64,000 nt of DNA from Hypericibacter adhaerens. GTDB taxonomy: Bacteria; Pseudomonadota; Alphaproteobacteria; Dongiales; Dongiaceae. Of this stretch, positions 1 through 64,000 are shown in pieces. The position numbers and the translations under genes were made by a program. The stretch covers positions 3,832,217-3,896,216 of the forward strand of contig NZ_CP042582.1 in NCBI RefSeq assembly GCF_008728835.1, read 5' to 3'. The notes under the pieces were generated by a model, which was not told where the DNA came from, did no database searches, and worked only from the letters and a program-made list of their open reading frames with translations. Numbering within the stretch: position 1 is the first letter of the stretch; every line of letters starts with the position of its first letter.

Positions 1-681
1 GGCGCGATGCAGATCATGAAGACCCATTGGCGCGAGCTTCTGCCCTGGGGCGAGCGCAAGCTCACCCGCGCCCAGCGCTACCAGTTCGTCGCCGGCTGGC
101 TGCCCTGGATCGCCGACGGCTTCCAGCTCCTGTTCGTGGCGCTGGCCCTGGTCTGGACCGCGGGCATGATCCTGCTGCCGCAGTTCATCGAGCCGCCGCT
201 GACCCTGTTCCTCATCGTCACGCTCGGCATGTTCGCCTTCAAGGTGGGCAAGTCGCTCTGGCTCTATACCCAGCGCGTGCCTTGCACCCTGCTCGAGCGG
301 CTGGGTGCCTCGCTCGCGGGCCTGGCGCTCGCCCACACCGTCGCCAAGGCGGTCTGGCGCGGCACCTTCACCGCCAACCTGCCCTTCATGCGCACGCCCA
401 AGCTGGAGAACCAGCCGGCCTTCATCCGCGGCCTGCTTGCCGCCTGGGAGGAGACGCTGATCGCGGCCCTCCTGATCGGCTCGGGCGTCCTCATCATGAT
501 GACACGCGGCGTGATCGAGCCGGCGGCCAAGCTCTGGGCCATGCTGCTCTTCGTGCAGGCCCTGCCCTTCGCCACGGCCCTGCTGCTTTCCATGATCAAC
601 GCCCTGCCGCTCGGGCAGCGCCGGCGCGTGTCGCTGCCGATGGCGGCCGCGGAGCAGGCCAAGTCGCCTGCCGCCGAGTAA
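1..681 (+). CDS. Family 2 glycosyltransferase, C-terminal part (5' end outside window)
   Basis: The reading frame is open from the first base, so the gene starts before the window and only about the last 226 residues are present. The first residues (GAMQIMKTHW) match the conserved amphipathic segment that follows the QxxRW region of processive family 2 glycosyltransferases. Several hydrophobic membrane segments follow, as in NdvB and cellulose-synthase-like enzymes. The catalytic GT-A domain is not in the window. The GH17-type gene 20 nt downstream on the same strand is the usual partner in loci for beta-1,3/1,6-glucans, so an inner-membrane glucan synthase is the best reading. The exact polymer cannot be inferred. 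Confidence 0.75.
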   Translation, partial: GAMQIMKTHWRELLPWGERKLTRAQRYQFVAGWLPWIADGFQLLFVALALVWTAGMILLPQFIEPPLTLFLIVTLGMFAFKVGKSLWLYTQRVPCTLLERLGASLAGLALAHTVAKAVWRGTFTANLPFMRTPKLENQPAFIRGLLAAWEETLIAALLIGSGVLIMMTRGVIEPAAKLWAMLLFVQALPFATALLLSMINALPLGQRRRVSLPMAAAEQAKSPAAE

Positions 682-700
682 GCCCGACGGTCGGCCGGCG

Positions 701-2401
701 ATGGGTATTCCTGCGATGAACCGCCCGCGGGCGGCGGCAGCGCGCGCGATCGCCCCGATCCTGGGACTGCTGGTGGCCGCCCTCGCCGGCTTCGGCTTCT
801 GGTGGCATCTGGGCCAGCCGGTCGTGCTTACCGACGCGCCGCCGGGTAAGATCCACTGCGTCTCCTACACGCCCTTCCGCGGCAGCCAGACGCCCTTCGA
901 CCGCAATCTCCATGTGCCGGCCTGGCAGATCGAGGAGGATTTCAAGATCCTCAGCGCCGATGTCGATTGCGTGCGCCTCTACGCCACCGACCAGGGCCTC
1001 GACCAGGTCCTGCCGATCGCCCAGCGCTACGGCATGAAGGTGCTGATCGGCGCCTGGATCGGGCGCGATCCCGAGGCCAACGAGCGCCAGCTCGGCGACG
1101 TGATCCGGCTGGCGAACCAGTTCCCCGATACGGTCAGGGCCATCATCGTCGGCAACGAGGTGCTGCTGCGCGGCGAGCAGACGCCGGACACGCTGGTCAA
1201 GATGCTGACGCGCGTGAAGCAGGCGACCGGCAAGCCCGTCACCTATGCCGACGTCTGGGAGTTCTGGTTGAAGGCGCCGCAGCTGGCGAACGCGGTCGAT
1301 TTCATCACGATCCACATCCTGCCCTATTGGGAGGATCAGCCGCAGCCGGTCGAGGCCGGCCTCGCCCATCTCCAGGCGATCGTCGAAAAGGTCCGGCTCG
1401 AGATTCCGGGCAAGCCGATCCTGATCGGCGAGACCGGCTGGCCCAGCGTGGGCCGCGAGCGCGAGGACGCCACGCCCAGCCTCGTCAACCAGGCGCGCTA
1501 CCTGCGCGAGCTCATGGCCTATGTCGCGGGCGAAGGAGCCGGGCTCGACTACAATCTCATTGAGGCGTTCGACCAGCCCTGGAAGCGCGCGCTCGAAGGG
1601 ACCGTCGGCGGCTATTGGGGGATCTTCAACGGCGACCGCCTGGCAAAATTCCCCTGGCGCGGGCCGGTCAGCGAGCATCCCCTGTGGCTCACCCAGTTCG
1701 CGGCGGCAAGCGGGCTCGGCCTGCTGCTCCTGGGTGTGGCTTTCGTCGGCGGCTATCGGGCGGGCCTGCGCGGCTGGCTCGCGGCAGGGCTCATCGCCGA
1801 AGCCTGCGGCAGCGCGCTGGTGCTCCAGCTCGGCCATTCCTGGCAGGCGGCGATGGCGCCTTACGACTACGCCGCCGAGGCCCTGCTGCTCCTGGTCAGC
1901 GCCGGCAGCGCCTTCGTGGGTTTCCGCGCCCAGGGGACCGGACGGCGCCGGACGGCCTCTTTCGCGTCGGCACTGGCCTGGCTCCGCCGCCCTTGGCAGC
2001 GGCTCGATCTGCCGACCAGCCTGGCCCTGTTCCAGGGGGCGGCCCTGGTGACGGCGCTGGCGCTTTCGCTCGGGCTCAATTTCGACCCGCGCTATCGCGA
2101 CTTCCCGATCGCGGCCCTGTTCACGCCCGCGATCGTCTTTGCCTGGCTCGCCTGGACAGCGCGGGATCGAGTGGCTCCCCTCGGCCAGGATCGGCGCGAA
2201 GAGGCCCTGCTCTCCGGGCTGCTGTTCGTTTCGGGATTGCTGGTGGCGGTCCGCGAGGGCCCGCTCAACCTCATGGCGCTCGAATGGTCGGCCCTGGCGC
2301 TGCTGCTGGCGCTACCCCTGCTGCCGGCCTTGCGGTCGCTGCGTGTCGGGGCCGCCGGTGAGCCCGGTATCGGCGCGCACCAGGCGCAGCAGGCCAAATA
2401 G
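701..2401 (+). CDS. GH17-type beta-glucan enzyme with C-terminal membrane domain
   Basis: The 566-residue protein has an N-terminal membrane segment (about residues 14-36) and a glycoside hydrolase 17-like TIM barrel (about 45-320). The expected acid/base Glu lies in GNEV (E153) and the nucleophile Glu in IGETGWPS (E244). Several hydrophobic helices follow from about residue 330 onward. In rhizobial and pseudomonad beta-glucan loci, GH17 proteins joined to membrane domains act with NdvB-type synthases as transglycosylases that branch or cyclise glucan. That role is inferred here from the preceding glycosyltransferase. A second in-frame ATG at 716 is equally possible, because neither start has a strong ribosome binding site. 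The 3' end overlaps the convergent gene by about 90 nt. Confidence 0.8.
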   Translation: MGIPAMNRPRAAAARAIAPILGLLVAALAGFGFWWHLGQPVVLTDAPPGKIHCVSYTPFRGSQTPFDRNLHVPAWQIEEDFKILSADVDCVRLYATDQGLDQVLPIAQRYGMKVLIGAWIGRDPEANERQLGDVIRLANQFPDTVRAIIVGNEVLLRGEQTPDTLVKMLTRVKQATGKPVTYADVWEFWLKAPQLANAVDFITIHILPYWEDQPQPVEAGLAHLQAIVEKVRLEIPGKPILIGETGWPSVGREREDATPSLVNQARYLRELMAYVAGEGAGLDYNLIEAFDQPWKRALEGTVGGYWGIFNGDRLAKFPWRGPVSEHPLWLTQFAAASGLGLLLLGVAFVGGYRAGLRGWLAAGLIAEACGSALVLQLGHSWQAAMAPYDYAAEALLLLVSAGSAFVGFRAQGTGRRRTASFASALAWLRRPWQRLDLPTSLALFQGAALVTALALSLGLNFDPRYRDFPIAALFTPAIVFAWLAWTARDRVAPLGQDRREEALLSGLLFVSGLLVAVREGPLNLMALEWSALALLLALPLLPALRSLRVGAAGEPGIGAHQAQQAK

Positions 2402-2740
2402 CAGGCCGAACGCCGCGGCGCCGGCGTTATAGAGCACCACGCCCCAGAGACCGAGCACGCAGGCGATCACCGCCAGCGGCCGCCAGCCCGTGATCAGGGC
2501 CAGCATGCCGAAACCCAGCGAGGCCACGCCCCAGCCGCCGCCGCTCGAGATCGCCACCACGAGATCGCGCGGGCCGCACCACCAGGGCGCCGGCTCGCCA
2601 AGGCAGGCGATGCCGATGCCGCGCGGCTCGATCGCCCCGAAGCGGACCGCCAATGCCAGCGCCAGCACGACCAGTCCGCCCGCGACCCAGGGACGGATCA
2701 CGGCCAGCAGCGCGCGGCGTGAGATCGGGGCGTCGCTCAT
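2312..2740 (-). CDS. Small multi-spanning membrane protein of unknown function
   Basis: This 142-residue protein starts at the ATG opening MSDAPISRR; the frame is open further upstream but that part does not look like protein. It has three or four hydrophobic segments, with two cysteines and the motif PWWCGPRD in a predicted loop. I recognise no family. It converges on the GH17 gene and overlaps its 3' end by about 90 nt on the opposite strand, which is long for a bacterial convergent pair. A function linked to the glucan enzymes is possible but not shown. The regular membrane topology supports it being a real gene. Confidence 0.55.
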   Translation of the reverse strand: MSDAPISRRALLAVIRPWVAGGLVVLALALAVRFGAIEPRGIGIACLGEPAPWWCGPRDLVVAISSGGGWGVASLGFGMLALITGWRPLAVIACVLGLWGVVLYNAGAAAFGLLFGLLRLVRADTGLTGGPDTQRPQGRQQG

Positions 2741-2851
2741 GGCTGAGGCCGGCTGCAAACAGGAACAATCGCGACAATGCCCCGGAGCGCTTGCCCCGGT
2801 CCAGCCCTTCCGCAATGAACGCGCGATATTCCCGTTGCTGCGATCGCCGCT

Positions 2852-3682
2852 TCAGCGCGGCGGCAGCTCGTCATGCTCGTCGAGATCGGCCTCATCCATC
2901 GCCGGGGGCGGGGCCGCGGGCGATGCGGGCCCCGTGCCGGCGAGCTTCCGGTAGGAAAGCCAGCTCAAGGGGATCGAGCAGAGATAGAGCCCGCAGATGC
3001 CGAGGAGCGTGAGCCAGGGGCTCGAGGCGAGGAAGGCCGCCAGCACGCCCACGATCAGCAGCGTGGGCAGCACGAAATGCTGGGGCACCTTGATGCGCTT
3101 GAAGGAATAGGTCGGCAGGCGGCTGACCATGAGCCCCGCCACCACCACCGCGACCAGGCCCGCCAGCCAGGGGCTGTCGAAATAGCCGGGCCCGACCGCG
3201 AGGTTCGCGACCATCGGCACCAGCACCAGGCCCGCCGCGGCCGGAGCCGGCACGCCCATGAAGAAGCGCCCCGTCCAGGCAGGCAGATCGGTGTTGTCGA
3301 GCTTGGTGTTGAAGCGCGCGAGCCGGAGGCCGCAGCAGACGCAATAGAGCAGCACCGCGACCCAGCCCGGGGCGCCGACCTCGGACAGGTTCCAGAAATA
3401 GAGCAGCAGCGCCGGCGCCACGCCGAAGCTGACGAAATCGGACAGGGAATCGAGCTCGGCGCCGAACTTGCTGGTGCTGTCGAGCAGCCGGGCGATCCGC
3501 CCGTCGAGCGCATCGAGGATGGCCGCGATCATGATCGCCACCACCGCGGCCTCCCAGCGCTCGTTCAGGCCGAAGCGGATGCTGGTGAGGCCCGCACAGA
3601 GCGCCAGCAGCGTCAGGATGTTGGGGATCAGCCGGTTGAAGGACTGGTCGCGCAGCCGCGCGACCCCAGGACGCCTGCGCAT
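2852..3682 (-). CDS. pssA: CDP-diacylglycerol--serine O-phosphatidyltransferase
   Basis: The 276-residue membrane enzyme condenses CDP-diacylglycerol and serine into phosphatidylserine. The CDP-alcohol phosphatidyltransferase signature is clear: DALDGRIAR followed by GAELDSLSDFVSFG, giving the D-G-x2-A-R-x8-G-x3-D-x3-D pattern. About eight hydrophobic segments follow, and the C-terminal tail is acidic and proline-rich. The start overlaps the stop of psd as TGATG, so the two genes are translationally coupled and together provide the phosphatidylethanolamine pathway. The frame stays open far upstream (to 4288), but that part is the shadow of psd. Confidence 0.95.
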   Translation of the reverse strand: MRRRPGVARLRDQSFNRLIPNILTLLALCAGLTSIRFGLNERWEAAVVAIMIAAILDALDGRIARLLDSTSKFGAELDSLSDFVSFGVAPALLLYFWNLSEVGAPGWVAVLLYCVCCGLRLARFNTKLDNTDLPAWTGRFFMGVPAPAAAGLVLVPMVANLAVGPGYFDSPWLAGLVAVVVAGLMVSRLPTYSFKRIKVPQHFVLPTLLIVGVLAAFLASSPWLTLLGICGLYLCSIPLSWLSYRKLAGTGPASPAAPPPAMDEADLDEHDELPPR

Positions 3683-4419
3683 CAGCGCATCTCCCCTCTT
3701 CGCATGGGTTCGTTCGATTGCAGGTCGGCGAGGACGGTCTCGCCGGCGACCGAGCGCTGGCCCACCACCACCAGGGGTGCCGTGCCCTCGGGCAGATAGA
3801 CATCGACCCGGCTGCCGAACCGGATCAGGCCGAAGCGTTCGCCGGCACGCACCGACTGGTCCGCCTCGATATCGCAGCGGATGCGCCGCGCCACCAGGCC
3901 CGCGATCTGCACCACCGCGAACTCCTGGCCTTCGGGCGTACGCAGCCGGACCGACTGGCGCTCGTTGAACTCGCTCGCCTTGTCGAGCGAGGCATTGAAA
4001 AACTTGCCGGGCCGGTAGCTGAGGGACAGCACCGTCCCGTCTACCGGCATGCGGTTCACATGCACGTCGAACACGTTCATGAAGATGCCGATCCGCGTCA
4101 GCGGCAGGGCCGGCATGCCGAGCTCGGCCGGCGGCACGGCGGACTCGATCGACTGCACCACGCCATCGGCGGGGGCCACCACCAGGCCCGGGCGGATCGG
4201 CGTCACGCGCGGCGGATCGCGGAAGAAATAGATGCACCACAAGGTCGCGATCAGCCCGAGCCAGCCCAACGGCGTCCACAGCCACCACAGCAGCAGCGTG
4301 GCCAGCGCAAAGAGGCCGGCGAAACGCCAGCCTTCGCGATGGATGGGAACCAGGATGCGATCGAGCAAGAATGGGGTCCTATGGCTTGCCGTCAGGGCCG
4401 GGCCCGAGAGGCGGCGCAT
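3682..4419 (-). CDS. psd: Phosphatidylserine decarboxylase proenzyme
   Basis: This 245-residue enzyme converts phosphatidylserine to phosphatidylethanolamine. It has a hydrophobic N-terminal anchor (about residues 35-70 of the chosen start), the family motifs [11 protein letters not shown] and PADGV, and the self-cleavage site Gly202-Ser203 in RFGSRVD, where the pyruvoyl group forms. That site is the short-form GS motif rather than LGST. The ATG at 4419 is preferred because GAGG lies 8-11 nt upstream; a GTG at 4473 would add 18 residues. The gene is the first of a psd-pssA pair with overlapping stop and start. Confidence 0.93.
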
Positions 4420-4542
4420 TCTATCCTCGGGGCCTGCCTGCGGCGCAGCTTTATCAGGGCCATCGCGCCGCACCGCGCCGACCTCAGGAAGATTGGCGGT
4501 TTCCCTGGGATTTCAAGGCCCAAGGGAGGGACAGCAGGGGTT

Positions 4543-5304
4543 CTACACCACCTCGATCCGCAGCTCGCCCACGCCCTCGACCGCGCCGTGGAGCCGGTCG
4601 CCGCGCTTGACCGGGCCGACCCCGGCCGGCGTGCCGGTGAAGATCAGATCGCCCGGCTTGAGCTCGAACAGCGCCGAGAGATGGGTGATGACCTCGGGGA
4701 TCGACCAGATGAGCTGGGCGAGGTCGCCCGACTGCCGGCGTTCGCCATTCACGTCGAGCCAGATGGCACCCTTCGCCGGATGGCCGATCTCGGCCGCCGG
4801 ATGAACGGCGGAGCAAGGGGCCGCATGTTCGAAGGCCTTGCCGACCTCCCAGGGACGGCCGAGCTTCTTGACCTCGCCCTGCAGGTCGCGCCGCGTCATG
4901 TCGAGGCCGACCGCATAGCCGAAGATGTGGTCGAGGGCATCGCCGGTCTTGATGTCCTTGCCGCCCTGCCCCAGCGCCACCACCAGCTCGAACTCGTGAT
5001 GCACGTCGTTCGAACGCCCGGGATAGGGGAAACGCCCGCCATCGGGCACCAGCGTGTCCGGATTCTTCTGGAAGAAGAAGGGCGGCTCGCGCTTGGGATC
5101 GTGCCCCATCTCGATCGCGTGCTCGGCATAGTTCCGTCCGACGCAATAGATGCGGTGCACCGGCAGCAGCCTTGCCGATCCCTGGATCGGCAGGCTCGGC
5201 TGGGGCTGGGGCGGAAAGATATAGTCGCCGGCTGAAGCTTGCTGTTTCACGTCGAGACGCTTTCGGGTGTGGTTGAGGGAGTGGAGCAGGTGTTTGGACA
5301 GCAT
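4543..5304 (-). CDS. Fumarylacetoacetate hydrolase family protein
   Basis: The protein of about 253 residues has the FAH-family fold signature. The motif CVGRNYAEHA opens the domain; FFFQKNPDTLV, HHEFELVVALG and GYAVGLDMTRRDLQ follow, with the conserved IFTGTPAGVGPV near the end. The acidic residues in HEFEL belong to the divalent metal site of these C-C hydrolases. Members include acylpyruvases and fumarylpyruvate hydrolases, and the length fits single-domain enzymes of that type. The substrate cannot be fixed. The start is uncertain: ATG at 5304 lies 12 nt from the mbfA stop, while GTG at 5250 gives an N-terminus (VKQQASAGDYIF) closer to homologues. Confidence 0.88.
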   Translation of the reverse strand: MLSKHLLHSLNHTRKRLDVKQQASAGDYIFPPQPQPSLPIQGSARLLPVHRIYCVGRNYAEHAIEMGHDPKREPPFFFQKNPDTLVPDGGRFPYPGRSNDVHHEFELVVALGQGGKDIKTGDALDHIFGYAVGLDMTRRDLQGEVKKLGRPWEVGKAFEHAAPCSAVHPAAEIGHPAKGAIWLDVNGERRQSGDLAQLIWSIPEVITHLSALFELKPGDLIFTGTPAGVGPVKRGDRLHGAVEGVGELRIEVV

Positions 5305-5315
5305 GAGGGCGAGGC

Positions 5316-6470
5316 TCAACCGCCCAGGCTGACGCCGACGAGCCGGCCGATCACGAAGGTGACGCCCGCCGCGGCAAAGCCGATGAGGAGCTGGCGGGCG
5401 CCCGAGAACAGGACGCCCCGTCCGGTGAAGAGGCTGGTGCCGGCACCGATCGCGAACAGGGCCGCGCCGCTCGCAGCCAGGCCTACCCATAAGGCGGGAT
5501 CGCCCGACAGGAACAGCAGCCCGAGGATCGGGAAGATCGCGCCGCAGGCGAAGAGGCAGAAGGAGGTGCCGGCCGCCGCCCAGGCCGAGCCGCCGAGCTC
5601 GTCCGGATCGATGCCCAGCTCCTCGCGCACCAGCGTGTCGAGTGCCGTGTCCTTGTTCGCCATCAGCTGATCGGCGAGCGCCTTGGCCTGCTTTTCGCTG
5701 AGGCCCTTGGACTGATAGATGAGGATGATCTCTTCCTTCTCCTCGTCGGGCGCCTGCTCCAGCTCGCCGGCTTCGGTGGAGATCTGCTGCTGGTAGAGCT
5801 CGCGTGCGCTGTTGACGGAGAGCCATTCGCCCATCGCCATCGAGCAGGCGCCCGCGACGAGCCCGGCCAGCCCCGTGATCAGCAGCGTATGGGATTCGAC
5901 CGCCGCCCCGGCCACGCCCATCACCAGGCTCAGATTGGAGACGAGCCCGTCATTGGCGCCGAGCACCGCGGCCCGCAGCGCGTTGCCGCCGGTGTGATGC
6001 CGCCCTTCGATCCGCGCCAGCGTCGACCCGGGCAAGCCGCCCTTCGGCCCGCCCGCGATCGCGGCCAGGATCCGTGCGTGAGAGCGCTCGGCCTGCGGCA
6101 GGCCGCCGGCCGCCGCCTCCGGCTGGGTGTCGTAATGGCCGACATCGACCTGCTCCAACCCGGTGATCACCGGCAGCACGAATTCGGGCCCGAAGCGGCG
6201 CGCGAGCCAGCCCAGCGCCCGCGTCCGCCAGCCGGCCCTGAGATGCGTGGTCCGTTTGCCCAGCCCCTCGAGCTTGCGCCGCCAGAACTCGCCATGCGCT
6301 TCCTCGACCGCCGCGAGCCGCCGATAAACCTCGGCGATCCTGGGATCGGGCTCGGCATCGGCCAGCGATCGGTAGAGCTGCGCGCCGTCCACCTCGCCCT
6401 GGAGATTGGTGCGGTAGCGGTGTTCGGAGGCGGCGGCGGAGATCTGAGACTTGTCGTTCATCGGCCCCAT
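5316..6470 (-). CDS. mbfA: Membrane-bound ferritin-like/VIT iron exporter (MbfA type)
   Basis: The 384-residue protein fuses an N-terminal rubrerythrin/ferritin-like helical domain (about 1-150, with paired E and ExxH residues in AAVEEAHGEFW) to a C-terminal VIT1/CCC1 transporter domain (about 165-384, opening ALRAAVLGANDGLVSNLSLVMG and ending in several membrane helices). This architecture is that of MbfA, which exports iron and protects against iron and peroxide stress in Bradyrhizobium and Agrobacterium. In those species Irr represses it; I found no convincing Irr box here. A second ATG (MNDKSQ, 6461) is a possible start. A perfect CtrA-type box lies 93 nt upstream but may serve the divergent gene. 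Confidence 0.88.
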   Translation of the reverse strand: MGPMNDKSQISAAASEHRYRTNLQGEVDGAQLYRSLADAEPDPRIAEVYRRLAAVEEAHGEFWRRKLEGLGKRTTHLRAGWRTRALGWLARRFGPEFVLPVITGLEQVDVGHYDTQPEAAAGGLPQAERSHARILAAIAGGPKGGLPGSTLARIEGRHHTGGNALRAAVLGANDGLVSNLSLVMGVAGAAVESHTLLITGLAGLVAGACSMAMGEWLSVNSARELYQQQISTEAGELEQAPDEEKEEIILIYQSKGLSEKQAKALADQLMANKDTALDTLVREELGIDPDELGGSAWAAAGTSFCLFACGAIFPILGLLFLSGDPALWVGLAASGAALFAIGAGTSLFTGRGVLFSGARQLLIGFAAAGVTFVIGRLVGVSLGG

Positions 6471-6562
6471 CTAAACGGGTTCCATCGACCCCGGGCAACC
6501 CCCTCGCGTCGAACCGGCGGAATTGCCTGTTTTTGGCCCATTTCGCTGATATTTCAGGGTGT

Positions 6563-6577
6563 TTAACCGGTCCTTAA
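6563..6577. promoter_or_regulatory. Perfect CtrA-type box TTAA-N7-TTAA
   Basis: TTAA, seven bases (CCGGTCC), then TTAA in the divergent intergenic region between mbfA and the unknown membrane protein gene at 6635. It matches the CtrA consensus exactly. It is 57 nt upstream of the plus-strand ATG, a suitable place for an activator box. TTAA is rare in DNA of this composition, so a perfect pair is unlikely by chance. Confidence 0.6.
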
Positions 6578-6634
6578 AAACGGGCGTGCTAACCCTTGGA
6601 GGACGTCAATTCCTGGGGACGTGCCGAGCCCGCC

Positions 6635-7108
6635 ATGACCGAGACGATGTTCGCCCAGATCGCCAACCAAACGCTGCCGATCGAGGTCAATTCGGTCTCC
6701 GTCAGCCCCAATGGCATGATCGAGATGCGCGCCGAGGACAGTCCGGTCGCGTTCCGATTTTCCTTTCTCGGCCACGAATTCAGCGGCCAGGCCTACGGCG
6801 CGAAGAAAGGCGATGCCCGCCTGACGATCGCGTCCGATCTGCTGCCGCTGCCCTACTCGATCGAATCGCGCCAGCGCCGCCAGCACGCGCTGACCCTGCT
6901 GCAGGCAACGCGCCAGCTGCCGCATACGCGTCTCGTGACCGGGCCGAACATGAGCGTCCGCGCCGTGGGCGAGTTGCCGATCGAGCGCCCCCTCACCGCC
7001 GGCCGGCTGATCGGCGCCATCGCGGTGCTGCTGCTCGAGCTCATGCCCTATCTGGCGCTGGTGCAGGAATTCCTGCCGGCGAAACCGGCGGCGGGCCGCG
7101 CCGCCTGA
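6635..7108 (+). CDS. Unknown protein with C-terminal membrane segment
   Basis: This 157-residue protein belongs to no family I recognise. Its first 110 residues look soluble and mixed alpha/beta, with a basic stretch (RQRRQHALTLLQ) near the middle. One hydrophobic segment (about residues 119-140) follows, with a short Ala/Pro tail. The ATG at 6635 is chosen for normal composition; an earlier TTG at 6596 is in frame but sits inside a GGAGG-like sequence. It is monocistronic and stands alone between divergent mbfA and the convergent LysM gene. A perfect CtrA-type box upstream makes it a candidate cell-cycle or motility target. Confidence 0.65.
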   Translation: MTETMFAQIANQTLPIEVNSVSVSPNGMIEMRAEDSPVAFRFSFLGHEFSGQAYGAKKGDARLTIASDLLPLPYSIESRQRRQHALTLLQATRQLPHTRLVTGPNMSVRAVGELPIERPLTAGRLIGAIAVLLLELMPYLALVQEFLPAKPAAGRAA

Positions 7109-7156
7109 CATCCCGGACGCCGGGCTCACCGCCGAGGATCGCTCCGGCCAAGCCGG

Positions 7157-8239
7157 TCAGTTCGTGCTGGCCGGCGGCGGCAGCTTGAACACCTGGCCGG
7201 GATAGATCAGGTCCGGATCGCGGATCTGGTCCTTGTTCGCCTCATAGATGACCGAATACTGCCAGCCGCTGCCATAGCTGCGCCGCGCCATGCGCCACAA
7301 GCTGTTGCCGGGCTGGACCACGACACTGTTGGCCGTCGACTGGGTCTCGGCGAGGTTGCCAGGCTCGGCGCGCTCGAACGGCGTCTCGACCCGCGCCGTC
7401 ACCTTGCTGTCGTTGTTGAGCTGATCGGCACGCAGCGTATGGAGCCCCGGCTGCACCGGCTGGTCGGGCCGCAGCTCCCACCGGCCATCGGCGCCCGCGA
7501 GCGCACGGCCCAGGAGCTCGTTGTCGAGATAGATCCTGACCTCGACGCCGGGCTCGGCATGGCCGCCGACGATGATGTCGCCGTGATTGTCGTAATCGAC
7601 CGTATCCAGCGACAGCGCACCCATGCGGGGTGCTGCCGTATCGGGCGTGGCCGGCGTCAAGGACGGGGACGAGGTCGAAGGCAGCTGCACGACCTGGGTG
7701 GCGGCACCGCCATCGCGCGGCACGATGACGGCGAGCGCCTCGCCGGTGCCGCCGCCCGTCTGGCCCGCGAGGTTGGTGCCAGGCTGCGGCACGACCGCGA
7801 CCACGACATCGTCCGATTGCGTGGCGGCCCCGCCCCCGGGCGGCACCGCCGAAAGAGAGAGCTGATGGCTGCCCGGCGCCAGCGGCTTGTCCGGCAGGAA
7901 GACCCATTCGCCACGCTCATCGGCCGTGACCTGCCCCAGCACCTCGCCATTGTCGCTGATGGTGACCTGGGCGCCCGGCAAGGCGCGGCCCGCGATCACG
8001 GTCTCGCCGGTGGGCTTCACGCGCACCACGTCGAAGCTGGGCTTCACCGTCTCCGGCGCCGGCGTCTCGGTGGTGGCGGTTGTCGTCGAGGTTTCGTTGG
8101 CCGGCGCGCTTGCTGCCTGTTCCGTTGCGGCCGGTGCGGTCGGCTCGTCGCTGCTCTGGCGATTGATCGTGAATTGCAGGACCAGCGCCGCCGCCACCAC
8201 GGCCGCACCCAGGATCACGATAAGAAGAACGCGGTTCAA
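7157..8239 (-). CDS. Membrane-anchored Ig-like/LysM domain protein
   Basis: The 360-residue protein has an N-terminal membrane anchor (about 3-24) and a Thr/Ala/Pro-rich linker. Two Ig-like segments follow: residues around 65-125 (PTGETVIAGRALPGAQVTI) and a second repeat around 205-275 with the same architecture (IIVGGHAEPGVEVRIYLD). A C-terminal LysM domain starts at VVVQPGNSLWRMARRSYG and ends YPGQVFKLP. This suits a periplasmic peptidoglycan-binding protein. The only plausible start is TTG at 8239, because an in-frame TAG lies 15 nt upstream and no ATG or GTG precedes the anchor. It converges on the unknown gene at 6635. Confidence 0.82.
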   Translation of the reverse strand: MNRVLLIVILGAAVVAAALVLQFTINRQSSDEPTAPAATEQAASAPANETSTTTATTETPAPETVKPSFDVVRVKPTGETVIAGRALPGAQVTISDNGEVLGQVTADERGEWVFLPDKPLAPGSHQLSLSAVPPGGGAATQSDDVVVAVVPQPGTNLAGQTGGGTGEALAVIVPRDGGAATQVVQLPSTSSPSLTPATPDTAAPRMGALSLDTVDYDNHGDIIVGGHAEPGVEVRIYLDNELLGRALAGADGRWELRPDQPVQPGLHTLRADQLNNDSKVTARVETPFERAEPGNLAETQSTANSVVVQPGNSLWRMARRSYGSGWQYSVIYEANKDQIRDPDLIYPGQVFKLPPPASTN

Positions 8240-8421
8240 TGCGACACTCGTCTAGGGCGCCATCCGGCTGGCGGTCGGATCGACACCGCCGGGCCAGCCG
8301 ACTCCGGCAGCGTTGTCGCCCAAGCGTAACAGCCGGGAACCGCCCTGTCATGCGCATGGGGCCGGGAAGGGTTAACGGCGGGACTATCGGATTGCCAAGG
8401 AATTCAGCCTTTTTGGCAGGC

Positions 8422-9366
8422 TCAATAGCCGGGCTGCGTCGCCTTCGCCGCGTCGTTCCGGATCGGCGGCAGCGACATCAGGTAATCGGCCATGGCGGCG
8501 CGATCCTCGTCGGTGAGCTTGCTGGTGTTCTCGCTCACCACCTCGCCCATGCCGTCGCCCACATAATCGAAATCCGGCAGGGCGCCGTCCTTCAGGAGGG
8601 CGATGACCTGCTCCTTCGACCAGCCGCCGATGCCGGTTTCGGGATCGGGCGTGATGTTCGGGACCTTGCCGCCGCCGGGCGCCGCGGCGGTCCCGGAATA
8701 GGCCAGGTCCCGTTCGAGCCCGCCCAGCATTCCGCGCGGCGTATGGCATTCGGCGCAATGGCCAAGCGCCTCGACCAGATAGCCGCCGCGATTCCACGAG
8801 GCATCGCGGCCCGGATCGTCGGTCCAGACCGGGCCGGCGGTGAAGTTCATCACGCGCCAGACGCCCAGAAGCGAACGCCAGCTGAAGGGGAAGCTCAACT
8901 CATGCGGCTTGCTCGCGGCCGTCACCGGCGGCAGGGAGAGGATATAGGCGCGGATGGCGAGCAGATCCTCGGGCCTGGCCTTGCTGTAGGCGGTATAGGG
9001 GAAGGCCGGATAATAGTAGCGGCCGTCCGGTGCGATGCCCTGCTGCAGGGCGCGCAGGAAATCGGTTTCCGACCAGCGGCCGATGCCATGGTCGGGATCG
9101 GCGCTGATGTTGGGCGTGTAGAAGCGGCCGAAGGGTGTATCGAGCGCGACGCCACCGCCGAGAACCGCCCCGCCATGCTTGGTATCAGTATGGCAGGCGC
9201 CGCAGCCGCCGGCGGCGAAGAGATAGGCGCCGCGCGCGACCTGGTCCGCATCGGCGGCACTGTCGGCCCGGGCGGGAACCGCCCCGGACAGCAGGACAAG
9301 CGCCAGCCCCAGCATCCCCCAGGCCCTCCGGCCCTTCAGCCCTTGGCAAGCTTTTTTCCGCACCAT
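8422..9366 (-). CDS. Periplasmic diheme cytochrome c
   Basis: The 314-residue protein has a signal peptide (cleaved near ARADSAAD) and two cytochrome c domains with heme motifs CGACH (about 55-59) and CAECH (about 204-208). Met axial-ligand candidates lie in the downstream loops. Sequences such as TPNISADPDHGIGRWSETDFLRA occur in the cytochrome subunits of membrane-bound alcohol, gluconate and sorbitol dehydrogenases, so electron transfer from a periplasmic dehydrogenase is likely. No dehydrogenase subunit lies next to it. The ATG at 9366 is chosen because AAGGAGG lies just upstream; the frame is open to 9417. Confidence 0.87.
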   Translation of the reverse strand: MVRKKACQGLKGRRAWGMLGLALVLLSGAVPARADSAADADQVARGAYLFAAGGCGACHTDTKHGGAVLGGGVALDTPFGRFYTPNISADPDHGIGRWSETDFLRALQQGIAPDGRYYYPAFPYTAYSKARPEDLLAIRAYILSLPPVTAASKPHELSFPFSWRSLLGVWRVMNFTAGPVWTDDPGRDASWNRGGYLVEALGHCAECHTPRGMLGGLERDLAYSGTAAAPGGGKVPNITPDPETGIGGWSKEQVIALLKDGALPDFDYVGDGMGEVVSENTSKLTDEDRAAMADYLMSLPPIRNDAAKATQPGY

Positions 9367-9584
9367 CGGCCTCCTTTCCGGGGCCCGCGGCAGGGTTTTC
9401 GCCCCCGGCCCGATCATGGGGTAACCTGCCTGTCGCCGATCTGTCGAATCGGACAGCTCGGAAGGGACGACGCGGCGACGGCTTCAATCTGGCCCGGGGC
9501 GCCGGACAGGGCTAATGTCGCCGGCTTTCATCGCCGGCCCGCCTGCCGGTACCGGACCACCGACCGATATAACCACCGGGACCC

Positions 9585-10169
9585 ATGACAGCTTCGATCA
9601 CATCCTTGTGCGTCTATTGCGGCTCCGCCGAAGGCCGCGACCCCGCCTATCGCGATATCGCCGAACGGCTGGGACGCCATATGGCGGCGAACCATGTCAG
9701 GCTGATCTATGGCGGCGGCCGGGTCGGCCTGATGGGCGTGATCGCCGATGCGGTCAAGGCTTCCGGCGGCCATGTCACGGGCATCATCCCGGATTTCCTC
9801 GAGGCGCGGGAAGTGGGCAACCGGGAGATCGACGAGCTGCGCGTGGTGAACAGCATGCATGCGCGCAAGCAGCTGATGTTCGAGCTGTCGGACGCCTTCT
9901 GCATGATGCCGGGCGGATTCGGCACGCTGGAGGAATTCTTCGAGGTCATCACCTGGCGCCAGCTCGGCCAGCACGACAAGCCCATCATCGTGCTGAACGA
10001 GGCGGGCTATTGGGATCCGCTGCTGAAGCTGGTCGAGCACGGTCGGCAGAAGGGGTTCATGGCCGATCCGGCACCTCTCTACGAGGTGGTCGACCGCGCC
10101 GAGGCGGTGATCCCCGCCTTGTCGCGCCAGCCGAAGCCACGAAAGGTCGGCGCGGTCAGCCGGATGTGA
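9585..10169 (+). CDS. LOG family nucleotide 5'-monophosphate phosphoribohydrolase-like protein
   Basis: The 194-residue Rossmann-fold protein carries both hallmark LOG motifs: GGGRVGLMG (about 43-51) and PGGFGTLEE (about 109-117). The conserved Arg of MHARK lies between them. Family members release the base from nucleoside monophosphates, making cytokinins where iPMP is the substrate; many bacterial copies were first mislabelled lysine decarboxylases. The bacterial substrate here is unknown. The length is typical. A GT4 glycosyltransferase follows 25 nt downstream on the same strand and may be co-transcribed. Confidence 0.9.
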   Translation: MTASITSLCVYCGSAEGRDPAYRDIAERLGRHMAANHVRLIYGGGRVGLMGVIADAVKASGGHVTGIIPDFLEAREVGNREIDELRVVNSMHARKQLMFELSDAFCMMPGGFGTLEEFFEVITWRQLGQHDKPIIVLNEAGYWDPLLKLVEHGRQKGFMADPAPLYEVVDRAEAVIPALSRQPKPRKVGAVSRM

Positions 10170-10194
10170 GTCGGCGTCTCAGGGGGAAAGACGG

Positions 10195-11214
10195 ATGCGG
10201 ATCCTGGCTTACAGCCATAATTTCGTGCGCGAGGGCGCGCCGATCATCCTGCTGCGGCTGCTGCGCGAGCTGCGCAAGCGCCACGAGGTCGTCATCCTGA
10301 AGCTCAGGCGCCCGACCGAGCCGCTCGAGGCCGAGTTCGAGCGCTACGGGATTCCGCTCAAGGAGGTGGTGCAGCTCAAGGATTTCGACGTCGCGCTGTT
10401 CAACACCGTGACCGCGTCCGAGCTGGTGACGCAGGCGGCGGGACGCTGCCCGCTGGTCTGGTGGATTCACGAGCCCAAGTTCGGCCTCGGCTATACCAAG
10501 ATGGCGGACTTCAAGCCCGAGGCCTTCGGCGCCGCCCAGCGCATCGTGTTCCCGACCCAATGGCAGGCGCAGTGGCTCTGGGGCAAGTATCTCACGCGCG
10601 ACAACTGGACGGTCGTGCCCTACGGCATCGGCATGGATCTCTCGCCGCGGCCCTGCCCCTTCGAGAAGCAGCCCGGCCGCTTCTACCTGCTGCATCTGGG
10701 GCGCATCGATCCGCGCAAGGGGCAGGATCTGAGCGTGCGGGCGCTGGCGCATCTCGGCAATCCCAACATCACGCTCGTGATGCTGGGCGGCCGCAAGGAG
10801 AACGATCCCTTCGCCACGCGCCTGTTCGAGAGCGGCGTCGACATCCTCTATCCGGGCTCCGTGCCCGAGGAGCTGGTCAACGCCTATATCCAGCATTGCG
10901 ACGCGATGATCTTCCCGACCCGCGACGACCTGATCACGCTCGCCATCCTCGAGGGGCTGAGCTTCTCGAAATGCGTGCTCGCCTCCGACTTCGGCCCGAT
11001 CCCCGAGACCATCATCCAGGGCCGCACCGGCCTGCTCTCGCCGGTCAACGACTACCGGGTGCTGGCCGGCAACATCCGCATGATCTACGAGGATCGCGAG
11101 CTGGCCGAGCGGCTGGGCCAGAGCGGCCACGAGATCCTGCAGCGCAAGCACGGCTTCGCCGCCCATGTCGCAGCGATGGAGCGCGAGCTGGAGCGGGTTG
11201 CGCGCAAGGGCTAG
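10195..11214 (+). CDS. GT4-family glycosyltransferase
   Basis: The 339-residue protein has the GT-B layout: an N-terminal domain opening MRILAYSHNFVREGAP and a C-terminal nucleotide-sugar domain. That domain has LLHLGRIDPRKGQDL (about 163-177) and the E-x7-E region in TLAILEGLSFSKCVLASDFGPIPE. Family 4 enzymes transfer a hexose or related sugar with retention of configuration, usually in polysaccharide or glycolipid synthesis. The acceptor is unknown, and no polysaccharide cluster surrounds it. A purine-rich ribosome binding site (AGGGGGAAAG) precedes the ATG. Confidence 0.85.
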   Translation: MRILAYSHNFVREGAPIILLRLLRELRKRHEVVILKLRRPTEPLEAEFERYGIPLKEVVQLKDFDVALFNTVTASELVTQAAGRCPLVWWIHEPKFGLGYTKMADFKPEAFGAAQRIVFPTQWQAQWLWGKYLTRDNWTVVPYGIGMDLSPRPCPFEKQPGRFYLLHLGRIDPRKGQDLSVRALAHLGNPNITLVMLGGRKENDPFATRLFESGVDILYPGSVPEELVNAYIQHCDAMIFPTRDDLITLAILEGLSFSKCVLASDFGPIPETIIQGRTGLLSPVNDYRVLAGNIRMIYEDRELAERLGQSGHEILQRKHGFAAHVAAMERELERVARKG

Positions 11215-11274
11215 GAACGGCCGCGCCTCCCATCCCCGCCCCTCTTGCGGGGGAGAGGCAAGCAGCGCACGGAT

Positions 11275-14439
<3,165 letters not shown>

Positions 14440-14447
14440 GGCGGCCC

Positions 14448-15608
14448 TCAGCTCTTGATCGCGGGCTGGACGTCGGTCGGCGTCACCGGCTGGCCGGGAC
14501 GCACCTTCTGGATGCCGTCCACCACGATCTTTTCGCCTTCCTTGAGGCCCTCCAGGACCGTGCTCTCGCCGCTGGCGCCCGTCTGCGTCTTGATGCGGCG
14601 CAATTCGACCTTGTTGTCCGACGTCACGACGAAGACATAGGCCCCGGCCTGGTCGAGCTGGATGGCGGTCTGCGGGATCGAGATCCCCATCTGGCTCTCG
14701 CCCAGCTCGATCGAGACATTGACGAACTGACCATCCACCAGCACGCCGTCCGGATTGTCGAACGAGGCGCGGACAAGCACCGTGTCGGTGCCGCGATCGA
14801 CCTCGACATCGACAAAGTCGATCTTGCCGACATGATCGTATTCCGAGCCGTCGGCAAGCTGGAGCTTGACCGCGATCTTGTCGGTGGCGCGCGGCTCGGG
14901 GTTCTTGCGCCGATACTCGGTGACGATGCGCTGCGCCACCGGGAAGGTGACATAGATCGGGTCTTGGCTGACGATCGTCGCCAAGGTACCCGATTGCGGT
15001 GTCACGTAGCTGCCGACGGTGAAGGTCGACTGGCCGATGCGTCCCGCGATCGGCGCTTTGATCGACGTATAGGCGAAGTTGATCTGGGCCTGCTCGAGTG
15101 CCGCCTGGGCTTCGAGGATGACGGACTTGGCCATGGTGTCCTCGGCCTGCCGCTGGTCGAGTGTGGCCTGCGGAATGTTGTTGGTCTTGACCAGCTGGAT
15201 CGCCCGTTGAAGCTGCACGGCCGTGTTCTTCTGTGCCGCCATCGCGCTCTCGAGCTCGGCCTGCTTCTGATCGAGCTGCGCCTGATAAGGCGGTTGCTCG
15301 ATCACGAACAGCTGATCTCCGACATTCACATGCTGGCCTTCCGTGAACAGCCGCTTGTCGAGAAACCCGTTGATCCGCGCCAGCACATCGACCTTGTCGA
15401 CCGCCTGCACGCGCCCGGTGAAACCGGCCGTGGGATTGATCGCCTTCATCGCGACCGCCATGACACCCACGGCGGGAGGGGCGGCCGGCGCCTGCTGGGC
15501 CTGCTCCTTCTCGCCGCAGGCGGCCAGCAGAACAACGCCCATCAGCGGCAGGGATCGGAGCAAAGCCCGGATTCGGTTCTGTGACGTCAATCCCGGCACG
15601 TAACGCAT
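14448..15608 (-). CDS. RND efflux periplasmic adaptor (membrane fusion lipoprotein)
   Basis: The 386-residue adaptor has a lipoprotein signal with lipobox LLAAC (Cys31), a biotinyl-lipoyl half-motif near [22 protein letters not shown], a long helical hairpin (about 100-175), and the second lipoyl half with beta-barrel ([14 protein letters not shown] onward). This is the AcrA/MexA layout, joining the inner-membrane pump to an outer-membrane channel. A GTG immediately before the ATG could also initiate; a G-rich run upstream may act as ribosome binding site. It is the first gene of the efflux operon. Confidence 0.93.
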
Positions 15609-15611
15609 CAC

Positions 15612-15911
15612 GGCACCCCCCAGTTCGACGGATCGTCGCGGCTTTTGACGGGCAGACTATCACCTCCCTGCGGCATTGCCACTCAGGGCCTTCCCCGAGG
15701 CCGAGATCCGGTTCCCGCGGCGGACCCGAGGCCGGACCGGCCGGGCGATGCCCTCACGCTTGCGCAGCCCTGCCCCGCTGCCTATGTTCGGGCGCTTTTC
15801 CGGCGCCGCCGGGCCGCCCCCATCGGCCGGGCCCTTGACAATATCCGACAGCCGGGCAGCGTTTCCGGCTGCGGCTCCCCCGTCCTACCTGTTCATAGGG
15901 ATTTGGTTCAG
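15612..15911. other. Intergenic region between the efflux operon and icd
   Basis: About 300 nt with divergent genes on both sides. It must hold both promoters. A TTGACA hexamer occurs at 15835-15840 toward icd, but no convincing -10 lies at the right spacing. I see no gene, repeat or hairpin of note. Confidence 0.4.
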
Positions 15912-17126
15912 ATGCAGAAGATCAAGGTCAAGAATCCGGTCGTCGAGCTCGACGGCGACGAGATGACTCGCATCATCTGGCAGTTCATCAAGGAAAAGCT
16001 GATCCTGCCCTATCTCGATATCGACCTGAAATATTACGACCTGGGCATCGAAAGCCGCGACAAGACCGAGGACAAGATCACGGTCGATGCCGCCAACGCC
16101 ATCAGGCAGTACCGCGTCGGCGTCAAATGCGCGACCATCACTCCCGACGAGGCGCGGGTGAAGGAGTTCAGCCTCAAGAAGATGTGGAAGTCGCCGAACG
16201 GGACGATCCGCAACATCCTCGACGGCACGGTGTTCCGCCAGCCGATCATCTGCAAGAACGTGCCGCGCCTGGTGCCGGGCTGGACCCAGCCGATCGTGAT
16301 CGGGCGCCACGCCTTCGGCGACCAGTATCGCGCCACCGACTTCGTCGTTCCGGGCAAAGGCAAGCTCACCGTCAGCTTCGAGCCCGAGGGCGGCGGACAG
16401 CCGATCCGCCACGAGGTCTACGACTTCCCGGGCTCGGGCGTGGCGATGGCCATGTACAATGTCGACGAGTCCATCCGCGGCTTCGCCCGCGCCTGCTTCA
16501 ACTATGCGCTGGGGCTCGGCTGGCCGGTCTATCTCTCGACCAAGAACACGATCCTCAAGGCCTATGACGGCCGCTTCAAGGACGTGTTCCAGGAGGTCTT
16601 CGACAAGGAATTCGCGGCCGAGTTCAAGAAGAAGAACATGACCTACGAGCATCGGCTCATCGACGACATGGTCGCGAGCGCGCTCAAATGGTCGGGCGGC
16701 TTCGTCTGGGCCTGCAAGAACTATGACGGCGACGTGCAGTCCGACACGGTGGCCCAGGGCTTCGGCTCGCTGGGCCTGATGACGTCGGTGCTGCTGTCGC
16801 CCGACGGCCAGACCGTCGAGGCCGAAGCCGCGCACGGCACCGTCACGCGCCATTACCGCGAGCACCAGAAGGGCCGCGAGACCTCGACCAACCCGATCGC
16901 CTCGATCTATGCCTGGACCCGCGGCCTCTGGTACCGCGGCAAGTTCGACGGCACGCCCGAGCTGCAGCGCTTCGCCGAGACGCTCGAGACGGTCTGCGTC
17001 GATACGGTCGAGGCCGGCTTCATGACCAAGGACCTGGCGCTCCTCATCAGCCCCGACCAGACCTGGATGACGACCCAGCAGTTCCTGGCCAAGCTCGATG
17101 ACAATCTGAAGAAGGCTCTCGCCTGA
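15912..17126 (+). CDS. icd: NADP-dependent isocitrate dehydrogenase
   Basis: The 404-residue enzyme oxidises isocitrate to 2-oxoglutarate in the TCA cycle. It matches the eukaryotic-like homodimeric IDH found in alphaproteobacteria: the start [23 protein letters not shown], the substrate-binding [16 protein letters not shown], and the NADP/metal region [25 protein letters not shown], followed by [12 protein letters not shown]. The ATG at 15912 is chosen because homologues start there; the open frame extends to 15645 without protein-like sequence. The periplasmic cyclophilin follows by 73 nt. Confidence 0.97.
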
Positions 17127-17199
17127 TTCTCCCGGGAGCGGCGCGGGACCGCGGCCGCTTCTCCTGGCTCACCCGACGTCATCGAAGGAAAACCGCAGG

Positions 17200-17742
17200 A
17201 TGCGTCATTTTCTCGTGGGGCTTCTGGCCCTCGCGTTCACCCTCGCCGGAGGCACCGCCATGGCTTACGACCCCGAAAACACCCTCTTCATGGATCTCAA
17301 GGACGGCCGCGTCGTGATCGAGATGCGCCCCGACCTGGCGCCGAAGACCGTCGCCCGCATCAAGGAGCTGGTGCGCCAGCATTTCTATGACGGCATCGTG
17401 TTCCACCGCGTGATCGCCGGCTTCATGGCGCAGACCGGCGATCCGACCGGCACCGGCCGCGGCGGCTCCGGGCAGAAGCTCAAGGCCGAGTTCAGCAAGG
17501 AGCACCATCTGCGCGGCACGGTCTCGATGGCCCGCGCCCAGGATCCCGACAGCGCCGACAGCCAGTTCTTCATCTGCTTCGCGCCGGCCGAATATCTCGA
17601 CGGCCAATACACGATCTGGGGCCATGTGATCGAAGGCATGGAATTCGTGGACAAGATCAAGAAGGGCGACGGCTCGAACGGCGAGGTCCGCAACCCCGAC
17701 AAGATCATCCGCATGCAGGTGGCGGCCGACGCCAAGGACTGA
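17200..17742 (+). CDS. Periplasmic cyclophilin-type peptidyl-prolyl cis-trans isomerase
   Basis: The 180-residue protein has a cleavable signal peptide (cut near TAMAYDPEN), so it works in the periplasm. It carries the cyclophilin core: the catalytic Arg and Phe in FYDGIVFHRVIAGFMAQTGDPTGTG, the glycine-rich strand after it, and SQFFICFAP. The enzyme catalyses proline isomerisation during folding of exported proteins. A clear terminator follows 34 nt after the stop. Confidence 0.94.
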   Translation: MRHFLVGLLALAFTLAGGTAMAYDPENTLFMDLKDGRVVIEMRPDLAPKTVARIKELVRQHFYDGIVFHRVIAGFMAQTGDPTGTGRGGSGQKLKAEFSKEHHLRGTVSMARAQDPDSADSQFFICFAPAEYLDGQYTIWGHVIEGMEFVDKIKKGDGSNGEVRNPDKIIRMQVAADAKD

Positions 17743-17776
17743 TGCCGGAACGGTCGTCATACGATCGGTCGACAGG

Positions 17777-17803
17777 AAAGGGCCCTTCTGCGGGCCCTTT
17801 TTT
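17777..17803 (+). terminator. Rho-independent terminator after the cyclophilin gene
   Basis: A perfect 9-bp stem (AAAGGGCCC with GGGCCCTTT) encloses a 6-nt loop and runs into TTT. Because the stem starts with A's and ends with T's it can work in both directions, also ending transcription of the convergent acyltransferase gene. Confidence 0.9.
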
Positions 17804-17818
17804 GTGCCTTGGCGCCCC

Positions 17819-18919
17819 TCAGGGCCGGCCTGGCGTCCGTGCTTCGATCGCCTGGCGGAAGACAGCCGGCCGTGGCCATCCCCGGGCTGGCGAGAATGTC
17901 TTGAGCCATTTCTGAAGCCGCCACTCCGCCCGCCCCAGCAGATAGGCCGGAACAAACCCGATCAGAGCGGCGACACCGTATTTCGCCGTTGCCGGCCAGT
18001 CGGCAAAGCCCGGCATCTGGGCGACGAGCCGGAACGCGACGAACAGGCAAACCACATGGGTCAGATAGATCCCGTAGGAGGCGTCACCGATCCTTTGCAG
18101 CACCCGGCCCCCGAGGCCGTCGGCCTCCCAGGCAAGGGCGCCATAGATCGCGAGCCCCGCGCAGACCGCCCAGACGCCGTAAGGCGCGTTCCACTGCAGG
18201 AACGACGGATAGGAGACCCCATGTCCCAACGCGGCCGATATGTCAGGAAACCAGTAGAGGGCAGCCGCCAGGAACGCGAAGAACAAGGCGACGGGCGTTC
18301 CCCACGGGCGGGGCAGATAGCCGAGCAGCACGCCGATCAGGAACAGGAGGCTGAACCGGGTCAGAAGGGCCGCGTCCCATGCCGGAAAGAGAGCCGCCTC
18401 ACTGCCGAGCTTGGGCGCGAATGCAAAGGAGACGGCAAGACCGGCCACGACCAGCAGGCGCGAACGGCCGGGAAAGACGGTGATCGCGACGAGAACCAGC
18501 CCATAGAACAGGAGCTCGAAAAGCAGCGTCCAGTAGGGAACGAGGCTGTTCGGCGCGGTGCCGGTCGGATAGAGGGCAAAGAGGACGGGGTCGATTCCGG
18601 GCCAGGCGCCGAACAGCAGCAGTTCCGTGCCGGCGGAAATGAAGAGGGCGATCCAGAGACCCGGGAAGATCCGCCGCAACCGGCCGACGGCGAAATCGAT
18701 CGGCCGCCGCGGCAAGCCCCTCGTCATGACATAGCCTGACAGCACGAAGAACAGGGCGACACCACCCGCGCCGGGATGGAAGAGGATGACCGGATCATGC
18801 TGATCCCAGATCCGATCGGCGGCCCAGTTCAGATGCTGCAGAACGACCAGGATCGCCGCGATCGCACGGGCCGCCTGGAGACCTCCGAGCCGCTCTGAGC
18901 CTCGTCCTTCCCTCACCAT
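17819..18919 (-). CDS. Acyltransferase family 3 membrane protein
   Basis: The 366-residue protein has about ten membrane segments and the acyltransferase-3 signature. The catalytic His sits in GLQAARAIAAILVVLQHL (about 12-29), followed by GVALFFVLSGYVM with the family Ser/Gly pattern. Such proteins O-acetylate surface polysaccharides, lipid A or antibiotics. No sugar genes are adjacent, so the acceptor is unknown. It is probably monocistronic and converges on the cyclophilin terminator. Confidence 0.85.
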   Translation of the reverse strand: MVREGRGSERLGGLQAARAIAAILVVLQHLNWAADRIWDQHDPVILFHPGAGGVALFFVLSGYVMTRGLPRRPIDFAVGRLRRIFPGLWIALFISAGTELLLFGAWPGIDPVLFALYPTGTAPNSLVPYWTLLFELLFYGLVLVAITVFPGRSRLLVVAGLAVSFAFAPKLGSEAALFPAWDAALLTRFSLLFLIGVLLGYLPRPWGTPVALFFAFLAAALYWFPDISAALGHGVSYPSFLQWNAPYGVWAVCAGLAIYGALAWEADGLGGRVLQRIGDASYGIYLTHVVCLFVAFRLVAQMPGFADWPATAKYGVAALIGFVPAYLLGRAEWRLQKWLKTFSPARGWPRPAVFRQAIEARTPGRP

Positions 18920-19261
18920 CGCCCCCTGATGGTCGAGACGCCCCCTTCGAAAGGGGAACCGACAAGCGACGATAGCAGAATGTCGGAATGGTTAAGGAAC
19001 CTGTCGGGGATTCTCTGCGAGCTCGCGATGAGCCCGTCATTCCGCCGAGCCTCCGACCGGCGGGAAGGCCACCGGTGTGGCGACAGATTTCCTGCGCACC
19101 GCAAGAATTTGTTGCGTCTTCTTCAAAGAATGTCGAAGACCCCTCTCTTCTTTGCCCCTTGGTTCGGTCAGTCGCAGCGCTAGCTTATGTTAGAGAAGCG
19201 ATCGGCCCGTTGAGGTACGAAAGGAAGGCGTTCCGATCGTTCCCGATGGGCTGAAGGAGCG
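18920..19261. other. Long intergenic region, markedly lower in G+C
   Basis: About 340 nt upstream of both the acyltransferase gene (minus) and the small reading frame at 19262 (plus). It is visibly richer in A+T than its surroundings, including GAATTTGTTGC and CTTCTTCAAAGAA near 19100-19130, which fits promoter DNA. Short reading frames are present, but none has protein-like composition. Confidence 0.4.
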
Positions 19262-19378
19262 ATGGCGAAGGCGGTTCTGGTCGTTCGAGGCAAGCGGAGG
19301 CCGGAGGTGGCGCGGTTGGTCGGGCTGTTTACCTTGTTCCTGACGCTCTTCGTGGCTGCCGGGATGCTGGCGCTCTGA
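19262..19378 (+). CDS. Candidate 38-residue single-span membrane protein
   Basis: This short frame encodes MAKAVLVVRGKRRPEV followed by a hydrophobic stretch (about residues 20-38, rich in Leu, Phe, Val and Ala). It therefore has a basic N-terminus and one membrane helix, the usual form of bacterial small membrane proteins. AAGGAG lies 2 nt before the ATG, a strong sequence at rather short spacing. It converges on the K+ channel gene, whose stop is 57 nt away. No homologue is recognised, and chance cannot be excluded at this length. Confidence 0.4.
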   Translation: MAKAVLVVRGKRRPEVARLVGLFTLFLTLFVAAGMLAL

Positions 19379-19435
19379 GACCGGTTCGGAATCGGGCGCG
19401 CAACGGCGGCAAGGACGCGATCGCTTGCGGCCGTG

Positions 19436-20635
19436 TCAGGCCGGGGGATCGGCCTGGGGCTTGTCGGCATTCCGCAGCTTCGGAACCGCTTCCTCGAGCG
19501 TCTGCAGCCGTTCCTCCACGACCGCTTCGATCCTGGTCTTGAGATCCGGCAGCTGGGCCATCAGCCGGCGGAAATCGTTGACCTCGAGCGCCAGAAGCTG
19601 CGTGTCCTGGATGGCGGTCACGGTGGCCAGGCGGGTGGTGTCCTTGACCAGCGCGATCTCGCCGAAGAACTGCCCCGGCCCGAGCTTGACCGGCTGGGGA
19701 ATCAGCTCGACCTCGACGGCTCCCCTCAGGATGAAGAACATCGCGTCGGCCGGATCGCCGCGCCGGACGATGGTGTAGTTGCGCGGCACCGACTGCGGCT
19801 TGAGCAGCCGCGTGATCGAGGCGATGCGCGGCGCGTCGAGTCCGGCGAAGAGCGGCACGCCCGCCACCGCCTGCCAGCTCACGGTGAAGTCGCGCCGGCG
19901 GATCTCCTGGGCGAAGCCGGTCGCCAGGATGCCGGTCGGCACCGCGAAGATGGCAATGCCGAGCAGCATGATGATGCCGCCGAAGACGCGGCCCGCCGCC
20001 GTGGCCGGGACCATGTCGCCATAGCCGACGCTGGCCATGGTCACGATCGCCCACCAGAGCGTGTGCGGGATGCTGTCGAAGAGCTGGGGCTGGGCGTTGC
20101 GCTCCAGCAGATACATCACGCCGGCCGCGAGCACCAGGAGCACGACCATCGCCATCAGCGCACCGACGAGCGAGCGCGCTTCGTTCCGGAGCACGGTGCC
20201 GACCAGGCCCAGCGCCGGCGCGAAGCGCGCGAGCTTCAGCAGCGCCAGCAGGTCCACCAGCTCGATCAGGCCGGTGCTGACCGGCAGCAGCAGCGCCAGC
20301 CAGCCGGGCAGGATCACGATCAGATCGATGACGCCCAGGAACGAGCGGGCATAGTCCAACCGCGCCATCGGGCCGTTGCGGCCGGAGGCCTGCTCGGGCG
20401 CGATCCAGAGCCGGACGGCATATTCGAGAGTGAAGATCAGCAGCGCTGCCGCCCCCAGCGCCCGCGCCAGCTCGATCTGCGCCGGCGTGCCGGCGGGCAG
20501 GCTCCTGATGAAGCTGCAGGCGACGGCCGCGAGAACGCTGGCAAGCAGCACCGCATCGGCGATGAGCCGCAGGCCGCGATGGGAAACCGTGTCGCCCATC
20601 AACCGGAACGCCGTCGCTCTCGCGGTTCCGGTCAT
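19436..20635 (-). CDS. Cyclic nucleotide-gated potassium channel
   Basis: The 399-residue protein has six hydrophobic segments, a pore helix and the K+ selectivity filter TMASVGYGD (about 199-207). A cyclic nucleotide-binding domain follows (about 265-380) with the phosphate-binding cassette pattern FGEIALVKDTTRLATVTA. This is the layout of bacterial channels such as MlotiK1. The expected S4 stretch (LLKLARFAPALGLVGTVLR) has few arginines, so strong voltage sensing is doubtful. An acidic coiled tail ends the protein. No neighbour suggests which signal it serves. Confidence 0.9.
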   Translation of the reverse strand: MTGTARATAFRLMGDTVSHRGLRLIADAVLLASVLAAVACSFIRSLPAGTPAQIELARALGAAALLIFTLEYAVRLWIAPEQASGRNGPMARLDYARSFLGVIDLIVILPGWLALLLPVSTGLIELVDLLALLKLARFAPALGLVGTVLRNEARSLVGALMAMVVLLVLAAGVMYLLERNAQPQLFDSIPHTLWWAIVTMASVGYGDMVPATAAGRVFGGIIMLLGIAIFAVPTGILATGFAQEIRRRDFTVSWQAVAGVPLFAGLDAPRIASITRLLKPQSVPRNYTIVRRGDPADAMFFILRGAVEVELIPQPVKLGPGQFFGEIALVKDTTRLATVTAIQDTQLLALEVNDFRRLMAQLPDLKTRIEAVVEERLQTLEEAVPKLRNADKPQADPPA

Positions 20636-20683
20636 CGTCCCTTCCTCGGGTCCCCTTCCCTCAGGCTCACATGGGAAAGGACT

Positions 20684-20722
20684 CTAGAGCGGTTCCCAAC
20701 CGGGCGAAATCGGGAACCGCGT
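20684..20722. repeat. Palindromic intergenic element between alaS and the K+ channel gene
   Basis: GCGGTTCCC (20689-20697) pairs with GGGAACCGC (20712-20720) around a 14-nt loop, preceded by CTCTAGA. Sequences of the type TCTAGAGCGGTTCCC are common dispersed intergenic palindromes in alphaproteobacteria, as I recall. It lies downstream of alaS and could act as its transcription end, though it has no T-run. Confidence 0.5.
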
Positions 20723-20814
20723 CAGACGTCAGCCTGGCTGCCGTTTCCAGGGTGACGCGGCGTTCATGTCGGGATCCGTCCGCGGGCGATCCAAGCCGGA
20801 TAGAGAGCCGTCCT

Positions 20815-23490
<2,676 letters not shown>

Positions 23491-23804
23491 ATGGCCAGGG
23501 CTCGTCGAAGAGGACATGAGGGACTCGAGGTTCCGGTCGGGCTGGCAAGGGGACCATCCGGGCCGGCGCCAGAAAGCCGGACCGCATCGGGGCGAAAAAG
23601 AGCGTCCCGACCGCCCGCGGCGGACCGGGTTCGTCCCGCATTGCACCCTAGATTAGAGGGCTTTTACCAACCGCTTAAGCGCCTTGTCCAGAAACGGCCG
23701 GTCTCCCCAATCTGGGGCCGGGAACCGGCGTTTCCAAGCCTGGACCCGGGGACGGGCAGCCAATGCCCCCGGGGAGCCTTCACCGCGGGTCGGCAAGCAG
23801 ACCG
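23491..23804. other. Intergenic region upstream of alaS
   Basis: About 310 nt holding the alaS promoter and leader and the 3' flank of the PEP mutase-like gene. TTAC-N7-TTAA at 23664-23678 is one base from a CtrA box, but at 174 nt from the start of a housekeeping gene it is not convincing. GGCCCCAGATTGGGG near 23715 could form a small hairpin. I see no gene. Confidence 0.35.
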
Positions 23805-24623
23805 CTAATCGAAGGCGGCGTTGAGCTCGGCATGGGGCGTGGCCTCGGCGGTGAAGCCGAAGGTGCCCTTGTCCTTGAGCTCCTGGGCCGCCCGCAGGAA
23901 GGCGCCCATGGCCGCCCGCGCCAGGCTGCCGCCGACGCTGACCCGGCGCACGCCCAAGGCCGCCAGGTCGGCGATGGTGGCCCCGCCCGGTCCCATCAGC
24001 ACATTGACCGGCCGGTCGACCGACTTCACCAGCGTGGCCACCTCCTTGCGGGTCTTGAGGCCGGGGGCGTAGAGCACGCTGGCGCCCGCCTCCTGATAGG
24101 CCTGGAGGCGCCGGATCGTGTCGGCGAGATCGGGATGCCCATGGAGGTAGTTCTCGGCGCGGCCGACCAGCATGAAGGGGAACGGCAGGGCCCGCGCCGC
24201 CTCGGCGGCCGCCACCATGCGCTCGACCGCTTGGCCGATGTCGTAGATGGGCTTGTCGCCGCCGCGGGTCGAATCCTCGATCGAGCCGCCGACCAGCCCC
24301 ACCGCCGCCGCCCGCTTGATGGTCTCGGCCGCGGATTCCGGCTTGGCGCCGAATCCGTCCTCGAGGTCGGCGCTCACCGGCAGGTCGGTCGCCGCCACGA
24401 TGGCGTGGGCGTTGGTGATGGTCTCGTCGCGCGTGACCCGCCCGGCGCCGTCGGGCTTGCCGAGCGCGAAGGCGAGACCGGCGCTGGTGGTGGCGAGCGC
24501 CTGGAAGCCCATGCTCGCCAGCAGCTTCGCCGTGCCCGCATCCCACGGGTTGGGGATGACGAAGCAGCCGGGCTTGTCATGCAGCGCCTTGAAGCGTTGG
24601 GCCTTCTCCGCCTGCGTCACCAT
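23805..24623 (-). CDS. Isocitrate lyase/PEP mutase superfamily enzyme
   Basis: The 272-residue TIM-barrel protein has the superfamily signatures: FVIPNPWDAGTAKLLASMGF near the start, the metal-binding ADLEDGFG (about 84-91), GGSIEDSTRGG, and VLMGPGGATIADLAALGVRRVSVG near the end. Family members form or cleave C-C or P-C bonds next to a carboxylate (PEP mutase, oxaloacetase, methylisocitrate lyase). The KKCGH-type lyase motif is absent, so true isocitrate lyase is excluded. The physiological substrate is open. GGAGG 9 nt before the ATG at 24623 fixes the start. Confidence 0.87.
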   Translation of the reverse strand: MVTQAEKAQRFKALHDKPGCFVIPNPWDAGTAKLLASMGFQALATTSAGLAFALGKPDGAGRVTRDETITNAHAIVAATDLPVSADLEDGFGAKPESAAETIKRAAAVGLVGGSIEDSTRGGDKPIYDIGQAVERMVAAAEAARALPFPFMLVGRAENYLHGHPDLADTIRRLQAYQEAGASVLYAPGLKTRKEVATLVKSVDRPVNVLMGPGGATIADLAALGVRRVSVGGSLARAAMGAFLRAAQELKDKGTFGFTAEATPHAELNAAFD

Positions 24624-24924
24624 GCCGAGATTCCTCCGTTCGTTTCCGGCGGTTCCTTTCCGATCGGGAGGCCATCCTCCCATCGCCTCCGCCCCCTGTC
24701 CCTTACCGAAGCTACATGCCAGCCCCCGCGCAAAACGCAAGGGAGAGGTCTGTGACGCCGGAACGATAGGAAAGCCGCACGAAAGAAAAGCGTCATGAAA
24801 CGAGACCGCCGCCGACAGGGGGACCATCGGCGGCGGCCTCTCGAAGACGTGACCGGGGTTGCGGGAAGGGTCTAGGGGAAACCCGCGAGAGGACCGGTCA
24901 CGAAAGGATCAGGAGATCGGCGGC
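24624..24924. other. Intergenic region between recA and the PEP mutase-like gene
   Basis: About 300 nt. The recA-proximal half contains a strong hairpin (entered separately). The rest should carry the promoter of the minus-strand PEP mutase-like gene. No reading frame here has a protein-like composition or ribosome binding site. Confidence 0.4.
24806..24836 (-). terminator. Probable transcription terminator of recA
   Basis: A perfect 10-bp stem (CCGCCGCCGA with TCGGCGGCGG) around an 11-nt loop lies about 90 nt beyond the recA stop. On the minus strand it is followed by TCTCGTTTC, a poor T-run, so termination may be weak or Rho-assisted. Confidence 0.5.
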
Positions 24925-26004
<1,080 letters not shown>

Positions 26005-26056
26005 CGGGCGCTCCCCTTATTTCATAGCCCTCACGGGCCGACAATGTGGGGAGACA

Positions 26057-26071
26057 GTACGCGCTTTGTTC
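26057..26071. promoter_or_regulatory. SOS-box-like repeat upstream of recA (proximal)
   Basis: GTAC-N7-GTTC, one mismatch from the alphaproteobacterial LexA consensus GTTC-N7-GTTC, 53 nt before the recA start. It sits in a short A+T-rich stretch typical of a promoter. Confidence 0.5.
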
Positions 26072-26093
26072 TCATCCTGGCAAGCAAAATCTG

Positions 26094-26108
26094 GATCAAA
26101 AAGAGAAC
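26094..26108. promoter_or_regulatory. SOS-box-like repeat upstream of recA (distal)
   Basis: GATC-N7-GAAC on the plus strand (GTTC-N7-GATC on the recA strand), with an A-rich spacer, one mismatch from the GAAC-N7-GAAC form of the alphaproteobacterial LexA box. Which of the two repeats is the true operator cannot be decided here; this one has the more typical A/T spacer. Confidence 0.5.
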
Positions 26109-26248
26109 AAAAGGACGATATCCACCGAACGATCCCTGAGCTGCCGTCAGGGGCAAAACCCCGGCCTCCGCCCTCGGGGCGCCGTGATTCGCGTTCGATT
26201 TCAGATGGTTAAGATGCCGGGCGCCGGCCCGGCCGGGTTCCCGTCCCG

Positions 26249-26673
26249 CTATCCGCGGTCGTTCAGGATCCGGTACTGGCCGATCTCGGCCGGCAGCTCG
26301 CCGTTCCGGGCCATGCCCTCCAGCGCGACCATGGTGCCCCGCTCCAGATAGAGCACATGGTCCAGGCTACCGGCGCCGCCGGGCAGCTCGGTGCGGATCC
26401 AGCCGCTCACCACCTCGTTCGCGACGAACGGCATGACCACCATGGTCGGATCGGCCAGGAGGAAGCGGCTCAGGAAGGTCTTGTCGGTGAAGCTGCGGCT
26501 GCGGACCTGGAGATGGCCGATCTGGCGGCGCCACATCTCGTTGCCGCCGAGCGCCTGGGTCACGATCACCTCGAGCAGGTCGCGCTCCAGCGGAAACAGG
26601 CTGGCCCTGCCGATCGCGTTCGTCTCGGAGAAGCAGTCCAGGCCCGACACGGTGCGCGACGCCAGGACCCGCT

Positions 26674-26677
<4 letters not shown>
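26249..26677 (-). CDS. Unknown 142-residue protein translationally coupled to cckA
   Basis: No family is recognised. The protein looks soluble, with a helical middle (LLEVIVTQALGGNEMWRRQIGHLQVRSRSF) and a mostly beta C-terminal half. A PAS- or ligand-binding-like fold is possible but not shown. Its ATG overlaps the cckA stop as ATGA, so the ribosomes that finish CckA can start it and the two proteins should be made in step. This makes it a candidate partner or modulator of the CckA phosphorelay, by context only. Confidence 0.7.
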
Positions 26678-28806
<2,129 letters not shown>

Positions 28807-28878
28807 ATCGCATCCTCACTCTAGCAGTTTCTTCTTGCCTTGCGGACGACTTGTCGCCCGCCTTCTCCGGTCCGTCCT

Positions 28879-29979
28879 CTAGCGCCGCGCCATCGCCGGC
28901 CGCGGCGGCGCGCCGCCGCCGCGCAACCGCATGACGTAGCCGATGACCTCGGCCACCGCCTTGTAATGCTCCGCCGGGATCTCCTGATCCAGCTCGACCG
29001 CCGCGAACAAGCCGCGCGCGAGCGGCGGATTCTCGACGACCGGGATCTTGTGGGCCTCGGCCACCTCGCGGATCTTGAAGGCGACCGCGTCGGCACCCTT
29101 GGCGATCAGCACCGGCGCCGCCATCTTGCCGATCTCGTATTTGAGCGCGACCGCGAAGTGGGTCGGGTTGGTGATCACCACGTCGGCCTTGGGCACCTGC
29201 GCCATCATGCGCCGGCGCGCGCGCTCCATGCGCATCTGGCGGATGCGCGACTTGATCAGCGGATCGCCTTCCGACTGCTTCAATTCCTCGCGCAACTCGC
29301 GCTTCGACATGCGCAGGCGCCGGATATGCTCGAAATACTGATAGAGGTAATCGAGCGCCGCGATGATCGCCATGATCGAGAGCAGCGCGATCAGGAGCCG
29401 CATGCTGTCATGCTTGAGCAGGCCCAGCACGGCGCCCTGGTCGAGGCCGATGAGCCGGGCCGCGTCGTTGGCCATGGGCCAGAGCACCATCATGGCGACC
29501 GTGCCGACCACGGCCAGCTTGGCGAGGTTCTTGGCGAACTCCGCCAGCGACCGGCGCGAGAACAGGCGCTTGGCGCCCTCGATCGGGTTGATCCGCTCGA
29601 GCTTGGGCTTGAGCTGCTCGCCCGAGAAGATGAAGCCGGTCTGGATCAATCCGCCCGCCATGGCGGCGATGATGAGCACCAGAAACGGCAACAGCGCGAT
29701 CTTGAACAGCCCGAACACGGTCCCGGCGAGGATATGCCGCAGATTGTCGAAATCGGTGGGTATCGTCTCGGGCCGTTCCAGGAACGGCAGCACCAGGCGC
29801 GCCGTGCCGTTCACGGCCTGGGTCGCGAAGATGAAGATGGCGAGCGCCACCCCCAGGATTACGATCCAGTGCTGCACCTCGCGCGACTGGGCGACCTGGC
29901 CCTTCTCGCGCGCTTCCTGGAGCCTTCGTTGACTTGGCTCTTCTGTTCGTTGGGAATCGTCCTGATCTTCCTCGGCCAT
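28879..29979 (-). CDS. flhB: Flagellar type III export switch protein FlhB
   Basis: The 366-residue protein has a hydrophilic N-terminus (EEPSQRRLQEAREKGQV), four membrane helices and a cytoplasmic domain with the autocleavage motif NPTH (in ITNPTHFAVALKYE) that switches export from rod/hook to filament substrates. The Ala/Pro/Arg tail is short. It is the last flagellar gene of the flgB-flgC-fliE-fliQ-fliR-flhB run, 17 nt after fliR. Confidence 0.97.
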   Translation of the reverse strand: MAEEDQDDSQRTEEPSQRRLQEAREKGQVAQSREVQHWIVILGVALAIFIFATQAVNGTARLVLPFLERPETIPTDFDNLRHILAGTVFGLFKIALLPFLVLIIAAMAGGLIQTGFIFSGEQLKPKLERINPIEGAKRLFSRRSLAEFAKNLAKLAVVGTVAMMVLWPMANDAARLIGLDQGAVLGLLKHDSMRLLIALLSIMAIIAALDYLYQYFEHIRRLRMSKRELREELKQSEGDPLIKSRIRQMRMERARRRMMAQVPKADVVITNPTHFAVALKYEIGKMAAPVLIAKGADAVAFKIREVAEAHKIPVVENPPLARGLFAAVELDQEIPAEHYKAVAEVIGYVMRLRGGGAPPRPAMARR

Positions 29980-29996
29980 CTAGCGACGGGCTCCGA

Positions 29997-30752
29997 TCAC
30001 AAGAGGCCGGGCAGGGCGTTGGCCAGCCGACCCAGGAACCAGGTCATGGCGAAGGCCAGCCCCGCCGCGAGCAGGACGAAGCCCGCCAGGATCTGGACCG
30101 GCAGGCCGACGAAGAACACCTGGAGCTGCGGCATCAGCCGCGACAGGAGCCCTAGCGCCAGATTGAAGAGCAGCCCGAGCAGCACGAACGGCGTCGAGAA
30201 CTCGACCGCGATGGCGAAGGCCTTGCCCACCGTCCTCGCCACGGTGATCGCCATGTCGCCCGCGGCCGGCACGCCGCCCGCCGGGAAGACGCCGTAGGAG
30301 TCGACCATGGCGCGGATCATCGGCATATGGAGGCCGGTGGCGAAGATCAGCACCACGCCCAGCGACAGCAGGAAATTGCCGATGACCGAGCCTTGCTGCG
30401 CGGTCGCGGGATCCTGCGACAGGGCGCTGGCGAAGCCGATCTGGAGCGCGATCATCATGCCCGCCATCTCGAGCGCCAGCAGGATGAGGCGCACCAGCGT
30501 CCCGAGGAACAGGCCGACGATGATCTCGCCGCCCATGAGCAGGAGCAGCGCGACGGCGCCCGCGGGCGCCGGCGGAAGCTGCGGCTGGAGCAGCGGCATC
30601 AGCGCCAGGGAGAAGGCCAGCGCGAAGCAGAGCCGGAAGCGCGGCGCCACATAGCTTTCGCCGATGCCGGGCAGCAGCATGACCGCCGATCCGAGGCGCG
30701 CGAACACCAGGAAGAAGGCGAACAGGTTCGTGGTGAGGATCTGCTGCAGCAT
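29997..30752 (-). CDS. fliR: Flagellar export gate protein FliR
   Basis: The 251-residue membrane protein of the flagellar type III export gate has about six hydrophobic segments. The family pattern GIGESYVAPRFRLCFALAFSLALMP lies near residues 25-50, and conserved glycines occur in EIIVGLFLGTLVRLILLALEMAGMMIALQIGFA. It sits between fliQ and flhB, in the usual order, with about 28 nt to fliQ upstream. Confidence 0.96.
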   Translation of the reverse strand: MLQQILTTNLFAFFLVFARLGSAVMLLPGIGESYVAPRFRLCFALAFSLALMPLLQPQLPPAPAGAVALLLLMGGEIIVGLFLGTLVRLILLALEMAGMMIALQIGFASALSQDPATAQQGSVIGNFLLSLGVVLIFATGLHMPMIRAMVDSYGVFPAGGVPAAGDMAITVARTVGKAFAIAVEFSTPFVLLGLLFNLALGLLSRLMPQLQVFFVGLPVQILAGFVLLAAGLAFAMTWFLGRLANALPGLL

Positions 30753-30780
30753 CGCCCGACCTTCCGCCCCCTTCTCCCGC

Positions 30781-31047
30781 TCAGCCGCCGGACGCGATGC
30801 GGTCCATCAGCTCGTGGGTGAAGTCCGTGAGCGTGGTGAGCATGAAGGGCAGGAAGACGACGAGCGACAGCAGGATCGCCAGGATCTTCGGCACGAAGGA
30901 GAGCGTCATCTCCTGCATCTGGGTCAGCGCCTGCAGGAGCGAGATCGCGACGCCCGCGATCAGCGCGAGCAGCAGGATGGGCGCGCCCAGCTTGAGCGTG
31001 ACGAAGACGGTCTCGCGCGCGATATCGAGGATGGCAGCTTGGTCCAC
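30781..31047 (-). CDS. fliQ: Flagellar export gate protein FliQ
   Basis: The 88-residue hydrophobic protein has two membrane helices and the FliQ pattern GVAISLLQALTQMQEMTLSFVPKI. A GTG at 31047 is chosen because the resulting length and start (VDQAAILDIARETV) match the family. An ATG at 31092 would add 15 residues not seen in FliQ. Neither start has a good ribosome binding site, so translation may depend on coupling from fliE. Confidence 0.93.
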   Translation of the reverse strand: MDQAAILDIARETVFVTLKLGAPILLLALIAGVAISLLQALTQMQEMTLSFVPKILAILLSLVVFLPFMLTTLTDFTHELMDRIASGG

Positions 31048-31128
31048 GGGAGGAAACCGGCCTTCGGTCGGAAAGAGACGAAATGAATTCACGCGGCTGC
31101 GGGCGCGGGGGCTTTCGCCCCCGACGCG

Positions 31129-31446
31129 TCAGATCGACATGCGCATGACGTCCTGATAGGCGGCGATCACCTTGTCGCGCACCGCGACCACGGTCTGCAG
31201 CGAGACCTCGGCCTGGCTGACCGCGGCGATGATGTCGGAAAGCTCCGCCTTGCCGGCGAGCCCCTGGATGGTCTGGGATTCGCCCTGTCTCAGGCTGTTC
31301 ACCGTCTCGGTGCCGGCCTGCTTGAGGAAATCGGAAAAGCTCGGGCCCTCGGTCGGGCGCGGCTCCATGCCAGTCCCGAGCGGCTTGGCGCTGCTCTGCG
31401 CCACCTGTTCGTAGAACTTGGCGGCGGCGGCGAAATCGCTGCGCAT
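31129..31446 (-). CDS. fliE: Flagellar hook-basal body protein FliE
   Basis: This 105-residue protein joins the MS ring to the rod. The family's C-terminal helices are visible: SDIIAAVSQAEVSLQTVVAVRDKVIAAYQDVMRM. The position between flgC and fliQ is canonical. The proline-rich middle (PRPTEGPSFSDFLKQ) also matches the family. Confidence 0.95.
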   Translation of the reverse strand: MRSDFAAAAKFYEQVAQSSAKPLGTGMEPRPTEGPSFSDFLKQAGTETVNSLRQGESQTIQGLAGKAELSDIIAAVSQAEVSLQTVVAVRDKVIAAYQDVMRMSI

Positions 31447-31515
31447 GGGTACGTCTCCTGTTCTTGAAGACGCCTACCTGACGTCGGTCTCCTCTCTGGT
31501 GGATCCGGCGCCTAC

Positions 31516-31923
31516 TTAGCGCAGGATGTCGATGGCCTTCTGCAACATGGTGCGCGAGGCCTCGATGGCCTTGAGATTGGCCTCGTAGGACCGCTCGGCT
31601 TCACGCATGTCGGCGAGCTCGATCAGCGTGTTCACGTTGGGCATCTTTACATAGCCCTGGGCGTCGGCGCCCGGATTGGTCGGGTCGTATTTCGTGTCGA
31701 ACGGCGTCTTGTCGAGCGCGGGCCGGTTGGTCTCGACCATGTCGACGCCGAGCTCGCGATCGAGCACGTTGCGGAAGGTCACGACCTTGCGCTGATAGGG
31801 GGTGCCGCCCGAGGTCTTTGCGGTCGAATCCGCGTTGGCGAGGTTCTCGGCGATGACGCGCAGGCGCGTGCCCTGCGCCTTCAGGCCCGAGGCCGAGATC
31901 TTGAGCGAATCGGTCAGATCCAT
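31516..31923 (-). CDS. flgC: Flagellar proximal rod protein FlgC
   Basis: The 135-residue protein has the N-terminal rod motif ([23 protein letters not shown]) and the C-terminal axial helix ([24 protein letters not shown]) shared by axial flagellar proteins. The middle [21 protein letters not shown] is typical of FlgC. It lies 34 nt after flgB. Confidence 0.96.
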
Positions 31924-31957
31924 CGCTGCTCTCCCCTGCGCGTCGCGTCAGCCCGCA

Positions 31958-32392
31958 TCATGCCGAGCTCCCGCGTCCCAGCGCGATCTTCACCATGTCG
32001 ATGTATTTCTTGTAGAGATTGGTCGCCATCTCGTAGTTGGCCTGCGTCTCCGCCACCTTCACCATCTGCTCCTCGAGCACGACCTGGTTGCCGGCGAGCG
32101 TGGTCTCGTAAGGCTTCTTCTCGCCCTCGACCGCGGGCTTGCCGGCATGGGCGCCCGAAGGACCCACGATATGGTTGGGGTCGGTCGCCACCGGCATCAG
32201 CGTGAACTGCCCCGATCCTTGCGCGCCGACCGAGCTCAGGGCCGCGCGCGCATCGAGCGGCTTCAATTCCTGCGGCTGGAAGTCGGGCGTGTCGGCGTTG
32301 GCGATGTTGTGGGCCAAGACCTCCTGGCGCTTGTTCAGCCAGGCCATCTTGTCGAGCGCCAGCGAAAACAGGGGTATGCGGCTGAGATCCAT
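31958..32392 (-). CDS. flgB: Flagellar proximal rod protein FlgB
   Basis: The 144-residue rod protein has the family N-terminal motif ([27 protein letters not shown]) and the conserved middle [33 protein letters not shown]. It is the first gene of the minus-strand operon flgB-flgC-fliE-fliQ-fliR-flhB. A CtrA-type box lies 94 nt upstream of its start, in the region shared with csrA. Confidence 0.95.
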
Positions 32393-32485
32393 CGCGCCTT
32401 CGCCCCTCTGGCGACAGCGAACACCCGGCCGGCGGCCGGGCCTGTTCCTGGGCCAGAGTCGGGCCCGAGCATGACGCCGGCATTG

Positions 32486-32500
32486 TTAACGTGGGGTAAA
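32486..32500. promoter_or_regulatory. CtrA-type box (one mismatch) between flgB and csrA
   Basis: TTAA-N7-TAAA with spacer CGTGGGG. Two further TTAA half-sites follow within 25 nt (GCGTTAAGG and CCGTTAAGC), so three half-sites cluster here. The site can serve flgB leftward and csrA rightward. About 23 nt to its right is CGGCGAATCGCGCCC, a weak match to the element seen near fliL/flgF and flgI. Confidence 0.55.
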
Positions 32501-32590
32501 AGCGTTAAGGTCCAACCGTTAAGCGGCGAATCGCGCCCGAATCGGGGTCCTCCCGGCGGGTGCGCCCTGGGTCAGGAAGAAACAGGCTGC

Positions 32591-32818
32591 ATGCTCTATC
32601 TGACGCGCAAAGTCGGCGAATCCGTCGTCATCAACGACAATATCGAAGTCACGGTGGTCGAGGTCCGGGGGAAATCGGTCAAGCTGGGCTTCACCTTCCC
32701 CGCCGACGCCAGCGTGCTGCGCCGCGAGATCTACGAGCGGATCCAGGCCGAGAACCGGGCCGCCGCGGAATCGAGCGCACATCTGGTGGCGCTCGGCACC
32801 AACAAGAAGCCGAGCTGA
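32591..32818 (+). CDS. csrA: Carbon storage regulator CsrA
   Basis: The 75-residue RNA-binding dimer starts [14 protein letters not shown], as nearly all CsrA proteins do, and keeps the RNA-contacting residues near the N-terminus and in [14 protein letters not shown]. CsrA represses translation of target mRNAs, in several bacteria that of flagellin, and is antagonised by FliW, whose gene is also in this window (60608). It is the first gene of a plus-strand flagellar run and has a CtrA-type box 91 nt upstream. Confidence 0.95.
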
Positions 32819-33005
32819 ACCGATTCCTTCCCTCTCCCGCCGCAGCAAACGGCGGGGACGAAAAGAGCGTGGAATTAATCGGCGCCGCCGCCTCCTTCAA
32901 TCTTTGTTAACGCTACCCGGTAAAAAATGCCGGTCACGGGCAAGGGCCTGACGGCGCCGTCATTTTGATGGCCGCTCGCGGCATCGCCCGTAAGGACGGC
33001 AGGCG

Positions 33006-33332
33006 GTGGCTCGTTCCGACATCCCCTCCCGCGGCAAAGCCGACGACCGACCGGTCGCAGCCGCGTTGACCTACGATCCCACGCGCGCCGGCGTGCCGCG
33101 CGTGAGCGCTGCCGGCCGCGGCCCGATTGCCGAACAGATCCTGGCGCTGGCACGCGCGAACAATGTGCCGGTGCATGAGGATCCCGACCTCGCGGGCCTG
33201 CTCGCGGCGGTCGAGATCGATTGCGAGATCCCGGTCGAGGCGCTGGTCGCGGTCGCCGAGATCCTCGCTTACGTCTACCGGGCCAATGGCCGCCTTCCCG
33301 CCATCCTCAAGCAAGGGACTTCACGTCCATGA
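33006..33332 (+). CDS. Stand-alone FlhB C-terminal domain protein
   Basis: The 108-residue protein matches only the cytoplasmic C-terminal part of FlhB (ALTYDP.., VPVHEDPDLAGLLAAVEIDCEIPVEALVAVAEILAYVYR), with no membrane region. The NPTH cleavage motif is missing, and the preceding stretch is short and polar. Such proteins (YlqH/FhlB type) can substitute for the cleaved FlhB C-terminal fragment in some bacteria. It starts with GTG, and its stop overlaps the next ATG. A full-length FlhB is encoded at 28879. A TTAA half-site lies about 100 nt upstream. Confidence 0.88.
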   Translation: MARSDIPSRGKADDRPVAAALTYDPTRAGVPRVSAAGRGPIAEQILALARANNVPVHEDPDLAGLLAAVEIDCEIPVEALVAVAEILAYVYRANGRLPAILKQGTSRP

Positions 33333-33667
33333 CCGATACGCCCACGCTCGTCGGCGAGCTCGTCTATCTGACCGGCATCACCGAGGCGGCTCGCCGCCAT
33401 CTGCGGCAGGGCCAGCTCCTCGATCTCACCTCGCTGGACGAGCGCTGTGCCACGCTCTGCACGCGGCTCGAAAGCGTGACCGGCGCGGATCGCGAGATGC
33501 TGCGCGCGGCCTTCCTGGCGCTGGTGGCGGAGCTCAACCTGCTCGAGGCGGAGCTCAAGGCCAGCCGCGACGCGACCATGAGCGAGATCAACGCCGTGAC
33601 CCAGCGGCGGCGCGCCGCCGGCGCCTATGGCCATGCCGGCCTCAATGCCGGCGCCAGGGGCCGCTGA
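33329..33667 (+). CDS. Unknown small helical protein in the fliO-fliP operon
   Basis: The 112-residue protein is almost entirely helical, with a likely coiled coil (TLCTRLESVTGADREMLRAAFLALVAELNLLEAELKASRD). Its ATG overlaps the FlhB-like stop (ATGA), and fliO follows 43 nt later. Length, coiled coil and position fit a flagellar export chaperone of the FliT/FlgN kind, but no family motif is clear, so this is a guess from context. Confidence 0.65.
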   Translation: MTDTPTLVGELVYLTGITEAARRHLRQGQLLDLTSLDERCATLCTRLESVTGADREMLRAAFLALVAELNLLEAELKASRDATMSEINAVTQRRRAAGAYGHAGLNAGARGR

Positions 33668-33710
33668 ACCTCATCGTCTTTACCGCCGATTGCCCGGGTA
33701 GTTCCCAACC

Positions 33711-34046
33711 GTGGATATTTCCGTCTATCTCCGCTTCATCCTGGCGCTGGCCGGCGTCCTCGCGCTGATCGCGATCGCCGCCTTCATCCTCAAGCGCGCC
33801 GGCTGGGGCGGCATGCGCATGAGCAAGGGCGGGCAGAAGCGCCTCGCCGTGACCGCCGCGATCGCGCTCGACGGCCGCCGCCGGCTGGTGCTGGTAAGGC
33901 GCGACGAGACCGAGCATCTGCTCCTGATCGGCGGCCCTGCGGATCTGGTGGTCGAAAGCGGCATCGCGCCGCGATCCTCGGGTTTCGAGAAGGCGCTCGA
34001 TGCGGCGGGGCGGCCCTCTTCCGGCGCGCCCGCGGGCGCAGCATGA
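33711..34046 (+). CDS. fliO: Flagellar biosynthesis protein FliO
   Basis: The 111-residue protein has one N-terminal membrane helix (about 7-29) and a small cytoplasmic domain with [23 protein letters not shown], the FliO pattern. FliO assists assembly of the FliP ring of the export gate. It starts with GTG, the only candidate before the helix, and its stop overlaps the fliP ATG. The tail is Ala/Gly/Pro-rich. Confidence 0.88.
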
Positions 34047-34834
34047 CCGACATCGTCATCGGCCCACCGCGGCGCATCTTCGTGAAACCCGGCCAATGGG
34101 CGCGCCGCTCGCTCGGCATCGGCGCCGGCATCGCGACGGCGCTCCTCGCCTCGCCCGCTTTCCCGCAGAGCGTGACGCTCGACCTCGGCGGCAGCGGCAC
34201 CGCGACCAGCCAGATCCTCGAGATCATCGCCCTCATCACCGTGCTGAGCCTGGCGCCCGGCATCCTGGTGATGGTGACCTCCTTCACCCGGATCGTGGTG
34301 GCGCTCTCCTTCCTGCGCAGCGCGCTCGGCATCCAGCAGACGCCGCCCAACATGGTGATGATCAGCCTCGCGCTGTTCCTCACCGGCGCCATCATGGCGC
34401 CGACCTTCACCCAGGCCTATGACAACGGCGTCTCGCCCTATATCCGCGGCGAGCTCGACGAGGCCACCGCCTTCGACCGCAGCGTGGCGCCCTTCCGCAC
34501 CTTCATGCTGAGCCAGGTGCGCGAGAACGACCTGGCGCTCTTCCTCGATATCGGCAAGGTCGATCCGAATACGCCCGCTTCCCAGGCGCCGCTGACCTCG
34601 CTCATCCCCGCCTTCATGATCAGCGAGCTCCGGCGCGCCTTCGAGATCGGCTTCCTCTTGTTCGTGCCCTTCCTCATCATCGACATGGTGGTCGCCTCGA
34701 TCCTGATGTCGATGGGCATGATGATGCTGCCGCCGGTGCAGGTCTCCCTGCCCTTCAAGCTCATCTTCTTCGTGCTGGTGGACGGCTGGTATCTCGTCGT
34801 CGGCAGCCTGGTGCGCAGCTTCGGGCAGGGATGA
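34043..34834 (+). CDS. fliP: Flagellar export gate protein FliP
   Basis: The 263-residue protein has an N-terminal signal-like segment, as FliP often does, and four membrane helices. Family signatures are [32 protein letters not shown] and [28 protein letters not shown]. It forms the core pentamer of the flagellar type III export gate. It overlaps fliO by 4 nt (ATGA) and is the last gene of the plus-strand run; a palindromic repeat follows 13 nt downstream. Confidence 0.96.
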
Positions 34835-34846
34835 GGCCTCACCGTT

Positions 34847-34930
34847 GCCATCTCCGGGCTTGACCCGGGGATCCAGGGCAACAGTCCGGCTCTCGCCCCC
34901 TGGATTGCCGGGTCAAGCCCGGCAATGACA
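34847..34930. repeat. Palindromic repeat, copy 1 (after fliP)
   Basis: Two arms of the type CCGGGCTTGACCCGG...ATCCAGGG and CCCTGGAT...CCGGGTCAAGCCCGG pair across about 20 nt. The right arm (34900-34930, ending in AATGACA) is identical over 31 nt to the right arm of a second copy at 35527-35557. The structure can form a long hairpin and may also end the fliO-fliP transcript. Confidence 0.8.
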
Positions 34931-34979
34931 GAAAAGAAAGAAGGCGCGGACGGCGACCCGCACTCCCAACACGACCCTC

Positions 34980-35396
34980 TCAAAACTCCTCGTGCTGCGG
35001 CAGGTCGTCGGTGATCGTGAACCAGGGCGCCTTCGAGCCGACGAAGATATGCTTCGACGGCCGGATGCCCGGATCGTCGGTGAGCGTCCCCATCGCCACA
35101 TGGACGAAGGCGCCTTCGCGCACGACCGAATAGAGCAGCGAGCCGCAGAGCCGGCAATGCGCGTCATGGCCGTCGGGCTCGCCGACGATCAGGAGCTTGT
35201 CCGCGCCGGCCGCAACGGTGAGCTTCGCGCGCTCGATGCCCGCGAAGGGCTTGAACGCCGAACCCGTCGTCCGCCGGCATTGCGAGCAGTGACAGTTCAT
35301 CGCGTAGCGGAACGCGTCCGCCACCTCGTATTCGACGGCGCCGCAATAGCATTTGCCGGCGAGTTGGCGAACGCTCGGTTTCGAGGAGTCTGTCAT
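34980..35396 (-). CDS. GFA/CENP-V-domain protein
   Basis: The 138-residue zinc protein has the GFA-domain cysteine pattern: CYC (16, 18), CHCSQC (35, 37, 40) and CRLC (81, 84). The family takes its name from glutathione-dependent formaldehyde-activating enzyme, but most members are of unknown function. AGAGGAA 6 nt upstream fixes the ATG at 35396; the open frame upstream runs through a repeat element. It is flanked on both sides by copies of one palindromic repeat, suggesting a gene cassette or a hot spot for repeat insertion. Confidence 0.88.
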   Translation of the reverse strand: MTDSSKPSVRQLAGKCYCGAVEYEVADAFRYAMNCHCSQCRRTTGSAFKPFAGIERAKLTVAAGADKLLIVGEPDGHDAHCRLCGSLLYSVVREGAFVHVAMGTLTDDPGIRPSKHIFVGSKAPWFTITDDLPQHEEF

Positions 35397-35450
35397 CGGT
35401 GTTTCCTCTGGATTGGCGCCGCATGCACTCGCCTCGCCCGCGCCTCCTCC

Positions 35451-35557
35451 TGTCATCGCCGGGCTTGATCCGGCGATCCAGGGACCAGGGACGCGATAAC
35501 TGCCAGCATCTTGCGTCGCGCCAAGACTGGATTGCCGGGTCAAGCCCGGCAATGACA
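35451..35557. repeat. Palindromic repeat, copy 2 (upstream of the GFA gene)
   Basis: The element is bounded by the inverted ends TGTCAT and ATGACA. It has arms CGCCGGGCTTGATCCGGCGATCCAGGG and CTGGATTGCCGGGTCAAGCCCGGCAATGACA around a roughly 50-nt unpaired centre. The right arm equals that of copy 1. Repeats of this kind are widespread non-coding palindromes in alphaproteobacterial genomes, as I recall. Reading frames through it are artefacts. Confidence 0.8.
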
Positions 35558-35590
35558 AACGAGGGGCGACCCCTCATTGACGCCTCGTTC

Positions 35591-35606
35591 TAGAATGCCT
35601 ATTCTA
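35591..35606. promoter_or_regulatory. Inverted repeat, probable TetR operator
   Basis: TAGAAT-GCCT-ATTCTA is a perfect 6-bp inverted repeat in an A+T-rich pocket, ending 7 nt before the chosen start of the TetR-family gene. Position and symmetry suit an autoregulatory operator. An in-frame ATG (35595) falls inside it. Confidence 0.5.
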
Positions 35607-35612
35607 ATTGCC

Positions 35613-36245
35613 ATGGTCCGTCTCGCCCGCTTCTCCGCCGACGTCTTCGTCGAGGCCACCTTGGCGCTGGTCGCCGAGGGCGGGCCGTCGGCCGCCTCCA
35701 TGGCGGCGATCGCCCGCAAGGTGGGGGCGCCGACGGGCTCGATCTATCACCGCTTCGAATCCCGCAGCGCGATCCTGGCCACGGCCTGGCTCGAATGCCA
35801 TGAGAGCTTCGCCACCGGCCTGGCGCCGCCTTTACGCGCCGGCGAGGGGCTGGGGGCCGCGCTCTCGATCCTGGACTGGGCCCGCCAGCATCGGCGCCGC
35901 GCCCGTTTCCTGCTGCTGAACGAGATCGAGGACCTGCTCGACGGCCCGGTGCCGGAGCCGCTGCAGCGGCAGGTGGAACGCCAGCAGGCGGCGCTCGATG
36001 CCGACTTCGAGACCTATCTCGCCCTGCAGCGGCCGAAGGACCGCGGCGACGCGGCGCAGGCGGCGGCGCGCGCCAAGTTCCTGGTGCTCGACGGGCCGAT
36101 CGCGCTGCTGCGCCCGCACCTGCTGGCCGACAAGGCGCCCCCGCCCTTCCTCGACACGATGGTCGAGGACATGCATCGCAGCCTCGGCACCGCCGCCCGG
36201 GCCGGCGCGGCGATGGAGACCGATGACGGGAGGCGCGTCGCCTGA
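35613..36245 (+). CDS. TetR-family transcriptional regulator
   Basis: The 210-residue protein has an N-terminal helix-turn-helix of the TetR type (FVEATLALVAEGGPSAASMAAIARKVGAPTGSIYHRFESRSAILATAW, about 8-55) and a helical C-terminal ligand domain. The ATG at 35613 is used; earlier in-frame starts (TTG 35577, ATG 35595) lie in or before the palindrome. The stop overlaps the map start as TGATG, so the regulator and the aminopeptidase are co-translated, which is an unusual pairing. The ligand is unknown. Confidence 0.85.
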   Translation: MVRLARFSADVFVEATLALVAEGGPSAASMAAIARKVGAPTGSIYHRFESRSAILATAWLECHESFATGLAPPLRAGEGLGAALSILDWARQHRRRARFLLLNEIEDLLDGPVPEPLQRQVERQQAALDADFETYLALQRPKDRGDAAQAAARAKFLVLDGPIALLRPHLLADKAPPPFLDTMVEDMHRSLGTAARAGAAMETDDGRRVA

Positions 36246-37084
36246 TGCTGCGCCATTCGACCCAGCGCGACCAGACCGGCCGCGAGATTCCGCTCCATGA
36301 CGAGGAAGGCTTCGCCGGCATGCGCCGCGCCGGGCGCATCGCGGCGATGACGCTCGATTTCATCGCGCCCTATGTGCGGCCCGGCGTTTCCACCGCCCAT
36401 CTCGACCGGCTGCTCGAGCAGTTCATGCGCGATGCCGGCACGGTGCCCGCCACCATCGGCTACAAGGGCTATCGCCATGCGAGCTGCATCTCGGTCAACC
36501 ATGTGGTGACGCATGGCATCCCGGCCGATGACAAGGTCCTGCGCGAGGGCGACATCCTCAATATCGACGTGACGCCGCTGGTCGATGGCTGGCATGGCGA
36601 CACGAGCCGCATGTATGACGTGGGCGAGGTGCCGATCAAGGCGCGCCGGCTGGTCGACGCCACCTACGAGGCGATGATGGCCGGGATCGCGCAGGTGAAG
36701 CCCGGCGCGCATCTGGGCGACATCGGCCATGCGATCGAGACCATCGCCCGGCGCGAGCGCTTCAGCGTGGTCGAGGATTTCTGCGGCCATGGCGTGGGCC
36801 GGATCTTCCACGACGCGCCCCTTGTGCTCCATTACGGCAAGCGCGGCACCGGCGTCACGCTCGAGCCCGGCATGATCTTCACCATCGAGCCGATGCTCAA
36901 TGCCGGCCGCCACGAGGTGAAGGTGCTCTCTGACGGCTGGACCGCCGTGACGCGCGACCGCTCGCTCTCGGCCCAGTTCGAGCATTCGGTCGGCGTGACC
37001 GAGACGGGCGTCGAGATCTTCACCACCTCGCCCCGGGGCTGGCACAAGCCGCCCTATCCCGTGGACGCGAAATCGGCGGCCTGA
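36245..37084 (+). CDS. map: Methionine aminopeptidase, type I
   Basis: The 279-residue metalloenzyme removes N-terminal Met from new proteins. The five metal ligands are visible: Asp in NIDVTPLVDG and in WHGDTSRMY, His in CGHGVGRIFH, Glu in TIEPML, and Glu in QFEHSV. The length fits type Ia with a slightly longer N-terminus. A TGATG overlap joins it to the TetR gene. Whether it is the only map gene of the genome is not visible here. Confidence 0.94.
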   Translation: MLRHSTQRDQTGREIPLHDEEGFAGMRRAGRIAAMTLDFIAPYVRPGVSTAHLDRLLEQFMRDAGTVPATIGYKGYRHASCISVNHVVTHGIPADDKVLREGDILNIDVTPLVDGWHGDTSRMYDVGEVPIKARRLVDATYEAMMAGIAQVKPGAHLGDIGHAIETIARRERFSVVEDFCGHGVGRIFHDAPLVLHYGKRGTGVTLEPGMIFTIEPMLNAGRHEVKVLSDGWTAVTRDRSLSAQFEHSVGVTETGVEIFTTSPRGWHKPPYPVDAKSAA

Positions 37085-37087
37085 TCT

Positions 37088-39361
37088 TTAATCCATCGGA
37101 TGCCGGAAGGGCGTCGGGTCGAGGAAGCGGCGCAGCACGTTCTCCGTCACCTGCGAGACATTGTTGCGGCAGCCGTTGAAGGTGAGGCTGCCGATCCAGG
37201 CGATCGAGCCGGTCGAGAAGACCGCGCCGCCCGACGAGGTCTCGTAGAAGGTCATGTCGGCCCGCACATCCGGATTCTGGGTGCCGTCCATCGCGGCGTT
37301 CGCGTTGTTGATATGCTCCGGCGAGGGGAAATAGGTGTCGGAATGCCCCTCCGACGACGCGACCACCAGCACGTGGGCGGGCGAACCGTTCGCCTTGTCG
37401 CAGCGGTCGAGCTCGATGCCGGCCGCCCCGCCGCCCACCGTGCCGAAATCGCCGATGATCTCGTCGTCAATGCCGGCGAAGATGAAGGCCGCGCGCGGAT
37501 CGCGGCTCCCCGCCGTGCGGCGGTAATAGGAGCTGACATCGAACCCTTGGGCCGCCATGTCGACGCCGGCGAGGCCGGCGATCGGCCGGCCCATGCGGGA
37601 CCACATGCCGCCATATTCGCCGGTGAAGCTGTGGTAGTACTCGCCGCCCTCCGCGACCCAGTCGCGGATGCCGTCTTCGGTGCGGCGCAGCTCCATCACG
37701 CCCGGTAGCGAGCGGTGGAAGGCGACGCGCCAATAGAAGCCGTTGCCGCCCAGATAGATCAGCCGCCCGCCGCGGCCGAGATGGGTCTCGAGCGCCTCGT
37801 ACATCTCCTTCGAATAATATTCCGGATGGCTGCCGGTGAGGACCGCGCGATGGCCGGCCAAGGCCGGATATCCGCCCTCGTGCAGGTCCTCGTCGGTGAT
37901 CACGTCATAGGGAATCGATTTCGCCTCGAGCCAGGAGATCAGGGCGAGATCCGCGTTGAACTGCCAGGGCGCGCCGCCGTCGGAACCGATCCAGGAGTTG
38001 GTGATGCCGGGCCGGAAATTGAGGATCGGCCGCAGCCGCGAGCTGTAGCAGACGCCGCTGCCGTCGCTATGGACGTCATAGAGCGAGCCGCCGACTTCGG
38101 GATGATCGTTGAGCCAGAGATCGGTCGGCCCGAACGAGGTCAGGTGGTTGGCGAAGGCGTGGAGCTTGCCACCGCCTTCGAGCCCCGCCCGCTCGTTGGC
38201 ATAGGCCAGGTAGCTGGCGGTCGGCAGCAGAACCAGCGTATCGGCTGACTTGGCGCCGAGCGCCGGGCGGACGACGAACGGGACATAGTCGGTGTCGCCC
38301 TCGCCCGTGAGCTTCGCGGCATAGATGCCGCTCGGCAGCGAGGCCGGAACCGTCAGCGCGAAATCGGTCTCCCACCCGGCGTCATAGAGATCATCCTCGT
38401 GGAAATGGATCGCGCCATATTGCTCCGGCGCCCCCTTCCAGTCGAATTGGGTCCCGTCCCAGTTGAAGCCTTTCATCGCACGCGCCGGCAGGTTCACCAG
38501 CGTCCCATCGCGGCGATCGGCCGAGAGGTCGAGGATCCGGTCGGTGGTCATCTCCTTCGAGAAATCCCAGGCGCCGCGCAGATGGCCCGGCAGGCTCGCG
38601 GGCCGATGCAGCGCCTCCATCTCGGCGCGGCTCAGGGCGCGGTCGGAGAGACGCAGGCTGTCGATCTTGCCGTTGTAATGGCCAGTGGCGATGGCGGAAC
38701 CCTGGCCCCGCCGCGCGAGCGAAGCTGCGATCAGCAACGGCGACCCCGGCTCAGGCCGGGGGACGACGGACAGCGTGGCCTCTTTGGCGAACGGCGCCGG
38801 ACTCCAGCCCGTGCTGGCCGCGCTGTCCTGGTGCAGCCTTACCGTGCGTGTCGCCGCGTCGTAAGCGGCGGCGACAAACGTCCAGTAGCGGAGGGGCAGC
38901 GGTCGATCCGTGCCGACCCGGGCAACACCCGTTCCGTCGCCGGCCTCGAAGCCGAGAGCGCCCTTTTCGTCCAGCACCAGCGCAAAGCCGCGCCGGGACG
39001 TCTCGATCCAGCGTGCGGCGACCACCTGCCGGCGCCCGTTCGCCAAGGTCGGCCAGACCCAGGCCTGGATCGTGAAGCTCTCCAGCGTGTCGAGCCCCTC
39101 GACCGCGGTGACGATGCCATAGGAGCCGGCAGGGAGCGGCTGATGCCGCCCGGCATAGTCGCCGGTGACCGCCGTCTCGACCGGTGTCTCGATGAAGCCG
39201 AGGCCTTGCAGATGATGATCGCCCGAGATCAGCTTCACGATCTGCGCATGATAGCGCGCGATGCCATCGGACGAGACCTTGAACTCAATGGCCTCGCCGG
39301 GCCGCGCGCTGTGGCGGTCGGCATAGCCCACCAGCCGCTTCTTCGGCAGGACGGCGCTCAC
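37088..39361 (-). CDS. N,N-dimethylformamidase large (beta) subunit-like protein
   Basis: The 757-residue protein is close in length to DmfA2, the large subunit of N,N-dimethylformamidase. Its first half contains a concanavalin/LamG-like beta domain (FTIQAWVWPTL, RYWTFVAAAYD); its second half is amidotransferase-like, with SYLAYANERAG, YSSRLRPILNFRPG, LTGSHPEYYSKEMYEAL and LGGNGFYWRVAF. Known DMFases bind one iron through two Tyr and one Glu; suitable residues exist, but I cannot assign them safely. The start is GTG at 39361, overlapping the small-subunit stop as GTGA. The true substrate may be another small amide. Confidence 0.85.
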   Translation of the reverse strand: MSAVLPKKRLVGYADRHSARPGEAIEFKVSSDGIARYHAQIVKLISGDHHLQGLGFIETPVETAVTGDYAGRHQPLPAGSYGIVTAVEGLDTLESFTIQAWVWPTLANGRRQVVAARWIETSRRGFALVLDEKGALGFEAGDGTGVARVGTDRPLPLRYWTFVAAAYDAATRTVRLHQDSAASTGWSPAPFAKEATLSVVPRPEPGSPLLIAASLARRGQGSAIATGHYNGKIDSLRLSDRALSRAEMEALHRPASLPGHLRGAWDFSKEMTTDRILDLSADRRDGTLVNLPARAMKGFNWDGTQFDWKGAPEQYGAIHFHEDDLYDAGWETDFALTVPASLPSGIYAAKLTGEGDTDYVPFVVRPALGAKSADTLVLLPTASYLAYANERAGLEGGGKLHAFANHLTSFGPTDLWLNDHPEVGGSLYDVHSDGSGVCYSSRLRPILNFRPGITNSWIGSDGGAPWQFNADLALISWLEAKSIPYDVITDEDLHEGGYPALAGHRAVLTGSHPEYYSKEMYEALETHLGRGGRLIYLGGNGFYWRVAFHRSLPGVMELRRTEDGIRDWVAEGGEYYHSFTGEYGGMWSRMGRPIAGLAGVDMAAQGFDVSSYYRRTAGSRDPRAAFIFAGIDDEIIGDFGTVGGGAAGIELDRCDKANGSPAHVLVVASSEGHSDTYFPSPEHINNANAAMDGTQNPDVRADMTFYETSSGGAVFSTGSIAWIGSLTFNGCRNNVSQVTENVLRRFLDPTPFRHPMD

Positions 39362-39672
39362 GACAGCACCTCCCCCGTCTGCTGCTGCCAATGGCGCTTG
39401 AAGACCTCCCACTCGGCCTCCGCGGCATTGGTGAAGGTGACACCGGGAACGAGCGTGACGGGGGCGCCGCGCTTCGGCGACTTCCTCGCGAGCGCCCATT
39501 TCCGGAACGGCTCGAGGCAGACCAGCACGAAGACCTCCTCGCCCTGATGGCTGCGCATGCGGTTCAGCATCACGCGCAGCGCCGGGCTGTGCGGCCCGAA
39601 CAGATGCTGGCGGAACTCTTCCGCCAGCTCCCTGCGGAACAGATGGCGATGGGACGGGGCATCAAGGCTCAT
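39358..39672 (-). CDS. N,N-dimethylformamidase small (alpha) subunit-like protein
   Basis: This 104-residue protein precedes the large subunit with a 4-nt overlap, as expected for an alpha/beta DMFase pair made in equal amounts. The helical N-terminus (RELAEEFRQHLFGPHSPALRVMLNRMR) and the sequence FVLVCLEPFRKWALARKSPKRG resemble small subunits, though it is shorter than the roughly 130 residues I recall for DmfA1. GAGGAG 9 nt upstream supports the ATG at 39672; an upstream TTG at 39693 is in frame. Confidence 0.72.
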   Translation of the reverse strand: MSLDAPSHRHLFRRELAEEFRQHLFGPHSPALRVMLNRMRSHQGEEVFVLVCLEPFRKWALARKSPKRGAPVTLVPGVTFTNAAEAEWEVFKRHWQQQTGEVLS

Positions 39673-39757
39673 ATCGATGGACTCCTCGGGCAAAGACCGG
39701 GTTGGGGAGGGCGCCCGGCGCCCTCCCCGTTCCGTCGTTGGGTCGGCGGGCGGCGCC

Positions 39758-40969
39758 TCAGACCTCGATCAGGGTGCGCGGCAGCTTCGACAGGACCTCG
39801 AGCCCCTTCTCGGTGACGAGAAGCGTTTCGATATAGGCCGCACCGCTGCCGCCGTCCCAGTTCTCCCAGACGTCGAACTGGTTCTCATAGTTGAACACCA
39901 TGCCGGGCTGCATCGGCTGATCCTCGATGCCCGAGAGCGGGTCGGCGAAGAAGGAGCCGACCCAGTCCGGCGGCACCGAGATGCCGAGCGCATAGCCGCC
40001 CTGCCACCAGATGTATTTGTTGATGTCGTGCTTGACGAGATAGTCCTCGCCGACGGTCGAGATCTTGCTCCAGGGGTCGCCCGGCTTGACGCTGGCGAGG
40101 ATCTGGTCGACGCAGCCCGACGATTTTTTCATCAGCTCGGCGAAGCGCGGATCGGGCTTGCCCAGCGTGAACGTCCGGTTCAGGTTGATATGGTAGCGGT
40201 GCAGCGCGCTGCAGAAATCGACGAAGACGAGATCGCCCTTCTTCACCTTGCGCTGCGTCGCGGCGCTGTGGTGCGTGCCGGCGCGGGGACCCGAGCCGAT
40301 CATGCTGCGGATGCCGGGATAACCGCCGCCGGCCTTCATCAGGCTCGACATGATGGCGGCCTCGATCTCCGTCTCCATGATGCCGGGCGCCAGGACCTTG
40401 CGTGCGGCCTCCATGGCGTTGTCCGCCATCGCCGCCGCCTGGCGTACTACCGCGATCTCGGCCGGCGATTTCACCAGCCGGAGCCGCTCGATCAGCGTCG
40501 ATGCGTCGCTCGTCTTCTTGCCTTTGGCCTCGAGCCCGTCCCGCACCGCCTTCATCACATCGGCATGGGGCGAGTAGCCCCAGGGTTCGAGCCCGATCCG
40601 CGCCTGGGCGCCGATCCGCGGCGCAATGCCGTCCACGACCTTATGGACCAGATCGGTCACATTCTCGCTCTTGCACCAGACCACGTCCTTGATCGCCGGC
40701 GTGAGCGACACGATCGTGGTGTGGCCGACACCGTCGAACCAGACGGTCTTGTCGCTGTCGGCGCGGATCAGCATCCCCGTCAGGCAGCGCGTGTGGTACC
40801 AGATCATGTCGTACCCGGCGAGCCAGGTGAGGTTCGCCGGCGTCGTGACATAGATCGCATCGAGCTTCGCGCCCTGCAGCGCGGCGCGCACCCGCGCGAG
40901 ACGGTCGGCATATTCCTGGTCGGGGAAAGGCTGCGGCCAGTCGATCTGCTTGCGTAAATAATCCTGCAT
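39758..40969 (-). CDS. M24-family creatinase-type hydrolase with altered metal site
   Basis: The 403-residue protein has the two-domain creatinase/prolidase layout: an N-terminal domain to about residue 165 and a pita-bread domain after it. Of the five usual metal ligands, the second Asp is Asn262 (D251...HRYHINLNRTF) and the His of the GHGIG motif is Tyr (GGYALGISVPPDW). The two Glu positions (FNYENQF and YIETLLVTEKG) remain. This resembles creatinase and related C-N hydrolases rather than true aminopeptidases. It lies 85 nt upstream of the amidase pair on the same strand. GGGAGA upstream supports the ATG at 40969. Confidence 0.85.
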   Translation of the reverse strand: MQDYLRKQIDWPQPFPDQEYADRLARVRAALQGAKLDAIYVTTPANLTWLAGYDMIWYHTRCLTGMLIRADSDKTVWFDGVGHTTIVSLTPAIKDVVWCKSENVTDLVHKVVDGIAPRIGAQARIGLEPWGYSPHADVMKAVRDGLEAKGKKTSDASTLIERLRLVKSPAEIAVVRQAAAMADNAMEAARKVLAPGIMETEIEAAIMSSLMKAGGGYPGIRSMIGSGPRAGTHHSAATQRKVKKGDLVFVDFCSALHRYHINLNRTFTLGKPDPRFAELMKKSSGCVDQILASVKPGDPWSKISTVGEDYLVKHDINKYIWWQGGYALGISVPPDWVGSFFADPLSGIEDQPMQPGMVFNYENQFDVWENWDGGSGAAYIETLLVTEKGLEVLSKLPRTLIEV

Positions 40970-41399
40970 GGTTGTCTCCCTGAAGCCCTGTCCCACGATG
41001 GGCAGGCTTCGCCCTGCCGCTCCCGAAGGCGCGGCTGTTCCTGAATTCGAGAACGATGTGAGAGGCTGCGCCGAACGGGCCTCGCCCGTAGCCTGGCGGG
41101 CTTCGCCGGTGGCGATCAGGGCCGCGTCAGGGGCTGAACCAGAGATGCGGGCTGGAGTCGGTCAGGGCCAGCATCTTGCCGGCACGAAACGGCATCGCCG
41201 CCGTCTCGCGGACCAGGCGCGCGGCGGTGGCGTCAAATGCTGTGCTGGATCGAATTCCGGTCATCTCGGACGCTCGATCGGACATCGCGGAGGCCGATAG
41301 CTTCCACGTTTCGATGGCGCACTTCAAGCGTCTCTATGGGCGAAGACGCACTTCATCCCGATCGATGAACAGGTGCAGCGAGGCCAGCCGCGCGATGGC
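40970..41399. other. Intergenic region, 430 nt, possible gene remnant
   Basis: The region separates the M24/amidase group from the flagellar block. A minus-strand frame (41127-41285, about 52 residues from an ATG) ends TAARLVRETAAMPFRAGKMLALTDSSPHLWFSP; it reads like a protein C-terminus but has no ribosome binding site and no family I recognise, so it may be a remnant. A GGCAGG/CCTGCC hairpin lies near 41002. The M24 promoter should be in the left part. Confidence 0.35.
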
Positions 41400-44300
41400 T
41401 CAGCCGCCCGCGATGGCCGTCGCGGGCGCGGTGCTCGGCGCCTGGCTCGTATTGGGCGCGGTCGCCGCCGCGCCGCCATCGCCGTGCTTCGCCTTGTAGT
41501 CCGACATGAAGCTCTCGAAACGCGCCACGGCGGCGAGCTTGGTAGCGAGGAGCGCGTTGGGGTCGCTCTCGGGGTCCGTCAGCATGGCGAAGGTCTGAGC
41601 CTGCGCCGTCTCCTTCATCGCCGGCCCCAGCGCCTGCCTCAGCTCGGCGAGCTTGAACTTGTCGCCGGCGAGCGACCAGGCGATCGCCTCGGCCACGCCC
41701 CACTCGGCCTGATCGGGGGTGAGAAGTTGGGCGTCGGCATCGGCGAGCAGATGGTCGAACTCGCGTGCCGCCGCGGCCCATTCCTTGAGCTCCCAATAGA
41801 TGCGGGCCTTGAGCTTGCCCGCCTCGGGGTCCTGGTCGTTCGCCAGGAGCGCCACGGCCTCGAGGCTGCGGCCGGCGCGGTGCAGCGCCTGCGCCTCGAC
41901 GCGGCGGCGCTCGGCCGCGAGATCGGCCGGCAGGTCGGGCCCGCCGCTCTCCTTGAGCGCGCCGAGCGCGCCTTCCGGATCGTCGTCGAGGAGGCGCACC
42001 TGGGCCAGCTTCGCGCCCACCCGCGCCTTGTCGGCGCCCGTGAGCTTGTGGCGGACCTGATCGAGCAGCACGGCATCGGCGCGGTCGAGCAGGTCGATAT
42101 CGATCATGCGGTCGGCGAGCGCCATGGCGACGGCCCCGCCCTCCGCACCCGGCGGCGTCAGCTCGCTGAACTCGCCATAGAGCGAGATCGCCTCCAGCGG
42201 CTTCAGCTTCCTCGCGGTCCCGCCGAGGAAGGCGTCGCGGAAGCCCTGCGTCATGTCGGCCATGACCTTGTCGAGATCGCGATGCTGCGGGAAATGGCTC
42301 GCGAGCTGGCGCAGCAGCCCCAGGCCCTGCCGCGGCCGGCCGTCGGCCAGATAGAGCTCGCCCAGCCGCTTCAGCAGCGGAAACTCCAGCAGGCTGCCGC
42401 GCGTGGCGAAGCGCAACGCCTCGAGCCGCTTGATCGCCTCGGCGTTGGAGATGGCGCCCGTCTCGCGGGCGAGATCGACGCGCGCGAACTCGGTCCGCGC
42501 CGCCGTGTCGCCGTCGGCCTCCGGCCCGACGCGGTCCCAGGCCTCGCCCGCCGCGGCCACGTCGCCCTGGCTGCGCGCCAGCAGGCCCTGGAGGAAGGCG
42601 ATCTTGGCCTGCTGCGCCGGCACCGGCCGGTCCGCCTTGAGCTTGTCGAGCCAGTCCTGCGCGCCGGTCGTATCCTGGGTCTGGATCGCGGCCTCGGCCG
42701 CCAGCGCCTCGAGCTGGAATCGCACGGGTTGCGGATAGTCGGTCACGAGCGTATCGGCATCCTGGAAGTCGTCGGCGGCCTTGCTCCAATCGCCCTTGAG
42801 CGTCGCGACCGCGCCGCGCCAGGGTTCCGCCTCGACCTCGCCATCGAGCGCATGCTGGTTGAGCGCGGCATCGGCCGCGACCGGATCGCCGGTCAGGAAG
42901 GCGGAAGCCGCCTGCATCAGCAGAAGCTGCGGGTCGAGCAGCGGATCCTGGCGCTCGGTCCCGATCAGATCGATCAGGCCGCCGGTCTCGGCCGCACGGC
43001 CATGGGCGAAATAGAAGCGCGCCAGATCGAGACGCGCCATCTCGCGCTTATCGTCGGAAGCCGCGTCGACCGCGGCCTTGAGCCGGGCCTCGACCGTCGG
43101 GAAATCACCCTCGTCCTCGCGCCGCCAGGCGGGAAGATCGAACAGCCGCTCGCTCGCGGCCGGCCCCTCGGGGTCGGGCGCATCCCCGTTCGCCGCGGCC
43201 GGTTTGGGCGCGTCGGCGATCGATGCCAGGGCGGGATCGGCCGCCGCCGCGATCGCGATGCCGCCGGCCGTCTTCGTCACCTGGAGCCCGTCCTGCTTGG
43301 GCTCGATGGCGATGCCCTGGACCGTCGCCAGCAGCCGGAAGGCGGGCCAGCCCTGCGACGGCACCACACCGAGGCCGGGCTCGGCCGAGGTCACCACAGT
43401 CAGGCGATCGCCGACCTCGGGATCGAGCAACGTCAGCGGATCGCCGGCCGAAATCAGCTTCAGCAGAACGCGCGGCGACGCAGAGGCCGCGTCGGCGGTG
43501 ACGGCGATCGGCGTCGCCGGCCCTTCGGCCTGCGGCCTGAGATCGATGATCCATTTGTTGCCGTCGCGGCGCGGCAGTGCCGCGAGCCCGTTGATCCCGG
43601 TCAGGCGCAGCGTCGCGGGCATGCCGCCGATCTGCATCGCCCTGCCGATTGAAGCGGGGCCGATCGGGGCCGGCGTCGACAGCGCCGAGAGATCGAAACG
43701 CGCCGCTTGATCGAACACCAGCCAGAGCGCGCCGGAACGGCGGAAGATGGCGAGGCCGGTCGGCACGGCCCAGGGAAACTGCAAGGAGGGGCCGTCGCCG
43801 GTCCGATCGACCGCGACCGCCAGCAGCGGCGCGTTCGGATCGAGCGGCGGCGGCGCGACCACGGGCACGTCGTCATCGTCGGGCGCGGCATCGGCATGAG
43901 CCGGGGCGGGCGAGGTCGTCGAGGCGCCGTTCAAGAGATCGGCCGCCGTCATGGCATTGGCCGGCAGGAGCGGCCGGGGCTTGCCGCCATCGTTGGGCGC
44001 GGGCGTGCCGACGGCAGCGGCCGGCGGTGTCTGGGCCGCGGACGGGGTGGCCGCCGTCGGGGCCGTCGGCGTCGCGCTGGCGGCGCTTGCCGCAGCCGCA
44101 TCGCCGCCCTTCGCGAGATCGAGCACCAGGCGCGGACCGTCGCGGAAATCCTTGATCGCCGTGCCGGGCATGAGGCTCAACGCCAGGACCGGCTTGGACT
44201 CGCTGCCATCCGCATGAAGGTCCTTGAGCGGAGCGGGCCAGGAGCGGACCGTGCCGTCGAGCGCCAGGCGCGCCGGCGCGTCGATCAAGAGCCGCGCCTC

Positions 44301-44954
44301 GTCGCCCTGCCGCTCGAGGCGATAGGGAACCGGCGCCGGGAAATCGAGCACGAGCCGGGTAAAGCCGTCATGCTGCCCGAAACGCAGCTTCACCACCGGC
44401 GCGGCGGTGGTGGCGTTGGAGGGCGGCGGCTGGATGGCGGCGGCGGCCGCTTGTGCCGGCGCGACTGGCGGCGGTGCCGTCGCGGGTGCCGGTGTCGGCG
44501 GGCTGGTCGAAGAGAATGCAGCCGGCGGCGCGGCCGGTGCCGGAGCGGCCGCGGGTGTGGCCTTGGCGAGGGCCGGCGGCGTCCCGAAGAGATCGAACGC
44601 CACCTTGGTGCCGTCCTTGAAGCTCTTGAGCGTCCAGGGGCCGGTCAGGTTGAGGACGAGCCGACGGTCGGTCTGCTCGGCGATGCCGACGATATAGGGC
44701 GACAGCAGCGACAAGGCACGGTCGGTCGCAAAGCCGGCAGGGCGGTCGAACTCGATCACCAGCTTCTGGCCTTCGACCTTCGCGCTGTAGCCCACGGCGG
44801 TGGTCCAGTCGAAGACGAGGCGCCCGAAGCCCTCCTTCTCATGGACCCAGCCGCGCGTGCGGATCGTCTCCTCGGCGCGCGCGCCGGACATCGCGACCAG
44901 GGCCGCCAGCATGAGGGCCGTCAGCACGACGGCGATGCGCTGCGAGAGGGTCAT
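41400..44954 (-). CDS. Large periplasmic protein with AMIN-like and TPR-like regions
   Basis: The 1184-residue protein has a signal peptide (cut near SGARAEE). Three AMIN-like beta segments follow: about 35-125 (EGFGRLVFDWTTAVGYSAK), about 190-280 (DGFTRLVLDFPAPVPYRLE), and a weaker one about 385-480. They are separated by Ala/Pro-rich linkers. From about residue 620 on, helical TPR-like repeats fill the rest. AMIN domains target proteins to peptidoglycan or septal sites, and TPRs bind proteins. It overlaps the preceding MotB-like gene by 4 nt and is last in the cheY-cheZ-motB-motB run, so an envelope scaffold for the motor is a reasonable inference. Confidence 0.8.
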   Translation of the reverse strand: MTLSQRIAVVLTALMLAALVAMSGARAEETIRTRGWVHEKEGFGRLVFDWTTAVGYSAKVEGQKLVIEFDRPAGFATDRALSLLSPYIVGIAEQTDRRLVLNLTGPWTLKSFKDGTKVAFDLFGTPPALAKATPAAAPAPAAPPAAFSSTSPPTPAPATAPPPVAPAQAAAAAIQPPPSNATTAAPVVKLRFGQHDGFTRLVLDFPAPVPYRLERQGDEARLLIDAPARLALDGTVRSWPAPLKDLHADGSESKPVLALSLMPGTAIKDFRDGPRLVLDLAKGGDAAAASAASATPTAPTAATPSAAQTPPAAAVGTPAPNDGGKPRPLLPANAMTAADLLNGASTTSPAPAHADAAPDDDDVPVVAPPPLDPNAPLLAVAVDRTGDGPSLQFPWAVPTGLAIFRRSGALWLVFDQAARFDLSALSTPAPIGPASIGRAMQIGGMPATLRLTGINGLAALPRRDGNKWIIDLRPQAEGPATPIAVTADAASASPRVLLKLISAGDPLTLLDPEVGDRLTVVTSAEPGLGVVPSQGWPAFRLLATVQGIAIEPKQDGLQVTKTAGGIAIAAAADPALASIADAPKPAAANGDAPDPEGPAASERLFDLPAWRREDEGDFPTVEARLKAAVDAASDDKREMARLDLARFYFAHGRAAETGGLIDLIGTERQDPLLDPQLLLMQAASAFLTGDPVAADAALNQHALDGEVEAEPWRGAVATLKGDWSKAADDFQDADTLVTDYPQPVRFQLEALAAEAAIQTQDTTGAQDWLDKLKADRPVPAQQAKIAFLQGLLARSQGDVAAAGEAWDRVGPEADGDTAARTEFARVDLARETGAISNAEAIKRLEALRFATRGSLLEFPLLKRLGELYLADGRPRQGLGLLRQLASHFPQHRDLDKVMADMTQGFRDAFLGGTARKLKPLEAISLYGEFSELTPPGAEGGAVAMALADRMIDIDLLDRADAVLLDQVRHKLTGADKARVGAKLAQVRLLDDDPEGALGALKESGGPDLPADLAAERRRVEAQALHRAGRSLEAVALLANDQDPEAGKLKARIYWELKEWAAAAREFDHLLADADAQLLTPDQAEWGVAEAIAWSLAGDKFKLAELRQALGPAMKETAQAQTFAMLTDPESDPNALLATKLAAVARFESFMSDYKAKHGDGGAAATAPNTSQAPSTAPATAIAGG

Positions 44955-45607
44955 GGCGCGTTCTCGCGGTCGCGCAGCAGGAGCGCGATCTGCGGGCCGT
45001 TGCCCGGCAGGTCGCGCGTCTCGATGGCGCCGACATGGTCGAGCCCGGCATGGGCCAGCGCGTCGGTGAAGGCCTGGCCGCGGGCCAGCGCCGCCCGCCA
45101 GGCGTCCGGCGTGGGCGAACGCGGCGCCGAGACCAGCACCGAGATCGCGTTGGGGACCGTCGCCAGCAGCTGCGCCAGCGGCGCGATGGTCTGGGCCAGC
45201 GCCGCGTCGTCGCGCGCGGCCCCGCTTGCGAACAGGGCGTCGGCCGGCATCGTCATCTGCACGCCGTCCGGGACCCGCGACACCGTCACGGGAAAGCCGA
45301 GCGAGAGGCCGCCCAGCCGTTCGGTCATCAGGGCCTGGAGGTAATTGGCATCGCGCACCTCGGCGAGGGCCGCGGCATTGCGCTCGGCCTCCTTGTCGGC
45401 GCGTTCCTCGGCGGTCATCGCCGCCTCGTCATGGATGGTGACGCCGAAGATCTGCTCCCAGCGCCCGCTTTCGACGCGGGACATGGCGAAAAGCAGCACG
45501 AAGAAGCAGAGCAGCAGGCTCATCAGGTCGCTGAGCGTATAGAGCCAGAGGGTGCGGGCCTGGCCCTTGTTCTCGGTTCCGAATCCGTGGCGCGAGGTCA
45601 GGCTCAT
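44951..45607 (-). CDS. MotB-like stator protein 2, degenerate OmpA domain
   Basis: The 218-residue protein has one N-terminal membrane helix with an Asp at its start (LYTLSDLMSLLLCFFVLLFAMS), matching the proton-carrying Asp of MotB, then a plug-like segment and a C-terminal OmpA-like region. In the latter the usual GHTD motif is replaced (VSAPRSPTPDAWRAALARGQAF), so the peptidoglycan-contacting Asp is not where expected. It overlaps its neighbours on both sides by 4 nt (ATGA type), so it is made together with the other MotB-like protein. No motA is in the window. Confidence 0.82.
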   Translation of the reverse strand: MSLTSRHGFGTENKGQARTLWLYTLSDLMSLLLCFFVLLFAMSRVESGRWEQIFGVTIHDEAAMTAEERADKEAERNAAALAEVRDANYLQALMTERLGGLSLGFPVTVSRVPDGVQMTMPADALFASGAARDDAALAQTIAPLAQLLATVPNAISVLVSAPRSPTPDAWRAALARGQAFTDALAHAGLDHVGAIETRDLPGNGPQIALLLRDRENAP

Positions 45608-46224
45608 GGCGTGGCCTCGCCGCCGAGATCGATGCGCAGCCGCAGCTTGCCGCCGGGGAGAACGCTGTCGATGGCGACGCCGACGCCGCCGCCGCTCATG
45701 CCGGCGGCCACAGTCTCGCCGCCGAGTGCCGCCGCGCGCTGCACCGCCCGGTCGCCGCGCGGGAGCCGGTATTCCAGCCGGTAAGGCGTGCCGCCAGCCC
45801 CTTGGCGGATGACGGCCAGCAGGTTCTTCAGCCGGGCGCGGCCGAGCGCGCCCAGATCGTCCTCGCCGGGCTGGAACAGGCCGTTCTCCGGCAGCTCCAC
45901 CTCGAGACGGTTGGCCTCGCTGGTGCGGCGGATCACGGCCAGAGGCATCGCGTTGGCGATCAGCCCCTGGACCCGGTCCTTGACCAGCCGCAGCTCCCCG
46001 ATGGAACCGGCGCCGTCCTCCATGGTGTCGCTGCCGCGCTCGAGCACGCCGGAGAACTGGTCGGCCAGGCTCGCCATCACCGGCTGCGCGCGGTGCTGCT
46101 CGACACGGGTGGCGCCGGTCAGGAGGATGAAAAAGCAGAGCAGCAGCGTGATGAGATCGGCGTAGCTGATGAGCCAGGGCGGCGTGGTCGGCTGGTAGCC
46201 CTGGCGAGCGCGCCGCAGGGCCAT
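45604..46224 (-). CDS. MotB-like stator protein 1, degenerate OmpA domain
   Basis: From the ATG at 46224 the protein has 206 residues; the frame is open to a TTG at 46335 overlapping cheZ, which would add 37 residues. The membrane helix PPWLISYADLITLLLCFFILLTGATRV is very close to canonical MotB, including the Asp. The C-terminal region has OmpA-like strands (NRLEVELPENGLFQPGEDDL), but no GHTD motif follows, and the last 60 residues are glycine-rich. It is paired with a second, different MotB-like protein directly downstream. Confidence 0.82.
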   Translation of the reverse strand: MALRRARQGYQPTTPPWLISYADLITLLLCFFILLTGATRVEQHRAQPVMASLADQFSGVLERGSDTMEDGAGSIGELRLVKDRVQGLIANAMPLAVIRRTSEANRLEVELPENGLFQPGEDDLGALGRARLKNLLAVIRQGAGGTPYRLEYRLPRGDRAVQRAAALGGETVAAGMSGGGVGVAIDSVLPGGKLRLRIDLGGEATP

Positions 46225-46318
46225 GCGATGCGGGCTCAGAACAGGCGCAAGGCTTGCCGGCGTCAGGGCCGCGGCCGGGCCTGCATTCGAACCGGGACTG
46301 GAGAGAGCGCCCCTGCTG

Positions 46319-46990
46319 TCAACCGAGGCTGGCAAAGAGCGCGTCGATGTCGGCCTGCCCCTTCGCTTCCTGCGGAAGTTGCGGTCCGTTGAGAAGGGCC
46401 TGATCGCCGGTCGCGCCCTGCTTGGTCGCGTCCTCGGAGGCCGCCTTGGCCTCCTTGCGATGCTTGGTCATCTCGTCGCCGAAGGCGGAGAGCAGCGCAT
46501 CCACCTTGGATTCGATGTGCTGCAGCGCCTTCACCACCTTGGAGATGCGCTGTCCGGTGATGTCCTGGAAGTTGCAGGATTCGTAGACCTGCGTGACGGC
46601 CTCGGTGACCTTCTCGGCCACTTCGGGCGGCATCTCGGCGGTCAGGTTCTCGATCTGCTCCACCGCGCCCAGGATGCCGTTGGTCGCCCCTTCGGTGGCG
46701 CCCACGATGGCCTCGAGCTCGTCGGTGGCGGTCGGCAGATGCTGATCGCGGATCTCGTCCGGGCGCAAGCTTGCGATCTCGGACTTCGCCTTCTGGATGA
46801 AATGGGCGAGCTGCTCGAGCTCGGCATAAAGCTTGATGCTCATCGGAGAGAGGTCCCCCTCCATGGTGGCGACGATGCCTTCGACCATGGCCATCAGTTC
46901 GCGCGCATCGAGCGGCTTCTCCTTGCGCTCGCGCTCGACCGTGGCCAGCTTGTCGGCCAGTTCCTTGTCGGCAACCTGCTTGCGTGCCAT
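46319..46990 (-). CDS. cheZ: Chemotaxis protein phosphatase CheZ
   Basis: The 223-residue helical protein has the CheZ active-site motif ESCNFQDITGQRI, with Asp143 and Gln147 in the catalytic positions. It ends with a CheY-binding tail (ADIDALFASLG), like the end of enterobacterial CheZ. It dephosphorylates CheY-P at or near the motor. It lies 16 nt after cheY, so kinase-output protein and phosphatase are co-expressed. Confidence 0.94.
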   Translation of the reverse strand: MARKQVADKELADKLATVERERKEKPLDARELMAMVEGIVATMEGDLSPMSIKLYAELEQLAHFIQKAKSEIASLRPDEIRDQHLPTATDELEAIVGATEGATNGILGAVEQIENLTAEMPPEVAEKVTEAVTQVYESCNFQDITGQRISKVVKALQHIESKVDALLSAFGDEMTKHRKEAKAASEDATKQGATGDQALLNGPQLPQEAKGQADIDALFASLG

Positions 46991-47006
46991 GGCACTGAAC
47001 CCCGGC

Positions 47007-47393
47007 TCAGAAATTGCCGAGAATGGTGGTCAGCTTCTGCTTCAGCGTGGCGGCGTTGAACGGCTTCACAATGTAGTTGCTGACGCCCGCTTCCTTGGCC
47101 GCGATCACGTTCTCGCTCTTGCTTTCCGCCGTGATCATGATGAAGGGCAGATCCTTCAGCTTGGCGTCGGCGCGCACCTCGCGCAGGAGCTGGATGCCGG
47201 TCATCGGCTCCATGTTCCAATCCGAGATCACCAGGCTGAAGCCCTTGTCGCGCAGCTTGGCGAGCGCCGCGCTGCCGTCGGTCGCTTCCTCGACATTGTC
47301 GAAGCCGAGCTGCTTCAGCAGGTTGCGGATGATCCGAAGCATCGTCTTGTAATCGTCGACGATCAGGATCGGCATATGCATGTCGATGGACAT
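47007..47393 (-). CDS. cheY: Chemotaxis response regulator CheY
   Basis: The 128-residue single-domain receiver has the acidic pair (IVDDYKTM), phosphoacceptor Asp58 in VISDWNM, Thr88 in MITAES and Lys110 in IVKPF. The partner phosphatase gene follows, and the motor switch gene fliM lies upstream on the same strand. It is the first gene of a cheY-cheZ-motB-motB-AMIN/TPR run, with a CtrA-type box 72 nt before its start. Confidence 0.95.
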   Translation of the reverse strand: MSIDMHMPILIVDDYKTMLRIIRNLLKQLGFDNVEEATDGSAALAKLRDKGFSLVISDWNMEPMTGIQLLREVRADAKLKDLPFIMITAESKSENVIAAKEAGVSNYIVKPFNAATLKQKLTTILGNF

Positions 47394-47464
47394 CGATCAG
47401 CTTCCTCGAATGGGCCGTCAGGACAGGTGCGGCAGACCCGCGATTGGAGACTACCCGGCGCTGG

Positions 47465-47479
47465 TTAAGTGGCCGTAAA
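47465..47479. promoter_or_regulatory. CtrA-type box (one mismatch) upstream of cheY
   Basis: TTAA-N7-TAAA with spacer GTGGCCG, in the 119-nt gap between motE and cheY. It is the only A+T-containing part of that gap and suggests that cheY has its own promoter apart from the fliL-fliM operon. A further CTAA lies about 17 nt to the right. Confidence 0.5.
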
Positions 47480-47512
47480 CGGCTGCAATTTCTTGGCTAA
47501 TCCGGAAAGGAT

Positions 47513-48436
47513 CTATTGCACCGTGGGGGCGCGGCGGGAGGCCAGCTCGACGGTCACGGCCTGGGCCTTGGTGGCGTCCATGGCGGCCAGCACCGGGGCC
47601 AGCTTGGCTTCCTTCATGCGCTCGGCCACCTCGATCAGGACCTCCATCTCGAGGCTGTCGAAGATGCGCGCGGCATCCTTGGGCTTCATGGTCTCGTAGG
47701 TCTTGACCAGGCTCTTGTACTGCGCGTCCTGCGCGTCCTTCTGCTGCTGCAGGCCGCTCTCGATCTGCGCCTGCACCGCCTTGAGCTCGGCCAGCTTCTC
47801 GTCCATGCGCTGCTCGGTCGCGGCCAGCAGGGCCTCGCGCTGGTCGAGCGCCGTCGAGCGCTTGTCGAGCTCGTCGCGCCGCTTGGCCAGATCCTGCAGC
47901 AGCTCGATCTCGCTGTCGGAATAGTTGAACGGGTTGTCCTGGTCGGCATTGTCCGCCGTCGGCTCCGGGGGGGCGGCATCGACGCCGGTGGGCGCCGTGT
48001 CGGCCGACGCCGCCTGGGGCTGACCCAGCAGGTTCTGCTGCGCGGAGCCGTCCGGCGAGACGGGCGGCGGCGAAGGCGCCGCCGTGGGGGTGCCGTTGGC
48101 CGCCGGCGGCGCGGCGGCGGCCGAAGCCGGGGTCGCCGGGGCCGGTGTGGGCGCCGCCGTCGTGGGCGCGGCCGCCGCCGCCATCGTCGTTGCCGGGGTC
48201 GCGGGAGGCGTCGTCGCGGCCGGAGCCGTCGTCTGGCCGGGTGTCGCAGGCGCTGCGGTCGCCGCGGCCGTGGTCGTTGCCGAGGCCGTGGGAGGCGTGG
48301 TCGCCGCCGGCGCGTTGGTCTGGGCTTCGGTCGGGCTGCCGGCCGTCAGCGTCGCGTCCTGCCACATGGTACCGACCCGCAGCGTGAACAGCGCGGTGCC
48401 GAAAAAGAGCAGAACGGGAAGTACGCGCAGTCGCAT
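47513..48436 (-). CDS. motE: MotE-family motor chaperone-like protein
   Basis: From the ATG at 48436 the protein has 307 residues: an N-terminal membrane anchor (about 5-22), a 120-residue low-complexity linker of Ala, Thr and Pro, a coiled coil (about 170-235), and a C-terminal MgtE-N-like domain (KTYETMKPKDAARIFDSLEMEVLIEVAERMKEAKLAPVLAAM). This is the MotE layout; in rhizobia MotE is a periplasmic chaperone for MotC. A GTG four codons earlier is possible. It lies directly after the DUF6468-type gene. Confidence 0.85.
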   Translation of the reverse strand: MRLRVLPVLLFFGTALFTLRVGTMWQDATLTAGSPTEAQTNAPAATTPPTASATTTAAATAAPATPGQTTAPAATTPPATPATTMAAAAAPTTAAPTPAPATPASAAAAPPAANGTPTAAPSPPPVSPDGSAQQNLLGQPQAASADTAPTGVDAAPPEPTADNADQDNPFNYSDSEIELLQDLAKRRDELDKRSTALDQREALLAATEQRMDEKLAELKAVQAQIESGLQQQKDAQDAQYKSLVKTYETMKPKDAARIFDSLEMEVLIEVAERMKEAKLAPVLAAMDATKAQAVTVELASRRAPTVQ

Positions 48437-48499
48437 GAGGAACAGCACTCTCGAGGCTCGAAGCGCCGGCCCCTGGGGACCCGGCGCGGGATTCGGGGT

Positions 48500-49156
48500 T
48501 CAGCGCAGGCCCGCAAGGGCCTTGAGCAGGGCGCGTCCGCTTTCCGGCAGGGTCTCGGCCGGCATCGGCCGGCGCGTCACCGTCGCCGGGCCGCCGCGCG
48601 AGGCGGAGCCGCGCACCAGATCGTTGGGATCGCCCGCGAAGGCCCGCGCCAGCGGCGTCGCCTTCGCGAGATCGCGCGCGGCCATGCGCGGCGTGTCCTT
48701 GGCCGCGGCGCTCTCGCGCGCCTCGGCGTTCTGGGGATGCAGCTCGGCGGCGCGCGGCTCCGTGGCGCGGGTCTCGTTCTGGCGCGCCTCGATGGGGCGC
48801 GCCTTGCCGATGACCGTCTCGAGGCGGTCGGCCGCGGCGGTCGCCCGCCCGATCAGGAACTCCAGATCGTCGGCGATGCCGGCACCCTTCTTGACCTGCT
48901 CCTGGATGACCTTGCCCTCGCCCTCGGCCATCCGGCGCAGCTCGGCCATGGCGCGCTGGGTCTCGGCCGCGGCCCCGGCGAAGCGCTCGATCGCGGCGTC
49001 GAAATGGGTGCGCTCGCGCTTGAGCTCGCCGATCCGCCGGTTGAGCCGCGCCACGAACAGCAGCGTCGCGCCCAGGAGCAGCACGAGCCCGGCATCGAAT
49101 GCCATGGGCAGGGTCAGGAACTTCGCGAGATCCGCGGGGATCGAGAGATCGAACAT
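48500..49156 (-). CDS. DUF6468-type flagellar cluster protein
   Basis: The 218-residue protein has one N-terminal membrane helix (about 19-38) and a coiled coil (LNRRIGELKRERTHFDAAIERFAGAAAETQRAMAELRRMAEGEG). Its C-terminal half is basic and probably disordered. It matches what I recall as DUF6468, a family found after fliM in alphaproteobacterial flagellar operons. The start lies 7 nt after the fliM stop. Function is unknown; a structural role near the C ring or stator is a guess. Confidence 0.78.
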   Translation of the reverse strand: MFDLSIPADLAKFLTLPMAFDAGLVLLLGATLLFVARLNRRIGELKRERTHFDAAIERFAGAAAETQRAMAELRRMAEGEGKVIQEQVKKGAGIADDLEFLIGRATAAADRLETVIGKARPIEARQNETRATEPRAAELHPQNAEARESAAAKDTPRMAARDLAKATPLARAFAGDPNDLVRGSASRGGPATVTRRPMPAETLPESGRALLKALAGLR

Positions 49157-49163
49157 CGATTGC

Positions 49164-50252
49164 CTACCGGTTGCGGTCCTCGATACGGACCGCGATGAGG
49201 TTGCCCTTGCGGCCCATATGGCCGCGGAACATCGGAATGTCGCCGCAGCGCATATGGATGAGCGAGCGGGGTTGGGTGTTGAGCTCGACGCGCGTGCCGA
49301 CCTTCCAGTTCATCACGTCGCCGAGCTGCATGGTGAATTCGTCAAGCACGGCGTCGACATTGATCTCGGTCTGCCAGAGCTCGGTGGTCAGATGGCCTTC
49401 CCAGATCGAATCGCGGCCGAACTTCTCACCCATGAACATCTGCAGCAGGAGCTCGCGCACCGGCTCCAGCGTGGCATAGGGCAGGATCAGCTCGAGCCGG
49501 CCGCCGCGGTCTTCCATGTCGACGCGCAGCCGCGCCAGGATCGCAGCGTTGGCGCCGCGCGCGATGGTGGCGAAGCGCGGATTGGTCTCGAGGCGGTCGA
49601 AGCGGAAATTGACCTTGGAGAGCGGCTCGAAGGTGGTGGAGAGGTCGGCCAGCACCAGCGTGATCATGCGCTCGACCAGGTTGCGCTCGATGGTGGTGTA
49701 GGGCCGCCCCTCGATGCGCATCGCGGCGGTGCCGCGCCTGCCGCCCAGCAGCACGTCGACGATCGAATAGGTGAGCGAGCTGTCCACCGTGAGCAGGCCG
49801 TAATTGTCCCACTCCTCCGCCTTGAACACGCCCATCATCGCCGGCAGCGGGATCGAGTTGAGATAGTCGCCGAAGCGGATCGAGCTGATGCTGTCGAGCG
49901 AGACCTCGACATTGTCCGAGGTGAAGTTGCGCAAGGATGTCGACATCATGCGGACGAGGCGGTCGAACACCACCTCGAGCATGGGCAGGCGCTCGTAGGA
50001 GACCATCGAGCTGTTGACGATCGCCTGGATGCCCGATTCCGCCGCCGCGGCACCGCCGCCGCCGCCGATGCCGAGCAGGCTGTCGATCTCGTTCTGGTCG
50101 AGGACGCGCGTGGAACGCGGCGCGGCGCCGGGAGCCTCGGGCTCCTCTTCCTCCGCCGCCATGTTCTCCCAGGCGGCCGCCGCCGCCCGCTCTTCCTCGG
50201 AAAGCTCTTCGTCGCCCGCGGGCGCGCCGGTATTTTCGTTGGGTTCGGCCAT
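49164..50252 (-). CDS. fliM: Flagellar motor switch protein FliM
   Basis: The 362-residue C-ring protein binds CheY-P through the N-terminal motif VLDQNEIDSLLG. Here that motif begins near residue 50, after an acidic Glu/Ala-rich extension that most FliM proteins lack. The middle domain has the GGxG-type sequence in IVDVLLGGRRG; the C-terminal SpoA domain ends the protein (GTRVELNTQPRSLIHMRCGDIPMFRGHMG). It lies 14 nt after fliL. Confidence 0.96.
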   Translation of the reverse strand: MAEPNENTGAPAGDEELSEEERAAAAAWENMAAEEEEPEAPGAAPRSTRVLDQNEIDSLLGIGGGGGAAAAESGIQAIVNSSMVSYERLPMLEVVFDRLVRMMSTSLRNFTSDNVEVSLDSISSIRFGDYLNSIPLPAMMGVFKAEEWDNYGLLTVDSSLTYSIVDVLLGGRRGTAAMRIEGRPYTTIERNLVERMITLVLADLSTTFEPLSKVNFRFDRLETNPRFATIARGANAAILARLRVDMEDRGGRLELILPYATLEPVRELLLQMFMGEKFGRDSIWEGHLTTELWQTEINVDAVLDEFTMQLGDVMNWKVGTRVELNTQPRSLIHMRCGDIPMFRGHMGRKGNLIAVRIEDRNR

Positions 50253-50266
50253 GATCCGTGACGGTC

Positions 50267-50806
50267 CTACTGGACCAGCATTTCCTTGAACAACACGTCG
50301 TGCACTTCCGCCGGCTTGGCCGCGTCGGCGACGCGTGTCAGCAGTTCCTGACGCAGGCGAAGGATTCCGGCCGAGCCCTGAAGGTCCTCGACCCTGAGCG
50401 CGCGCAGATAGACCTGGAAGCTGTCGACGATGCGCGGCAGCACCGCTTCCACCTGCTTGGACGCCTCTTCATCCTTGAGCTCGAGGCTGACCTTGAGCTT
50501 CAGGTAGCTCGGCTTCTTCCCCGTCGTGACGAGGTTCACGAGCATCTCCGGCATCTCGTAATAGACGGAAGGCTTCGTCTCTTCCGGCTTGGCCTCCGCC
50601 GTCTGCTCGGCCTTGGCGCCGCCGAACAGCCCCATCATGTAGGCGCCCGCCCCGCCGCCGCCCAGAAGCAGCAGCGGCAGCAGGACGAAAAGCACCAGTT
50701 TCTTGCCGCTGAACTTCTTCTTTTTCGGCGCCTCGGCCGCCGCGGCATCGCCCTGCGCTTCGTCGGCCTCGGGGGTCTTCCCCTTGGGTTGCGGAGCCTT
50801 GGCCAT
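50267..50806 (-). CDS. fliL: Flagellar basal body-associated protein FliL
   Basis: The 179-residue protein has a Lys-rich cytoplasmic start, one membrane helix (about 36-58) and a periplasmic stomatin-like domain (YEMPEMLVNLVTTGKKPSYLKLKVSLEL, ending ILRLRQELLTRVADA..VHDVLFKEMLVQ). FliL surrounds and stabilises stators. The ATG at 50806 is preferred; a frame upstream is open for 12 more codons. It is the first gene of the fliL-fliM-DUF6468-motE operon and has a CtrA-type box 51 nt upstream. Confidence 0.93.
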   Translation of the reverse strand: MAKAPQPKGKTPEADEAQGDAAAAEAPKKKKFSGKKLVLFVLLPLLLLGGGGAGAYMMGLFGGAKAEQTAEAKPEETKPSVYYEMPEMLVNLVTTGKKPSYLKLKVSLELKDEEASKQVEAVLPRIVDSFQVYLRALRVEDLQGSAGILRLRQELLTRVADAAKPAEVHDVLFKEMLVQ

Positions 50807-50857
50807 ATGGTGAACCCACCGTGAATTCGTTGACCCCGGCACCCTAGGGAGATGCGG

Positions 50858-50872
50858 TTAACATAGGGCTAA
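50858..50872. promoter_or_regulatory. CtrA-type box (one mismatch) between fliL and flgF
   Basis: TTAA-N7-CTAA with spacer CATAGGG, in the divergent promoter region of the fliL-fliM and flgF-flgG operons. The CGGCA...CCG element starts 27 nt further toward flgF. Confidence 0.55.
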
Positions 50873-50899
50873 GGCAGGGGCATCCTTGCCGCCGCCACG

Positions 50900-50914
50900 C
50901 GGCAGATTTTTCCG
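50900..50914. promoter_or_regulatory. CGGCAGATTTTTCCG element, ftr/FlbD-like
   Basis: An imperfect palindrome with an AT-rich centre in otherwise GC-rich DNA, 27 nt from the CtrA-type box and about 157 nt before flgF. It matches the element at 55741 in 13 of 15 positions and lies at nearly the same distance from a CtrA-type box. Confidence 0.45.
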
Positions 50915-51071
50915 CCTCTCCCGCGGCCGGCCGCTCTCAACCGCCCGTTCGTCCCGGTAAATGCCGCCATCGCCCGATTGGCATAGCGGCTGCATGGTCC
51001 TTGGCGCTCGTGGCCCCTGCCCGCCTTCCGGACAGGATGCCGCAGCCAGGTTTCATGCTTCCGGACGGTCG

Positions 51072-51812
51072 ATGGAAAACGCCGGCTACATAGCGCTCTC
51101 GCGCCAGATGGTCTTGAACCGAGAGATGGACGTGATCGCGAACAACCTCGCGAACGTGACGACGCCCGCCTTCAAGGGGCAGACGTTGCGGTTCCAGGAG
51201 TTCCTCGATCGCGCCAAAGACGGCACCAACCTGTCCTATGTCGAGGATTCGGCGGCGCCGCGCGACTGGCGCGAGGGCCCGCTGACCGCGACCGGCAACC
51301 CGCTCGACGTCGCGATCCACGGCGACGGCTTCTTCGTGGTGAGCACGCCCACCGGCGACCGCTATACCCGCAAGGGCCATTTCGAGATGGACGCGAGCCG
51401 CCAGCTCGTCTCCTCGGACGGCGAGGTGATCCAGGGCGAGAGCGGGCCGATCACGGTGCCGCAGGACGCCTACGACATCTCGATCGCCGAGGACGGCACG
51501 GTCTCGGCCAAGAGCCCGGGCACGCCCCAGACGACGGAGCTCGGCAAGATCCGCCTGGTCAGCTTCGCCGATCCGCAGGCGCTCCAGGAAGAGTCGGCCG
51601 GCCTCTACAAGGCGGCGCCCTCGGCGACCGCGACCCCGGTCGCGAATCCCGACCTGGTCCAGGGCACCCTGGAGCAGTCCAACGTCCAGCCCATCATCGA
51701 GCTGACCCGCATGATGACGGTCAGCCGCAATTACGAAGCCGCCCAGCAGCTCGTGCAGTCCGAGCACGACCGCATCCGCAAGGCGATCTCCGGGATCGTC
51801 GGCGGGGCATAA
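51072..51812 (+). CDS. flgF: Flagellar proximal rod protein FlgF
   Basis: The 246-residue rod protein has the N-terminal axial motif (MVLNREMDVIANNLANVTTPAFKGQ), the middle LTATGNPLDVAIHGDGFFVV, and the C-terminal helix TRMMTVSRNYEAAQQLVQSEHDRI. The ATG at 51072 fits the family; the frame upstream is open but not protein-like. It heads the flgF-flgG-flgA-flgH operon, 27 nt before flgG. Confidence 0.95.
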   Translation: MENAGYIALSRQMVLNREMDVIANNLANVTTPAFKGQTLRFQEFLDRAKDGTNLSYVEDSAAPRDWREGPLTATGNPLDVAIHGDGFFVVSTPTGDRYTRKGHFEMDASRQLVSSDGEVIQGESGPITVPQDAYDISIAEDGTVSAKSPGTPQTTELGKIRLVSFADPQALQEESAGLYKAAPSATATPVANPDLVQGTLEQSNVQPIIELTRMMTVSRNYEAAQQLVQSEHDRIRKAISGIVGGA

Positions 51813-51839
51813 CCGGATCGAAGGTAAGGGAGTAGCATC

Positions 51840-52625
51840 ATGCGTTCCTTGAGCGTCGCGGCGACGGGCATGCTGGCCCAGCAGCTCAATGTCGACGTGA
51901 TCTCCAACAACATCGCCAACCTCAGCACGACCGGCTTCAAGCGCCGGCGCGCCGAGTTCGCGGACCTTCTCTATCAGAACTACCGGCGGGTCGGCGCGCA
52001 GTCCTCGGACAGCGGCACGATCGTGCCCTCGGGCGTGCAGACCGGCCTCGGCGTGAAGCCGACCGCGGTCTACCGCATCACCGAGCAGGGCAACATGCAG
52101 GTCACCGACAACCCGCTCGACCTCGCCATCTCCGGCAAGGGCTATTTCCAGGTGGAGCTCCCCAACGGCGACACCGCCTATACCCGCGCGGGCGCGCTCC
52201 AGCGCAGCTCCGACGGCACGATCGTGACCCCGGACGGCTACACCGTCCTTCCCGGCATCACCATCCCGGACGACGCGGTCTCGATCACCGTCGATTCCAG
52301 CGGCGAGGTCTTCGCCCAGATCGACGGCCAGGTGGCGCCCCAGAACCTGGGGCAGCTCGAGCTCGCGACCTTCCCCAACGAGGCGGGGCTCGAGGCCATC
52401 GGCGACAACCTGTTCCTCGAGACGCAGGCCTCGGGCGGGCCGATCACGGCGGTGCCCGGCACCGACGGCTTCGGCACGATCCAGCAGGGCTTCCTCGAGA
52501 CCTCGAACGTGAACGTGGTCTCGGAGATCACCGACCTGATCACGGCGCAGCGCGCCTACGAGATGAACTCGAAGGTGATCCAGGCCTCCGACCAGATGAT
52601 GGGCACCCTCACGCAGCTGCGCTAA
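51840..52625 (+). CDS. flgG: Flagellar distal rod protein FlgG
   Basis: The 261-residue protein starts MRSLSVAATGMLAQQLNVDVISNNIANLSTTGFKR, the standard FlgG N-terminus, and ends with the axial helix QRAYEMNSKVIQASDQMMGTLTQLR. The length matches the family. It follows flgF and precedes flgA by 14 nt. Confidence 0.97.
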   Translation: MRSLSVAATGMLAQQLNVDVISNNIANLSTTGFKRRRAEFADLLYQNYRRVGAQSSDSGTIVPSGVQTGLGVKPTAVYRITEQGNMQVTDNPLDLAISGKGYFQVELPNGDTAYTRAGALQRSSDGTIVTPDGYTVLPGITIPDDAVSITVDSSGEVFAQIDGQVAPQNLGQLELATFPNEAGLEAIGDNLFLETQASGGPITAVPGTDGFGTIQQGFLETSNVNVVSEITDLITAQRAYEMNSKVIQASDQMMGTLTQLR

Positions 52626-52639
52626 GGAGCGCGTTCGCC

Positions 52640-53626
52640 ATGATCGCCATCCGCTTGCGATCCGTCCTTCTGATGCTGGCGCTCATGGTCGGCACCGCGG
52701 TCCCGGCCGCCGCCGACACCGCGCCCGCGGCCGGGCAGACGGCGTCGGCCGGCCTCACGCTGCGCAACGAGGTCGCGGTCGACGATCATCTGATCCGCCT
52801 GGGCGATCTCTTCGCCGGCCCCGTGCCCAACGCCAACCGGCCCGTGGCCGAAGCGCCGGCACCCGGCGCCAGCGTGACGCTCGACGCCCTGTGGCTCGCC
52901 CAGATGGCGCGCTCGATCGGCCTCCCCTGGCAGCCCGAGACCCGCTTCGACCAGGTCCGCGTCACCCGCGACGGGATCGCGATCGAGCCCGGCACCGTCA
53001 AGGTGGCGCTGCTCCAGGCGCTCAATCAGCGCGGCCTGAACGGCGATTTCGACATCGCCTTCGACGGCGACGGCCCGCGGCTGATGCTGCCGACCAGCGC
53101 CGAGCCGACCGTGTCGGTGGAGAACCTGACCTACGATCCCTCCAGCGGGCGCTTCGCCGCCGCCATCGCCGCTCCCGCCGCGGGACCGGTGGAGGCCACG
53201 GCCACCATCACGGGCCGCGCCTACACGATGATCGACGTGCCGGTCCTGGCGCGCCGCGTGTCGCCCGGCGACACCATCACCGAGGCCGACATCGCCTGGA
53301 TCTCGATGCCGGCGGACCGCGTACCGATGGGCGTCATCACCGAGCTCGCCGATATCACCGGCAAGACGCCGCGCCGCCCGCTCAAGGCGCAGCAGCCGGT
53401 CCGCTCGGGCGATCTGATCGACGCCGTGGCCGTGACCAAGGGCAGCCTGATCACGGTGGCCCTCGAGGGCGGCAACATGAGCCTCACAATCCAGGGCAAG
53501 GCCCTGCAGAACGGCGCCATCGGCGACACCATCCGCGTCGTCAACACCATGAGCAACCGCACCCTCGACGCCGTCGTGGTCAGCGCCTCGCGCGTGGCCG
53601 TGCGCGCGCCGAACGCGGTCGAATGA
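52640..53626 (+). CDS. flgA: P-ring assembly chaperone FlgA
   Basis: The 328-residue periplasmic protein has a signal peptide (cut near PAAADTAP) and a C-terminal SAF/FlgA domain (VPVLARRVSPGDTITEADIAWISMPADRV, then RPLKAQQPVRSGDL and GDTIRVVNTMSNRTLDAVV). FlgA helps FlgI form the P ring. It is longer than enterobacterial FlgA, as is common in alphaproteobacteria. Its stop overlaps an in-frame ATG of the flgH frame. Confidence 0.94.
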   Translation: MIAIRLRSVLLMLALMVGTAVPAAADTAPAAGQTASAGLTLRNEVAVDDHLIRLGDLFAGPVPNANRPVAEAPAPGASVTLDALWLAQMARSIGLPWQPETRFDQVRVTRDGIAIEPGTVKVALLQALNQRGLNGDFDIAFDGDGPRLMLPTSAEPTVSVENLTYDPSSGRFAAAIAAPAAGPVEATATITGRAYTMIDVPVLARRVSPGDTITEADIAWISMPADRVPMGVITELADITGKTPRRPLKAQQPVRSGDLIDAVAVTKGSLITVALEGGNMSLTIQGKALQNGAIGDTIRVVNTMSNRTLDAVVVSASRVAVRAPNAVE

Positions 53627-53694
53627 ACAGCCGGGCACGCCCGGAACCGATGAAAGGCCGGCCTGCTCCGGCCCCCATGATTGGAGACCGACCC

Positions 53695-54450
53695 ATGTTT
53701 CGCGCTCGCACTCTCGTCTCGCTGCTCTGCCTCGGCGTCGCCATGGGCTCGCTCCCGGGCTGTCGCACGCTGGAGCGGCTGTCGGATGTCGGCGATACGC
53801 CGCAGATGTCGGCGATCCAGAACCCGACCCAGACCGCAGGCTACCAGCCGGTGAGCCTGCCGATGCCCTCACCCCAGATCGACCAGCGCCAGGCCAACTC
53901 GCTCTGGCGTCCCGGCAGCCGCGCCTTCTTCAAGGATCAGCGCGCGACCCAGGTCGGCGACATCCTCACCGTGCTGGTCGAGATCAAGGACGCGGCCAAG
54001 CTGAACAACCAGACCGACCGCAACCGCGACGCAGCGGAATCGGCCGGCCTCTCCAACTTCCTCGGCCTGGAATCGAAGCTCAATCTGATCTTCCCCGACG
54101 CGATCGACCCGACCCAGCTCGTCAACGGCGCCAGCAACAGCAGCACCGTGGGCTCGGGCTCGGTCAACCGCCAGGAGACCATCCAGCTCAAGGTCGCCGC
54201 CGTCATCACCCAGGTGCTGCCCAACGGCAACATGGTGCTGAGCGGGACCCAGCAGGTGAAGGTCAATGCCGAGGTGCGCGAGCTGCAGGTCGCCGGCATC
54301 ATCCGGCCGGCCGACATCACCTCGATCAACACGATCGACTACGACAAGATCGCGGAAGCGCGGATCTCCTACGGCGGGCGCGGCATCATCAGCGATGCGC
54401 AGCAGCCGCGCTACGGGCAGGAGATCTACGACATCCTCTTCCCGTTCTGA
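53695..54450 (+). CDS. flgH: Flagellar L-ring lipoprotein FlgH
   Basis: The 251-residue outer-membrane ring protein has a lipoprotein signal with lipobox LPGC (Cys23) and the family sequence NSLWRPGSRAFFKDQRATQVGDILTV, with KVNAEVRELQVAGIIRPADI near the end. The ATG at 53695 is chosen because GGAGA lies 9 nt upstream and the signal peptide starts there. An ATG at 53623 overlapping flgA would add 24 residues before the signal. A strong terminator follows 74 nt after the stop. Confidence 0.95.
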   Translation: MFRARTLVSLLCLGVAMGSLPGCRTLERLSDVGDTPQMSAIQNPTQTAGYQPVSLPMPSPQIDQRQANSLWRPGSRAFFKDQRATQVGDILTVLVEIKDAAKLNNQTDRNRDAAESAGLSNFLGLESKLNLIFPDAIDPTQLVNGASNSSTVGSGSVNRQETIQLKVAAVITQVLPNGNMVLSGTQQVKVNAEVRELQVAGIIRPADITSINTIDYDKIAEARISYGGRGIISDAQQPRYGQEIYDILFPF

Positions 54451-54523
54451 TCTGAAGGTTCAGGAAGAACCGGCGGACACCGCAGGCGGCCAGCAGGTAT
54501 GCGTGCGCCTGGGCCCGCAAACG

Positions 54524-54553
54524 CAACGGGCCACCCTCGCGGGTGGCCCGTTG
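54524..54553. terminator. Bidirectional terminator between flgH and dksA
   Basis: A perfect 13-bp stem (CAACGGGCCACCC with GGGTGGCCCGTTG) with the tetraloop TCGC, placed between two convergent genes. There is no long T-run, but the stem is the strongest in the window. Confidence 0.8.
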
Positions 54554-54594
54554 TCGATTTCAGGCGATCGGTATCCGGTCGGAGGGCCGCAGGA

Positions 54595-55059
54595 TCAATC
54601 GTCCCGGTGCGTGCGTTCCATGCGCTCGTGGCGCTCCTGCGCCTCAATCGACAGGGTGGCGATCGGACGGGCCTCCAGCCGGCGCAGGCTGATCGGCTCG
54701 TTGGTCTCCTCGCAGAAACCGTAGCTGCCATCCTCGATGCGCCGCAGCGCCTCGTCGATCTTGGTGATCAGCTTGCGCTCGCGGTCGCGCGTCCGCAGCT
54801 CCAGCGAACGGTCGGTCTCGAGCGACGCCCGGTCGGCCATGTCCGGCTCGGCCAGGCTCTCTTCCTGGAGGTGCTGGAGGGTTTCGGTCGATTCCTGGAG
54901 CAGCTCGGATCGCCAAGCCAGGAGCTTCTGGCGGAAATATTCGAGCTGCATCGGATTCATGAAGGGTTCTTTTTCGGAAGGCCGGTAGTCCGGCGGCAAG
55001 AGGGGCCGCATCGGCATCACGCGTTCGTTCATAGAAGGGCTCTTCTCATCCATGCGCAT
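54595..55059 (-). CDS. dksA: RNA polymerase-binding factor DksA, cysteine-poor type
   Basis: The 154-residue protein has the DksA coiled coil (PMQLEYFRQKLLAWRSELLQESTETLQHLQEES) with the acidic tip region DMADRASLETDRSLELRTRDRERK. The globular part follows (GFCEETNEPISLRRLEARPIATLSIEAQERHE). Only one of the four zinc-finger cysteines remains (FCEET), the other positions being Thr, Ser and Ala, as in other alphaproteobacterial DksA. GGGAGG 6 nt upstream fixes the ATG at 55059. It modulates RNA polymerase with ppGpp. Confidence 0.93.
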   Translation of the reverse strand: MRMDEKSPSMNERVMPMRPLLPPDYRPSEKEPFMNPMQLEYFRQKLLAWRSELLQESTETLQHLQEESLAEPDMADRASLETDRSLELRTRDRERKLITKIDEALRRIEDGSYGFCEETNEPISLRRLEARPIATLSIEAQERHERMERTHRDD

Positions 55060-55171
55060 GCTCGCCTCCCGGAAACCCACGCCCAAGGGCAAGGACAGCC
55101 GAGGCCCGAGAAGCGGTCGCGAGTATATGAATTTCGCCGCGCCAAGCAAGCGCCGGGCGGCGGAGCGCGAC

Positions 55172-55198
55172 TCTCTAGCCCATTGAAAAATAAGTCAA
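55172..55198 (-). promoter_or_regulatory. Candidate dksA promoter
   Basis: TTGACT and TAGAGA hexamers on the minus strand, separated by 15 nt of AT-rich sequence, lie about 110 nt upstream of the dksA start. This is the only A+T-rich stretch of the 144-nt gap. The spacing is shorter than ideal, and the same stretch could instead form a weak hairpin after fliX. Confidence 0.3.
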
Positions 55199-55203
55199 TT
55201 TTT

Positions 55204-55632
55204 TTACGGCTTGGCGGCCTGTTCAAGCTTGGCCAGCTCAACCGCGGCCCGGAGCTCGATCTCGTCCAGGAGTCCGGCGAGTCGGGGGTCCCCGCTCGAA
55301 TCGCGCCGGTCCCTCACCAGCCGGCCCAGCTCGGCGATCGTCTCGCTCGAAACCACCCCGTCCAGGAGCCCGATCCGGATCGCCTCGAGGCGGTCCAGCA
55401 TGGCATTGCCGCGCTCGCGGGCCTTGCGGTTGCGCTCGGTGACGTCGGCCACCTCCTGCAGCGCCAGCATGGTATCGGCCGTATTCAGAGGCGCCGCCCC
55501 GGTGACATTCTTAGGCGCGGCCGGCTCCGACAGGAGCTCGGCAAAGCCCACGCCCGAGCGCGCCGCGGACGCGCCGCCGCGAAGCCGCGAAGCGGAGGTC
55601 GATCGGACCGGAGCCCCGGTATCGATCTTCAT
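55204..55632 (-). CDS. fliX: Flagellar assembly regulator FliX
   Basis: The 142-residue protein matches FliX in length, in its Ser/Ala-rich start (MKIDTGAPVRSTSASRLRGG) and in its helical C-terminal half (RARERGNAMLDRLEAIRIGLLDGVVS, then ELGRLVRDRRDSSGDPRLAGLLDEIELRAAVELAKLE). In Caulobacter FliX couples early flagellar assembly to activity of the sigma-54 activator FlbD and is divergent from flgI, as here. A CtrA-type box lies 69 nt upstream. Confidence 0.9.
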   Translation of the reverse strand: MKIDTGAPVRSTSASRLRGGASAARSGVGFAELLSEPAAPKNVTGAAPLNTADTMLALQEVADVTERNRKARERGNAMLDRLEAIRIGLLDGVVSSETIAELGRLVRDRRDSSGDPRLAGLLDEIELRAAVELAKLEQAAKP

Positions 55633-55700
55633 GTCCTGTTGCCCTGGGGCCCCCGGAGGCGTTGGCTGGAATTCATCGGCAAACGCTACCGGCAGCTCGG

Positions 55701-55715
55701 TAAACAAGCTTTTAA
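55701..55715. promoter_or_regulatory. CtrA-type box (one mismatch) between fliX and flgI
   Basis: TAAA-N7-TTAA with spacer CAAGCTT, in the 219-nt divergent promoter region. Toward flgI it is followed after 25 nt by the CGGCAAATTTTGCCG palindrome. Confidence 0.6.
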
Positions 55716-55740
55716 GCCCGGCAGCTCCTGCCGGCCGTCG

Positions 55741-55755
55741 CGGCAAATTTTGCCG
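55741..55755. promoter_or_regulatory. CGGCAAATTTTGCCG palindrome, ftr/FlbD-like
   Basis: A near-perfect 15-nt palindrome with an AT-rich core, 25 nt from the CtrA-type box and about 97 nt before flgI. It closely resembles the element at 50900 before flgF. FlbD-binding ftr sites of Caulobacter are, as I recall, of the CGGCAAA...CG type, and FliX, encoded here, acts on FlbD. Confidence 0.5.
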
Positions 55756-55851
55756 GCCCGCCGGCGCCTCGCGCGGGCCGGCGCCGGCCCAAACCCGCCG
55801 CTTCCGCGCCTGAGCCGGGATTGGCACGCGGCGCGCTAGAGAATCCCCGCT

Positions 55852-57036
55852 ATGTTGGGACCCGTTAATCCACACGCTCCGACCCTGCCCGCAGCGCGCC
55901 GCTTCTTCCCGCGCGGCCGTGGGCTCGCGCCCCTGTTCCTCGCCGGCCTGCTTCTGGCGGTCGGCCTGCTGCTGCCCGGGGCCGCCTTCGCCACCTCGCG
56001 GATCAAGGACATCGCCGATTTCGAGGGCGTGCGCGACAACCAGCTCGTCGGCTACGGCCTGGTGGTCGGCCTGAACGGGACCGGCGACGATCTCAAGAAG
56101 TCGGTGTTCACGCGCGAGAGCCTGATCGGCATGCTCGAGCGCCTCGGCGTCAACGCGCGCGACACCAAGCTCGACACCAAGAACATCGCGGCCGTCATGG
56201 TCACGGCCTCCCTGCCGCCGTTCGGGCGCCAGGGCAGCCGCATCGACATCGAGATCGCGGCGCTCGGCGACGCCACCAGCCTCCAGGGCGGCACGCTCCT
56301 GGTGACGCCGCTCCTGGGCGCCGACAGCGAGGTCTATGCCGTGGCCCAGGGCCCGGTCGCGATCGGCGGCTATACCGCCCAGGGCGACGCCAGCTCGGTG
56401 ACCAAGGGCGTGCCCACCAGCGGCCGGATCGCCAACGGCGCGATCATCGAGCGCGAGGTGGGCTTCGCCATGAACAGCATGCAGGACGTGAAGATCACGC
56501 TCCGCAATCCCGATTTCACCACCGCCCAGCGCATCGCCGATGCGATCAACGGCTATCTGAGCCTGGGCGCCGCCCGCCCGCTCGATCCCGGCACGGTGCA
56601 GCTCACCGTGCCGCCGACCTTCAACGGCGACACGGTGGCGCTCCTGACCAAGATCGAGCAGCTCCCGGTCGAGCCGGACGAGGTGGCGCGGGTCGTGGTC
56701 GACGAGAATTCCGGCGTCATCGTCATGGGCGAGAATGTCCGCATCAGCACGGTCGCGATCGCCCAGGGCAACCTGACGATCCGCATCACCGAGACGCCGC
56801 AGGTCTCGCAGCCGAACGCCTTCTCCAACACCGGCACGACGACGACGGTGCCGCGCACCAACATCCAGGTCGACGAGCAGGACGGCAAGAAGCTCGCCAT
56901 GATGCCGGCCGGCGTCACGCTCCAGGAGCTGGTCAACGGCCTCAACGCCCTGGGCGTGGGCCCGCGCGACATGATCTCGATCCTGCGCGCGATCAAGGCC
57001 GCGGGCGCCCTCCAGGCGGATATCGAGGTGCGGTGA
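55852..57036 (+). CDS. flgI: Flagellar P-ring protein FlgI
   Basis: The 394-residue periplasmic ring protein has a signal peptide (cut near GAAFATSRIK). The family signatures are RIKDIADFEGVRDNQLVGYGLVVGLNGTGD and, at the end, MMPAGVTLQELVNGLNALGVGPRDMISILRAIKAAGALQADIEVR. Its stop overlaps the flgJ ATG as TGATG. It heads the flgI-flgJ-flgN-like-flgK-flgL run. Confidence 0.97.
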   Translation: MLGPVNPHAPTLPAARRFFPRGRGLAPLFLAGLLLAVGLLLPGAAFATSRIKDIADFEGVRDNQLVGYGLVVGLNGTGDDLKKSVFTRESLIGMLERLGVNARDTKLDTKNIAAVMVTASLPPFGRQGSRIDIEIAALGDATSLQGGTLLVTPLLGADSEVYAVAQGPVAIGGYTAQGDASSVTKGVPTSGRIANGAIIEREVGFAMNSMQDVKITLRNPDFTTAQRIADAINGYLSLGAARPLDPGTVQLTVPPTFNGDTVALLTKIEQLPVEPDEVARVVVDENSGVIVMGENVRISTVAIAQGNLTIRITETPQVSQPNAFSNTGTTTTVPRTNIQVDEQDGKKLAMMPAGVTLQELVNGLNALGVGPRDMISILRAIKAAGALQADIEVR

Positions 57037-57356
57037 TGACGGACCTTGCCGGCACGATGAGCGACTACGCGCAGCTCGCCCGTCCCCTTGCGCCCAGCAC
57101 GGCCAAGACCGCGGATGCGGCCAAGGCCCGGGAGGCCGCCGAGAATTTCGAGGCCTTCTACCTATCGCAGACCTTCGAGCAGATGTTCGCCGACGTCGAG
57201 CCGGATTCCATGTTCGGCGGCGGCCAGGGCGAGAAGGTGTTCCGCTCGATGCTGTTCCAGGAATACGGGAAGCAGGCGGCCAAGACCGGCGGGATCGGCA
57301 TCGCCGATATGGTGCAGAAGGAGATCCTGCGGCTGCAGGAGGTGCAGAAGCCATGA
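57036..57356 (+). CDS. flgJ: Rod-binding protein FlgJ, rod-cap domain only
   Basis: The 106-residue protein matches only the N-terminal rod-binding domain of FlgJ (AAENFEAFYLSQTFEQMFADV and GGGQGEKVFRSMLFQEYGKQAAKTGGIGIADMV). The muramidase domain of enterobacterial FlgJ is absent, as usual in alphaproteobacteria, where a separate lytic enzyme is needed. GTG 57033 is an alternative start. It overlaps the next gene by 4 nt. Confidence 0.92.
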   Translation: MTDLAGTMSDYAQLARPLAPSTAKTADAAKAREAAENFEAFYLSQTFEQMFADVEPDSMFGGGQGEKVFRSMLFQEYGKQAAKTGGIGIADMVQKEILRLQEVQKP

Positions 57357-57805
57357 AGAGCAACGACCGCCTGGACGCGCTCAAGCTCCTGACCGAGAAG
57401 CTCGCCGACTGCCTCGAGCGCGAGACGGCGCTCCTGGGCCAGCATCAGCATCGCACGCCGGCGCTGGCCGAGCTGCAGCGCGAGAAGAGCCGGCTTTCGC
57501 TGGCCTACGAGACCGAGATGAAGCAGCTCAAGGAGAGCCAGGCGGCGCTGGGCCGGATCGAGCCGGCGCGGCTCGCGGCCCTGAGCGAGGCGGCCGGGCG
57601 GCTGCAGCTCGCCTGCGCCAGGAACGAGCGCGCGCTGCGCGCCGCCAAGGCCGTCAACGAGCGCGTCCTGACCGCCATGGTCGACGCGATCGAGAACGGC
57701 CGCGGCAAGCCGGTCGGTTATACCGGCCGCGGCGCCAGGCCGCCCGCGGCCCCGCCGCGTCGCGCCGGCATGGTCTCGGCCATCACGATCGACCAGCGGC
57801 TCTGA
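57353..57805 (+). CDS. FlgN-like flagellar export chaperone
   Basis: The 150-residue helical protein lies directly before flgK and has the helical pattern of FlgN (LTEKLADCLERETALLGQHQHRTPALAELQREKSRLSLAYE...). FlgN chaperones FlgK and FlgL to the export gate, and both follow here. Sequence similarity is moderate, so the call rests partly on position. The tail ends with a Gly/Arg/Pro-rich segment. Confidence 0.75.
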   Translation: MKSNDRLDALKLLTEKLADCLERETALLGQHQHRTPALAELQREKSRLSLAYETEMKQLKESQAALGRIEPARLAALSEAAGRLQLACARNERALRAAKAVNERVLTAMVDAIENGRGKPVGYTGRGARPPAAPPRRAGMVSAITIDQRL

Positions 57806-57816
57806 GGCGAACCGCC

Positions 57817-59577
57817 ATGTCGTCGCTCACCAGTTCCCTCTATACCGCGCTGACCGGGCTGCAGACCAACCAGTCTGCGATGCGGGTGGTGTCGAACAAC
57901 GTCACCAACGCCAACACGCCGGGCTATACGCGCAAGATCGCGGAGCTCCAGAGCCGGGTCATCGCCGGCACCGGTGCCGGCGTCCAGCTCGGCTCCGTCG
58001 ACCGCTATGTGGACCAGGCACTGCAGGTGCAGCTGCGCAACACCACCTCCGACTACAATTCCCTCGACGTCCGCCAGCAGTTCTTCCAGCGGATGCAGGA
58101 CATGTTCGGGTCGCCCGATTCCAACAGCTCGCTGGCGGCGATGCTGTCGGACTACTCCACCTCGGTCACGGCGCTGACCACCAACCCCGAGAGCGTGTCG
58201 CTGCGCCTCGACGTGGTGACGAACGCGCAGCGCGCGGCCCAGAACCTCAACGACATGTCGGCCTCGACGCAGCAGCTCCGCCAGGAGGCCGATGCCCAGA
58301 TCTCGGCCTCGATCGACATCGTCAACGGCCAGCTCCAGACCATCGACAAGCTCAACGAGCAGATCGTGGCGGCCAAGCTGCGCGGCATTGAGACCGGCGA
58401 TCTCGAGGACCAGCGCGACCTGGCGGTCTCGAAGATCTCCGAGCAGATGGACGTCTCGACCTATACCCGTGACAACGGCGAGATGGTGATCTTCACCAAG
58501 GCCGGGCGCACGCTGCTCGACGGCAACCCGTCCCTGATCAGCCACACCCCGGCCGCCTCGCTCCAGGCCGCCGTCACCTATCCGGGCGGCATCGACGGGA
58601 TCACGGTCAACGGCAAGGACATCACCTCCGAGATCGGGTCCGGCAAGATCGCGGCCCTGGTGCAGCTGCGTGACACGACGCTCCCCAACATGACGGCGGA
58701 GATCAACCAGCTCGCGACCAAGCTGCGCGACGAGGTCAACAAGATCCACAACCAGGGCACGGGCCTGCCGGCGGCGAAGACGCTGACCAGCAGCCGGCCC
58801 CAGACCGGCACCGCCGCGTCGCTGACCGGCACGGTCACCGTGACGCTGCTCAATCCGGACGGCACCGCCGCCTTCTCGGGCGCCATGCCGGCCCCGGGCA
58901 CGCTCGATTCTGCCGGCTTCGCCGCCGCCCTCAACACGGTGCTGGCGGGTTTCGGCGTCGGTGCTTCCGCCACCGAGAGCGGCGGCGCGGTCACGCTCAA
59001 TGGCGGCGGCTACGGCATCGCCATCACCGGCGGCACGGTCGATCCGGGCGGCGGGCAGCCGACGACCAACCTGTCCGATTACCTGCATCTCAACGATTTC
59101 TTCGTCGGCACCGATCCGACGGGCGCCGATCTCGCCGCGGTCATCAAGGTCCGCGACGACATCCAGGCCGATCCGAGCCTGATGTCGCGGGGCGCCCTGC
59201 AGCAGGACGCGGCCCTCAACTGGTATGTCGGCGCCGGCGATTCGAGCGTGGTCACGGCGCTCGCCGCCAAGCTCACGACGGGCACCACCTTCGCCGCCAC
59301 CGGCAACCTGGCGGCCGCGACCACCAGCTTCTCCGACTACGCCAACAACATCCTGTCGCAGAACGCCAGCGCCGCGGCGCAGGTCGACAACGACCATTCC
59401 TTCACGGAATCGCTGAAGTCCGAGATCGAGAGCCGTTTCGGTTCCGAGAGCGGCGTCAATACCGATGAAGAGCTGTCCAACATGATCGTGCTCCAGAACG
59501 CCTACGCGGCCTCGGGCCGGATCATGACGACGGTCTCGCAGATGTTCGATGTCCTGCTCTCGCTGGGGCAGGGGTGA
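57817..59577 (+). CDS. flgK: Flagellar hook-associated protein FlgK
   Basis: The 586-residue hook-filament junction protein starts MSSLTSSLYTALTGLQTNQSAMRVVSNNVTNANTPGYTRK, the standard FlgK start, and ends with the axial helix DEELSNMIVLQNAYAASGRIMTTVSQMFDVLLSLG. The central region (about 330-450) is Thr/Gly-rich and variable. The ATG at 57817 follows the chaperone gene by 11 nt. Confidence 0.96.
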   Translation: MSSLTSSLYTALTGLQTNQSAMRVVSNNVTNANTPGYTRKIAELQSRVIAGTGAGVQLGSVDRYVDQALQVQLRNTTSDYNSLDVRQQFFQRMQDMFGSPDSNSSLAAMLSDYSTSVTALTTNPESVSLRLDVVTNAQRAAQNLNDMSASTQQLRQEADAQISASIDIVNGQLQTIDKLNEQIVAAKLRGIETGDLEDQRDLAVSKISEQMDVSTYTRDNGEMVIFTKAGRTLLDGNPSLISHTPAASLQAAVTYPGGIDGITVNGKDITSEIGSGKIAALVQLRDTTLPNMTAEINQLATKLRDEVNKIHNQGTGLPAAKTLTSSRPQTGTAASLTGTVTVTLLNPDGTAAFSGAMPAPGTLDSAGFAAALNTVLAGFGVGASATESGGAVTLNGGGYGIAITGGTVDPGGGQPTTNLSDYLHLNDFFVGTDPTGADLAAVIKVRDDIQADPSLMSRGALQQDAALNWYVGAGDSSVVTALAAKLTTGTTFAATGNLAAATTSFSDYANNILSQNASAAAQVDNDHSFTESLKSEIESRFGSESGVNTDEELSNMIVLQNAYAASGRIMTTVSQMFDVLLSLGQG

Positions 59578-59597
59578 GGACGGGGAGTGATTAAGCC

Positions 59598-60572
59598 ATG
59601 ACACGCGTCTCCAATTTCGCCCTTCAGAGCTTCCTGCAGTCCCAGACCCTGGGCGTGCAGGCGCGCCTCGCCGACCTGCAGATCCAGGCCTCGAGCGGGC
59701 TCAAGGCGCAGACCTATGCCGGCATCGCCACCGATGCGCATCAGCTTGTCAGCCTCGAGACCGCCCACGCCCAGACGGCGCAGTATGTGAAGACCAACCA
59801 GACCGTCGACAGCCGGCTCACCAGCATGGAATCGAGCGTCTCGGACATCTTCAAGGCCGCGACCAACTTCCGCACCCTGCTGCTGAATGCGGAGAACAAC
59901 AGCAACGCGGGCGATCTCTCCATCGACACCGAAGCCGGGAACTTCCGCCAGCAGATCGCCAACCTGCTGAACGTGCAGGTCGACGGGCGCTACCTGTTCT
60001 CCGGCTCCCGCACCGACCTCAAGCCGGTCGATCTCGCGGGCTGGACCACGCCGCCGACCCTGACGCCGCCTTTGACGCTGCCGCTGCCGACCTACACGGC
60101 CGAGTATTACAAGGGCGATTCGCAGGTGATGTCGGCCCAGATCGATACCAGCCTGACGATCAATTACGGCGTGACCGCCGACAATCCGGCCTTCGAGTAT
60201 CTGCTGCGCGCGGCCTACTACATCCAGCAGGCGGGCCCCACGCCCAGCCAGGACGAGATGGAGACGGCGCTGTCGCTGATCAACACGGCGCTCGGGACCG
60301 AGAACGGCAATTCCGCCCGCGGCGTCCAGCCCCTGACGCAGGACATCGCGGACATCCAGTCGCAGATCGGCACTTCGCGCAGCGCCATCGATTCGGCGAA
60401 CAGCCGCCACAGCGACTTCACGATCTATCTCGAGCAGAACATCGCCGACATCAAGACCGTCGACGTCGCCCAGACCCTGACCCAGGTCAGCAGCTACACG
60501 ACCCAGCTGCAGGCCTCCTACATGACCCTGTCGCAGATCTCGCAGCTCAGCCTGCTCAACTATCTCAAGTAA
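59598..60572 (+). CDS. flgL: Flagellar hook-filament junction protein FlgL
   Basis: The 324-residue protein has flagellin-like N- and C-terminal coiled regions: LQSFLQSQTLGVQARLADLQIQASSGLKAQTYAGIATDAHQLVSLE at the start and YTTQLQASYMTLSQISQLSLLNYLK at the end. The middle contains NVQVDGRYLFSGSRTDLKPV, typical of FlgL. It follows flgK by 20 nt and precedes fliW. Confidence 0.93.
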   Translation: MTRVSNFALQSFLQSQTLGVQARLADLQIQASSGLKAQTYAGIATDAHQLVSLETAHAQTAQYVKTNQTVDSRLTSMESSVSDIFKAATNFRTLLLNAENNSNAGDLSIDTEAGNFRQQIANLLNVQVDGRYLFSGSRTDLKPVDLAGWTTPPTLTPPLTLPLPTYTAEYYKGDSQVMSAQIDTSLTINYGVTADNPAFEYLLRAAYYIQQAGPTPSQDEMETALSLINTALGTENGNSARGVQPLTQDIADIQSQIGTSRSAIDSANSRHSDFTIYLEQNIADIKTVDVAQTLTQVSSYTTQLQASYMTLSQISQLSLLNYLK

Positions 60573-60607
60573 CGGATTTGGCCCCGCCAGACGAAGGAGA
60601 CATTGCC

Positions 60608-61114
60608 ATGACCGCTCCCGAAGCCGCTCTCGCCACCGGCGCCGCGAACCCCGCGGCGATCGTCGGCGACTTCACCGTCGCGACGCGCTTCGGCCCGATC
60701 GCCGGGCGCTGGGAGGATGTGATCGAGATGCCGCAGGGCCCGCTCGGCTTCACGCAGCATCGCCGCTTCGCCCTCCTGACCGTTCCCAACCCGAAGCTGA
60801 CCCAGTTCCGGCTGATGCAGAGCCTGGAGGACGCCGACCTGTCCTTCATCGTCATGCCCTGCCCGACCGAGAGCGGCCCGATCCTGAAGACCGACCTGGC
60901 CGACGCCTGCAGCGCGATCGGCATCCCGCTCGACGACCTGCAGCTCATGCTGATCGTGACCGTGCGCACGGTCGGCGACATGGTCGAGCTGTCGGCCAAC
61001 CTGCGGGCGCCGGTGCTGATGGACACGCGCCGCCATGTAGCGCGCCAGGTGGTGCTGGCGAACCCCACCTACCCCGTTCGCCAGGCCATCGGCAGCGCGC
61101 AGGCGGCCGCCTGA
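60608..61114 (+). CDS. fliW: Flagellar assembly factor FliW
   Basis: The 168-residue protein has the FliW sequence pattern MPQGPLGFTQHRRFALLTV...FRLMQSLEDADLSFIVM, followed by the domain with LQLMLIVTVR and NLRAPVLMDTRRHVARQVVL. FliW binds CsrA and free flagellin, relieving CsrA repression when flagellin is exported. AAGGAG 8 nt before the ATG at 60608 fixes the start. Its partner csrA is encoded at 32591 rather than next to it. An N-terminal stretch of about 25 residues precedes the usual FliW start. Confidence 0.9.
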   Translation: MTAPEAALATGAANPAAIVGDFTVATRFGPIAGRWEDVIEMPQGPLGFTQHRRFALLTVPNPKLTQFRLMQSLEDADLSFIVMPCPTESGPILKTDLADACSAIGIPLDDLQLMLIVTVRTVGDMVELSANLRAPVLMDTRRHVARQVVLANPTYPVRQAIGSAQAAA

Positions 61115-61143
61115 AGCAGGCCGGCCGGACCGGAACCGTAAGG

Positions 61144-61158
61144 TTAAACGCTTTTTAA
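61144..61158. promoter_or_regulatory. Perfect CtrA-type box before the CDP-sugar genes
   Basis: TTAA-N7-TTAA with spacer ACGCTTT, between fliW and rfbF. It is only 15 nt before the first possible rfbF ATG but about 115 nt before the conserved internal ATG (61273), which makes a promoter here easier to understand if the later start is used. Confidence 0.5.
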
Positions 61159-61173
61159 GACAGGCGGTGGAGC

Positions 61174-62076
61174 ATGAGCGCCCAGTCGGCCTTGGAACAG
61201 ACGATGCGCGCCACCGAACTCCCTGCCGAACCGATCGAGCGGCTTGACCGGACGTCGACCGGGATCGCGGACATGACCGCCGTGATCCTCTGCGGCGGCC
61301 AGGGCACGCGGCTGCGCGAGGAGACCGAGTTCAAGCCCAAGCCCATGGTCGAGGTCGGCGGGCGGCCGATCCTCTGGCACATCATGAAGCTCTACCGCCA
61401 TTTCGGCGTGCGGAACTTCGTGCTCTGCCTGGGCTATCGCGGCGACATGATCCGCGACTATTTCCTGAACTACCGGCTGCGCAACAGCGACTTCGCGGTC
61501 GATCTCGGCACCGGCGCGCTCGAGACGCTCCAGGCCGGCGAGGCGGAGGACTGGCGCGTGGTGCTGGCCGAGACCGGCGCCGACACCCAGACCGCGCAGC
61601 GCCTGCGGCGCGCGCTCAAGTTCGTGCGCACCAGCAGCTTCTTCGCCACCTATGGCGACGGCCTGGCCGATGTCGATCTGGGGGCGCTGCTGGCGCACCA
61701 CCGCCGCCAGCGCCGCGCGGCGACCGTGACCGCCGTCCATCCCTCCTCCCGCTTCGGCGAGCTCGCCATCGGCGGCGGGCTGGTGAAGTCCTTCCAGGAG
61801 AAGCCCCAGGTCACCGAGGGCTGGATCAATGGCGGCTTCATGGTGTTCGAGAAGCGCGCCTTCGACGGCATCGGTCCCGACGACAATCTGCCGCTCGAGG
61901 CGGGCGTGCTCGAGATGCTGGCCCAGCGCCAGGAACTCGCCGTCTACCAGCATGGCGGCTTCTGGCAGTGCATGGACACCTATCGCGAGATGTGTCTGCT
62001 CAACGAGATGTGGGCCAAGGGCTCGGCCCCCTGGCAGGTCTGGCAGGAATGCAGCAGCAACCGGCTTACCGCCTGA
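61174..62076 (+). CDS. rfbF: Glucose-1-phosphate cytidylyltransferase
   Basis: The 300-residue nucleotidyltransferase has the family motif GGQGTRLREET (about 41-51) and KPKPMVEVGGRPILWHIMKLYRHFG. It makes CDP-glucose from CTP and glucose-1-phosphate. Homologues usually begin at MTAVILCGG, so the ATG at 61273 may be the true start and the first 33 residues may not be translated. It overlaps rfbG by 28 nt, and rfbG performs the next step of the pathway. Confidence 0.93.
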   Translation: MSAQSALEQTMRATELPAEPIERLDRTSTGIADMTAVILCGGQGTRLREETEFKPKPMVEVGGRPILWHIMKLYRHFGVRNFVLCLGYRGDMIRDYFLNYRLRNSDFAVDLGTGALETLQAGEAEDWRVVLAETGADTQTAQRLRRALKFVRTSSFFATYGDGLADVDLGALLAHHRRQRRAATVTAVHPSSRFGELAIGGGLVKSFQEKPQVTEGWINGGFMVFEKRAFDGIGPDDNLPLEAGVLEMLAQRQELAVYQHGGFWQCMDTYREMCLLNEMWAKGSAPWQVWQECSSNRLTA

Positions 62077-63128
62077 ACCCCGATTTCTGGCGCAACCGAC
62101 GTGTCCTCGTCACCGGCCATACCGGCTTCACCGGCGGCTGGCTCAGCCTCTGGCTCGCCCGCATGGGCGCCAAGGTCACCGGCTATGCGCTGGCGCCGGA
62201 AGCGCCCTCCCTCTTCGCCTCGCTCGAGCTCGAGCGCGACCTGATCTCGAACATCGCCGATCTCACCGACCGCACCATGCTGGAAAGCGCCGTGCGCGTG
62301 GCCCGGCCCGAGATCGTGATCCACCTGGCGGCCCAGGCGCTGGTGCGCCAGGCCCATGCGACGCCGGTCGAGACCTTCGCCACCAACGTCATGGGCACGG
62401 TCAACCTGCTCGAGGCCCTGCGCGGCGTCGACAGCGTCCAGGCGGTCGTGGCGGTCACCTCCGACAAGGTCTATCTCAACCGCAGCCTCAAGCGCGGCTA
62501 TCACGAGGACGATCCGCTGGGCGGTCGCGAGCCCTACAGCGCCAGCAAGGCCTGCGCCGAGATCGCGGTCGAGGCCTATCGTCACTCCTATTTCGCCGCG
62601 AACGGCCCGGCGATCGCCACCGCGCGCGCCGGCAACATCGTCGGCGGCGGCGACTGGGCGGCGGACCGGCTGGTGCCGGACGCGATCCGCGCCTTCGAAG
62701 CCGGCAATGCGCTGCGCATCCGCAACCCCAACGCGACCCGTCCCTGGCAGCATGTGCTGGAAGCGGCTTGCGGCTATCTGACCTTGGCCGAACGGCTGGT
62801 CGAGGCGCCGGAGGCAAACAGCGGCGGCTGGAACTTCGGGCCCAATCACGACGACAACCGCTCGGTCGCCTGGATCGCCGACGAGATGGTGAAGCTCTGG
62901 GGCCAGGGTGCCGCCTGGCATCTCGAGAATCGCGTGGACGCGCCCTTCGAGGAGCAGCTGCTGGCGGTCAATGCCGACAAGGCGGCGAGCCGGCTCGGCT
63001 GGCGCACGCGCTGGAACGTCGAGGAAGCGCTGCAGCGCACCGTCCCCTGGTATCGCGCCCAGCTCGGCGACCGGCCGATGCGGCGCCTGTCGCTGGATCA
63101 GATCGAGGAATATGCCGATGCTGCCTAG
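62049..63128 (+). CDS. rfbG: CDP-glucose 4,6-dehydratase
   Basis: The 359-residue short-chain dehydrogenase has the NAD-binding motif GHTGFTGGW (23-31) and the catalytic YSASK (Tyr163, Lys167), with VTSDKVYLNR typical of sugar dehydratases. It makes CDP-4-keto-6-deoxyglucose, the parent of CDP-3,6-dideoxyhexoses and branched sugars. The ATG at 62049 gives the family length; it lies within the rfbF 3' end. The next gene overlaps its stop. Confidence 0.95.
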   Translation: MQQQPAYRLNPDFWRNRRVLVTGHTGFTGGWLSLWLARMGAKVTGYALAPEAPSLFASLELERDLISNIADLTDRTMLESAVRVARPEIVIHLAAQALVRQAHATPVETFATNVMGTVNLLEALRGVDSVQAVVAVTSDKVYLNRSLKRGYHEDDPLGGREPYSASKACAEIAVEAYRHSYFAANGPAIATARAGNIVGGGDWAADRLVPDAIRAFEAGNALRIRNPNATRPWQHVLEAACGYLTLAERLVEAPEANSGGWNFGPNHDDNRSVAWIADEMVKLWGQGAAWHLENRVDAPFEEQLLAVNADKAASRLGWRTRWNVEEALQRTVPWYRAQLGDRPMRRLSLDQIEEYADAA

Positions 63129-64000
63129 CTCGATGCGGCTCAAGGCGAAGCGCGACCCGCGCTCGGCGCCCGCCGTCGCCCTGCCCTCCTGCCGCTTCTG
63201 CGGCTCGCCGCTGTCGCACCTCTTCGTCGATCTGGGCGCCCAGCCGCCCTCGAACGCCTATCTCGAGCCGGCCGCGCTCGGCCGCATGGAAGCGACCTTC
63301 CCGCTCAAGGCGCATGTCTGCGAGCGCTGCTTCCTGGTGCAGCTCGAGGCCTTCCAGACGCCCGACGAGATCTTCGGGCATTATGCCTATTTCTCCTCCT
63401 TCTCGCAGAGCTGGCTCGACCATGCCCAGCGCTACGCCAACCAGGCGATCCAGCGCTTCAAGCTCGGCGGCGAAAGCCAGGTGATCGAGGTCGCCAGCAA
63501 TGACGGCTATCTGCTGCAATATTTCCGCGCCGCTGGGATCCCGGTGCTGGGCGTGGAGCCGGCCGAAAACGTCGCCGCCGTCGCGCGCGGGCGCGGCATC
63601 GCCACCGTCAGCCTCTTCTTCGGCCGCCAGACGGCGCAGCAGCTGGTGCGCGAGGGCCGGCAGGCCGATCTGCTGATCGGCAACAACGTCTTCGCCCATG
63701 TGCCCGACCTCAACGACTTCACCGCCGGCCTCGCCATGGCGCTGAAGCCGACCGGCACGCTCACCCTCGAGTTCCCGCATCTGCTGCGCCTCATCGAGGA
63801 TTGCCAGTTCGACACCATCTATCACGAGCATTTCTCCTATTTCTCGCTGACCACGGCGGAGAAGGTGCTGGCGGCGCACGACCTGACCGTCACCGACGTC
63901 GAGGAGCTGCCGACCCATGGCGGCTCGCTGCGGCTCTATGCGCAGCATCGGGGGGTGGCCCTGCCCGGCCCCGCGGTCCAGGCCCTGCGCGCCCGCGAGG
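63118..64000 (+). CDS. Sugar C-methyltransferase, 3' end outside window
   Basis: The frame is open to the window end (294 residues seen; the family is about 410). It starts with a zinc-binding region (CRFC at about 25-28, CERC at about 71-74, with DLGAQPPSNAYL between), then a SAM-binding motif VIEVASNDGYLLQYF. The motifs DTIYHEHFSYFS and THGGSLRLY mark NDP-hexose C-methyltransferases of the TylC3/NovU kind. With CDP-4-keto-6-deoxyglucose as likely substrate, the product would be a branched C-methyl deoxysugar. GAGGAA 7 nt upstream favours the ATG at 63118 over 63112; the start overlaps the rfbG stop by 11 nt. Confidence 0.87.
   Translation, partial: MLPSSMRLKAKRDPRSAPAVALPSCRFCGSPLSHLFVDLGAQPPSNAYLEPAALGRMEATFPLKAHVCERCFLVQLEAFQTPDEIFGHYAYFSSFSQSWLDHAQRYANQAIQRFKLGGESQVIEVASNDGYLLQYFRAAGIPVLGVEPAENVAAVARGRGIATVSLFFGRQTAQQLVREGRQADLLIGNNVFAHVPDLNDFTAGLAMALKPTGTLTLEFPHLLRLIEDCQFDTIYHEHFSYFSLTTAEKVLAAHDLTVTDVEELPTHGGSLRLYAQHRGVALPGPAVQALRARE

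Follow-up and report, generated by a model that had tools for sequence, protein, structure and literature searches.

The 1184-residue protein P0001, encoded in the 64,000-nucleotide stretch of Hypericibacter adhaerens DNA analysed here (contig NZ_CP042582.1; hereafter the window), is in all likelihood a stator-scaffold spoke of the alphaproteobacterial flagellar motor, of the MotK/FssB/PflA kind, with three AMIN-like repeats. We likened it to these relatives, as described in the literature, from its architecture, its gene setting and the rank of its best Foldseek match. An initial annotation had proposed that this AMIN/TPR envelope protein could anchor or position the stators, which agrees with the published role of the proteins that P0001 fits. 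It had also stated that no described motor part has this architecture. That statement is not supported: accounts of MotK appeared in 2024 (PMC10954123) and structural accounts of PflA in 2025 (PMC12222027, PMC11870540).

P0001 is the last gene of a run ordered FliL-FliM-DUF6468-MotE-CheY-CheZ-MotB1-MotB2-P0001, with the following coordinates and supporting evidence:

50267..50842, minus strand, FliL (Pfam)
49164..50252, minus strand, FliM (Pfam, NCBIfam)
48500..49156, minus strand, DUF6468 protein, conserved in the cluster (Pfam, other loci)
47513..48448, minus strand, MotE/FlgY/FlbB-like E-ring protein (MgtE_N, E 4.3e-4; NF047368 collar_FlbB, E 1.5e-7; both below cut-offs)
47007..47393, minus strand, CheY (Pfam, NCBIfam)
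46319..46990, minus strand, CheZ (PF04344)
45604..46335, minus strand, MotB1 (P0003), MotB-like, OmpA-type fold, pore Asp present, start codon putative (PF13677, residue counts, model)
44951..45607, minus strand, MotB2 (P0002), MotB-like, retaining the pore Asp but not the wall-binding Asp (PF13677, hhalign, residue counts)
41400..44954, minus strand, P0001, probable MotK/PflA-like periplasmic scaffold, 1184 aa (ORF with ATG start, profiles, model, Foldseek)

The reading frame of P0001 is real, with an ATG start, and its overlap with the upstream MotB-like gene is 4 bp (ATGA, shared with the MotB2 stop); the MotB1 stop and the MotB2 start also overlap by 4 bp (ATGA). The spacing suggests that the run from FliL to P0001 is one operon. 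The flagellar cluster includes a MotE-like gene, which MotE models match below their own cut-offs. At 80 of 113 other loci the fetched stretch with the scaffold also contained FliM and MotE, and at 51 of 113 it contained the MotB pair, indicating that the arrangement is not due to chance. Neither FliM, MotE nor DUF6468 was found in the fetched stretch at 27 of the 113 scaffold loci, some of them on short contigs; the neighbourhood count left out three strong scaffold matches at contig ends or cut (G059, G065 and G166). An identity of P0001 as FliO was set aside. AMIN-bearing FliO proteins are on record (PMC12403147), but a separate short ORF before FliP (33711-34046) is by eye a putative FliO.

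We modelled P0001 with AlphaFold2 from a 25-sequence alignment that included it (mean pLDDT 79.5, pTM 0.49); alignment A1 of the scaffold omits L047 and L048, whose genes are broken or cut. The protein was divided as follows:

44874..44954, minus strand, residues 1-27, likely Sec signal peptide (inspection; model helix 2-22)
44586..44867, minus strand, residues 30-123, AMIN-like repeat 1 (model, hhalign)
44112..44396, minus strand, residues 187-281, AMIN-like repeat 2, where the sub-cut-off Pfam matches fall (Pfam, model, hhalign)
43536..43826, minus strand, residues 377-473, AMIN-like repeat 3 (model, hhalign)
43245..43502, minus strand, residues 485-570, fourth beta domain, without profile kinship to the AMIN-like repeats (model)
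41481..43136, minus strand, residues 607-1158, TPR-type helical superhelix (model, Foldseek, VIA-align, TPR Pfam in relatives)

Relatives likewise have hydrophobic N-termini. The three AMIN-like segments and the long helical-repeat half noticed initially are present in the model, where the three beta domains share the same topology and residues 607-1158 form 31 helices of at least 4 residues. The repeats are mutually homologous in hhalign comparisons (97.6-99.6% probability). Repeat 2 also matched the AMIN domain of the genome's own AmiC-like protein (71%, E 3.7e-5), which repeats 1 and 3 barely did (25% and 3.7%, respectively). The fourth beta domain, present in 107 of 114 scaffold proteins including that of the window, matched none of the repeats by hhalign. 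No Pfam or NCBIfam family lay above cut-off in P0001. The profile search proposed in the initial annotation did yield matches to both AMIN and TPR models, all of them below the curated cut-offs: AMIN-like PF24837 (E 6.6e-4) and AMIN PF11741 (E 0.0079) each had their best stretch in the second repeat, and TPR models were found in P0001 itself at this lower level. Among 25 members of this protein group, TPR_2 was found in seven and TPR_19 in six.

The best Foldseek match of the model among 350,542 PDB chains was 9hmf_K (E 4.9e-10; TM 0.14/0.19, rmsd 36.5). Entry 9hmf is the periplasmic scaffold of the Campylobacter jejuni flagellar motor, and chain K is probably PflA, judging from chain length and the paper rather than from the PDB entry. 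TPR-type structures dominate the matches from both Foldseek and VIA-align; the best 50 VIA-align matches, TPR-type and other proteins, include neither 9hmf_K nor any flagellar protein. Given the low TM-scores, the high rmsd and this absence, the match to 9hmf_K draws its weight from the Foldseek rank and the gene setting. A PDB sequence profile search with P0001 gave 18 matches at E<=1, comprising generic TPR proteins, BamD, CpoB, PilQ (AMIN) and one glycosyl transferase, with no MotK, FssB or PflA among them. Two partial matches, without useful annotation, were obtained by tblastn against plasmids.

To follow the scaffold across Alphaproteobacteria, we sampled 190 genomes of the class, 108 with and 82 without FliM, and scored it as present at a profile match of E<1e-20. 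It was present in 100 of the 108 FliM-bearing genomes and in 5 of the 82 others (Fisher p 3e-37). The five exceptions (G059, G061, G114, G139 and G166) are multi-contig assemblies, and two of the eight FliM-bearing genomes below the threshold have weaker matches near 1e-13; 11 weak rows, with E from 1e-3 to 1.6e-19, were left out of the count of presences. The initial annotation had made its proposal depend on co-occurrence of the gene with the MotB-like pair. Co-occurrence is real, so this condition does not refute the proposal, but it is one-way: all 49 genomes with MotB1 carry the scaffold, but MotB1 is missing from 56 of the 105 scaffold genomes. From these two distributions, the scaffold looks like core motor equipment and not a partner of the pair alone. 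The profile thus follows a kind of protein known from few model motors through nearly all FliM-bearing genomes sampled, using sequence and not just structure.

AMIN and TPR domains are found in many envelope systems, and PilQ and CpoB appear among the weak PDB sequence matches, as might be the case for a general cell-wall, division or secretion protein that just happens to be the last gene product of a flagellar cluster. The way in which presence of the scaffold tracks FliM argues against such a protein, as do the 80 loci with FliM and MotE beside it, and we consider this explanation very improbable.

The MotB1/MotB2 pair, often directly ahead of the scaffold, is the more surprising part of the locus. 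MotB_plug (PF13677) lies above cut-off in both P0002 and P0003, and hhalign supports homology between MotB1 and MotB2 (99.5%) and between MotB2 and ordinary MotB (99.4%). No OmpA Pfam match was found in P0002, in P0003 or in any of 52 MotB1 proteins, yet the model gives MotB1 of the window (P0003) an OmpA-type fold; OmpA was found in 35 of 55 MotB2 proteins. The pore Asp is present in 55 of 55 MotB2 and in 3 of 52 MotB1, and both window proteins have it. At the wall-binding Asp column P0002 has Pro, the Arg being kept, and both wall-contact residues are kept in 26 of the 55 MotB2. One badly aligned MotB2 (L082) was dropped from these residue counts, although it still stands as MotB2 present in the AMIN-repeat count. 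MotA_N gave a single match in the genome of the window. It adjoins an ordinary MotB whose wall-binding motif is intact, and there is no second MotA for MotB1/MotB2. Titles and abstract starts of the open-access literature gave no description of a MotB-like pair before a scaffold, which is weak evidence of absence, and none is mentioned in the MotB passages of PMC12363192. Compared with MotB, the pair is alike in its MotB_plug segment and OmpA-type periplasmic fold, and differs in having no motA of its own, in the lost wall-contact Asp of the window MotB2 and in that 49 of 52 MotB1 lack the pore Asp. We regard the pair as an optional, scaffold-dependent add-on.

The scaffold, or its extra AMIN repeats, might exist to tie stators with wall-binding-deficient MotB1/MotB2 to the cell wall. 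Consistent with this, the genes overlap in the window, and in 50 of 54 loci a possible scaffold start codon lies at most 20 bp from the stop of MotB2. Also, 41 of 56 scaffold proteins with MotB2 have at least three AMIN-like repeats, compared with 27 of the 58 that lack it (Fisher p 0.004, kinship ignored); a tendency in the same direction, not significant, is seen with degraded MotB2 sites (24 of 29) relative to intact ones (16 of 26; Fisher p 0.13, kinship ignored). Conversely, more than half of the scaffold genomes lack MotB1 and at least two repeats are kept in 45 of the 58 scaffold proteins without the pair at their locus, so compensation is not supported as the reason for the scaffold. 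The intact MotB2 sites and OmpA matches counted above weigh against it too, as does the intact motif of the ordinary MotB beside the only MotA. We consider the idea unlikely. AMIN domains might stand in for lost MotB wall binding, but P0001 as a spoke does not need them to.

As to the pair itself, MotB1 and MotB2 could combine into a heterodimeric B subunit. It would use the genome's only MotA together with ordinary MotB and so make up a second type of stator, attached to the scaffold. Their homology to each other and of MotB2 to ordinary MotB, their adjoining genes, the contrast in pore Asp and the lone MotA_N match beside ordinary MotB favour this possibility, which we rate below even odds: a dimer with one Asp may not conduct, and the two proteins might make no MotA contact at all. 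With a real though less than even chance, they are instead non-conducting membrane anchors of the scaffold, standing in for PflB/FliL-type rim parts, and not stators. The missing pore Asp of most MotB1 and the OmpA-type fold without an OmpA match would suit such anchors, as would the finding of MotB1 (E<=1e-24) in 0 of 85 genomes without scaffold, but the invariant Asp of MotB2 suggests that proton passage is kept. Doubtful, in our opinion, is a broader proposal, in which many alphaproteobacterial motors would have an asymmetric second stator B module. MotB2, with its Asp, and MotB1, lacking it, would pair up and dock on the AMIN/TPR spoke. The pair would then either use the common MotA, as a unit with one proton site, or serve as immobile dummy stators, and the spoke would take over wall attachment. 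The coupled genes make it testable whether a stator could function with one ion-site subunit and no wall anchor of its own while a periplasmic scaffold anchors it.

Returning to P0001 as a stator-scaffold spoke, we infer its location, its contacts and its requirement for rotation from relatives. It would be secreted to the periplasm, with the TPR superhelix directed inward to a MotE ring around the MS-ring and the AMIN-like part outward to the cell wall, the stator B subunits or both. As a spoke between the MotE ring and the stators, it would keep the stator units in set positions around the rotor.

Several described proteins resemble P0001. MotC of Sinorhizobium meliloti is presented in a review (PMC13023049) as a periplasmic TPR protein, MotE partner and MotK homologue, although without the AMIN domain. 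FssB (CC_2058) of Caulobacter crescentus is likewise described as a secreted TPR protein with an adjoining MotE-like gene; the accounts on which this comparison draws mention no MotB-like neighbours (PMC7885107, PMC13023049). Deletion of fssB is reported to leave flagella paralysed (PMC7885107), and CC_2058 has been termed PflA-like and MotE-type proteins E-ring (PMC13023049, PMC11870540). A 2020 cryo-ET study of Caulobacter, contradicting these later papers, reported a motor without a PflAB-like scaffold and stator places independent of scaffolding (PMC7534056). PflA of C. jejuni, in the proximal-disk spokes, differs from P0001 in having one AMIN domain, in working with PflB, FlgY and a cage, and in its poor global superposition, but it shares the AMIN-type beta sandwich followed by TPRs (16-17 in PflA), and its spokes are described as positioning the stators (PMC12222027, PMC11870540). 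MotK of the Cereibacter sphaeroides Fla2 motor, compared by description, is reported to be shorter, at 652 residues against 1184, and to have a single AMIN-like region at its N-terminus, where P0001 has three; its reported neighbours are motE and motA rather than a MotB-like pair. Nevertheless, like P0001, MotK combines a signal peptide, an AMIN-like N-terminal part and a TPR-like remainder with a gene near motE, and it is reported to be needed for rotation and to interact with MotE and MotB2 (PMC10954123).

The gene for P0001, the candidate scaffold protein, closes a run encoding, in order, FliL, FliM, a DUF6468 protein, a MotE-like protein, CheY, CheZ, MotB1, MotB2 and P0001; the last three are as follows.

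45604-46335, minus strand: MotB1
44951-45607, minus strand: MotB2
41400-44954, minus strand: P0001

The P0001 reading frame starts at an ATG, encodes 1184 residues and overlaps the upstream MotB2 gene by 4 bp, and the MotB2 gene again overlaps the preceding MotB1 gene by 4 bp. For the AMIN and TPR domains expected from the initial annotation, all Pfam matches (AMIN-like, AMIN and TPR) stayed below cut-off, and NCBIfam returned no match to P0001. A structure model built on a 25-sequence alignment (mean pLDDT 79.5) contained three beta domains of like topology (residues 30-123, 187-281 and 377-473), followed by a fourth one at 485-570 and by a helical superhelix at 607-1158; the linkers ahead of repeats 2 and 3 and of the superhelix were modelled with low confidence. 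In profile comparisons of slices, repeats 1-3 were homologous to one another (97.6-99.6% probability), indicating, together with the modelled domains, that the architecture was described correctly. Repeat 2 matched the AMIN domain of the AmiC-like protein of the same genome (71%, E 3.7e-5), repeat 1 did so weakly (25%) and repeat 3 did not (3.7%); the fourth beta domain showed no profile link to the repeats or to this AMIN domain. At least two AMIN-like repeats occur in 97 of the 114 scaffold proteins of our set. The fourth beta domain (window 43245-43502) is present in 107 of the 114. In a locus from the same genus as the window, the scaffold gene is followed downstream by an additional frame of 120 residues (L025:550-909) that is 81% identical to residues 1076-1184 and looks like a partial tandem duplication of the scaffold C-terminal part.

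In a Foldseek search of 350,542 PDB chains, the best match was 9hmf_K (E 4.9e-10), which belongs to the C. jejuni flagellar motor and is its periplasmic scaffold. Because global TM-scores were low (0.14/0.19) and none of the 50 rows listed by VIA-align was a flagellar entry, the identity of P0001 could not be settled on this match by itself.

We compared 113 scaffold-gene stretches, taken from relatives as well as from a class sample (one draw of 190 alphaproteobacterial genomes). FliM and MotE shared the stretch with the scaffold gene in 80; FliM, MotE and DUF6468 were all absent from 27, some of them on short contigs. The MotE-like protein of the window had sub-cut-off matches to MgtE_N and the spirochete collar protein FlbB, and aligned well with ten scaffold-gene neighbours from other genomes. 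MotB2 was called in 55 stretches (one call, L082, being doubtful), together with MotB1 in 51; neither was found in 58, including 35 with FliM and MotE. Among 80 named loci found through FliM, the scaffold was accompanied by the pair in 47 and stood without it in 17; one locus had MotB1 alone, and in 15 the stretch contained none of the three genes. Judged by record title, the pair was present in all four Thalassospira loci, the Nisaea locus, both Pelagibius loci and 8 of 12 Azospirillum loci, the stretches of the other four lacking scaffold and pair alike; two Magnetospirillum loci and Dongia deserti had the scaffold alone. Two loci, L203 and L216, whose FliM is 70-odd % identical to that of the window, carry record titles (Mesoflavibacter and Anaerolineae) that look wrong. 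Of the 80 scaffold loci with FliM and MotE, 78 also had a called DUF6468 protein (window 48500-49156), perhaps a hitherto unrecognised motor protein. Elsewhere in the window, 37088-39499 encodes a large 803-residue protein that has a LamG-like stretch and, on visual inspection, may resemble the N,N-dimethylformamidase large subunit.

The scaffold profile matched 116 of the 190 genomes at E<=1e-3, and we counted it as present only in the 105 with E<1e-20. It was thus present in 100 of the 108 genomes with FliM versus 5 of the 82 without (G059, G061, G114, G139 and G166, all multi-contig assemblies). Of the eight FliM genomes below this cut, five carry a FliM that is itself divergent (E 1e-16 to 1e-28); G126 and G152, also among the eight, have weaker scaffold matches (~1e-13). 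A MotB1 profile, trained on scaffold-adjacent genes and searched genome-wide (E<=1e-24), detected MotB1 in 49 genomes and in none of the 85 lacking the scaffold (Fisher p 4e-16, kinship ignored); among FliM genomes, it was found in 48 of 100 with the scaffold versus 0 of 8 without (p 0.007, kinship ignored). The proposed co-occurrence therefore held in one direction: every MotB1 genome (49/49) has the scaffold, but 56 of the 105 scaffold genomes lack MotB1. A quick FliM tree of 81 rows including the window, 45 of them with MotB1, required MotB1 presence to change at least 20 times, indicating that the pair is patchy.

MotB2 shows clear homology both to ordinary MotB (hhalign 99.4%) and to MotB1 (99.5%), whereas MotB1 matches ordinary MotB only weakly (68.5%). 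The modelled periplasmic fold of MotB1 is of OmpA/MotB type. In each of the two window proteins, a MotB_plug segment scores above the Pfam cut-off; Pfam OmpA matches occurred in 35/55 MotB2 and 0/52 MotB1. The pore Asp is kept in 21/21 ordinary MotB and 55/55 MotB2, but in 3/52 MotB1 (window, congener L025 and L060, from G055), the others having Ser, Gly or Ala. The wall-contact residues, which we take from OmpA work to be the relevant MotB columns, are both retained in 19/21 ordinary MotB versus 26/55 MotB2. The window genome has a single MotA_N match, adjoining the ordinary MotB, and the pair thus lacks a MotA of its own in this genome. The pair may form an asymmetric stator subunit or the membrane anchor of the scaffold, and we lean slightly towards MotB1 as anchor and MotB2 in an ion-conducting role. 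Such a pair was not found described in the portions of the open-access literature searched, and it is the part worth following up.

The initial annotation had suggested that P0001 could anchor or position the stator if the MotB-like proteins have lost wall binding. Compensation for the pair does not explain why the gene exists, because the scaffold occurs more widely than the pair does. Three or more AMIN repeats were found in 41/56 scaffolds beside MotB2 versus 27/58 without (p 0.004, kinship ignored), and in 24/29 beside a degraded MotB2 site versus 16/26 beside an intact one (p 0.13, not significant, kinship ignored); these trends leave room for a lesser version of the idea. For PflA, it has been proposed that the AMIN domain may touch the wall, whereas MotB does not (PMC11870540), so the idea of AMIN replacing MotB in wall binding has, in that source, been published before for such a protein.

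Architecture, neighbourhood, distribution and residue patterns are established here for the scaffold and the pair. Taken together, the 9hmf_K match, the combination of AMIN and TPR domains, the neighbouring MotE gene and a distribution linked to FliM fit the MotK/FssB/PflA kind, and we regard P0001 as most likely a member of this known kind of motor scaffold with three AMIN repeats. It would be exported, contact MotE and the stators, and hold the latter at a fixed placement. The initial annotation knew of no such motor part; that it would be undescribed is not supported, as proteins of the kind that P0001 fits are reported in three systems: Cereibacter MotK, needed for rotation and interacting with MotE and MotB2 (PMC10954123); Caulobacter FssB, whose mutants have paralysed flagella (PMC7885107); and Campylobacter PflA, which forms spokes positioning the stators (PMC12222027, PMC11870540). 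An earlier cryo-ET study of Caulobacter, which reportedly saw no PflAB-like scaffold (PMC7534056), speaks against this reading. A 2026 E-ring review unites the MotK, FssB and PflA proteins (PMC13023049).
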